The notes under the pieces: generated by a model
The model's input: only the letters and a program-made list of their open reading frames with translations
Database searches by the model: none
Told to the model about the DNA's origin: nothing
Translations under genes and position numbers: made by a program
In this document: positions 1 through 36,238 of the stretch, piece by piece
How the letters are laid out: each line of letters opens with the position of its first letter
Position numbering within the stretch: position 1 is the stretch's first letter
Source: a virus
IMG/VR virus record: IMGVR_UViG_3300006059_000006
Coordinates: 1 to 36,238 of that record
Direction: 5' to 3' (one strand)
DNA: 36,238 nucleotides

Positions 1-2
1 CG

Positions 3-233
3 CCTAAGACGTTCATCTCGCCCAAGCGCGCCGATGCGCTGGAGTTCATCCGCCGGCTCGGCCTGCTAGGTCGCGAAGGCCACATAATCGACGCTTGGGT
101 TCACGATGGCCCGCGCGGGCGCGCATTGGTCATCGCGCGGCGGGACGGGCTCGACATTGCGCGGTTCCCCATAACCGAAGGGCACGTCGACTCCGATCCG
201 GTTCTGCAATTCATTCGGGGATGCAATCTATGA
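3..233 (+). CDS. Hypothetical protein, 5'-truncated by the window edge
   Basis: An open frame runs in from the left edge and stops at TGA 231-233, giving 76 residues without a start. The visible part has alternating hydrophobic and charged stretches (for example FIRRLGLLGREG and ALVIARRDGLDIARFP) and reads like a compact soluble domain. It has no signal peptide or membrane segment. The stop overlaps the next start (ATGA at 230-233), which is the coupling style of the whole operon and supports this as a real gene. I do not recognise the family, so no function is assigned. Confidence 0.6.
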   Translation, partial: PKTFISPKRADALEFIRRLGLLGREGHIIDAWVHDGPRGRALVIARRDGLDIARFPITEGHVDSDPVLQFIRGCNL

Positions 234-391
234 GCGTCGTATTCGTCGACCGTGACGAGTTGATCGCGGCGCTCGAAGCATTGGCTCCCGGCCCCGTTAA
301 GGTAGTTTGTGAAGGGCCGTACATTTGGCTTGAAGATCGCGATAGGGCGATCTATCCTGCGCTAATCGCGAGGGTCGACGATGCTGAATGA
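230..391 (+). CDS. Small hypothetical protein (53 aa)
   Basis: The ATG at 230 overlaps the previous stop as ATGA and has a GGGGA-type ribosome site about 8 bases upstream, so I prefer it to the in-frame upstream starts. The product begins MSVVFVDRDELIAAL, is acidic, and has no membrane segment or cysteine cluster. It ends overlapping the next gene by 11 bases. Family and function are not recognised. Its position at the head of the visible early operon suggests an accessory early protein. Confidence 0.55.
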   Translation: MSVVFVDRDELIAALEALAPGPVKVVCEGPYIWLEDRDRAIYPALIARVDDAE

Positions 392-848
392 CGAAGTGCT
401 GCGCTCGGCCGGCATCGAGCCGGCCGACTTGGAGATCGCCGAGTCGGTGATGAACCGCCTAGTCGGCGCGTTGGGGTTCACCGTCCCGCAAGCGGCCAGA
501 GAAGTCATGCGCTCGCGCGCAGGACTCGACAGGCGCACGCGCCAGTGGCGCGTCCGGCTCCGGCTCTATGACACTGACTCCCTCGTGGCCGATAGCGATG
601 AGGCTGCCGACGATGCGCCCGGCGAGACGGTACTGACTGGCCTGCCCGCTGCGATAGAGTGGGCGCGCGATCTCGTGAAATCGTTTCAGCCAATGGCCGA
701 CGCTGCCGGGCTCAGCGTCGAATTGGCGCGCCGCGTGCCTTCGTTGCGCGTGCTGCTGGCCCGCCAGAGCGGATGCGCCAAAGTGTCGCTGGCCTACGAC
801 TCCAACGGTGTGACTTACACGGCGCGGCTCGACGTGACGCGCGCTTGA
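381..848 (+). CDS. Hypothetical protein (155 aa)
   Basis: The frame starts with ATG at 381, inside the end of the preceding gene, and encodes 155 residues. The N-terminal half looks helical (LEIAESVMNRLVGALGF, then VPQAAREVM). The middle is acidic (SDEAADDAPGE), and the C-terminal part alternates in a way that suggests beta strands. There is no signal peptide, membrane segment or known motif. Gene-like codon use and tight packing support a real gene. Function is unknown. Confidence 0.6.
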   Translation: MLNDEVLRSAGIEPADLEIAESVMNRLVGALGFTVPQAAREVMRSRAGLDRRTRQWRVRLRLYDTDSLVADSDEAADDAPGETVLTGLPAAIEWARDLVKSFQPMADAAGLSVELARRVPSLRVLLARQSGCAKVSLAYDSNGVTYTARLDVTRA

Positions 849-895
849 CGGCGCGCGGCCCCTGAGCTACCTGTCCCGCACGACGAGGCCGATTT

Positions 896-1057
896 ATGCT
901 GCTATTCTTGTTGGCGATTTTCGCCGTGATCGTCATTCGCAGGCTCATCAAGGCAGGACTCACTCCCGCTGTTCTGGTGTTCGGGCTCGGGCTCTACGCC
1001 TTCTGTTGCCTGACCGGACTGGCGATCCTCGGCCTTAAGCACCTAGCCGCACTGTGA
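896..1057 (+). CDS. Small membrane protein (53 aa)
   Basis: ATG 896 is preceded by a GAGG-type ribosome site, and the frame ends at TGA 1055-1057, overlapping the GTG start of the primase-helicase as GTGA. The peptide starts MLLFLLAIFAVIVIRRLIK and continues with a second hydrophobic stretch (LVFGLGLYAFCCLTGLAIL), so it likely has two membrane segments separated by a short basic turn. Size and layout resemble small phage membrane proteins or holin-like peptides. It lies in the replication operon, far from the lysis genes, so a lysis role is only a guess. Confidence 0.6.
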   Translation: MLLFLLAIFAVIVIRRLIKAGLTPAVLVFGLGLYAFCCLTGLAILGLKHLAAL

Positions 1058-3204
1058 GTTTGGCGGAAGACGCTTCCGCGCAACTGGCGCGTTGGGGCTT
1101 GACCGATGCCGACGCAGAGCGCGCCGGCCTGTTCACCGTCCCGTCCGTCAAGGCGCTCTATCCCGACATGCCGGACGCCCCGGCGATCGTCATCCCCTAC
1201 TTTGGCCCCGACGGGGCACCGAAGACCTACAGGGATGCGTCAGGGCGGTGTTGCCCGTTCGCCCGCGTCCGATGGCTCGTCACGATGCAAACGGCCGCGC
1301 AGGCGTTCCTAAAGCCCAAGCCGCAGCGTTACGGCCAGCCGCCCAAGAGCGGCGTGGCCGCCTACTTCCCGCTGACCGTCGATTGGGGCTCAATCGTTGG
1401 CAATCCGGCGCGGCCTATCGTGGTTACAGAGGGCGAGGCCAAGGCGCTCTGCGCGGCCAAGCATGGCGTGCCCGCCGTGGCGCTCGGTGGCGTCCACAGC
1501 TTCATGGCGCGGTCGCAGGACGGCATCCTGCCGGAGCTTGAGGCCGTTTCTTGGCGCGACCGCGACGTCTACATCGTGTTCGACTCGGACGCGGTGAGCA
1601 ATCCTCAAGTCATGGCGGCCGAGGGCCGGCTAGCCGATGAGTTGCAGCGCGGCCGAGGGGCCAAGGTGCGCATCGTCCGACTTCCGCCCGGCGAGGGGAA
1701 GGTCGGGCTAGACGACTACCTGACGGAGCACGGGTTCGACGCCTTCGCGCGCCTGTGCGGGGCCGCCAACGCAGTCAACGCGCTCGACGTGAAAGTGCTG
1801 CGCCTAAACGCTTCTTGCGCATGGATTGAAGGCGAGGGCGCGGTTTACGACATAGACCAGAAGCGCGTAATCCAGAAAACGAATTTCACATGCGGGTCGC
1901 ACCATAGCAGCCACACGCACACAGTCGCCACGGCGCGGGCCGTGAAGGCGGTGAACGTGGCGCAGATTTGGCTTACGCACCCGCTCGCGCAGCGGTTCAG
2001 CGAAATCCTGTTCCGACCCGGCGAGCCGCGCACGGTGCCATGCGAGGGTGGCACGGCGCTCAATATCTGGGACGGGTTCCAAAACCCCGAGGAAGGCGAC
2101 GTCGGCCCCTTCTTGGAGTTGTCTGAGCACCTGTTTCAGAACATGCCGGTCGACCAACAGGATTTGCCGCTCAAGCTCATCGCCTACAAGGCGCGCAATC
2201 CCGAATTAAAAATCCCGCTGTCTCTCGTCATGGTCGGCCCCGGCGGATCGGGCAAGAGCCTTTGGGGCGAGATTCTTGTCGAGGCTTTCGAAGCATATGG
2301 GCGTTCGGTCAGCGCGGAGCAGATGGTCGGCAAGTTCAATGGATGGACGGAGCGGTGCCTTCTTGCGGTGGTCGACGAAGCCGACGCCGTGACAATCCAG
2401 ACGAACAAAGAGAAAATTCGCGCCATGATCTCGCAACTGCGAATCATGATGGAGGAGAAGTTCCGCCCGCAGCGCGAGATCAACTGCTACGCCACTTTCA
2501 TTTTCAATTCGAACAAGCGCGCCGTCGGCTCCTACGGGTTCGACGACCGGCGCATGATCGTGGCCGATATCCCCGCCAAGCGCGAGCCTGAGTTCTACGC
2601 CCGCGTCAAGGCGTGGCGGAAAGCCGGCGGCGCAAGGCATCTCATGGGCTGGCTTCTGGCGTCCGACCTCGGCGACTGGACTCCGCCGTCGAGCGCGCCG
2701 TCGAGCGCGGAGAAGGTCATCGCCTATGCAGAGGGGCTCAGCCCTGTTGAAAAGCTAGCAGACGAGATGCGCCATTCCGACCAGAACGCGATTCTTCAAT
2801 GGATCGCCGCAGCCGCCGCATGGGCCGCGCAGGCGGAGTTGTCGCCGAACGCCGACGTCGCTTCGCGCGCCCGCGTGTTCACTCAGCACCTTCCAAAATT
2901 CCATATACGCCCGTTCTACACGGCCGCCGAGATTTGCATGCTGTTCCCGCTCTTGCAGGCTCAGGCCGGCGGTAAAGTTCGCGGTGAGTTGTCTCCGGGC
3001 GAAGTGTCGCGCGCGCTGCGCGAGGCTGGTATACCATATTTGAAATCGGCCGACCGACCGGATGGATTTCTGGTAAGAGGACGCCTACAGCAGTTCCTCG
3101 TCATCTCCGACTTCGAGCGATGGTCGCAGCCTCTCACTCAGGCGGAGTTCGAGGAAGCCAACGCGAACTGGCCGACGTTCGCGGACGTAAGGAGTCGGGC
3201 ATGA
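1054..3204 (+). CDS. Primase-helicase (TOPRIM plus P-loop helicase)
   Basis: This 716-aa protein likely primes and unwinds DNA at the phage replication fork. The N-terminal part (about 1-240) resembles the DUF3854/TOPRIM region of phage and plasmid primases. It has VVTEGEAK with the catalytic-type Glu at 126, and VFDSDA with the metal-binding aspartates at 177 and 179. The C-terminal part has a Walker A motif GPGGSGKS (395-402), a Walker B motif VVDEADA (DEAD at 441-444) and a sensor-like FIFNSNKR, as in SF3/P4-type helicases. A His-rich stretch near 283-289 is unexplained. The GTG start overlaps the previous stop as GTGA. Family and role are clear; the exact helicase subclass is inferred. 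Confidence 0.9.
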   Translation: MSLAEDASAQLARWGLTDADAERAGLFTVPSVKALYPDMPDAPAIVIPYFGPDGAPKTYRDASGRCCPFARVRWLVTMQTAAQAFLKPKPQRYGQPPKSGVAAYFPLTVDWGSIVGNPARPIVVTEGEAKALCAAKHGVPAVALGGVHSFMARSQDGILPELEAVSWRDRDVYIVFDSDAVSNPQVMAAEGRLADELQRGRGAKVRIVRLPPGEGKVGLDDYLTEHGFDAFARLCGAANAVNALDVKVLRLNASCAWIEGEGAVYDIDQKRVIQKTNFTCGSHHSSHTHTVATARAVKAVNVAQIWLTHPLAQRFSEILFRPGEPRTVPCEGGTALNIWDGFQNPEEGDVGPFLELSEHLFQNMPVDQQDLPLKLIAYKARNPELKIPLSLVMVGPGGSGKSLWGEILVEAFEAYGRSVSAEQMVGKFNGWTERCLLAVVDEADAVTIQTNKEKIRAMISQLRIMMEEKFRPQREINCYATFIFNSNKRAVGSYGFDDRRMIVADIPAKREPEFYARVKAWRKAGGARHLMGWLLASDLGDWTPPSSAPSSAEKVIAYAEGLSPVEKLADEMRHSDQNAILQWIAAAAAWAAQAELSPNADVASRARVFTQHLPKFHIRPFYTAAEICMLFPLLQAQAGGKVRGELSPGEVSRALREAGIPYLKSADRPDGFLVRGRLQQFLVISDFERWSQPLTQAEFEEANANWPTFADVRSRA

Positions 3205-3749
3205 GCGAAGAAACGCCTTGGGGTTGGATTCCGACTTACACCGGAAGGAAATTCGAGTTTCTTCACCCGACCGCAGAGATGGTCGACATTCTCGACATTG
3301 GGCACGCTCTGTCAAACTTGTGCCGGTTCGCCGGGCACACGAGCAAGTTCTACAGCGTCGCCGAGCATTCGGTCTTGATGTCGAGATGCTTCGTGAACAG
3401 AGGCCATATGCATTTAGCGAAGTGGGCGCTCATGCATGACGCGAGCGAGGCCTATCTTGTGGACGTGCCGCGCCCGCTCAAAGCCCACTTGAAGAGTTAC
3501 GCCAAGATTGAAAACCGCGTGGCGCGGGTGATCTTCGACAAATTCGGGCTAGAAGGTCCGCTACCGGAGGAAGTCAAAGGCGTCGACAAAAGAATCGTGT
3601 TCGACGAGAGGCGACAGCTTATGGGCGCGCCCTCGGCGGAGTGGGTAGGCGAAACCTGTACGTTAGGCATCGAGGTTCTCTGCTGGACCCCGGAGCAGGC
3701 CAAACACTACTTCATGGAGTTACACGTAAGGTTGTTCCGCGATGGATAG
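3201..3749 (+). CDS. HD-domain phosphohydrolase, YfbR-like 5'-deoxynucleotidase
   Basis: The 182-aa product has the metal-binding HD-domain pattern: SVAEHSVLMSR (His56), ALMHDASEAYL (His79-Asp80) and, further on, KGVDKR (Asp129). HDASEAYL followed by VPRPLK is typical of YfbR-like nucleotidases often found in phages, which remove phosphate from deoxynucleoside monophosphates and so adjust the dNTP pool. ATG 3201 overlaps the primase stop (ATGA) and has AAGGAG 7-8 bases upstream, which decides against longer in-frame starts. The dNMP kinase in the late operon acts in the same nucleotide economy. Substrate is inferred. Confidence 0.85.
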   Translation: MSEETPWGWIPTYTGRKFEFLHPTAEMVDILDIGHALSNLCRFAGHTSKFYSVAEHSVLMSRCFVNRGHMHLAKWALMHDASEAYLVDVPRPLKAHLKSYAKIENRVARVIFDKFGLEGPLPEEVKGVDKRIVFDERRQLMGAPSAEWVGETCTLGIEVLCWTPEQAKHYFMELHVRLFRDG

Positions 3750-4005
3750 AGCCGAGGCGCTTGGCGTGCTCGGCCTCACAGGTCGGCCGCGTGTCGACAA
3801 AATTCAGACCGTGTTCCGCCTCGCGATGCGCGACGCGCATCCAGACACGTCTCTCAGCGGCAGCGCCGACAAGGTGCAGCGCCTCAAAGCGGCACGCGAC
3901 TGTCTACTACACCACGACGCGTTCGGAGATTCTCCTTGCAAACTGTGCCGCGGCGTAGGATACGTGAACGGGATCAAATGTTCTTCTTGCGGAGGTCGTA
4001 AGTGA
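3742..4005 (+). CDS. Mini J-domain protein with zinc-finger tail
   Basis: This 87-aa protein carries the Hsp70-stimulating HPD tripeptide (residues 33-35, in MRDAHPD) between two predicted helices, as in a J-domain. It is followed by CKLCRGVGYVNGIKC and CSSCGG, a single CxxCxGxG-type zinc site (Cys66, 69, 80, 83) like half of the DnaJ zinc region. It would recruit the host DnaK chaperone, possibly to remodel replication complexes. It overlaps the HD gene by 8 bases and the next gene as GTGA. It lacks the rest of DnaJ (G/F-rich and substrate domains). The J-domain call is by motif only. Confidence 0.75.
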   Translation: MDRAEALGVLGLTGRPRVDKIQTVFRLAMRDAHPDTSLSGSADKVQRLKAARDCLLHHDAFGDSPCKLCRGVGYVNGIKCSSCGGRK

Positions 4006-4400
4006 GCTATCTGGAAAAGGGCGGTCCGATGCCGGCGTCGCTAGGGCGCTGCGCCGACTTGCTTTACGATGTCAAGCAGCTTAGGCTCGAAATGCAGCGC
4101 CAGACGGACGAGATCAAAGCGCGCGAGACGGAGATCACAAATCACATTATCTCCAACGCCAACGCCGACAATCAAGCGTTCGGCGGCCAGCACCATATCG
4201 CCAAGATCGTCAAAGAGGAAGAACCCGTGATCGAAGACTGGGGCGTCTTCTGCTCGTGGGTTCGCAAGAACGATCGCTTCGACCTGATCCAGAAGCGCAT
4301 CAATTCTAAGGCCGTGTCCGAAGTCAACGCCACTCAAGGTCGCTCGCTGCCGGGCCTTGGCACTTTCACCGCTGTCAAAATCAGCTTGACCAAGCTCTAG
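4002..4400 (+). CDS. Hypothetical replication-operon protein (132 aa)
   Basis: GTG 4002 overlaps the previous stop and has GGAGG 6 bases upstream, so it is preferred over ATG 4029. Residues about 20-50 are strongly helical and charged (LRLEMQRQTDEIKARETEI), probably a short coiled coil. The C-terminal half has EDWGVFCSWVRKNDRFDLI and a conserved-looking PGLGTFTAVKISLTKL end. It resembles unnamed proteins that sit next to DNA polymerase in podophages. No enzyme motif is visible. A structural or adaptor role in replication is possible but not shown. Confidence 0.7.
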   Translation: MSYLEKGGPMPASLGRCADLLYDVKQLRLEMQRQTDEIKARETEITNHIISNANADNQAFGGQHHIAKIVKEEEPVIEDWGVFCSWVRKNDRFDLIQKRINSKAVSEVNATQGRSLPGLGTFTAVKISLTKL

Positions 4401-4411
4401 GAGATTCGCAC

Positions 4412-5203
4412 ATGGGAACGGAGTTAGTGTCTTTTCGCGAGCGGCTTGTCGCCGACGCCACGGCCGCCGCGGCGCGCGAGCAGCGCAGTTCGGCGATGTT
4501 GTCGTTGCAAGGCGGTGTGTTCGCCATTGGCGGCCAGACGCTCGGCTCGCGCATCATCGCCGTCGTCCTCGACAGCTACTTCGCGAACGAGTTCTACGAC
4601 CCGTCGAAGCCCTACGATCCCGAAGACCCGCAGCCGCCTGTCTGCTACGCCTTCGCACGCGACGGCAAGCACGAGATGCGTCCGCACGAGTCGATGCAGG
4701 CGGACCTCACGTTCTTCAAGCCGCAGTCGCCGTGGGACATGAACGTCAACGCGCCGGGGCTGTGCTCGGGCTGCGTGCAGAACAAGTGGGGCTCGCAGCC
4801 GGGCCGTAAGGGCAAGGCGTGCAAGAACCGGGAAACTCTGACTTTGCTTCCCGCCGGCTTCTTTCAGCCGCCCAAGTCGCGCGGCGGAACGTCGGAGCCG
4901 ACGCTGTTCGACGACCCGGCGCACTTCGCCAAAGCCGACGCCGTGGGCCTCAAGCTCCCCGTCACGTCGGGGGCCAACTGGGCTGCCTACGTCACTCAGC
5001 TTGCGGCGTCTCACCGCCTGCCGCCCTACGGCGTGTACACCGAAATTTATCTCGAAAACGACCCCAAGTCGCAGTACAAGGTCAAGTTCGACATGCTCGG
5101 CGAGCTTCCCGAATCGCTATTCGAGATCGTCATGCGCAAGGTCGATGGCGTCATCTCGACTCCGTTCAAGGGCTACGAACCCCCAGAGAAGGCTCCGTTT
5201 TGA
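4412..5203 (+). CDS. Hypothetical protein with probable zinc site; candidate ssDNA-binding protein
   Basis: The 263-aa product has four cysteines that could bind zinc: Cys78, then CSGC (118, 121) and Cys137 in GRKGKACKNR. The segment NKWGSQPGRKGKACKNR is basic, and the C-terminus is strand-rich and ends in a short charged and proline-rich tail. This Cys/Lys-rich pattern recurs in unnamed phage proteins encoded beside DNA polymerase. By position, just upstream of the polymerase, it could be the ssDNA-binding protein that is otherwise missing from this operon. I do not see an OB-fold signature I could defend. Its TGA overlaps the TTG start of the polymerase. Confidence 0.75.
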   Translation: MGTELVSFRERLVADATAAAAREQRSSAMLSLQGGVFAIGGQTLGSRIIAVVLDSYFANEFYDPSKPYDPEDPQPPVCYAFARDGKHEMRPHESMQADLTFFKPQSPWDMNVNAPGLCSGCVQNKWGSQPGRKGKACKNRETLTLLPAGFFQPPKSRGGTSEPTLFDDPAHFAKADAVGLKLPVTSGANWAAYVTQLAASHRLPPYGVYTEIYLENDPKSQYKVKFDMLGELPESLFEIVMRKVDGVISTPFKGYEPPEKAPF

Positions 5204-7068
5204 TCACGATCGACTTCGAGACGCATCCTATCGAGGACCGGCCGGGCTACCCGCCGTTCCCGGTAGGCGTGGCGATCAAGCGCGAGGGGAGCCCAGCGCG
5301 CTATTTGCATTGGGGCTCCAAGCGCCTCGGCGCGGCCGACCCCCTCGACCCTGAGGCGTTCGCCTACGCGAGAGAGATGCTTGAGGGCATTTGGGAACGC
5401 GGCGGGGAGCCTCTGCTGTTCCACAACGCCAAGTTCGACCTCGAAGTCGCAGAGGCTCATTTTGGCCTACGCGTGCCGGTCTGGCGTCGCGTCCACGACA
5501 CGATGTTCCTCGCCTACCTTAACGATCCTCACGCGCGCTCTCTCGGTCTTAAGGACCTCGCCGCCGAGCATTTGGACTGGCCGCCAGAAGAACTCGATGC
5601 GCTCGGCGTTTGGGTCGAGACGTGCAAGAAGCGACTCAATGAGATCGACCCGTCGCAGCCGGCGACGCGCAAGAACGCAAGCGCGTGGATTTGGGCGATG
5701 CCCAGCGCGCTCGTCGAACCCTACGCGCTCGGCGACGTTGACCGCGCGGAAGCGCTCTACAACCGCCTTCGTCCGCGCATAGACAGAGACGGCATGACGG
5801 CGGCTTACAACCGCGAGCGCGAGTTGATGCCGATCCTGCTGCGTAACGAGCAGTACGGCATGCGTCTCGACCCGCGCATCGCCGAAGACATCGTCGTATA
5901 CGATAAGGCCGGAGAGCGCGTAGAGGACGCCGTGCGCGGCTACCTCCGACGGCCGGACCTCAATCTCGACGCCGATCAAGACGTGGCGCAGGCGATCATC
6001 AGCGCCGGGCTCATCAAAGAGGCCGACTTCCCGCGCACCGACAAGGGCGCTCTAAGCATGTCGAAGGAGGAATTGCGCCCCGAACTTTTCTCCGACCCGT
6101 CGTTCGCCAGCGCGCTCGGATACCGCAATCGCCTCAAGACGTGCCTAAACACCTTCCTGATTCCTTGGAACGCGCAGGCGCGCGCCAACGGCGGCTACAT
6201 CACGACGAATTGGAACCAAGTGCGGGGCCAGAACGGCGGGACACGCACTGGACGCCCTAGCACCAACAACCACAACTTCCTGAATCTGCCGAAGTCGTTC
6301 ATCGGCAAGGACGACGGCTACATGCATCCCGCCTTCTTGGGCGTGCCCGAGTTGCCGCTGTGCCGGCGCTATATCCTGCCCGACGAAGGCCACGTCTTCC
6401 TGCACCGGGACTACAGCGGTCAAGAGCTTCGCGTGTTCGCTCAGGCCGAACAGGGCGCGCTCTACCGCGAGTATCAGCGCGACCCGCGCATCGATCCGCA
6501 CGCTTGGGTCAAAGCCATGATGGAGCCTATCGCGAAGCGCGAGCTTGCGCGCACTCCCGTCAAGGTGCTAAACTTCCAATCCATCTACGGAGGCGGCGTC
6601 CCGGCGCTGCAAGCCAAGCTGCGCTGCACGACGGCCGAAGCGAAGGCTCTAAAGTCTGCGCACGACAAGGCGCTGCCGGGGCGCAAGATGGTCTTCGAAG
6701 AAATCACGCGCGTTATTCGCGCAGGCGGAGCGATCCGTACGCTCGGCGGCCGGCTGTTCAACGCGGAGAGGCCGGGGCTCGACGGCCGCGAAAAAATCTA
6801 CAAGCTCATCAACTACTGGGTCCAAGGCTCCGCCGCGGAGTTGACGAAACAGGCGATCATCGACTGGCATAACGCGCCCGAGCGCGAGGCTCGGTTTATG
6901 GTCACGGTCTATGACGAGATCAACGTGAGCGCGCCCGACGACGTGGCGGAGACGCAAATGGCGGTGCTGCGCGAGGTTATGGAAGCTCCTCGGTTCGGCA
7001 TGGCGGTGCCGATGTTGAGCGACGGCAAGCGCGGCCCGAATTGGGCCGACTTGGAGAAATGCGAATGA
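5200..7068 (+). CDS. DNA polymerase, family A, with 3'-5' exonuclease
   Basis: The 622-aa protein replicates the phage genome. The proofreading exonuclease motifs are DFE (Asp5, Glu7), HNAKFD (Asn76, Asp80) and YALGD (Tyr175, Asp179). The polymerase motifs are A, HRDYSGQELRV (Asp404); B, RTPVKVLNFQSIYGGG (Arg451, Lys455, Tyr463); and C, TVYDEINVS (Asp572-Glu573). Motif C has Tyr where most family A enzymes have His (HDE). I chose TTG 5200 because it overlaps the previous stop as TTGA and puts the first exonuclease motif right after the start. Upstream in-frame sequence is the other gene read in the wrong frame. There is no 5'-nuclease domain. Confidence 0.95.
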   Translation: MITIDFETHPIEDRPGYPPFPVGVAIKREGSPARYLHWGSKRLGAADPLDPEAFAYAREMLEGIWERGGEPLLFHNAKFDLEVAEAHFGLRVPVWRRVHDTMFLAYLNDPHARSLGLKDLAAEHLDWPPEELDALGVWVETCKKRLNEIDPSQPATRKNASAWIWAMPSALVEPYALGDVDRAEALYNRLRPRIDRDGMTAAYNRERELMPILLRNEQYGMRLDPRIAEDIVVYDKAGERVEDAVRGYLRRPDLNLDADQDVAQAIISAGLIKEADFPRTDKGALSMSKEELRPELFSDPSFASALGYRNRLKTCLNTFLIPWNAQARANGGYITTNWNQVRGQNGGTRTGRPSTNNHNFLNLPKSFIGKDDGYMHPAFLGVPELPLCRRYILPDEGHVFLHRDYSGQELRVFAQAEQGALYREYQRDPRIDPHAWVKAMMEPIAKRELARTPVKVLNFQSIYGGGVPALQAKLRCTTAEAKALKSAHDKALPGRKMVFEEITRVIRAGGAIRTLGGRLFNAERPGLDGREKIYKLINYWVQGSAAELTKQAIIDWHNAPEREARFMVTVYDEINVSAPDDVAETQMAVLREVMEAPRFGMAVPMLSDGKRGPNWADLEKCE

Positions 7069-7178
7069 TCGAGCTTCTATTGGCCCTGCTGCTCATATTT
7101 GTCGGCCTAGGCGCGATCATGCTAGCCACCTTTATGTTGCTGGCGATGCTTGAGTGTCTTTTAGAGGACTGGTGGTGA
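7065..7178 (+). CDS. Tiny membrane peptide (37 aa)
   Basis: ATG 7065 overlaps the polymerase stop as ATGA and has GGAG about 8 bases upstream. The frame ends at TGA 7176-7178, two bases before the next ATG, and fills the gap exactly. The peptide is almost entirely hydrophobic (LLLALLLIFVGLGAIML, then LATFMLLAML) with an acidic and aromatic tail, LEDWW. One long or two short membrane helices are likely. Function is unknown. It is one of several such peptides in this operon. Confidence 0.55.
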   Translation: MIELLLALLLIFVGLGAIMLATFMLLAMLECLLEDWW

Positions 7179-7179
7179 C

Positions 7180-7839
7180 ATGACACAGTTCACTGGCGGC
7201 GTCTCCTTCACCGCGTGGGAGACGTTCACGAACTGCCCCGCGCGGTTCAAGTACGAAAAGATCGACAAGCTGCCGACGCAAGACAAGGCGTTCTTCGCCA
7301 AGGGCCGCGCGGCGCACGAGCATCTTGAAAAGGTCGTCATGGGCGCGCCGCTCGACGCCAAGATAGTGCCAAAGGAGCAAGAGTTCGTTCTTGAGGTCGG
7401 TGCTGCGCCGTTCGCCAAGTTCGTCGAAGAAAAGTGGGGCTTCCGAAACGACTGGATCGTCACGGATTGGCGCAACGCCGCCCTGCGCGCGATCATCGAC
7501 GTGCGCCTCGATTACGGCGACGGCTCGATGGAAGTCATCGATTGGAAGACCGGCAAGAAGCGCGGCGAGAGCGTCGCCCAAATGTCGCTGTTCGCCACGG
7601 CGGTCTTTCACCGCTACCCGTTCGTCGAGCAAGTGACGACGCGCCTCGTCTACGTCGAGAAGGGCGGACAGACAATCATGGACCACGCGAGGGCGGACCT
7701 TGCGAACATGACGAAGCAATGGGAGGAACGTTTTGCGTCGATCTTCAATGAAAGAGACTGGCTCCCGCGGCCAAACGAGTGGTGCCATTTCTGCGACTTC
7801 TCAAAAGCCAAAGGCGGCCCGTGTCGTTACGGAGGTTAA
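7180..7839 (+). CDS. Cas4/RecB-like PD-(D/E)XK nuclease with probable Fe-S cluster
   Basis: The 219-aa protein has the nuclease core of the RecB/Cas4 family: a conserved His in GRAAHEHLE (about 46), AIIDVRLDY (Asp107) and EVIDWKTGKK (Asp121, Lys123), then a QMSLFA helix. Four cysteines, one near the N-terminus (Cys19) and three near the C-terminus (202, 205, 215), are spaced as in the 4Fe-4S nucleases Cas4 and AddB. It probably degrades or trims DNA ends during replication or recombination. It sits just before a VRR-NUC nuclease and an SNF2 helicase, a common phage trio. The cluster is inferred from the cysteines. Its end overlaps the next gene by about 90 bases. Confidence 0.85.
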   Translation: MTQFTGGVSFTAWETFTNCPARFKYEKIDKLPTQDKAFFAKGRAAHEHLEKVVMGAPLDAKIVPKEQEFVLEVGAAPFAKFVEEKWGFRNDWIVTDWRNAALRAIIDVRLDYGDGSMEVIDWKTGKKRGESVAQMSLFATAVFHRYPFVEQVTTRLVYVEKGGQTIMDHARADLANMTKQWEERFASIFNERDWLPRPNEWCHFCDFSKAKGGPCRYGG

Positions 7840-8314
7840 CGTCCGCAACCCTGTCGTCAAATGGGCGAAGGCCAATGGCGTCCTGCACCAACGCATGTCG
7901 TTCCGCCCCGGCGTGCGAGCGGGGTTCCCCGACGACGTGTTCATGTTCCAGTTCGGCGAGATCGTGTTCGTGGAGTTCAAGAGGCCCGGCAAAGAGCCGA
8001 CGCCGTTGCAGCACGAAAGATTGGAGAAGCTGCGTGCCTATGGGTTCGATGCAACTTGGTTCGACGACGCCGAGCGCGCGAAGGCGTATCTCGCAAGAGT
8101 GGCGGCCTCTGCCTTACATGGAACGGGCATCGTCGTTCCTCGCTACGCACTACGCAGCGGGGCTGCCGCTCAAGCCCGGCGGTCGAAAGACATCTATCAC
8201 GCTATCCGCTTTCCAAATCCTGCGAGCGCAGGGCAAGGCGCGGACGATGCTGGTGGTCGCGCCGCTGCGCGTGGCTCGCGAGACGTGGCCGGCGGAGGTC
8301 GCGAAGTGGAGTGA
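7748..8314 (+). CDS. VRR-NUC domain nuclease with odd C-terminal overlap
   Basis: From ATG 7748 the protein carries a full VRR-NUC domain: TEVNVRNPVVKWA (Glu29), GFPDD (about 59-63), VFVEFKRPG (Glu76, Lys78) and TPLQHERLEKLRAYG. These are the metal-dependent PD-(D/E)XK residues of structure-selective nucleases. The domain ends near 8100 (AKAYLARV). The last about 70 residues to the stop at 8312-8314 are Ala/Arg/Gly-rich and look like the helicase gene read in the wrong frame. The first 90 bases overlap the preceding nuclease gene. Either the tail is a by-product of overlap, or the real product ends or shifts frame near 8100. Start is moderately sure; the domain is certain. Confidence 0.8.
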   Translation: MKETGSRGQTSGAISATSQKPKAARVVTEVNVRNPVVKWAKANGVLHQRMSFRPGVRAGFPDDVFMFQFGEIVFVEFKRPGKEPTPLQHERLEKLRAYGFDATWFDDAERAKAYLARVAASALHGTGIVVPRYALRSGAAAQARRSKDIYHAIRFPNPASAGQGADDAGGRAAARGSRDVAGGGREVE

Positions 8315-10115
8315 GTTCGCCGGCCTAAGGGTCGCGCTGCTGCACGGTCCGAAAAAAGACGACATTCTTCGGTCAAGCTCGGCCGATGTCTACCTCATCA
8401 ATTACGAGGGACTGCCTTGGCTTTGTAACAACTACTTCGGCCGACCGCTGCCGTTCGACGTGATCGTGTTCGACGAGTTGACGCGTCTCAAGAACGCGCA
8501 GAGCGGGCGTAGCAAGGCGCTGCGCCCGCACCTTAAGGGCGGACCGCGGTGGCGTTGGGGGCTTACAGGATCACTAGCCGGGGACGGCGATTATCTCGAC
8601 GTGTTCGGCCAGCAGCTTGTTCTCGACGACGGCGCGGCTCTCGGCAAGTTCGTCACGTGGTATCGCAACGCTCACTTCACTCAGGGGTTCGACGGGTTCA
8701 CCTATACGCTCAATCGCGGGCACGAGCAGCAGGTTCTCGCCAAGCTCGCTCCCTACTGGTTCCGCATGGAGGAAGCCGACTACGCCGAGCTTCCCGAGAT
8801 CGTCGACCATCCAATCGAGATCGCGCTGTCGGCGGGCAAGCGGCTCGCCTACACGACAATGCGCGATGCCTACGTGGCCAAGTTCGGCGATCGCACGATC
8901 ACGGCGGCCAACGCGGGCGCGGCCTACGCCAAGCTGGCGCAGATGGCCAACGGCGCGGTCTACGACGACGCGCGCGAGGTTCACCACATTCACGATGACA
9001 AGATCGAGGCTCTCGACGATCTCGTGGAGGAGTTGAACGGCCTGCCTCTGCTGCTCGGCTACGAATTCAACCATGATCTCGTCCGCTTGCAGAAGTGGCA
9101 TATCGATAGGTTCAAGAAGGAGTTGCCGTATCTCGGCAAGGGCACCAAGCCGGCGCAGGAAGCCGCGTGGATCGCAGCGTGGAGCCGTAACGAACTGCCG
9201 GTGCTCGCCGGGCATCCCGCCAGCATGGGGCACGGGTTAAATCTGCAAGAGGGCGGCTGCACGAACATTTGTTGGTTTTCGCTGCCGTGGAGTTACGAAC
9301 TCTACGACCAATTCGTGCGCCGCGTGCGCCGCGGCGGCAACGTCGCGCCCCGCGTTTTTAACCACATGCTCGTCGTCAAAGGAACGGTCGACGAAGAAAA
9401 GCTTGCATCCCGCGACGTAAAGGGGTTCACTACGGAAAACCTCGTCGCGATTCTCAACCGAGAGATTTCACGCGAGGAGCGAGAAACCGGACGCCGCCCC
9501 GGATCGGCCGGCAAGGAGAACGAAATGGTCGCCCGACTGACACGACCCGCGGATAACTCCGCGGCTGCATCCACGCAGGTCCCCGGATGGGGCGCTCAGC
9601 CTATCCAGAATCAGCCCGTCGCCGCCGCGCCTGCCGTCCAGCAGGCTACGAGCGGCTGGGGAGCCACGCAGACCTCCCCGACGGGGCCGCAGACTGCCCC
9701 ACAGTCGCCTCCTATGGGCTGGGGCGCTCCGGCCGCCGCTCCCGACACCGCGCAGCGCGAAGCTATCCGGGCGCAGATCGCTCCCGACGCCAAGCCGGCG
9801 GTCGGCGCAGGCTTTTCCGGCGCAGCGGCGTCCGCCGCGGCCGCGATCGCCTCAACCAACTATGACGAGGTCCCTGCCGCGCAGCCTGCGGGGACTGCGA
9901 AGCGCACGCGACGCACAAAGGCGGAGATGGAAGCCGACGCCAAGTCGGCCGACGAGAATTCTCCCGCTCCGCGCGTGGACAACACCATGGCGGTCGTCGC
10001 CGCGCTCAGCGCGCGCATGGAGTGCCTCAAACTGGCGTTCGCCGATGCAACGACCCCTCTCGGCGAAGGTCTGGCGGTCGCCGACGACCTCTGGGCGTGG
10101 GTCAACAAAATGTAG
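8118..10115 (+). CDS. SNF2-type DNA helicase with long C-terminal extension
   Basis: From ATG 8118 this is a 665-aa SF2 helicase of the short phage SNF2 class. It has an ATP-binding stretch KPGGRKTS (Lys24), VVAPLRVARETW, VIVFDELTRLKN (Asp119-Glu120), LTGSLAGDGDYLDVF, and a C-terminal lobe with GHPASMGHGLNLQ and YDQFVRRVRRGG. Its partner is probably the VRR-NUC nuclease just upstream. The conserved helicase N-terminus WRPLPYMERASSFL begins 18 bases before this ATG, so the true start may lie upstream (ATG 8040) or need a frameshift. Residues about 470-665 form a Pro/Ala/Gln-rich tail with three GWGA motifs and a basic segment, which is unusual for the family. Confidence 0.85.
   Translation: MERASSFLATHYAAGLPLKPGGRKTSITLSAFQILRAQGKARTMLVVAPLRVARETWPAEVAKWSEFAGLRVALLHGPKKDDILRSSSADVYLINYEGLPWLCNNYFGRPLPFDVIVFDELTRLKNAQSGRSKALRPHLKGGPRWRWGLTGSLAGDGDYLDVFGQQLVLDDGAALGKFVTWYRNAHFTQGFDGFTYTLNRGHEQQVLAKLAPYWFRMEEADYAELPEIVDHPIEIALSAGKRLAYTTMRDAYVAKFGDRTITAANAGAAYAKLAQMANGAVYDDAREVHHIHDDKIEALDDLVEELNGLPLLLGYEFNHDLVRLQKWHIDRFKKELPYLGKGTKPAQEAAWIAAWSRNELPVLAGHPASMGHGLNLQEGGCTNICWFSLPWSYELYDQFVRRVRRGGNVAPRVFNHMLVVKGTVDEEKLASRDVKGFTTENLVAILNREISREERETGRRPGSAGKENEMVARLTRPADNSAAASTQVPGWGAQPIQNQPVAAAPAVQQATSGWGATQTSPTGPQTAPQSPPMGWGAPAAAPDTAQREAIRAQIAPDAKPAVGAGFSGAAASAAAAIASTNYDEVPAAQPAGTAKRTRRTKAEMEADAKSADENSPAPRVDNTMAVVAALSARMECLKLAFADATTPLGEGLAVADDLWAWVNKM
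9513..9527 (+). promoter_or_regulatory. In-frame internal ribosome site and ATG inside the helicase gene
   Basis: AAGGAG at 9513-9518 stands 6 bases before an in-frame ATG (9525-9527). This is one of the best ribosome sites in the window and falls exactly where the helicase domain ends. Translation from here would give a separate 196-aa protein (9525-10115). It starts MVARLTRPADNSAAAS, has three GWGA motifs (from 9585, 9654 and 9717), a basic AKRTRRTKAEMEA stretch and a helical, likely amphipathic C-terminus ending DDLWAWVNKM. Confidence 0.6.
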
Positions 10116-10124
10116 GAGGTCCCA

Positions 10125-10190
10125 GTGGTTTACTGGTTCATCGTCATAGCTCTCGCCGTGGCCTGCTTCGTCGTTTGGGCCACGACGTGA
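10125..10190 (+). CDS. Tiny membrane peptide (21 aa)
   Basis: GTG 10125 is preceded by a full AGGAGGT ribosome site at 10115-10121, just after the helicase stop. The 21-codon frame ends at TGA 10188-10190 and encodes essentially a single membrane helix (MVYWFIVIALAVACF and a short tail). Its end overlaps the GTG start of the next small gene by four bases. The strong ribosome site and the coupling are the evidence for translation. The function is unknown. Confidence 0.5.
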   Translation: MVYWFIVIALAVACFVVWATT

Positions 10191-10333
10191 AGTTCCTCGC
10201 GATCCTAGTTTTTGTGATCGCCCTACTCTCCGTCGCCATGGAGCGACGGAGAGCTTCAAACTGGCTGTTGACAGCGGCGTTCGTGCTACTGTTCATCTCG
10301 GCCTGCAACAGCAATCAACTGGGGTTCAATTGA
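10187..10333 (+). CDS. Small membrane protein with internal lipoprotein-like signal (48 aa)
   Basis: GTG 10187 overlaps the previous stop (GTGA), and the TGA at 10331-10333 overlaps the next ATG. The product has two hydrophobic segments (LAILVFVIALLSV and WLLTAAFVLLFI) separated by basic MERRRAS. The second segment ends in a lipobox-like ISAC (Cys40) followed by only eight residues. Starting instead at the internal ATG 10238 gives a 31-aa peptide that looks like a very short lipoprotein. That ATG sits in the loop of a perfect hairpin. A role in envelope stress or lysis timing is possible; no family is recognised. Confidence 0.5.
   Translation: MKFLAILVFVIALLSVAMERRRASNWLLTAAFVLLFISACNSNQLGFN
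10226..10253 (+). promoter_or_regulatory. 11-bp perfect hairpin presenting an internal ATG
   Basis: CTCTCCGTCGC (10226-10236) pairs perfectly with GCGACGGAGAG (10243-10253) around the six-base loop CATGGA. The loop contains the in-frame ATG 10238 of the short lipoprotein-like product. No T-run follows, so this is not an intrinsic terminator. It could control the choice between the two starts, but there is no clear ribosome site for the internal ATG. Confidence 0.5.
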
Positions 10334-10698
10334 TGCGCAAGTCACTCATAACCGCTGCGTTCCTTCTCTATGCGCCGGCGCAGGCGCTCGCCGAAGACGC
10401 CTTCTGCATGCCGCTGGCTAAGCTCGAAGATCGCGCCGCCGCGGACGATCTCAAGGGCTTCCACGGCACCGCGAAGCAACTCGAAGCCGCCAAGGGCATC
10501 TACGCCGCGAACACGAACAAGACGGCTCCCGACGGCGATTACGTGGTGCTATTCGTCTCCGCGCACGGCGAGTCCATCGTCGGCTTCGTGAAGAACGAGA
10601 CGGCGTGCGGCCTCATGATCCTTCCGCCCGGCATGACACAGGCGCTCATGGAGGCCAGCGACGGCGAGGTCATGAAGTCCTTGGAGCCGCCGCTGTGA
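10333..10698 (+). CDS. Secreted hypothetical protein (121 aa)
   Basis: ATG 10333 shares bases with the previous stop (TGATG). The N-terminus is a clear signal peptide: MRKSLITAAFLLYAPAQALA with an ALA cleavage site before EDAFC. The mature part, about 100 residues, has two cysteines (in AFCMPL and TACGLM) that could form a disulphide in the periplasm. The middle reads GDYVVLFVSAHGESIVGFVK, beta-like. I do not recognise the family. A periplasmic protein made from an early operon may alter the host envelope, for example for superinfection exclusion, but this is inference. Confidence 0.65.
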   Translation: MRKSLITAAFLLYAPAQALAEDAFCMPLAKLEDRAAADDLKGFHGTAKQLEAAKGIYAANTNKTAPDGDYVVLFVSAHGESIVGFVKNETACGLMILPPGMTQALMEASDGEVMKSLEPPL

Positions 10699-10952
10699 GC
10701 GTCAGCAGAGATCGGGGGTTCGTGACGATGGACGGCAAGGTGGACCCGATCATCAAGAGCCTCGCCAAGATGCGCAAAGCTCGCGGCCTCTCTCAGGACG
10801 AAGCTTCGTTCCGCGCCGGCATAAGCCAAGATGCCGTCAAGCGTTGGGAGTTGGGCTACAACTCGCCGACGCTAAGCGTGCTTCGTTGCTACATGAAAGT
10901 GCTCGGGGCGGATTTAGACGTGTTACATGCCCCCGCTACGCTTGACTCGTGA
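10695..10952 (+). CDS. XRE-family helix-turn-helix DNA-binding protein
   Basis: The product contains a Cro/CI-type HTH: IIKSLAKMRKARGLSQDEAS followed by FRAGISQDAVKRWELGYNSPTL and a closing helix. It therefore likely binds operator DNA as a small repressor or Cro-like regulator. GTG 10695 overlaps the previous stop (GTGA) and has TTGGAG about 8 bases upstream. ATG 10728, after a run of five Gs, is an equally good start and gives a 74-aa protein beginning just before the HTH. Its place near the end of the early operon would suit an early-to-late switch. Its operator is not visible here. Confidence 0.75.
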   Translation: MSVSRDRGFVTMDGKVDPIIKSLAKMRKARGLSQDEASFRAGISQDAVKRWELGYNSPTLSVLRCYMKVLGADLDVLHAPATLDS

Positions 10953-11151
10953 CCATAAGCGGCGTCTCGACGCCGGGCGCGACGACTACTACACGCGCTA
11001 CCAGATGCGCGAGGTCTGCAACAACGGGCATCCGTTGACCGACGATGCCGCGATTTACTTCGATCGTGGGGGCGTCCGGTGCGTGCAATGCCGGCGCGAC
11101 GCCTTTAAGCGTTGGTATCGCCGCCATGGCGGGCGGCGCGCGGCTTCCTGA
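10927..11151 (+). CDS. Zinc-ribbon protein resembling the N-terminus of HNH endonucleases
   Basis: The 74-aa protein has a metal-binding pattern CNNGHPL ... GVRCVQCRR (Cys32, His35, and a CxxC near 53-56) followed by a very basic tail, FKRWYRRHGGRR. This matches the zinc ribbon often found at the start of phage HNH homing endonucleases, but no HNH catalytic motif follows. It is either a stand-alone nucleic-acid-binding protein or a remnant of such an enzyme. It overlaps the XRE gene by 26 bases and converges with the holin gene, overlapping it by 47 bases on the opposite strand. Confidence 0.6.
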   Translation: MPPLRLTRDHKRRLDAGRDDYYTRYQMREVCNNGHPLTDDAAIYFDRGGVRCVQCRRDAFKRWYRRHGGRRAAS

Positions 11152-11335
11152 AAGCTAGATAAAGCTGCAACAGGAATCCGAGCACCGCGACCGTCATAGA
11201 TACGAGCGCGGCCCAGTCGGGCAAGGACATTTGATGCACCGCCACGGCCGCGCCGGCCCCGCCATAAGTCGCGGTCTGCGCTACGGCGTTGTGAAGCCCG
11301 GTAGTGGTGTCTGAGGCCGCGGTAGCCATGGTCAT
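11105..11335 (-). CDS. Holin, S21 pinholin-like
   Basis: The 76-aa protein has a weak Gly/Ala-rich first segment (YGGAGAAVAVHQM), then SLPDWAALVSMTVAVLGFLLQLYL as a strong membrane helix (about 38-61), and a basic tail, FRKPRAARHGG. This layout closely follows the phage 21 holin S21, in which QVSPSQWAAIGVLG leads into the second helix and a basic end. It would permeabilise or depolarise the inner membrane to start lysis. The ATG overlaps the stop of the ejection gene (ATGA). It is the last gene of the late operon, away from the endolysin. Family call is by pattern. Confidence 0.65.
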   Translation of the reverse strand: MTMATAASDTTTGLHNAVAQTATYGGAGAAVAVHQMSLPDWAALVSMTVAVLGFLLQLYLAFRKPRAARHGGDTNA

Positions 11336-13632
11336 TGCGCCAGTCCCGATTCGTGTGAAGCCAAGCCGCCGGCATAGGCGGTCGCGAAAGCGCGGATGCG
11401 CGCAAGATTGGGCTCGGAGACGCCGCGCGCGCGAAGGAACTCAATTGCCTGCTGCGCGCCGTTGGGATCAACGAGCTTGTCTCCGATCGCTTTGACGACC
11501 GAAGGCGACAGCCCGCCGCTCACGCTGCTCTTGGCTGCGTCCACAAGCTGATAGAGCATCGCCATGGGGTGATGGAACACCGCCGCGAGCCCGGCGCGCT
11601 GCATCCCCTCGGCGAGCGTCTTGCTCTCCTTGTCGCCGACCGGACCGCCCGGCGCGATGTCGCCGAGCGCGCCGATCTTGTCCTGTAGGGTCTTGGCCGC
11701 TCCGCGCAGTGCGTCGGCGGCCGGCTGGCCATGCGCCGCGGCGATCGAAGCGTTTAGAGAATCGTCGTTAACGAGCTTGCCGAGCACGGTCTTCGCCGCG
11801 GCCGGGCTCGCCGTCGCTTGATCGGCCAGACCCGACACGACGCCAGAGCCGTGCCCGGCCTTAAAGGCGTCGCCAGTCTTGGCGTTGTTGGCGAGCCGAG
11901 TCGCGCCGGGAGTGTCGGCGATAGCGTTGCCGCTCTGGCCCTTTTGGAACCCTTCGATGAAGGCGTTATGCTGCGCGTTCTGGTCGAGCGCGGCCTTGTA
12001 GCCCTGACTGCGCCCGGCGATGTCCATTACGCCGTTGAACGCCTGCTTGCCGGCGTCCGCGACCTCCGGGTCGGCCGATCCCGCTCGGCGCGCGACGGAC
12101 TGGCGCAGGCGGTCGAGCGTGTCTATCGACACCGACGCCTGCCGGCCGTTGCCGAGATCGTCGATAGCCCGCCCGATCTCGTCTTGAGCGGCGGGGTTCG
12201 GGCGCAGCGACGACACGACGGACGGATGCGATAGCGCCAAGTCGTCGCCCGGCTGCAACACCACGCGCTGGTCGGCGAGCGGCGTCGGACCGCCGCGCAT
12301 GAGATCGGTCATCTTGGCGTCGCGCGCAGCTTCGAGATCGCCGAGACGCTGCACGCCTGCCGAGCCGGTGGGGCTGGCCGCAGCCGGCGTAGTCTTGCTC
12401 GCGTCCGCTAGCATGGCCGGCACTTGGGTCTTGGAGTCGGCGTCCAAACCGGCCTTAGCGCCGGCTAGCATGTTGCCGATGTCCGGGTTGTCGCCCGCCA
12501 GCTTGGCCGTGTTCGCACGCACCTGAGCGGGCAGAATTTCCGCGAGCGTCGGCGGTCGGCCGCCGTTGGCCGCCTTGATCGCGTCCGCGGTCTTTTGAAG
12601 CTCGGCCGGATCGACCTTGGCCCCTTTGAAAAGGTCGGAGAGAGCCGGCGTGTCGTTGATCTTCTTAGCCAAGAAGCCCCAAGTGCTCTCTACGGTATTG
12701 GAGATGATCGGCCCCGCTACCGCGCCGACCGCCGCGCCGACCGCCGCGTTGGACAGGCTCGGGGCGTGCCCGGCCGCAATGTCGTCGATCGCCGCGGAGC
12801 CTGCGCCGCCAGCCGCGCCGGCCGCCACGAGCTTGCCAGCCGTCGCCACGGGCGTCCCGCCGGGCGTACCTAGCACCTTGGCCGCGGCATCCACCGCGCG
12901 CGCCATGGGGGAGATGAGAGGGACGCCGGCTGCACCGAGCGCCTTGGCCCCGGCTCCGAGCGCGCCGCCGGCTGTGGCCACGGAGATTGAGTTGCCGACC
13001 GCGTTACCCGCCAACGCGGCAATCGGGCTGCCTGACGTCGCCTGCGCCTGAGATGCGTTAATAGCATCATGTATTTGTGAAATGCCGGAGAAGCCGGGGC
13101 CGCTGGCAAGCCCGGCCGTGTCGAGCCCTGCGCGCATCCCGGCCGCGAGCCAGTTGCCGCCCGGCATCGAGCCGACCCAGTTGCGAAGCATCGCCATGGG
13201 CGCGTTGTCCGTGGTCCAGTCGTAGCCTGCCGGCTGCGTAGGAGCCACGCCAGCGGGCGCGAGGACATTCCCGCCACCACCGCCGCCCTGCGGGGCAGTT
13301 TGGCTGCTCTGAGCAGGCTGTGTGCCCTGCGGAGTGCCGTAGAGCGGCACCGGGGGCGCAGTGATCGGCGCAGGCTGCGGCGTCATCATAGACCGCATGC
13401 CGGCCATCGGGTCGATCGGAGCCGACGTCCCTTGTGGGAACGGGATCGACGGCGGCGTCATGTTGAGCATCGCCTTGGTGTGATCCGGGTAGGCTTTTTG
13501 AATCATGGCCGCAATGTGGCCGGCATCGACCGCATTGCCGGACGAGTCGGCGCGGTGAAGCGCCGCCATCATGTCGTCGAGCGACACGTCTGCCGGAGCG
13601 GCGGGAGCGGGCGGGGCGGCTGCGGCGGCCAT
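11332..13632 (-). CDS. Large DNA-ejection / internal virion protein (766 aa)
   Basis: This Ala/Gly-rich protein starts with a Pro/Ala-rich leader and a helical motif, MMAALHRADSSGNAVDAGHIAAMIQ, typical of phage internal virion proteins. A Gln/Pro/Gly-rich linker (about 80-130) is followed by long hydrophobic Ala/Gly stretches (about 190-310) that could insert in the host membrane, then helical regions. Position as the third of three adjacent ejection-type genes fits the P22 set (gp7, gp20, gp16), whose products leave the capsid with the DNA and build a channel. It starts directly after the previous stop. Exact counterpart is uncertain. Confidence 0.7.
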   Translation of the reverse strand: MAAAAAPPAPAAPADVSLDDMMAALHRADSSGNAVDAGHIAAMIQKAYPDHTKAMLNMTPPSIPFPQGTSAPIDPMAGMRSMMTPQPAPITAPPVPLYGTPQGTQPAQSSQTAPQGGGGGGNVLAPAGVAPTQPAGYDWTTDNAPMAMLRNWVGSMPGGNWLAAGMRAGLDTAGLASGPGFSGISQIHDAINASQAQATSGSPIAALAGNAVGNSISVATAGGALGAGAKALGAAGVPLISPMARAVDAAAKVLGTPGGTPVATAGKLVAAGAAGGAGSAAIDDIAAGHAPSLSNAAVGAAVGAVAGPIISNTVESTWGFLAKKINDTPALSDLFKGAKVDPAELQKTADAIKAANGGRPPTLAEILPAQVRANTAKLAGDNPDIGNMLAGAKAGLDADSKTQVPAMLADASKTTPAAASPTGSAGVQRLGDLEAARDAKMTDLMRGGPTPLADQRVVLQPGDDLALSHPSVVSSLRPNPAAQDEIGRAIDDLGNGRQASVSIDTLDRLRQSVARRAGSADPEVADAGKQAFNGVMDIAGRSQGYKAALDQNAQHNAFIEGFQKGQSGNAIADTPGATRLANNAKTGDAFKAGHGSGVVSGLADQATASPAAAKTVLGKLVNDDSLNASIAAAHGQPAADALRGAAKTLQDKIGALGDIAPGGPVGDKESKTLAEGMQRAGLAAVFHHPMAMLYQLVDAAKSSVSGGLSPSVVKAIGDKLVDPNGAQQAIEFLRARGVSEPNLARIRAFATAYAGGLASHESGLAQ

Positions 13633-15588
13633 TTAGGCGATCCTCGGGAGATATTTGGCGAGCAGCGCGCGCCCGGCCATGACCGCCTCGTGCGGCTTGG
13701 CGAGCGGATTGATCGGCCGGCCGTTGGCGTCGAGCGCCGTCGCCACATGCTGCGGGACCTCGGACGGGATCGGCGAGGCCTGACTGGTCTGCTGACCGGA
13801 CGCAGCGGGCGCAGCCTTCGCGCTCGGACCCGTCGAGTTGTCGGGGTTCACCGTGGCCGCGCTCGGCGTGCCGGGCACCGCCGGGCCGGCGGGCGAGCCT
13901 GCACCGAGGCTCGGCGGGGGGACAGAGCCGGGGGCCGCCGCGTAGTGAGTGTCGATCGACCCGATAGGCGTCGCCAAGTCCACGCCGGGGTAGCGCGCCT
14001 TGAACGCTTCCTGCGTGCGGGGGCCGAACTGGTTAAGCGGAATCAGCGACGCGACCTTAAGCTGATCGTCGCGCGAGGCGCTCATCGGCGTCGGGAACTT
14101 CTTCAAGTCGATCCCGGCCGCAGGGGCGTAAAGCCTCCACGTCGGCGGAATGATCTGCGCGTAGCCTTCTCCCGGATTGCCGGCCTTGGAGTTCTTGTCC
14201 TCCACCTGCTGCGAGATGTTGCGATTGCCGCTCTCCACGTCCGCGAGGAAGTCCTTCGCAGTGGAGGCGTTGGAGGTCGAGCCGGCGGGCGCGGCGGCCG
14301 CGGGCTTTGCGGGCGCAGTCGCGGGCGCGGCGCTGGCGTCGGGGAAGATGCCCTGCGTGTAGTTCAGGCCCTGCTCGGCTTGATGCAGTCGAGCAGCGGC
14401 ATTTCGCATCTCGGCGGGACCGTTCGGGCCGGTGACGAAGCCTTCGGCCGAGTCGTGGAACGCTTTGGCCGTCGCAGACGCGCTGGCGAGTTGCGACATC
14501 AACTGCGCCTTGGTCAGCGTCGGGTCGATATTCGCGAGCGACTCGCCGACAGCTTGGAACTCGGTGTTGGTGCCGCGGATGCCCGAGCCGTTGCCGGCCT
14601 GCCGCAGACCGGCGAGCATGTCGACGGAAAACGCCGCGCCGGTGCCTTTGGCGAGCGCCATAAGCTGCTGCACCTTGGAGCCGGGAATGTGCTCGCTCAG
14701 GGCCGCCACGGTCGTATTGTTCGGCACGTCCTTGAGAATTTCCTTCATCTGCTCGATGTTCTGCGACGCGCGATCCGCCTGCACGATCGACGCGCCGAGC
14801 GGGCCTTGCTTGGCGAGCTTTTCCGTGTAGTCGGACTGCGTGTCGGTGAAGAACTTCTGCGCAGCGGTCCTGTGCTCGTCGCCGAGCTTCTGCAAGTCGG
14901 CGTTGCTTTTCATCATTTCGATGCGCTGCGGCACCGTGAGATTGCTCATCTGCGCGGCAAGGTGCGCCGCCGACGCGCTCTTGAGCGTGTCGATCACGCT
15001 GTCGGGATTGGCGAGGAATGACTGATGCAGAGGGCCCCCCGGCTGCGCATACTGCGCGGCGAGATCGGGCGAAGCGATCTTTAGCGCCTGCAAGCCGGCG
15101 TTGAAAGCGCCCTCCGGGTCGTTGGGATTGGCGGCTCGATAGGCGGCGGCGGCCGTGGCGAACGTGGACCCGCCAACGCCCTCGCGGACGCCGGCTTGCG
15201 CGTCCGCGCCGAGCGAGGCCGTCTTGGCCGCCGACGTGGCGCTCGACGCCGCCGCGCCGCTCTGCTGCACGACGTAAGGCTCGGTCTGGACGATGCCGCT
15301 GTTCTGCGCGTTGGTCGCGGCGATCGTGCTTGGAATCGTGCCCTGCGCGACCTGACCCTGCGCTCCCGTGAGCATGTTCGAATTGGCGAGAGCCTGCGTG
15401 CGCAGGGGGTTGAGGCCCTGCAAATAATTGTACTGCTGCGACTCAAGCGCGGCTTCGGGGTTGCCGGCCATGGGGCCGTAAGCCGCGACGCGCGCAGCGT
15501 TGGCCTGATTCAGAAGGCTGTTCTGAATGATGCTTTGGTCGGAGTTGATGCCCTGTTGGGCGCTGCTCCAGAGGTTGTCACCGAGCAT
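13633..15588 (-). CDS. Ejection protein with lytic transglycosylase-like domain (651 aa)
   Basis: The N-terminal two thirds are helical and rich in Gln, Ala and Ser, like phage ejection proteins. Around residues 450-520 there is a lysozyme-fold pattern: DFLADVESGNRN with a possible catalytic Glu in ESGN, then GEGYAQIIPPTW and YAPAAGIDL, as in SLT-type transglycosylases that cut peptidoglycan for DNA entry. A Pro/Ala-rich tail follows. ATG 15588 has TAGGAG about 8 bases upstream. It lies between the gp7-like gene and the large ejection gene. Enzyme activity is inferred from the motif only. Confidence 0.72.
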   Translation of the reverse strand: MLGDNLWSSAQQGINSDQSIIQNSLLNQANAARVAAYGPMAGNPEAALESQQYNYLQGLNPLRTQALANSNMLTGAQGQVAQGTIPSTIAATNAQNSGIVQTEPYVVQQSGAAASSATSAAKTASLGADAQAGVREGVGGSTFATAAAAYRAANPNDPEGAFNAGLQALKIASPDLAAQYAQPGGPLHQSFLANPDSVIDTLKSASAAHLAAQMSNLTVPQRIEMMKSNADLQKLGDEHRTAAQKFFTDTQSDYTEKLAKQGPLGASIVQADRASQNIEQMKEILKDVPNNTTVAALSEHIPGSKVQQLMALAKGTGAAFSVDMLAGLRQAGNGSGIRGTNTEFQAVGESLANIDPTLTKAQLMSQLASASATAKAFHDSAEGFVTGPNGPAEMRNAAARLHQAEQGLNYTQGIFPDASAAPATAPAKPAAAAPAGSTSNASTAKDFLADVESGNRNISQQVEDKNSKAGNPGEGYAQIIPPTWRLYAPAAGIDLKKFPTPMSASRDDQLKVASLIPLNQFGPRTQEAFKARYPGVDLATPIGSIDTHYAAAPGSVPPPSLGAGSPAGPAVPGTPSAATVNPDNSTGPSAKAAPAASGQQTSQASPIPSEVPQHVATALDANGRPINPLAKPHEAVMAGRALLAKYLPRIA

Positions 15589-15599
15589 GTCGGGCGCTC

Positions 15600-16190
15600 C
15601 TAGCCGAGAAAGTTACCGACCGCGCCGCCGAACCCGGCGATGCTGTTGCCCAGCGCGTTAGCGCCGTTGAGAGTCGCGTTGGCCGCGCCCGCGCCGCCGG
15701 CCGTGCCGGCCTGACCGATGCCGCCTATGACGTTCGCGCCGATCCCCGCGGTCTGGCCCTGCAACGCGCCGAGCCCGCCAAGCTGCGAGAGGTAATTGTT
15801 GAACGTCGTCGAGGCGAGGTTCTGGCCGTACCCCTCGAGCGCCTTGGCGTTGGCCCCGGATTGGAGCAGCCCGCGCGACGCCGCGTTCGAGTTGATCGCC
15901 TGCGTGCCCTGACCGAGTTGGAATTGGTAGCCGGTCGACCCGAGATAGTTGTTGAAGGCCGCCTGATTGGCGGCGCTGTTCGGACCCTGCCCGAGCAGGC
16001 CCGCGATCGACCCCTCGGTGTTGCCCTGCCCCGCGATCGCCTGTGAGCCCTGATTGACGTAGCCCTGCACCTGCGGGCTGTTCGTCAAATAGTTGAAGCC
16101 GGTCAGCGCCTGCTTGGCGGCTTTCCCGGCTCCCGCGTTCTGGATTAAGCCGCCGGCTAGGCCAGCGATCGCACCAACGATTTCTCCCAC
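15600..16190 (-). CDS. P22 gp7-like DNA transfer protein
   Basis: The 196-aa protein is rich in Gly, Ala, Asn and Gln. It carries the motif set NYLGSTGYQFQLGQGTQAI, SNAASRGLLQSGANAKAL and TTFNNYLSQLGGL, seen in P22 gp7-type and related DNA transfer proteins. The N-terminus (VGAIAGLAGGLIQ) and C-terminus are hydrophobic and glycine-rich and may enter membranes. Such proteins are packed in the head and ejected first. GTG 16190 lies 34 bases inside the end of the GNAT-like gene. Family call is fairly firm; details of the role are inferred from P22. Confidence 0.75.
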   Translation of the reverse strand: MGEIVGAIAGLAGGLIQNAGAGKAAKQALTGFNYLTNSPQVQGYVNQGSQAIAGQGNTEGSIAGLLGQGPNSAANQAAFNNYLGSTGYQFQLGQGTQAINSNAASRGLLQSGANAKALEGYGQNLASTTFNNYLSQLGGLGALQGQTAGIGANVIGGIGQAGTAGGAGAANATLNGANALGNSIAGFGGAVGNFLG

Positions 16191-16621
16191 GGCCCGCGCT
16201 CCAACATGTAAGCGATGCAGGGGCGGCCGAGGTTATCGTCCGATTCGCCGATTGGTGTGCCTCCAATGGCGCGGAAGGCGATGCGACTGGCGCGGTTCGT
16301 CTTCGGTATCAAGGCGGCTATAGCACTAGCCCGCCAGTGTGTAAACATCATGGCCACGCCGGCCCGGCCGAGGGCGATCGCCCCCGATTTCGGCCTACAG
16401 AGAAGATGCCCGTCGTAGACCGCCCCGTCGCCGTGGTTGCCGACGTGACTGAAAAGCACGTAGCCGTTATGGTCCGGCGTGCGGAACCCGACGTTGTTGG
16501 CCGAGGCGAAGAACGGACCGGCGTTGAGCGGCCCGAGGCCGGGCGCGAGCGTGTAGGCAAACTCGTTGAGAAGATCGGTAACGCGATCGTAGTCGGACGG
16601 CGTGACCAGATGAGTGATCAT
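16157..16621 (-). CDS. GNAT-like acetyltransferase
   Basis: From ATG 16621 (overlapping the outer-spanin stop as ATGA) the 154-aa protein begins MITHLVTPSDYDRVTDLL. Near the C-terminus it has LGRAGVAMMFTHW and KTNRASRIAFRAIGGTPIG, which resembles the last part of GNAT folds (N..A...A...GF). Similar small proteins sit beside the lysis or internal virion genes of many podophages. A classic acetyl-CoA motif Q/RxxGxG/A is not obvious, so either the fold has drifted or the call is wrong. Substrate is unknown. Confidence 0.5.
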   Translation of the reverse strand: MITHLVTPSDYDRVTDLLNEFAYTLAPGLGPLNAGPFFASANNVGFRTPDHNGYVLFSHVGNHGDGAVYDGHLLCRPKSGAIALGRAGVAMMFTHWRASAIAALIPKTNRASRIAFRAIGGTPIGESDDNLGRPCIAYMLERGPWEKSLVRSLA

Positions 16622-16866
16622 GGACCCTGACGGGTCCAGCATCCGGCCGCCACACCGCGCTCGAAGTGCGCGCTTATCCGCACGTCGCCGTTCTTGGTGC
16701 TCCCGCGCACGTCTCTCAAACTGTCGACTATGACGCCGCACGGCTTATCGACTGGTTGAACCGACGCACATGCCGACAGCGCGATCCCAGTCACCGCCAG
16801 CACGGTCGCAGTCGACCACGCCCGTAGCCGCGCGCAGCGCCGCGCTCTGCTCCTGCTCGTTCGCAT
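16618..16866 (-). CDS. Outer-membrane spanin (Rz1-like lipoprotein), overlapping the inner spanin
   Basis: The 82-aa product starts with a basic region, then VLAVTGIALSAC with a lipobox LSAC (Cys33), so the mature protein would be a lipoprotein of about 50 residues. Its start lies inside the inner-spanin gene in another frame, overlapping it by 122 bases, which is the classic Rz/Rz1 arrangement. ATG 16866 has an AGGAGATC ribosome site about 7 bases upstream. The mature part is not proline-rich as in lambda Rz1, and it has Cys pairs (PCGV and GCWT) that could form a disulphide. Role: disrupting the outer membrane at lysis with the inner partner. Confidence 0.7.
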   Translation of the reverse strand: MRTSRSRARRCARLRAWSTATVLAVTGIALSACASVQPVDKPCGVIVDSLRDVRGSTKNGDVRISAHFERGVAAGCWTRQGP

Positions 16867-17011
16867 GTTCGATCTCCTGTAGGGCTTTCTGCTCGCCCTC
16901 GACGATAAGCTGATGCCTATAATAGAGGCCGAATCCGATAAGGGCGGCCAGCGCCGCCGCCGTCAGGACGCCGCGCCAGTTGCGCAGGAGGAACGGCAGC
17001 AGGGCGATCAC
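16745..17011 (-). CDS. Inner-membrane spanin (Rz-like)
   Basis: From GTG 17011, overlapping the endolysin stop as GTGA, the 88-aa protein has one N-terminal membrane helix, GVLTAAALAALIGFGLYY, then a charged helical stretch, EGEQKALQEIEHANEQEQSAA, likely to form a coiled coil across the periplasm. This is the inner-spanin pattern but shorter than lambda Rz. It ends with two cysteines (VVDCD and GMCVG). The outer spanin is nested in its second half. Longer in-frame starts would run back into the endolysin gene and are rejected. Confidence 0.65.
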   Translation of the reverse strand: MIALLPFLLRNWRGVLTAAALAALIGFGLYYRHQLIVEGEQKALQEIEHANEQEQSAALRAATGVVDCDRAGGDWDRAVGMCVGSTSR

Positions 17012-17880
17012 GGGTTGCCCACGGGAAGGTTGACGGCGAAGCACGAGGCGTCGGCGTCAGGGTCAACCATGGCGGTCGCCTGCGACTTCTGCGCTGCGTC
17101 GTTGGCGTCGCTCATGATCTTCACGATTATGCCGATCACGACGGCGAGTAGCGTCAGGCCCGCGCACACGTATTTCAGCCACGCGAACGTGTCTTGAAGG
17201 GGCTGGAACTGCTGAGCGGCCTGCGTCGCGACCGTCGCCGCGGAGCCCGCGGCCGTCGTGATATGCGCCGTCATTTGGCCCATGGGCGGGGCGGCGATCG
17301 TCTGGTCGTTGACCACGGCCTTCTTGTGCCCGCCGAGCGCCTTTACACTGACCGGGAGCGGCGTGGCGTTGTTCCACGCAAGCGCGGTCTTTTGGACATT
17401 CGCGATGCGCGCGGACCATCCTTTGCCGTAGCGGCCCCACGTCTTGAGGCGTTTGAGAGAGCCGAGCCGACGCGAGCACAGGTCCTCGATCACGACGTCG
17501 ACGGGGCCGACTGCGGCGATCGCTTGCAGCGTCTTGTCGCCGATGATGCCGTCCACGCCGACGCCGAGCGCGGCTTGCAGCCATTCGATCGCGCGGCCGA
17601 CGCCCGAGTTCACGGCGGCGTCGAACACGGCGAAGTTTAGGCCGGGCGGCAGATCGTCGCCGCGCACGGCATTCCAGTAGCGGGTCTTGTAGATGTCGGC
17701 GACCGTCGGCTGGTCGATGTCGAACACGTCCTCAGACGGTAAACCCTTGCTGGCGCGGTAAGCCGTGTAGACCGCCTGCGTGATCCCGTAGGCCGTGCGC
17801 CCGCCGGGGTCCTGCGGATCGTCTACCTTGCCGCCCTCGTAGACGAGGATGCGCGGCAGGGAGCGGTCGAAGTCGGTCAC
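17008..17880 (-). CDS. Endolysin, GH108 N-acetylmuramidase with C-terminal membrane anchor
   Basis: The 290-aa enzyme cuts host peptidoglycan at lysis. The N-terminus has the GH108 motif LVYEGGKVDDPQDPGGRTAYGIT with the catalytic Glu at 15, and KTRYWNAVRGDDLP. Residues about 90-170 match the PG_binding_3 region (AVNSGVGRAIEWLQ, VDGIIGDKTL). Unusually, there is no signal peptide or N-terminal anchor. Instead a membrane helix lies near the C-terminus (about 234-256, YVCAGLTLLAVVIGIIVKIM), followed by a polar tail. The GTG start follows the fibre gene by 9 bases. The spanin genes follow directly. Confidence 0.9.
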   Translation of the reverse strand: MTDFDRSLPRILVYEGGKVDDPQDPGGRTAYGITQAVYTAYRASKGLPSEDVFDIDQPTVADIYKTRYWNAVRGDDLPPGLNFAVFDAAVNSGVGRAIEWLQAALGVGVDGIIGDKTLQAIAAVGPVDVVIEDLCSRRLGSLKRLKTWGRYGKGWSARIANVQKTALAWNNATPLPVSVKALGGHKKAVVNDQTIAAPPMGQMTAHITTAAGSAATVATQAAQQFQPLQDTFAWLKYVCAGLTLLAVVIGIIVKIMSDANDAAQKSQATAMVDPDADASCFAVNLPVGNP

Positions 17881-17889
17881 GGCGGCCTC

Positions 17890-18630
17890 TTAATTGTGAA
17901 CGGCGAAATCGAAATAAAGCTGTCCGGTGTAGGAGGGGAATGACACGGCCAGCACGACGTTGCCGTTGTTCACGATCTTCGATACGATCGTCGCATCGAC
18001 AGGGCCCCCTACGAGCCCATAGACGTTGAACAGGACGATGCTCGTGGTCGCGATTTGGGAGTTGGTCAGCGTCAGCGTGTAGGAGGTCTGCGCGACAAGC
18101 GCCTCGCTGTGCACCACGCCGGCCACGGTGTTGAGCGTGGCCGCTCCGGCGACAGCGTTCGTGCTGCCGGTGCCTGCGTTGGGGAAGTCGGTGTTGACCC
18201 AAGTGAAGCCATCCCATTTGATCGTCTGGCCGGCGGCGAGACTGTTGATCGTCAGGTTCCCTTCGATCACGAGGGGGATATTGGTCCACGAACTGCCGTT
18301 CCACACGAGCCCGTCGCCGGACGCCGCCCCGCTGATAGCTGCATCGGACAACTGCTCGACCGTCAGGGCCGCAAGGCCGTTGACCCACTTTGCCATTGCA
18401 AGGTCGTAGACGAGGGACTGCCTGTCGGCGGGGGCTGAAACCGCCACGTCGGTCAGCGCGGCGAGCGTCGTCGCTCCGCCGCCGCTAGGCGGCTTGTTCT
18501 TCCAACGCCCCTCGACGCCGCCGCTCGGCGCGCTCCACGTCATGACATCGCCGTCGCTCGGGTTGGCGAGCGTAACGTCCGTGAGGGCCATCATGGAGCC
18601 TGTGCGTGGGGGAGGGGGAAGAGCAGACAT
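17890..18630 (-). CDS. Tail fibre / appendage protein with LTDV repeats (246 aa)
   Basis: After a proline-rich leader the protein has three or four degenerate repeats of the type ALTDVTLANPSDGDVMTW...W, ALTDVAVSAPADRQSLVY...W and QLSDAAISGAASGDGLVW...W, followed by AGQTIKWDGFTWV. The C-terminal 100 residues are different, beta-rich (SYTLTLTNSQIATTSIVLFNVYG), and probably form the receptor- or partner-binding tip. The same repeats occur in the next two fibre genes upstream. ATG 18630 is the first start after the preceding stop. The fibre role is inferred from the repeats and position. Confidence 0.7.
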   Translation of the reverse strand: MSALPPPPRTGSMMALTDVTLANPSDGDVMTWSAPSGGVEGRWKNKPPSGGGATTLAALTDVAVSAPADRQSLVYDLAMAKWVNGLAALTVEQLSDAAISGAASGDGLVWNGSSWTNIPLVIEGNLTINSLAAGQTIKWDGFTWVNTDFPNAGTGSTNAVAGAATLNTVAGVVHSEALVAQTSYTLTLTNSQIATTSIVLFNVYGLVGGPVDATIVSKIVNNGNVVLAVSFPSYTGQLYFDFAVHN

Positions 18631-18654
18631 GGCGCGCCTATGGCATGAGAGGGG

Positions 18655-20007
18655 TTACGAGTAAAGGACGCCGCTGTTCGAGCCGACGTGGTAGTGCTCG
18701 TAGAAGTAGTTGAGCACGTGACCGCCGCCGCCGGAGAAGCCGAGTCCGAACTGGTCGGGCGCGCCGCCGAGGAACGTGGCTGCCGCTTCGCTGTAGATGG
18801 TCTGTAGGTGCTCGCCATCGATCGACACGCTCACGTTGATGTTGGTGCCGTCGTAGTCGAGATGAAGGAACTCGGGCTCCATAGTTAGCGTAATGAACGA
18901 TCCTATCGTATTTATGGAGCCGTTAAGGTCGTTGGCGCGTATAGGGAATACGCCGAAGAAGTTACCGGCTCCGCCAGAGTTTGAAATCATGGCGTAGAAA
19001 TACTTACCGCTCTTGCCGCATAGCAGTCCAGCGGCGTCCCATCCGTCGGCAACATAAAGGTTGCTCTGTCGGATGCGAGCAGTTATGCGCCACGTGCCCG
19101 AGGTCGAATTGAGTAGGGCGCTGATGAAATTGTCGCTCGACGTGCCGTCGTTGTGGGCGAGCAGGCCCTTCAAGCCGGGGCTGCCCGCGGCGTTGGCGAC
19201 GCTCATGCCGGTGTTCATGTGCGACGTCGAGAAGTCGGCCACCAACGGCGGAATGAAGATCGGGAAGTGCCCGCCTCCGCCGCCCGCCGCCGCGATCCAC
19301 TTCGATGTCGCGTTGTTCCACGTCAGCACGTCGCCGTCGATGCCCGCGCCTTCCGTGACGTTCACGTCGGTCAGGCTGGCGAGCGTCCCGCCGCCGGCCG
19401 ACACCGCGACCCATTTCGACGTCGCGTTGTTCCAAGACAGCAGCTTGCCGTCGATGCCTGCACCCTCGGTGACGTTCACGTCGGTCAGGCCGGAGAGCGC
19501 CTGCGCGGGGATCGGCGAGTTCTCCCACTTTGACGCACCGGCCACGTAGGTCAGCACTTGGCCGTTGGCGAGGCCGCTTATCAGCACGTCGGTCAGCGAC
19601 GCGAGCGCGAGCGACGGCGGCGGCACCGGCTTGTTCTTCCACTTCGTCGTGCCTGACTCGTAGGTGAGCACGTCGTTGTTGGCCGGCGCGGTGAGCAGCA
19701 CGTCGGTCAGGCCCGCGAGCGAGCCGGCCCCCGCCGAGGCCCACGTCGGAGCGCCGCCGGAGATCGTCAGCACTTGGCCCGCCGAGCCCGGAGGCAGGAC
19801 ACCCCACTGCGTCAGGCCGCGGTAGATGAGATCGCCGAAGTTCGTGCCGAGCACGTCGAGCACGGCGGACACTTCAACTTGCGTCGAGAGCGCGGGGATC
19901 GTCAGCAGCGTGGCGGCAAGCTGCTCCCACTTAATCATGAACTCGACGGTCGGCGTCCTGTTGACGTTGACTATCGGGACTGAGGCGCTGAGGACGTCGA
20001 GTGCCAT
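18655..20007 (-). CDS. Tail fibre protein with four LTDV repeats and a lectin-like C-terminus (450 aa)
   Basis: From ATG 20007, right after the previous stop, the protein has a unique N-terminus (VNRTPTVEFMIKWEQL) and then four repeats of about 36-38 residues: GLTDVLLTAPANNDVLTY..TTKW, SLTDVLISGLANGQVLTY..ASKW, GLTDVNVTEGAGIDGKLLSW..TSKW and SLTDVNVTEGAGIDGDVLTW..TSKW. The C-terminal half has SGTWRITARIRQSNLYV and HLDYDGTNINVSVSIDGEHL, which resembles a concanavalin/LamG-like beta sandwich that could bind host glycans. The in-frame sequence upstream of 20007 is antisense to nothing recognisable and overlaps other genes, so it is excluded. Confidence 0.75.
   Translation of the reverse strand: MALDVLSASVPIVNVNRTPTVEFMIKWEQLAATLLTIPALSTQVEVSAVLDVLGTNFGDLIYRGLTQWGVLPPGSAGQVLTISGGAPTWASAGAGSLAGLTDVLLTAPANNDVLTYESGTTKWKNKPVPPPSLALASLTDVLISGLANGQVLTYVAGASKWENSPIPAQALSGLTDVNVTEGAGIDGKLLSWNNATSKWVAVSAGGGTLASLTDVNVTEGAGIDGDVLTWNNATSKWIAAAGGGGGHFPIFIPPLVADFSTSHMNTGMSVANAAGSPGLKGLLAHNDGTSSDNFISALLNSTSGTWRITARIRQSNLYVADGWDAAGLLCGKSGKYFYAMISNSGGAGNFFGVFPIRANDLNGSINTIGSFITLTMEPEFLHLDYDGTNINVSVSIDGEHLQTIYSEAAATFLGGAPDQFGLGFSGGGGHVLNYFYEHYHVGSNSGVLYS
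19294..19500 (-). repeat. Tandem 114-bp repeat inside the fibre gene
   Basis: The segments 19294-19386 and 19408-19500 are near-identical with a 114-bp period, including a shared GCGTTGTTCCA and GACGTTCACGTCGGTCAGG. They encode the third and fourth LTDV repeats. The other two repeats of this gene match only at protein level, so this pair looks like a recent duplication. Confidence 0.8.
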
Positions 20008-20009
20008 GG

Positions 20010-20834
20010 CTAGCTCCAATTGCCGACAGTCGTTACGCTCGACCCGCCGATCTGAGCGATGCGGAAGAAGGAGTTTACACCAACGATCGCCGCCGCCGCA
20101 ACTCCGAGCGACACCTGAGGAATCACTGTGCCGGCCACGGTGACGCGGATGATGCCGCGGACCCGCGCAACGCCGGTCGTGGCGATGCTGGCCGTCGCCA
20201 GCGTCGTGTTGGCCGCCGTGTTGAAGGTCATTTGCGGCGAGGCCGCCACGGCCAGCGCGCTCTTGTCGGCGATCGCTGTCCATTCCTGCGTGAACGTCGC
20301 CGCGCCGCCGAGCGCGAAGCCGAATGACCCGGACGTGGCCGACATGGCCGTCAGGGAAAACTCGCACTCGAACTCGTAAGTGCCGACCGGTAGCGTCACG
20401 GCTCCGTTGGTCGACGAGTTGAAGAGCTTCTGCGCCGCGGTCTGCGACGTGAGCGTGTAGGCCGAAGAGAGCACCGCCCATTGCGCGGTCGACAGCACGC
20501 CGCGCGTGCTCGCCGCCATGCTGGCGTAGAACGCCGTGCCGTCGTACTCCAGCGCGCCGGCGGCTGCTGTGGTCAAACTGGTGCCGCTGGTGAATTTGAG
20601 CGGGGCGATAGCCGACGTCCCGGCGATCAGCGTGAGCCCGGCTGTGAGCGGCGACGGGATATTCACCGTCACGTCGCCCGTACCGGCGTCTGCGCCGGTG
20701 CTGCTGATCGACGTATTCGTGCCAGCTATGACTTTGGTGATTACCGCGCTGCCGGACGTGGCGGTGTTGTGACGCGAGCGGGTTACGGTCCCGCTCGCTA
20801 TCTGCGTAGCGCCGTTGATTTGGTTCGCGGCCAT
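20010..20834 (-). CDS. Tail fibre / appendage protein (274 aa)
   Basis: The protein begins MAANQINGATQIASGTV, almost the same as the neighbouring fibre protein at 20841-21959, and continues with Ser/Thr/Ala-rich beta-like sequence (GTGDVTVNIPSPLTAGLTLIAG). The middle TLPVGTYEFECEFSLTAMSATSG and the C-terminal GVARVRGIIRVTVAGTVIPQVSL look like a beta-sandwich tip domain of the kind found at the ends of phage fibres. No enzyme motif is seen. The shared N-terminus likely docks both proteins to the same place on the tail or to each other. Function is inferred. Confidence 0.7.
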   Translation of the reverse strand: MAANQINGATQIASGTVTRSRHNTATSGSAVITKVIAGTNTSISSTGADAGTGDVTVNIPSPLTAGLTLIAGTSAIAPLKFTSGTSLTTAAAGALEYDGTAFYASMAASTRGVLSTAQWAVLSSAYTLTSQTAAQKLFNSSTNGAVTLPVGTYEFECEFSLTAMSATSGSFGFALGGAATFTQEWTAIADKSALAVAASPQMTFNTAANTTLATASIATTGVARVRGIIRVTVAGTVIPQVSLGVAAAAIVGVNSFFRIAQIGGSSVTTVGNWS

Positions 20835-20840
20835 GAGCCC

Positions 20841-21959
20841 TTACTTCATATAGTTGGCGAGAAGCTGATCGCCCGTCGCCGGGGCGGTCAGCATCGTGAT
20901 CGTGCTGCCCGAGATCGTGAAGTCGTTGCCGGACCCGACCAGAAGCAGCATGCCGTTCTTGAACAGCATCAAGTCGGCGCTCGAATTGGCGGGCGCGGTG
21001 ACAAGCGTGAAGCTCGTGTTCGCCCCGTTGATCGCGCCGCCCGGCACTTCGTTGAACACGAAGTTGGTGTATTTGGTGAAGCCCGAGCCCGACGTGTTGT
21101 TGACCGTCGTGGTGAGCGAACTGCCCGGCGTCGTGACGTCGCCGGAGAGCGTGGGGAACTGCGCAGCGGGCACGACGCCGCCGGACAGGCCCAACAGGCC
21201 CGCGCCGGTGTTCAAGTTGACGCCGAGCGCCGTCTGGACGCCTGTGCCGAGCGCCGAGGTTTGCAGAGCGCCGGTGATGCGCGAGTCGTTGCCGACCGCA
21301 GCGGTCGTGCCGGTCGTGCCGTAAAGCACCGAGAAGACCGACCCGACAAGCTGCAAGCCCGTGCCGGCGGAGTAGGTCGTGCCGGATAGGTCCTGAGCGA
21401 AATTGACGCTGGTGGTGTCGACGGTGATCGTGCCCGTGGTCGTGCAAAAGAACTTCGTGTTCTTGAAGGTCGTGCCTTCGGCGACGACGAAATACTGGCC
21501 CTCATTGACGACCGAACCGCCGGCCCACCATGACGGGCGGGTCCACGCGCCGGACGCGGCGGTCCAAGGCCCATTCTGCGAGGCGGTCGTCTGCGCGATG
21601 AGCAAGAGCACGTCGCCGGCCACTGGGGTCACGCCGTCGACGGCGGACAGGCCCGAGAGCGATCCGATGTTGGCGTTGGACAGGATGCGCACGTCGTGGA
21701 AGCCGCCGATGCCGCCGACCTTCGCATCGACGTAGGCTTTGTTCACCGCATCGGTGCCGTTCACTGGCGTCGCCACGTTTATGACCGTGTTCGACCCAGC
21801 GTTGAATGAGGCCGTCATGGCGACGGAGCCGCCGGACTGCACGAACAACGACCCTTGCGCCAAGTTACCGGTCGGGATCGAGTAGCCGGTCACGAGGGCC
21901 GACAGCGGGACTGTGGCCGCCTTGATCTGCGTTGAACCGTTGATTTGATTCGCCGCCAT
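20841..21959 (-). CDS. Tail fibre protein (372 aa)
   Basis: This protein shares the MAANQINGSTQI start with its downstream neighbour. It then has NGTDAVNKAYVDAKV, a motif common in phage tail fibres just before trimeric stalks, and AGDVLLLIAQTTASQNGPWTAASGAWTRP, another frequent fibre module. Residues about 205-290 are Gly/Thr/Ser-rich (SGDVTTPGSSLTTTV), suggesting a fibrous shaft. The C-terminal FKNGMLLLVGSGNDFTISGSTITML looks like a small beta domain. It is probably a host-recognition appendage. The receptor is unknown. Confidence 0.75.
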   Translation of the reverse strand: MAANQINGSTQIKAATVPLSALVTGYSIPTGNLAQGSLFVQSGGSVAMTASFNAGSNTVINVATPVNGTDAVNKAYVDAKVGGIGGFHDVRILSNANIGSLSGLSAVDGVTPVAGDVLLLIAQTTASQNGPWTAASGAWTRPSWWAGGSVVNEGQYFVVAEGTTFKNTKFFCTTTGTITVDTTSVNFAQDLSGTTYSAGTGLQLVGSVFSVLYGTTGTTAAVGNDSRITGALQTSALGTGVQTALGVNLNTGAGLLGLSGGVVPAAQFPTLSGDVTTPGSSLTTTVNNTSGSGFTKYTNFVFNEVPGGAINGANTSFTLVTAPANSSADLMLFKNGMLLLVGSGNDFTISGSTITMLTAPATGDQLLANYMK

Positions 21960-21968
21960 TTTAGCCTC

Positions 21969-22334
21969 CTAGTAGGACAATCTAACCAAGTCACCCGCCA
22001 ACACGTTCATGCCGGATGGAATTACGATGCTGGTTCCAACGACCGTCGTGGAACTGGTCGGCTGGTCCATCCCGTTTATCGTGAGGTCGATGCCCGGCGG
22101 CGTGGGGGAGCCGTTGAGGATTGGCCTACTCTGCGCGCCGTCAGCCGTAGCCACGAACTCGTCCACAGTCAAGGTGACGCCGCCGCCGGCTATCGTGATC
22201 GGAACCCATTTGTCCGCAACAGGACCGGGTACCATGCCATAGGCCAGAACTTGGCCGGGCATTACGGACGCAACGTCCACGTCGGTCAGGGCTGCCAGCG
22301 AGCCTGTTGAGCGCGGCGTGGAGACGAGAGTCAC
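21969..22334 (-). CDS. Small tail-associated protein with one LTDV repeat (121 aa)
   Basis: GTG 22334 directly follows the preceding stop. The N-terminus has a single SLAALTDVDVASVMPGQVLAY...DKWVPI repeat of the type found in the larger fibre proteins downstream. The rest is beta-like (GVTLTVDEFVATADGAQ and TVVGTSIVIPSGMNVLAGDLV). It may be a short fibre or an adaptor that assembles with the other repeat-bearing proteins. No catalytic motif is seen. Confidence 0.65.
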   Translation of the reverse strand: MTLVSTPRSTGSLAALTDVDVASVMPGQVLAYGMVPGPVADKWVPITIAGGGVTLTVDEFVATADGAQSRPILNGSPTPPGIDLTINGMDQPTSSTTVVGTSIVIPSGMNVLAGDLVRLSY

Positions 22335-23177
22335 TTACGTTCCCGGAGCGACCGGCTCCTCTTCGTCGTAATTGTCGATCATGGCGTCCGCGCCGTCGAG
22401 CCGCAGCGCGCCGCCGACGTCGGCGATTTGCATGATGCGGCCGGGGGCCATGAATGACCCGAGCGACGGGAACCTGATGTCCTGCTGCCCGTCGGGCGTT
22501 GTGCCGGACAGTAGTTGGACTACGATTGGCGCGCTATAAGTCTGCCCGTCGTCGTCGCTGTAGGTGAGTTGGACGAACGCCGCGCCAGTCGTGTCGTCGA
22601 GCAGGCCGGCGCTCATGGCGACGCGAAGCTCCGACATGGACTTGTAGACGCGCGAGCGCAGCGTGATCGCCGCGGAAGCGGCATGCGCCACGTCGCGAAA
22701 ATCGTCGTCGAAAATCTTGAGCGGGTCGAGTTCCCAAACGTAGGGGCCGAGCGTGTCGCCGCCGACGACGCGCGACGCGCCGGTGTTCCACATGGTTCCG
22801 TTTCGGAGGTTCCATCCGGCGAAGCCCTGCGTCTCGTATTTGCACCAAGACTGTGAGCCGGTGTCGTATAGGAACGTGCCCTGCTGGCCTAGGTCGAGCA
22901 CATACCACGTATGACCGTCCATCGTGAACGTCCACGCGCGCGACTGAGTGACGACGGGCTCGGCCGTCGAGTAGGCGACGAGCATCGCCAACTCCGAGAC
23001 GCGCGGGATCGCGCTCGCGCCGAGGGCGTAGGGCACCAACGCGCTCTCTACGCTCACGTCGCCGCGCTTCGAGGCGACGCCGTAGGTGACGAGCGCCGCG
23101 ACAAGCGATTCGTGCGCGCGCGTCAGCCCGGCGATCGGCGCGAGGACCGCGCCCTCTGAGCCCCGAGCGTAGGTCAT
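22335..23177 (-). CDS. Tail protein resembling the C-terminal half of gp10 (DNA stabilisation protein)
   Basis: The 280-aa protein has three related short motifs near its start (AALVTYGVA, SALVPYALG, AMLVAYSTA). The rest carries the pattern of gp10/T7 gp12-type tail hub proteins: FTMDGHTWYVLDLGQQGTFLYD, SQSWCKYETQGF, VVGGDTLGPYVWELDP, then LRSRVYKSMSELRVAMSAG and VQLTYSDDDGQTYSAP. In P22-like phages this half follows directly after the part seen here in 25462-26700, so the gp10 function may be split between two polypeptides with the LamG gene in between. Its ATG shares one base with the LamG stop (TAATG). Confidence 0.65.
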   Translation of the reverse strand: MTYARGSEGAVLAPIAGLTRAHESLVAALVTYGVASKRGDVSVESALVPYALGASAIPRVSELAMLVAYSTAEPVVTQSRAWTFTMDGHTWYVLDLGQQGTFLYDTGSQSWCKYETQGFAGWNLRNGTMWNTGASRVVGGDTLGPYVWELDPLKIFDDDFRDVAHAASAAITLRSRVYKSMSELRVAMSAGLLDDTTGAAFVQLTYSDDDGQTYSAPIVVQLLSGTTPDGQQDIRFPSLGSFMAPGRIMQIADVGGALRLDGADAMIDNYDEEEPVAPGT

Positions 23178-25465
23178 TAGGAAGTCCTATTGACCCTGAT
23201 TTTGCCCTGATACACCGTCGTCGGCGTAATGTGCGCCGACGTGTCGGGGTCCGTCTCGATGAGATCGGTGTGGAAGTTGGGGGCCGTCGCCACGGACACG
23301 GACGCGCCCGCCGCCACGCCGCCGCTGCCGCCGACGAAGCTCTGCTGCACGACGCAGCCGCCGGCGTCCGTCTTCCACGACCGCGACAGGATCGTGATGC
23401 TGTCCGCCAGCGTGGCGTTGGACGGGAGGCGCGCGTAGCCGAACTGCGAGTAGGCGGGGATATCCTGTCCGCCTGCGAGCGTCGTCGCGCCCCATGTGCC
23501 GCCGGGGTCGGTCGACGAGCACGCGACCGCGTTGCCCGCCGCGCCGGGGACGAGCGCAGTCGCGACAAGCTCCATGGTCGAGAGCGGCGTCGCGCCGACG
23601 TTGAAGTTGGCGGTCGTGCCGGTGCCGTAGGTCGTGCCTGCGCCCGCGCCCGCGTTGATCGCCGCGACCAAGTTGGCGAGGCTCACCGAGATCGACGGAT
23701 CGCGCAGGACTTCGAAGCTCGCGCCGGTGAGCGTCGTTTTCCACGTGTAGACCGCCGGCACCGTGCCGTCCTTGGTGCCCACAGTGATCGTGTCGTTGGC
23801 GATCGGCGCTGCGGTGTAGGTCAGGATTTGCGACGCCGCGATGAGCGCCGCTTCGATGAACGAGTTGTCGTAGGGCGGGCCGCTCTTGTTCAACGTCTCA
23901 AAATTGAAGTCGCCGTCCGTGGGCAGGACTGCGACTGCGCCGTTCTGCGCGGTGAGCGCGCGGGCGTAGGAGCTTTCGTCGACGATCGTGCCGGCGTCGA
24001 AGCCGCTGATCCACGCCACGTCCGCCCACTGAGGGTCGCCGCCGCCGCGCGGGAACGCCGCGACCGGCGGAGTGAAGTTGGCGGGGTAGCGGCAGTAGCC
24101 GATCGTCAGGCGGAACTCATCGACCCAGCCGTCGAAGCCGGTGCCGGCGACGCCGCCGACGCCCGCGTTCTGGTCAGCGCCGATCGCCGGGCTCGCGCCG
24201 CTAGCGCCGCCACTGAAATAAGTGTGCGCGTCGGCGACGGGGACGCCTTGGATCACGCCGTTGATGAACAGGCGCGTGTTGTTCGACCCGTCGCGCGCGA
24301 CGGCGATATGGTAGTAGTGCCCGACGATGAACTGCACTGGCCACGAGATGACTTCCGTGATCGTCCCGCCGGTGCCGTCAGTCGAAATGCGGAACACGAG
24401 GTTGCCGCCTTCGAGCGACGGGCCGCCGACGTAGAGTTCGACCGCGCGCTTGTTATGCGGCTCATCCCAGTGCGAGTACAGCACCGCCTTGGACGATCCG
24501 CTCGGCAGCCCTTGAAAGCGGAAGTTGCCTTCGATCGTGAACTGCGCCGCGCCGATGTCGAGCGAAGTAGTGGGCGTCGCCACAGCGACGCCGGTGTTAT
24601 AGTTGCCGGACGTGGCGTTGTTCGTCAGGTCGAGGATGCCCGCGCCGAAGCGGCGGAGCGGCTGGCCGGTCCAGCCCTGATGAAGCGGGTCGTCGGCGTT
24701 GACGAACAGCGTGGCGACGCGGCGATCGCCCGTGATGTCGTTGTTCACGCCGCCGTTGGCGTCGCGGACAATCAGGTTGCCGATATAGAGGCTCGACGCG
24801 CTGACCGACCCGAGCACGGCGCTGTCGCCGTTGAACGTGATTTGCGCGCACGGGTTCGTGTTGTTGTGCGGGTAGGTCTGCGTCGGGTCCCACGACATTG
24901 GGAGCGCGGTCGCAGTGATGACCGCCGCGCCGTTGACTTGAAGCGTGAACGTGTTGGAGTTGTTGGTGCCGCACACAAGCTTGCACTCGATATGCGCGGC
25001 GCTCTGCGCCGTCATGACCGGGCCGCTCGTCGAGGCAATGATGGAGTTCGGGTGCGCCTGCGAGTAGTCGATAATGTGCAGGATCATCGCGCCGGTCGTC
25101 GTGACCGCGAGCGCACACAGGGGGTTGTTCGAGCCGTCGCTGAAAACCAGAAGCTCTGCGCCGCCGACCGTGGGCAGAGAGTCGAGCGCCACGTAGGCGG
25201 AGACAACGACCGTCGTGGTGGTGGCGGGGAGCGCCAGCCTCAGGCCGTCATATTGGTGGTCGGTGCCTTTGAGCGGAGCCGAGAAATAGATGTCAGGGTC
25301 GGACGGAGCCCACGGCAGGACGCCGAGGCCAAATGTGCTGCCAAGAGGCCACAAGGCCGCGTAGCGGCCCGCCAATAGAGCTTGAGCGACCGGATTGCCG
25401 ACGTTCGTGGGGATACCCGACCCGACGCCGTAAGTGGCGAACCCATCTACAAACACGTTGCTCAT
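23177..25465 (-). CDS. LamG/concanavalin-like tail protein (762 aa)
   Basis: This large protein contains two likely concanavalin A-like (LamG) beta-sandwich domains. The first spans about 1-240 (FTLQVNGAAVITATAL, SSLYIGNLIVRD). The second spans about 290-460 (FTIEGNFRFQGL, HYYHIAVARDGSNNTRLFINGVI, GFDGWVDEFRLTIGYCRYP), the second being a textbook LamG_3 pattern. A further region (about 540-660) is beta-rich (NDTITVGTKDG, STMELVATALVPGAAGNAV). Such domains bind glycans, so it is probably a receptor-binding or capsule-binding virion protein. It overlaps the gp10-like gene by 4 bases and interrupts what looks like a gp10 gene. Confidence 0.8.
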   Translation of the reverse strand: MSNVFVDGFATYGVGSGIPTNVGNPVAQALLAGRYAALWPLGSTFGLGVLPWAPSDPDIYFSAPLKGTDHQYDGLRLALPATTTTVVVSAYVALDSLPTVGGAELLVFSDGSNNPLCALAVTTTGAMILHIIDYSQAHPNSIIASTSGPVMTAQSAAHIECKLVCGTNNSNTFTLQVNGAAVITATALPMSWDPTQTYPHNNTNPCAQITFNGDSAVLGSVSASSLYIGNLIVRDANGGVNNDITGDRRVATLFVNADDPLHQGWTGQPLRRFGAGILDLTNNATSGNYNTGVAVATPTTSLDIGAAQFTIEGNFRFQGLPSGSSKAVLYSHWDEPHNKRAVELYVGGPSLEGGNLVFRISTDGTGGTITEVISWPVQFIVGHYYHIAVARDGSNNTRLFINGVIQGVPVADAHTYFSGGASGASPAIGADQNAGVGGVAGTGFDGWVDEFRLTIGYCRYPANFTPPVAAFPRGGGDPQWADVAWISGFDAGTIVDESSYARALTAQNGAVAVLPTDGDFNFETLNKSGPPYDNSFIEAALIAASQILTYTAAPIANDTITVGTKDGTVPAVYTWKTTLTGASFEVLRDPSISVSLANLVAAINAGAGAGTTYGTGTTANFNVGATPLSTMELVATALVPGAAGNAVACSSTDPGGTWGATTLAGGQDIPAYSQFGYARLPSNATLADSITILSRSWKTDAGGCVVQQSFVGGSGGVAAGASVSVATAPNFHTDLIETDPDTSAHITPTTVYQGKIRVNRTS

Positions 25466-26700
25466 GTGACGCCCGCCTGTTGCCTCGTAAGGATGCGAAT
25501 ACGCTCCTCAATCCCATTGTCGCTGATGCGCTGCAAAGCGCCGGCCGAGAGCATGTAGACGACCCCGTCACTGCCGACGAAAACTGGGGTGTCCTGCACC
25601 AATACGAGCGTCCCGTCAATAATGCCCCGCGCGATCGTGCGACCTTCGATCGGCGCGAACGGCGCATTGAGTTCGCCTGTGCCAAACCACGTCTCAATCG
25701 AACCCGAGCCCGCCGCGATGAACGTGTCGCCGGAGGTCAGAAGGTCGATGATCGGGTCAGGGTTGCTCTCCTTCGCGAAGAAGTTGAGCGTTTGGATCAC
25801 GATCTCGCCGGGCAGGATGAAGAACATTTTGTTCGTGCCGCCGACGCTCGCCATGACGTAGTGATTGAGCGTGCAAAGGCCGTTGATCGGCTCGCCGGTC
25901 GGAACGTAGACGCCGACGAGCGAGTGCGTGCCGCCGCCCACGAGGGTCGGATGGCTCCACGAAATGCCCGCGCCGCTGAAAACGCTCGTCACAATGGAGT
26001 TGCCGGCCGTGAGATCGGTTATCGCCGTAACGGTCATGGAGATCGCTGGGCCGCCGTTCGCGACCGCCGTGACCTGAGTGTTCGCGCCTCCGAGGGCGGT
26101 CGAGAAGTCGGTGCCGGGCACGCCAATGAAATTCAGCATGTTCGCCATGGCGTTCCATGCGTTGCCGCCGCTGGTCGGCTTGGCGAGCCACGGGTGCGCC
26201 GACGAGCCGTCCGGCGAGTTCGTGTCGACGGCGGCGTTCCAAGAATAGTAGGTCCCGCCGATGTCGATGACCTGATTCGTCGGCACGCTGCCCGACAGAG
26301 TGCCGGAGGCGTGCGTGCCGCCTTCGTAGACCTGTAGAAGCTCGCCGTCCGAAATGAAAAGGTGCTGGTAGCCGGGCCCGGCGTCCCATGTCATTTTCGG
26401 GTTGCCGTTGCCGACGTTCCCGATGATCGGGATCACGGGGCCGCCCGCCGGGTAGCGGAACAGGCTGTTTCCCGACACGATGAACAAGTCGCCGTTGAAC
26501 AAACCGAGCTTGGAGTACGACCTTCGGATTGGCCCGCCGCCTATCGTGGCGAGGTAGGTCGTCGCCGGGCGCGATATAAGCCCGACACGCTCGCGAAGGT
26601 TCGACGGCACTTGCTCGACGAACCTGTTGAGCAGTTGAATCTCCGGCGACCCAGCGTAGGTTCGGTTGTAGGCTCCGAGGCCAAAGGGGATCGTGGTCAT
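25462..26700 (-). CDS. P22 gp10-like packaged DNA stabilisation / tail hub protein (N-terminal part)
   Basis: The 412-aa protein starts TIPFGLGAYNRTYAGSPEIQLLNRFVEQ and continues with SRPATTYLATIGGGPIRRSY and NGDLFIVSGNSLFRY, the pattern of the P22 gp10/Phage_stabilise family that plugs the portal and carries the tail spikes. An inserted beta-rich segment (about 185-255) is atypical. The end, SDGVVYMLSAGALQRISDNGIEERI, is where other family members continue into a second domain. Here the frame stops 10 residues later, and the matching second half appears in 22335-23177. ATG start, 3 bases after the gp4-like stop. Confidence 0.75.
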   Translation of the reverse strand: MTTIPFGLGAYNRTYAGSPEIQLLNRFVEQVPSNLRERVGLISRPATTYLATIGGGPIRRSYSKLGLFNGDLFIVSGNSLFRYPAGGPVIPIIGNVGNGNPKMTWDAGPGYQHLFISDGELLQVYEGGTHASGTLSGSVPTNQVIDIGGTYYSWNAAVDTNSPDGSSAHPWLAKPTSGGNAWNAMANMLNFIGVPGTDFSTALGGANTQVTAVANGGPAISMTVTAITDLTAGNSIVTSVFSGAGISWSHPTLVGGGTHSLVGVYVPTGEPINGLCTLNHYVMASVGGTNKMFFILPGEIVIQTLNFFAKESNPDPIIDLLTSGDTFIAAGSGSIETWFGTGELNAPFAPIEGRTIARGIIDGTLVLVQDTPVFVGSDGVVYMLSAGALQRISDNGIEERIRILTRQQAGVT

Positions 26701-26703
26701 GGC

Positions 26704-27504
26704 TTAGTAGGGGAACGGGAACAGCCAGCGACCGGCGTTGTAAGCCTGCAAGGTGTTCGGGAAATTGTCGGAGCCGTAGACAGTGTCGTGCGGCTGGCGG
26801 AACTCCGCGCGCACTTTCGTTTGGTTGAGCAGGAAGGCGGCCTGCGTCTCGGCGCTCAAGGATTTGTTGTACTTCGGCGCGAGACGACCGGCGAGCCCCG
26901 TGATCCAATAGTCGTCGTAGTCGGGCGGGAACAAGAGAATGTCGGTCAGCGCCAGCGCGCCGATGGAAACCCACATGCCCGTCGCGGCGACGTAAATCCA
27001 GTTACCCGCGGCCGGGGCCGAGTTGCTGAATGTGAAGGTGAGCAAGGACGTGCCGGGCGCGTTGACGTAGCGGCCGTTGCCGTCGAGCGTCAGGACGTCG
27101 CCGGGCGTGCCGTGATCGCCCTTGCCGGAGCCTTGGACGAGGCCAACGCGCCCGCCGTTGTTCGGGTTCTCGGGGAAGTAGATGGTCTGCGTCTGGCCGC
27201 CCCACACGATGCGCGCGTTGTTGTTCGGGAAGGGCGTGACGTTAACGTTGGGGTAGGTCAGCGGGTCCGGGTTGCCCCAAGGCCCCTGCGGCCAGTTGGC
27301 GGCGACGGGCGCGGTGCGCTGCGGGCGCGGCGCGAGCCAGTCGTACAGCGGCTCGCCCAAGTCCTGCCCGAGTGCGAGCGACATGAAGCTGTTGAGGTTG
27401 TCGAGCCCTTCGTTCTGCTGCGCGGCCGTGGGCATCGCCCCGAGAGCCGTGATGTTGGCTTCGCGATAGGCCCGTGCGATGATGTTGGCGACCGGCGTTC
27501 CCAC
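26704..27504 (-). CDS. P22 gp4-like tail accessory factor / head-completion protein
   Basis: The N-terminus PVANIIARAYREANITALG followed by NEGLDNLNSFMSLAL and the C-terminal DDYWITGLAGRLAPKYNKSLSAETQAAFLL are the helical pattern of P22 gp4, which binds the bottom of the portal and forms the platform for gp10. At 266 aa it is longer than P22 gp4. The extra sequence, about 60-170, is Pro/Asn/Gly-rich with PENPNNGGRVGLVQG and looks like an inserted beta domain. Location between coat and gp10 genes matches P22 order. GTG start. Confidence 0.8.
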   Translation of the reverse strand: MGTPVANIIARAYREANITALGAMPTAAQQNEGLDNLNSFMSLALGQDLGEPLYDWLAPRPQRTAPVAANWPQGPWGNPDPLTYPNVNVTPFPNNNARIVWGGQTQTIYFPENPNNGGRVGLVQGSGKGDHGTPGDVLTLDGNGRYVNAPGTSLLTFTFSNSAPAAGNWIYVAATGMWVSIGALALTDILLFPPDYDDYWITGLAGRLAPKYNKSLSAETQAAFLLNQTKVRAEFRQPHDTVYGSDNFPNTLQAYNAGRWLFPFPY

Positions 27505-27507
27505 AGC

Positions 27508-27723
27508 CTACTCCAAAAGCTTCGCAAGCGCCTCTGTAGAGGCCCTTGGGTTGAACCGCAAGCCACGGGAGCGGAGTGCGGAGATTAGCTCCGCGCGGCC
27601 CATTGCGGCCTCTACGGCAGTCTCGGCGGGCGCAGGGGTGAGCGGAGCGGCGATCTCGACGACTGGCGCTGGCGTTCGGATATGCGCCTTGAGCATGTCC
27701 ATTTTGGTCAGGGGGCGATTCAT
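27508..27723 (-). CDS. Small HeH/SAP-like domain protein (71 aa)
   Basis: The first half is a Pro/Ala-rich linker. The second half, MGRAELISALRSRGLRFNPR and ASTEALAKLLE, fits the HeH/LEM/SAP helix-extended loop-helix fold that often binds DNA or acts as a protein contact in phage head proteins. It sits between the coat terminator and the gp4-like gene, where P22-like phages often carry a small accessory head protein. The ATG is the only reasonable start. Function is not known. Confidence 0.65.
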   Translation of the reverse strand: MNRPLTKMDMLKAHIRTPAPVVEIAAPLTPAPAETAVEAAMGRAELISALRSRGLRFNPRASTEALAKLLE

Positions 27724-27735
27724 GGGCCTCTCGTG

Positions 27736-27764
27736 AAAACAGGCGCGGGGTGAGCCGCGCCTGT
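27736..27764 (-). terminator. Intrinsic terminator after the coat gene
   Basis: On the minus strand ACAGGCGCGG and CCGCGCCTGT form a perfect 10-bp stem with a six-base loop, followed by a short T-run (TTTT, then CAC). It lies 27 bases after the coat stop and before the HeH gene. The T-run is short, so termination is probably partial, which would give more coat than tail message. Confidence 0.75.
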
Positions 27765-27790
27765 CTCTTAGCCGAACTTTGGGTCAAAAG

Positions 27791-29134
27791 CTAGGAGCCG
27801 CAGACCCGAGTTCCGAGGAAACCGTCGAGGACCGCTGCGCCGTACATGCAGTCCCAACGGTGAATGTGGTTGCCGGTGCTGATGTCCGACCCGCGCCAGT
27901 AGCGGACCGAAATGCCGGTGTCGGGATCGACAGCGTAGCTGGCGACGCCGGTGAACGGCATGTGCAGGCGGGCGCTGACCATCGAAATCGCGCGCTTGTG
28001 GAACGCGGACCGGACGGTCAGTTTGGTGCTCGCCGCACCGGCGAACTGGATGAAGGCGCCATTGGCCGGGATCGAGTCAACAGTCGCGAACGCGGTGTTC
28101 GTGTAGCTGTTACCGGTCGCGTCGTTGGTGCCCTGCACGATGAGTGGGGGCGAGATCGAGAGCACCGCCGTTGCCGGCGAGGAACCCGCGGTCACGTCCG
28201 CAAGGACCGTGAACTGCTGGAGATCGGGGAGCGCCTGCTGAGCGCGCCAATCCCAAGCGTAGACATTCGCGATCGTGAACACGTCGCCCTTCTTGAACGT
28301 CACGGCGTTGGCGTCGCCAGTGATGGTCAGGTTCTGCAACATGCCCGCCGTTCCGGCCGAGCCCTTCACGTCGCGATAGTTGACGTTCTGGTTCGCGCCG
28401 TTGATGACGGAGCCCGTGGACGAACCGTTGCCCTGCAACCGCGTGCCGGTCGTGAAGACCGGAAGCTGCTGCGAGGCGTACCAGTCGACCTCGGAGATGA
28501 GCGGGATTTTCACGCGCTCAAGAGCCGGGACGTTGATTGCCGGCGTGAAGGCCGACAGCAACGAACCGCGGATCATCTCACCGTCCTTGAACGACACGAC
28601 GCCGCTGAGGTCGACGTTCGGGACGCCCTGCGCCATGAGGCGGGTGTGGCCGGCCATCGCCTCGGACGGGGAATTGATCCCCTTCGTCGGGTCGACAGCG
28701 TTCGCGGAACCGCCTGCGGACGGAGCCGCACCGGCGACCCACGACGGGAAGCCGAGCGTCTTGCCAGCGATGAACTTGTCAATGGAGTGCGCCAGCGTCG
28801 AAGCCGCGGACTTCATCGTCTCATTCTGCATCAGAGCGTTGAAGCTCTGAATGTACTCGATGTCGCCGACCTGAACGTGAACTTTGGAGTACTGGTCCAC
28901 CGCGACGGGCGCAGTGCCGGTCACGAGGTCCTGCAACACGAGGTTCGCAGTGCCATCCTTGGCGTCGATGAAACGAGGCGGGCGCTTGACGTTGATCGTC
29001 AGGCCGTTCTCGTCGGTCACTTCGTCCTTGAACTGGCCGTCGACGAGACGACCGAAGACAAGCTGGTTTTTGAGCAGCAGGAGCATGACATTGGCATACT
29101 CCTGCGCGTTAAGAAATTGGTTGACGTTGGACAC
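27791..29134 (-). CDS. Major capsid protein, P22 coat family
   Basis: The 447-aa protein matches the P22-type HK97-fold coat in length and pattern: an N-terminal helical stretch (LNAQEYANVMLLLLKNQLVFGRLV), INVKRPPRF, VDQYSKVHVQVGDIEY, then a beta-rich insertion domain, and the C-terminal HKRAISMVSARLHMPF and DPDTGISVRYWRGSDI that end this family. It assembles on the scaffold into the procapsid around the portal. GTG 29134 has a GAGGGG ribosome site 7-8 bases upstream. An intrinsic terminator follows the gene. The scaffold gene ends 19 bases before it. Confidence 0.9.
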   Translation of the reverse strand: MSNVNQFLNAQEYANVMLLLLKNQLVFGRLVDGQFKDEVTDENGLTINVKRPPRFIDAKDGTANLVLQDLVTGTAPVAVDQYSKVHVQVGDIEYIQSFNALMQNETMKSAASTLAHSIDKFIAGKTLGFPSWVAGAAPSAGGSANAVDPTKGINSPSEAMAGHTRLMAQGVPNVDLSGVVSFKDGEMIRGSLLSAFTPAINVPALERVKIPLISEVDWYASQQLPVFTTGTRLQGNGSSTGSVINGANQNVNYRDVKGSAGTAGMLQNLTITGDANAVTFKKGDVFTIANVYAWDWRAQQALPDLQQFTVLADVTAGSSPATAVLSISPPLIVQGTNDATGNSYTNTAFATVDSIPANGAFIQFAGAASTKLTVRSAFHKRAISMVSARLHMPFTGVASYAVDPDTGISVRYWRGSDISTGNHIHRWDCMYGAAVLDGFLGTRVCGS

Positions 29135-29153
29135 GGGCGTAGCCCCTCAGTGG

Positions 29154-30158
29154 TTAGTGTCTCGACGACGCCGCCAGCCTCTCGAAAGCTTTGAAGTCGG
29201 TCGTGTCGGGCGAGACTGGACTCGGGTTCCCGTTGCCTCGAACTCGCGTTGCAGGGACAGCGGGGGCTTGCGTCATTCTTGTGGCCGTGGGCGCGGAGCG
29301 CCCGCCTGCCGCTGCGGCCGATGACGCGGCCGGAGAGGCGAATGACGCCTCCATTTTCCCAAACCAAGCGGCCTGTTTGGCCGGTGACAGTTTCGCGAGA
29401 GCTTTGCTCTCGTCGGCGTGCGTGGCGAGATGATACAGGATTTCAGGTCCGGCATCGCTCTCAAGCGCAAGTTCGCCCACAGTCTGCGACAAATCCCAAT
29501 CCGCAACGGTATCAAGCACCGTCTCTTGGAAGTCTGGATACTTGGCGACGGCCGCGGTCGTGAACTTGGCCTTGGTTGCGTCGAACGCAGCTTTGGCCTG
29601 CTGCTCGGCCTCGGTCCTGCGGGCGGACTCGCGGGCAGTCTTGTCGGCCTCGATCAGCTTCGTCGTTTCGTGACGAGCGAGGTCGGCAATGAACCGCGGG
29701 TCCAAGTCCCCGTATTGATACTTCGCCGGATCGGGAGCGGAAGCATCGCGGGCGGCAGGACTAGTGCCCTTCGCGGTCTCTGTCAAGGGCCGCCCTTCAA
29801 GACGACCTTCGAGGCGGGCCAGCCGCTCATTGAGCGCGGTCAGCGCGTCGCGCGCGGACTGAGCGTCGCGCTCGGCCGTGCGCTGCTTGCGCACCGCTTG
29901 ATCGATGCGCTCTTGCGCGCTCTTGGCCTTGGGCTTCTCCGTAGGGGCCACAACGCCCTCGGTGCCCTCAGCGCCCTCCACGGGCTCCGTTGCCGCTGTT
30001 ATGGCGGTCTTGCCATCCTGCGCGCCCTTGAGCGCGCCATCCTCGAATGAAGCGCCCTTGAAGGCGCTGATCTGCTGCTCTAGGGTCGGCGTCTTACCTT
30101 GCAAGCCCCGGTTGCCGTCGTCCGTAGCGGTGACGGTCGCGTTTTCAACTTCGGCCAA
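29154..30158 (-). CDS. Scaffolding protein
   Basis: The 334-aa protein sits between portal and coat genes, as P22 gp8 does. It is highly charged and helical: RIDQAVRKQRTAERDAQSARDAL and LNERLARLEGRLEGR suggest coiled coils (about 85-125), then a conserved-looking LDPRFIADLARHETTKLI and a long helical region. The last 60 residues are Ala/Ser/Pro-rich and end in a basic patch and DFKAFERLAASSRH, where P22 scaffold has its coat-binding helices. No enzyme motif is visible. Call rests on position and composition. Confidence 0.8.
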   Translation of the reverse strand: MAEVENATVTATDDGNRGLQGKTPTLEQQISAFKGASFEDGALKGAQDGKTAITAATEPVEGAEGTEGVVAPTEKPKAKSAQERIDQAVRKQRTAERDAQSARDALTALNERLARLEGRLEGRPLTETAKGTSPAARDASAPDPAKYQYGDLDPRFIADLARHETTKLIEADKTARESARRTEAEQQAKAAFDATKAKFTTAAVAKYPDFQETVLDTVADWDLSQTVGELALESDAGPEILYHLATHADESKALAKLSPAKQAAWFGKMEASFASPAASSAAAAGGRSAPTATRMTQAPAVPATRVRGNGNPSPVSPDTTDFKAFERLAASSRH

Positions 30159-30170
30159 GTCCGTTCTCCC

Positions 30171-32222
30171 TTAAACCCCGTGCGCCAAGCGCAGGGCGTC
30201 AAGCCTGTCCTGATAGTCCGTGTGCGCGGCCTCGGAGGCGGCGCGCGACGACTCTATCGCGAGTTTTTGCGGCTGGTTAGCCGCTTCGGCGGCGAAATTA
30301 CGCGCCCTTGCGGAATTTAGCAAGGCCTCGCTTTGGGTCTTGAGGTAGTTCGCAACCGCTATCGACTTAGCGGCCTGCGCCTGATCCTGCTGCGACGCTG
30401 CGGCGGCCTGTGCGTTGGCCTGCTGCGCGGGCGTCATCTCTTCCGGGCCGAGGATGCCCGGCGGCATGGCGTTCTTGAGTCGCGTCGCGATCTTATCGGC
30501 CTGCGGCCAATCCTGCGCCTCGACGATGAGGTCGGCGGCGAGCGATAGAATTTGCGGCATCGACTGAGACATGCCGAGGATGCTGGCGGCCTGCTCGATG
30601 CGCTTGGTCGCGTAGCTCGGCCCGACGCCGCACGTCACGTCGTACTTACCGACCGTAATGTCGATCGACTTCGGGTCGTTGAAGTCGTTGATCGCCTGCT
30701 GGTAGACCACGCCATCCTGACCCATGACCTTGATTACGCGCGGCGTGTCGTAGACGAGAGGGATGAGTTCGTTGACCACACGTCCGGCCGACTCCTGCGC
30801 CTTGGCGAGGTTGTCGTGATAGATGATCGTGCCGGTGTCGCTCACGCGCTGACGCGCCATGATCGCGACTTGCGACACTTCGTTCGACGGCATCCCGAGA
30901 TTCGCCTCGTGGATATTCGACACGTCCTTGATGTCCTGCGAAGTCATCTCCGCTTGACCCATCAGACTGTCTTCCATCTGAGCGGGCATGACACGAACGG
31001 GAGCTTCGCCAGCCGAGCCGTTCCAGATGAGCAGCGGGTCGTCGGAAATGTGCGACGTGCGCCACTGTTCCTCACGGCCGACGACGGCTTCCTGTTTCGC
31101 GGTCCACACCGCGCGCGGCGTCTGCATGAGTTTTTCGGCGACGACCGAGCGCCAGAAGTTATGAAGCTTCTGCGGGTCCTTAAGGAACCGGATCAGGCCC
31201 CAGCGGTGACGCCATTCGCCGACTCGCATCTCCCAGCCCGGCACGCGAAAGATCGGAGTGCGAGAGATCGGCAGGTTGTAAGGCCCGCTGAGAATCTGAG
31301 TGCCCGAGCAGATGTACATCTGCGCGTATTTCTTCATCGTCTCGCGGATGATCGGCGAGCCGTCTGGCCACTGCGATATTTGCAGCATCTTCATCGGGTC
31401 TTCGACATCGGTTACGTCGACCGTAGAGCCGTTGACCAACTGTGCGATCATGCGCTTGTGCTTGCGCATGCGCCAGTACTCGACGACTCGCACGTCGTTC
31501 GCACTGATCCAGCCTGTCATGCGGAGATCGCCACGCATATTGTAGTCCATAGGCGGATCGCTTGGGCGAGCCCACGGCCAACTCTGGTAAAAATCTTGGA
31601 GGCTGAGAAGATCGACGAGGAAGCAGCGCGTGGCGTCCGCGCCGGTGGGGTCGGTGAGGTTGCGGTCCCAAACCACGGACAGATGATCCATGATCGGGTT
31701 GAACTTGATGTCCTGCTCGCCGCGCGCGCTGTCCTCGGCATATTCGAGATCGACCTTGAAGTTGCCGATGCCGCACGTCACGGAGCCCGCGAGCGAAGTG
31801 TCATAAGCCAGTTCGGCGTTCGAGACCTTCTGGATATTTCGGATCAGCCCCTCGCGAACCTGCGCGACGCCGACCTGCCCGCCGGTGTCGGCGGCGATCT
31901 TGATGTCTGTTTCGTTGAGGCGACGCGAACCGAGAATTTGGGCGACGAAGGCCGGTAGCCGATTGATTGTCATGACCGGCTTCTTCTGCGCCTGCCGGCG
32001 GGCCACAACGTTGTCATCCCACTGCTGACCGACGAAGAACTGTAGGTCTTCGAGCGCCGCGTCGCGGTTGAGTCGGTCCGCCCCCACGTCGTCGGCGAAC
32101 ATCGCCCTCATTTCCATCAAAAATTCGGCTTCGTTCTCGTAGCCTTCCGGCACGTCGAACTTCGGGGCCTCGGCGTTTGGATCGCCCGAGGTCCTGCCGT
32201 AGATTTGATACTTGCTCGCCAT
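30171..32222 (-). CDS. Portal protein, P22 family
   Basis: The 683-aa protein forms the dodecameric DNA channel at one vertex and docks the terminase. It carries the P22 portal signature: LQFFVGQQWDDNVVARRQAQ, KPVMTINRLPAFVAQILG and TDIKI near the start, a central LTDPTGADATRCFLVD, and RWGLIRFLKDPQKLHNFWRS further on. The C-terminal about 120 residues are Ala/Gln-rich and helical, like the barrel region of P22 gp1. Starts at ATG 32222, one base after the terminase stop. Length is close to the P22 portal. Confidence 0.92.
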   Translation of the reverse strand: MASKYQIYGRTSGDPNAEAPKFDVPEGYENEAEFLMEMRAMFADDVGADRLNRDAALEDLQFFVGQQWDDNVVARRQAQKKPVMTINRLPAFVAQILGSRRLNETDIKIAADTGGQVGVAQVREGLIRNIQKVSNAELAYDTSLAGSVTCGIGNFKVDLEYAEDSARGEQDIKFNPIMDHLSVVWDRNLTDPTGADATRCFLVDLLSLQDFYQSWPWARPSDPPMDYNMRGDLRMTGWISANDVRVVEYWRMRKHKRMIAQLVNGSTVDVTDVEDPMKMLQISQWPDGSPIIRETMKKYAQMYICSGTQILSGPYNLPISRTPIFRVPGWEMRVGEWRHRWGLIRFLKDPQKLHNFWRSVVAEKLMQTPRAVWTAKQEAVVGREEQWRTSHISDDPLLIWNGSAGEAPVRVMPAQMEDSLMGQAEMTSQDIKDVSNIHEANLGMPSNEVSQVAIMARQRVSDTGTIIYHDNLAKAQESAGRVVNELIPLVYDTPRVIKVMGQDGVVYQQAINDFNDPKSIDITVGKYDVTCGVGPSYATKRIEQAASILGMSQSMPQILSLAADLIVEAQDWPQADKIATRLKNAMPPGILGPEEMTPAQQANAQAAAASQQDQAQAAKSIAVANYLKTQSEALLNSARARNFAAEAANQPQKLAIESSRAASEAAHTDYQDRLDALRLAHGV

Positions 32223-32223
32223 G

Positions 32224-33846
32224 TCAGCCCATCCAACTGTCAGGACTCACAGCCGCCTCGTAGTAGACGTTTTCGCCCCTGCGAGCGGGCTTCAACTCCC
32301 CGTAGACCGCCTTGGGGGCGGGTTCGGACCACGTTGGAATATATTCAAGCGAGGCGAATGTCAAAACCACCGCGTCCGACAGGTCGGTCGACCGCACGCC
32401 GCGGTTCGCCATGTCCTTTTTGGCTTCGAGGTAAAAATCATTATTTAGCTGTGGTTTCTCGCGCGGCGCTGTGACATCGGCTTCGAGCGCGTCGTCGTCG
32501 GGGATGCTCGCCCCCTCGGGCAGCCCAAGCCAGTCCCGGAGCCTCTGATACATCTCCGCCCGCCGGTTCGCCGGGCCGGGCATGTTGGGGTAGGCCAGCT
32601 TGAACTCGCTCTTGGCCCCGAAGTTGACCGCGCGCACGCACTCGGTGAAGCGCGGGCCGGAGGCTTGCAGCATCGTGATTAGGTCGACGCCGATGTTGCC
32701 GGCGTCGATGTAGACTCGCGCCGGCTGGTCGCGCTCGATGATCGACTTGACCCACGCGAACGATTCCAGAATATCGATCTTCGTGCGGTGCTCTAGCTTC
32801 TCGACGACCATGCCGCGACGCCACGCTATCGCGAATCTGTCCCCGCCACCGCTCGCCGGGTCGATGCCGATCACGAGAGGACCTGTGCCACGGTCGCGTC
32901 GGTTCTTTCGGGCGCGCAGCACGAGCCCCGGTTGAATGAAGCGGCGGTCGTCGCTCGCTGACGACCACGCTTCCTGAATCGAAGCTGGGTACTCGCGACG
33001 GAACAGCGCGGGGTCGCGAAGTTCGCGCAGCTTCATGCGACGCCACGCCATCTGCGGCGCGGTCAGTCCGTAGACCGAGGCGTACTCCGCTTCCGAAATT
33101 TCGCCCTCAAGTTGCGCGTCGTCCAGTTGAAAGTCGTCGCCGGTCGGCTGCTGATACTCGGGGCTGAGATACCACGGGATGAACACGGCCATGTAGCCAT
33201 CGCCGCGCTCGGCGATCGCGTCGTTGAACCGTTCGTAGAACTCGCCGCTCGGCCCGGCCGAAGTGCTCTCAAGCATGACCTCAGTGTTGTCGGCGTGAGG
33301 AACCGCCTGCACGGACGCGGAGAAGTGGTCTTTGGCGTTCTGCCAGAACGCGACTTCGGAGCCGTGAAACAGCGTGATCGCCTTGCCACGTCCGACGCCG
33401 CGCGCGCCAGCCGTCGCAACCACGTAGGAAGATTCGAGCTTGTCGAACTCAAGCTCGCGGGTATTCTGCACGCCGATATGAGGCGCGAGCGGATTCGACT
33501 TGTGATAGCGATCCACCATCCCGAACAGGGTGTCGGACGACGACTGCTCGTGCGACAGGATGAAAACATTGACGCCTCGGTTGAGAGACGCGCGTTGGTA
33601 GTAGCGCGCGGCGATGTAGGTCGAGAGCCCCTGCTGACGCCCCTTGAGGAACAACGCGCGCACGCGCCCTGTCGTCGCGCGCTGCGTCTCGACTCGCATG
33701 TGCGCATACTTCTGCGCCGAGTTGAGTTCGAGCTTGACGAACTGTCCGGCCTTCGTGCGGACGACCAGACACGAGCTTGAGAACTCCGGCAGGCCCGCGG
33801 GATCGCGCAGCCGGGCTAGACGTGACAAATCCTCTGGCTGACTCAC
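32224..33846 (-). CDS. Terminase large subunit
   Basis: The 540-aa protein is the DNA-packaging motor and headful nuclease. The ATPase part has a Walker A variant LKGRQQGLST (about 67-76) and a Walker B region ITLFHGSEVAFW (Glu154), followed by MLESTSAG as motif III. The RNase H-like nuclease part has VIGIDPASGGGDRF (Asp319), RVYIDAGNIG (Asp371) and STDLSDAVVL (Asp478/481), the three metal-binding acidic positions. Similar in type to P22 gp2, so packaging by headful from a pac site is likely. GTG 33846 overlaps the small-subunit stop. Confidence 0.93.
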   Translation of the reverse strand: MSQPEDLSRLARLRDPAGLPEFSSSCLVVRTKAGQFVKLELNSAQKYAHMRVETQRATTGRVRALFLKGRQQGLSTYIAARYYQRASLNRGVNVFILSHEQSSSDTLFGMVDRYHKSNPLAPHIGVQNTRELEFDKLESSYVVATAGARGVGRGKAITLFHGSEVAFWQNAKDHFSASVQAVPHADNTEVMLESTSAGPSGEFYERFNDAIAERGDGYMAVFIPWYLSPEYQQPTGDDFQLDDAQLEGEISEAEYASVYGLTAPQMAWRRMKLRELRDPALFRREYPASIQEAWSSASDDRRFIQPGLVLRARKNRRDRGTGPLVIGIDPASGGGDRFAIAWRRGMVVEKLEHRTKIDILESFAWVKSIIERDQPARVYIDAGNIGVDLITMLQASGPRFTECVRAVNFGAKSEFKLAYPNMPGPANRRAEMYQRLRDWLGLPEGASIPDDDALEADVTAPREKPQLNNDFYLEAKKDMANRGVRSTDLSDAVVLTFASLEYIPTWSEPAPKAVYGELKPARRGENVYYEAAVSPDSWMG

Positions 33847-34133
33847 GATACGACCTTGGCATGCTCACCGGCGTCGAGCCGTGCCAGCAAGTCCTCGACC
33901 GAAGCGGTGGGCGTCAGACTCTCGACGGCGGTCGGTCGAGTCGCGCCCTTAGCCCAAATCTTGATGAGGAACTCCCCGTAGTTGTCGTCGTTCTTTTCGA
34001 TCCACGCAGCCGCGCGCTCGAATCCGCCCGTGTGGTGGAACAGGGCGTCGATCATCGTCGCCCGGTGGCGACCGCTCATGAAGGGCAGTAGATCGCCGCC
34101 GGGCAACTGCGTAGGCAGTTCCCACTTGCTCAT
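33843..34133 (-). CDS. Putative terminase small subunit or packaging accessory (96 aa)
   Basis: From ATG 34133, overlapping the kinase stop (ATGA), the protein has a helical region, SGRHRATMIDALFHHTGGFERA, and EKNDDNYGEFLIKIWAKG, then an acidic C-terminus. It lies directly before the large terminase gene, where the small subunit that recognises pac is expected, but it is shorter than P22 gp3 and has no clear helix-turn-helix. So the call rests on position. It could equally be an accessory DNA-packaging protein with the true small subunit elsewhere. Confidence 0.5.
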   Translation of the reverse strand: MSKWELPTQLPGGDLLPFMSGRHRATMIDALFHHTGGFERAAAWIEKNDDNYGEFLIKIWAKGATRPTAVESLTPTASVEDLLARLDAGEHAKVVS

Positions 34134-34663
34134 GCGGTATTTTGGTCTTTCGTGAGGAACTTTGTCAAGGCGGCGTAGGCGTCGTCGGGCGACCCTTCGT
34201 TGAGGATCGTGAAGTCCTCGACCCCTACACCACGCTCGCTGGCGTGAGTGACCGGCAAGTGGACCCTGCTGTTGTGAACTCGCACAATCACGCCGCCGAG
34301 AGCCCGCACAGACGAGACTTCGTTGACGAACCGACAATCGTCGACCACGACGGGTCCGGCCTTAACAAGCTCCCTCGCCTCCTTCTCCCATATACCCGAC
34401 CAAATGTCCTGATTGATGCACATACAGCCCCACTCGGTGCCGAGAGTCTGCATCGCGTGGCGTAAGGACACGCCGCCCAACAGCGGGTGCGGCGCTTCCT
34501 TGTCCCCCGTAAAATCATCATGCGAGATGCCGAGTTCGCCGAGCATACGCCTGATCGGAGCCGCGAACGACGTGCGAGTGAACCCAAGCTCCTTTTCGAG
34601 CCTCTTGGCGAGCGTGGTCTTCCCGGCACCGGCGCGGCCGGTGAGCGCGACGAGACGAATCAT
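34130..34663 (-). CDS. Deoxynucleoside monophosphate kinase
   Basis: The 177-aa protein has a P-loop GRAGAGKT (9-16) at its start, FAAPIRRMLGELG, and then LRHAMQTLGTEWGCMCINQDIWSGIWE, the pattern of phage dNMP kinases of the T4 gp1-like group. It converts dNMPs to dNDPs, balancing the nucleotidase of the early operon. PVVVDDCRFVNEV corresponds to the substrate or Mg site region. I chose ATG 34663, which has AAGGAA about 6 bases upstream and overlaps the GNAT stop, over longer in-frame starts. Its presence in the late operon is a little unusual. Confidence 0.85.
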   Translation of the reverse strand: MIRLVALTGRAGAGKTTLAKRLEKELGFTRTSFAAPIRRMLGELGISHDDFTGDKEAPHPLLGGVSLRHAMQTLGTEWGCMCINQDIWSGIWEKEARELVKAGPVVVDDCRFVNEVSSVRALGGVIVRVHNSRVHLPVTHASERGVGVEDFTILNEGSPDDAYAALTKFLTKDQNTA

Positions 34664-35094
34664 GCGAGTTCCTTCTTCCAGTAAATCGAGTGCTCGAAAG
34701 CCCAAGGCTCGACCGGATCGTAAACACGGAATCCTGTGGCGATCAAGGAGTTGGCCGACGCGGGGTTAAAGCTCGTGTCAGTCACCAACACCTTGATGCC
34801 TACGCGCCTAGCGTATCGCTCTCGGGCTCGAATGAGACGCTTCTGCAACCCGCGCCCTCGGTGCGCGTTAAGCACGCCGGACCGGTTAAGGTAGGCCCAG
34901 TTCACCATCTTAGGCAGGTAGCGCATCCCGCCGAACGCGACATACTTCGGACCGTCAGTCACGACAAACCAGACGCCCTCATGTGGAATGATCGGCGGCG
35001 CGCTGGTGCCGAACACGTCCTCGTGAAGGTCGACGAGATAGGTCCGGTCGAATGGGTCCACGCCCGGCGAGATACGTTTGAGCCTGTAGCTCAC
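34660..35094 (-). CDS. GNAT-family N-acetyltransferase
   Basis: The 144-aa protein has the acetyl-CoA binding motif A: YLNRSGVLNAHRGRGLQKRLIRARERYARRVG, with the R/QxxGxG/A core HRGRGLQ at 78-84, and then VTDTSFNPASANSLIATGF, the usual GNAT motif B end. It acetylates an amine of an unknown substrate, possibly a host or virion protein. GTG 35094 overlaps the phosphoesterase stop as GTGA. It is the clearer of two GNAT-like proteins in the window. Confidence 0.85.
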   Translation of the reverse strand: MSYRLKRISPGVDPFDRTYLVDLHEDVFGTSAPPIIPHEGVWFVVTDGPKYVAFGGMRYLPKMVNWAYLNRSGVLNAHRGRGLQKRLIRARERYARRVGIKVLVTDTSFNPASANSLIATGFRVYDPVEPWAFEHSIYWKKELA

Positions 35095-36143
35095 GGCGAC
35101 CTCGGGACGCTTATCGTATGGCGCATGTGCTCGCCGCTATCGCAGTGATGTGTCACGGCGGTCATCGAGCGCCCACTGACGTAGCCTTCGCCTGCGTGCC
35201 ATGCGTCTTTCGCCGCGAGCGTCTGGAATGTCTCGAAGATCATGCCGGCGACTTCGCTGACGCGCTTCGATTTGTGGTGGACGTGACCTCCGTAGCCGTA
35301 GCGGAACTGCGTCGCGCCCCAGATGTCGGGCCGGATCGCTGCGGCAATGCCGGGCATCTGGTCTGGCTTGGCCATGTCGCCGTGCGTGGCGCAAAGCATG
35401 ACTTGGCCGTGCTGGAAAAACCAGAATCGGCCCGGATCGTCGTCGACCTTCACCCGCTTTTCGTTCCGAAAATATGCCTTCAAGGCCATCGTCAGCGCGA
35501 GCGCGCTGTAGGGGTCATGGTTCCCCGGCAGATTCCGCAAAACGACGCGATCGTGCTTGGAGAGCGCCTGAATCACGCTCTCGGCGAGCAACTGCGACCC
35601 GACGTTGAGCACTTTGGCGTAGCGCGTGTCGACGTCGAGCGGATTCCCGCTCTTTTCGGTCCGATTCGACGAATTGTCCGCGTGCAGGAAGTCGCCGAGG
35701 TTGAGCACGACGCCGACTTCGGACTCCGGCGATCGCGCCACGAGTTCGGCCATCGTCTCGCGCAGCAACTTGGTCGCGATTTTAAGGTCGTAGTCGTCGC
35801 CCGTCTCCCGGCCCCACGCCGCAAGGCCCAAATGGTGATCGGCGATCGGGTAGACCGTCAGAAGATCGCCCCGCTTGTCCTTCGGCCGCGCCACGGCCGG
35901 GGCCAGCGGCTCGAAGTCGGCGAACGCCGCCCTGACGGCTTCGATCGCAGCGATCTCCGGCGCGCCCTCGGACGTCTTGACCCACTGCTGAACTGTCCGC
36001 CCGTCGGGGTCCACGAGCGCCGAAACGCCCTTGACCCGATGCCCATCGGGGACCTCGAACTCCTCGCCCGGCGCTCGGGTTTGCTTGACCCACTCGCCGC
36101 CCTCAGCGCGGCTCGCGACCGATTTGACCTCGAAGCCGGGCAT
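35091..36143 (-). CDS. Calcineurin-like metallophosphoesterase
   Basis: The protein has the metallophosphoesterase motifs in order: YPIADHHLGL (a variant of the DxH motif), VLNLGDFLHADN (GDxxH-like), RNLPGNHDPYS (GNHD), CATHGDMAK and YGGHVHHKS (GHxH), so it should bind two metals and cleave a phosphoester bond. An N-terminal region, RVKGVSALVDPDGRTVQQWVKTS, is typical of the phage version of this family. I use ATG 36143; the frame stays open to 36233 and the window edge, but that part lies in the palindrome and cannot be trusted. Family members with this N-terminus occur in many podophages; substrate unknown. Confidence 0.85.
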   Translation of the reverse strand: MPGFEVKSVASRAEGGEWVKQTRAPGEEFEVPDGHRVKGVSALVDPDGRTVQQWVKTSEGAPEIAAIEAVRAAFADFEPLAPAVARPKDKRGDLLTVYPIADHHLGLAAWGRETGDDYDLKIATKLLRETMAELVARSPESEVGVVLNLGDFLHADNSSNRTEKSGNPLDVDTRYAKVLNVGSQLLAESVIQALSKHDRVVLRNLPGNHDPYSALALTMALKAYFRNEKRVKVDDDPGRFWFFQHGQVMLCATHGDMAKPDQMPGIAAAIRPDIWGATQFRYGYGGHVHHKSKRVSEVAGMIFETFQTLAAKDAWHAGEGYVSGRSMTAVTHHCDSGEHMRHTISVPRSP

Positions 36144-36238
36144 GACGGGGGCGAAACCGGCCCGGCCCTCGCGCGCCGCGGCGCGCGAGGGCCGGGCCGG
36201 TTTCGCCCCCGTCATGCCCGGCTTCGAGGTCAAATCGG
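36119..36238. repeat. Perfect 120-bp palindrome at the right end
   Basis: Bases 36119-36178 and 36179-36238 are exact reverse complements (60 of 60), with the axis between 36178 and 36179 inside GCGCGCCGCGGCGCGC. There is no spacer and no mismatch. It overlaps the 5' part of the phosphoesterase gene. The likely explanation is a fold-back (chimeric) read or amplification artefact at the contig end. A hairpin telomere or protelomerase site is a less likely alternative. Confidence 0.9.

Follow-up and report, generated by a model that had tools for sequence, protein, structure and literature searches.

The SNF2-type helicase gene at 8040–10115 of a 36,238-base virus record from IMG/VR (the whole of which we refer to as the window) is, judging from its sequence and that of its relatives, very likely a one-gene, two-protein unit, specifying a helicase with a C-terminal tail and the same tail as a free protein. 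An earlier note on this DNA had pointed to an AAGGAG ahead of an ATG at 9525 that shares the reading frame of the SNF2 gene and is situated where the helicase ends, and this is borne out by the sequence, in which the two elements are separated by the spacer AACGAA (9519–9524). The gene and its internal start are composed as follows.

8040–10115, + strand: complete SNF2-type helicase including its C-terminal tail, about 691 aa (phrog_62 DNA helicase, 1e-104; Pfam SNF2-rel_dom); 8040 is the best candidate for its start
8160–8192, + strand: Walker A region with the sequence GLPLKPGGRKT, which departs in a clade-specific way from GLFLDPGLGKT (alignments A1 and A3)
9513–9518, + strand: internal Shine-Dalgarno (SD) site AAGGAG, 6 nt upstream of the ATG, duplex energy -8.5
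9525–9527, + strand: internal start codon ATG in the helicase frame, with GTG instead in three relatives
9525–10115, + strand: putative nested tail protein, 196 aa, MVARLTRP...DDLWAWVNKM (relatives; alignments A4 and A7)

The open reading frame scores above the Pfam PF00176 cut-off, and a Foldseek search with its AlphaFold2 model recovers a two-lobed SNF2 fold, with SWI2/SNF2 ATPases as the best PDB matches (E 1e-22). It is this profile and fold, not the Walker A motif, that place the protein among the SNF2-type SF2 helicases, since the window reads PGGRKT in place of the canonical GxGKT, with the K and T retained. The Arg for Gly substitution before KT is common to the near clade, PG[GYL]RKTS being present in the window and in loci L006, L007, L008, L086, L087, L089 and L092, and PGLGKTS being the family norm. 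The AlphaFold2 model of 8106–10112 places the end of the last helicase helix at residue 460 and loses confidence from residue 462 onwards; the internal Met, residue 474, lies 13 residues past this last predicted helix. A scan of 9200–10300 for an internal promoter of the sigma-70 type gave no site.

Relatives were gathered by helicase profile scans of viral contigs, plus one of bacterial and archaeal genomes, giving 306 distinct SNF2 open reading frames that extend to the end of the helicase; all come from uncultivated phage contigs, apart from one MAG contig. Two classes emerge from the length remaining past the helicase profile. About 270 of the 306 stop no more than about 20 residues further on, whereas 35 continue in frame into a tail of about 125–257 residues (three of these are cut by contig ends); 31 of the 35 are non-redundant after removal of near-copies. 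All 35 have a start codon and an SD-like site at the helicase-tail junction, 9–35 codons past the helicase end, and the start is ATG in 28 and GTG in 3 of the non-redundant set. The arrangement is AAGGAG-N6-ATG in both L006 and L098, GGAGG-N5-ATG in L106, and AGGAG-N6-GTG in L007. This same codon is the first of a conserved motif at the tail's N-terminus, M-x(1-4)-[KR]-L, which in its longer form reads M-x(1-4)-[KR]-L-[ST]-R.

At the 31 junction starts the SD duplex energy has a median of -7.4 kcal/mol, versus -2.2 at 333 other in-frame ATGs in the same open reading frames (Mann-Whitney p 5e-17; this and the Wilcoxon value below overstate independence because the lineages share ancestry). Windows of 53 codons were also compared, so as to allow for picking the best start in each, and an ATG with an SD energy of -5 or below is present in 90% of the junction windows of tail-bearing relatives, versus 13% of helicase-core windows and 10% of the terminal 53-codon stretches of tail-less helicases. 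From -20 to +20 the mRNA is less structured than the open reading frame's own background in 31/31 cases (Wilcoxon 1.2e-6), and the GC content around the junction start is 0.47 versus a background of 0.60. The attributes looked for in an in-frame nested gene, a conserved start codon with an SD-like site and less structured mRNA, are thus present. The earlier note had proposed a full-length helicase together with a free tail from the internal site; conservation of the start, the SD site, the low structure and the fusion in every tail-bearing relative strongly supports this, and it is from these that we infer both products.

An alternative, to which we assign a low probability, is that the fused helicase is the sole product, with the purine-rich, charged stretch acting as a linker or as a ribosome-pausing sequence that would give the helicase time to fold ahead of the tail, and with the Met being kept for a protein reason. 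Interdomain linkers are commonly charged and A-rich, and when the junctions are recoded synonymously with the amino acids fixed, an equally good SD-like site often arises. This recoding test is weakly positive (combined p 0.014), its weakness reflecting that Lys-Glu and Gln-Glu codons themselves make AGGAG, and a charged peptide linker could account for part of the SD signal. However, neither a pause nor a linker needs a start codon, and a correctly spaced one is found in 31/31 cases (28 ATG, 3 GTG), even though Met otherwise makes up just 1.2% of tail residues. The GG of the SD core falls in each of the three codon phases (24/4/3), over residues that vary, so the SD-like site is not merely a peptide motif, and the conserved N-terminal motif begins exactly at the internal start.

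The fusion is as regular as the start. It is common to 35 contigs, and a contig error is therefore ruled out as its source. A phylogenetic tree groups 26 tail-bearing rows in one clade, with SH-aLRT support of 97, and another 5 in the clade next to it, and neither contains a tail-less row; 30 of the 31 non-redundant tail-bearing helicases belong to these two adjacent clades, and L054 lies outside. The fusion, start codon and SD-like site are all kept at helicase core identities of roughly 40–60%.

The earlier note had also raised the prospect of relatives in which the tail is a separate gene. For the whole tail the searches were negative: no separate copy was found by tblastn in phages or by a peptide-pattern scan of viral contigs, a tail profile run over 32,802 open reading frames of the collected loci matched only at the ends of helicase open reading frames, a motif scan downstream of 271 tail-less helicases gave no stand-alone tail, and 16 phage records contain no second copy elsewhere, the tail being single-copy in each record. 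The prospect does hold for the C-terminal module of the tail, which corresponds to a separate small phage protein (see below). With a conserved internal start, a separate whole-tail gene is not expected, and since no stand-alone tail of the window type was found, the helicase-tail fusion plus the free tail appears itself to be the conserved arrangement.

These data also bear on a second alternative, which we consider very improbable, in which the fusion is accidental: an ancestral separate tail gene would have lost the stop codon upstream of it, leaving a working free tail and a read-through product tolerated as noise. The start and SD site do resemble those of an ordinary gene, the C-terminal module of the tail exists as separate small proteins, and other SNF2 phages have unrelated small proteins encoded by separate downstream genes. 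Neutral drift, however, should break the frame in some lineages, whereas no stop or frameshift separates helicase and tail in the clade, across linkers of 9 to 35 codons, and no unfused tail of the window type was found. A chance SD-like sequence without any second product is barely credible: a lone AAGGAG-N6-ATG in a single gene is not rare, but this one is kept in 35/35 tail-bearing relatives with strong controls.

A parallel arrangement is present in L054, where an in-frame tail (5417–5797) lies behind an internal AAGGAG-ATG; this tail is Lys-rich and unrelated in sequence to the window-type tails, from which it apparently arose separately. By eye, its C-terminus resembles the products of separate downstream genes (KxNPxREG-like) in L260 (2545–3348), L262 (4900–5583), L061 (5363–6046) and L348 (3317–3769).

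The 196-residue remainder of the protein was described in the earlier note as containing the motif GWGA three times and a patch of basic residues, and as helical at its end, all of which we recover from the sequence and from AlphaFold2 modeling, with the following organization.

9585–9728, + strand: disordered Pro/Gln/Ala-rich linker with three GWGA motifs (alignments; AlphaFold2)
9585–9596, 9654–9665 and 9717–9728, + strand: the GWGA motifs, the third being the conserved one (W66 of the tail)
9747–9779, + strand: short conserved helix with QREAI (QRERI in relatives), tail residues 75–85 (alignment; AlphaFold2)
9900–9920, + strand: basic patch KRTRRTK, conserved in kind among close relatives
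9984–10109, + strand: C-terminal two-helix hairpin, tail residues 154–171 and 179–195 (AlphaFold2 pLDDT mostly above 90)

When the tail is modeled alone, AlphaFold2 predicts disorder for residues 1–73, short helices at 75–85 and 93–110, and a confident hairpin at 154–195. The linker part is poorly conserved among relatives. Fold searches of BFVD and the PDB gave no useful match to the tail, as expected for a protein that is mostly disordered with a short hairpin. Comparison with single-stranded DNA-binding (SSB) families and folds gave matches at chance level only (phrog_6015, E 0.96; phrog_1867, E 0.73), and we reject an SSB identity for the tail. In distant relatives the N-terminal motif and linker are apparently kept and other short C-terminal modules are present, as judged by eye. 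In a neighboring helicase clade (L109, L111, L113, L118, L119, L265 and L270) NPFG(Q) repeats replace the GWG motifs in the nested tails, and these tails carry a different C-terminal module.

Profile comparisons indicate a relationship between the tail hairpin and the small G1RFP-like phage proteins of phrog_26515/5391, which occur on their own. The C-terminus of the L256 tail matches phrog_26515 (E 6e-9), and in a pairwise hhalign comparison the tail profile A7 matches gp45 of Mycobacterium phage Paito (E 1.5e-5). Paito gp45 (L401, 2492–2662) has 56 residues and is encoded directly after the RecT gene. It scores 20.7 bits against Pfam PF24182 (G1RFP), for which the gathering cut-off is 22.6; the tails of relatives score 13.6–15.4 bits, also below the cut-off, and the window's own tail gives no match. 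The phrog_26515/5391 and G1RFP proteins are thus similar in sequence to the C-terminal hairpin, but they stand alone at 45–56 aa, whereas here the hairpin terminates a fused tail, and the Pfam match is below the cut-off. G1RFP denotes 'Gene 1 ring forming protein' in Pfam, and we presume ring formation from this family name alone, a literature search having found no paper on G1RFP function.

The most likely scheme is that ribosomes initiating at about 8040 would make the SNF2-type helicase with its C-terminal tail, and that those binding the AAGGAG at 9513–9518 would start at the ATG at 9525 and make the 196-residue tail by itself. Both proteins are probably made, and the free tail may well equal or exceed the helicase in amount, because the internal SD site is stronger than that of the best candidate helicase start in 20/29 cases. 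Conservation of the fusion implies that helicase-linked tails matter, and conservation of the start and SD site implies that free tails do. We tentatively suggest that the free tail might serve the helicase as an accessory subunit encoded within its own gene. The C-terminal hairpin would then be a self-association module through which free and helicase-linked tails form an oligomer, and the flexible GWG/basic linker would contact DNA or another replication protein. A role for the free tail as a competitor or regulator, the former having been put forward in the earlier note, is compatible with the same data; the note's further suggestion of an adaptor to a replication clamp or to ssDNA is speculative.

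Two known systems are instructive for comparison. Phage T7 gene 4 encodes a 63 kDa primase-helicase and, from an internal start at codon 64, a 56 kDa helicase (PMC9198812). As here, an internal in-frame start in a phage replication helicase gene gives a shorter second protein alongside the long one, although the short T7 form is the helicase without its N-terminal zinc domain, whereas here it would be the C-terminal tail without the motor, and the T7 helicase is a RecA-type hexameric enzyme, whereas this one is SNF2 (SF2). Cas11 is translated from internal starts in cas10d, cas8b and cas8c and is the small subunit of the same complex (PMC11899642). The common feature is that a large subunit of a nucleic-acid enzyme has a C-terminal portion that is made separately as well, by initiation at an internal start (putatively so in the window), but Cas11 is a folded effector-complex subunit for which the need has been demonstrated, whereas the tail is largely disordered and has a putative role. 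We know of no sequence relation between Cas11 and the tail. By analogy, these helicases could perhaps represent an undescribed, widespread SNF2 group in which a nested free tail oligomerizes with helicase-linked tails through a G1RFP-like hairpin and sets the subunit ratio of a complex acting in replication or recombination, in a Cas11/Cascade-like manner, although we hold this reading to be somewhat doubtful.

The closest known phage helicases are those of AXL_3, PW916 and MW202621, which belong to the same SNF2 family and lie in a similar replication module with PolA and a RecB/Cas4-like exonuclease, but stop where the tail begins and are without the internal start. The nested tail arrangement was absent from the isolated-phage records searched, and a literature search found no paper describing a nested tail in phage SNF2 helicases. 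The principle of an internal start is that of T7 gene 4 and cas8/cas11. Gene callers keep only the longest open reading frame and so overlook in-frame starts inside it. In the present case comparison of genomes was enough to single out an internal start kept across deeply diverged phages, adding a clear SNF2 case beside T7 gene 4 and cas8/cas11 and giving a testable handle on the role of SNF2 helicases in phages. Should the free tail prove to be an accessory subunit, helicase purified from the annotated open reading frame may be a mixture of two proteins, and recoded genes in which the internal site is destroyed may fail to yield the small one.

The early region of the window also encodes a DUF3854/DUF5906 primase-helicase-like protein, a nucleotidase, a family A DNA polymerase, a PD-(D/E)XK exonuclease and a VRR_NUC-like frame. 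The VRR_NUC-like nuclease frame (7733–8314) has no stop before 8314, so that it may share up to about 270 bases (8040–8314), read in a different frame, with the beginning of the helicase gene; L095 (IMGVR_UViG_3300020122_000173) looks similar in this respect. In L095 the SNF2 gene is interrupted at approximately 3900–4350 by a stretch with an HNH-endonuclease-like open reading frame, as though an intron or a homing element had inserted there. In the window, the stretch 4412–5203, immediately before the DNA polymerase gene, encodes a 263-residue protein that is without a Pfam match and contains a four-cysteine cluster, and which is a candidate zinc-containing ssDNA-binding protein.
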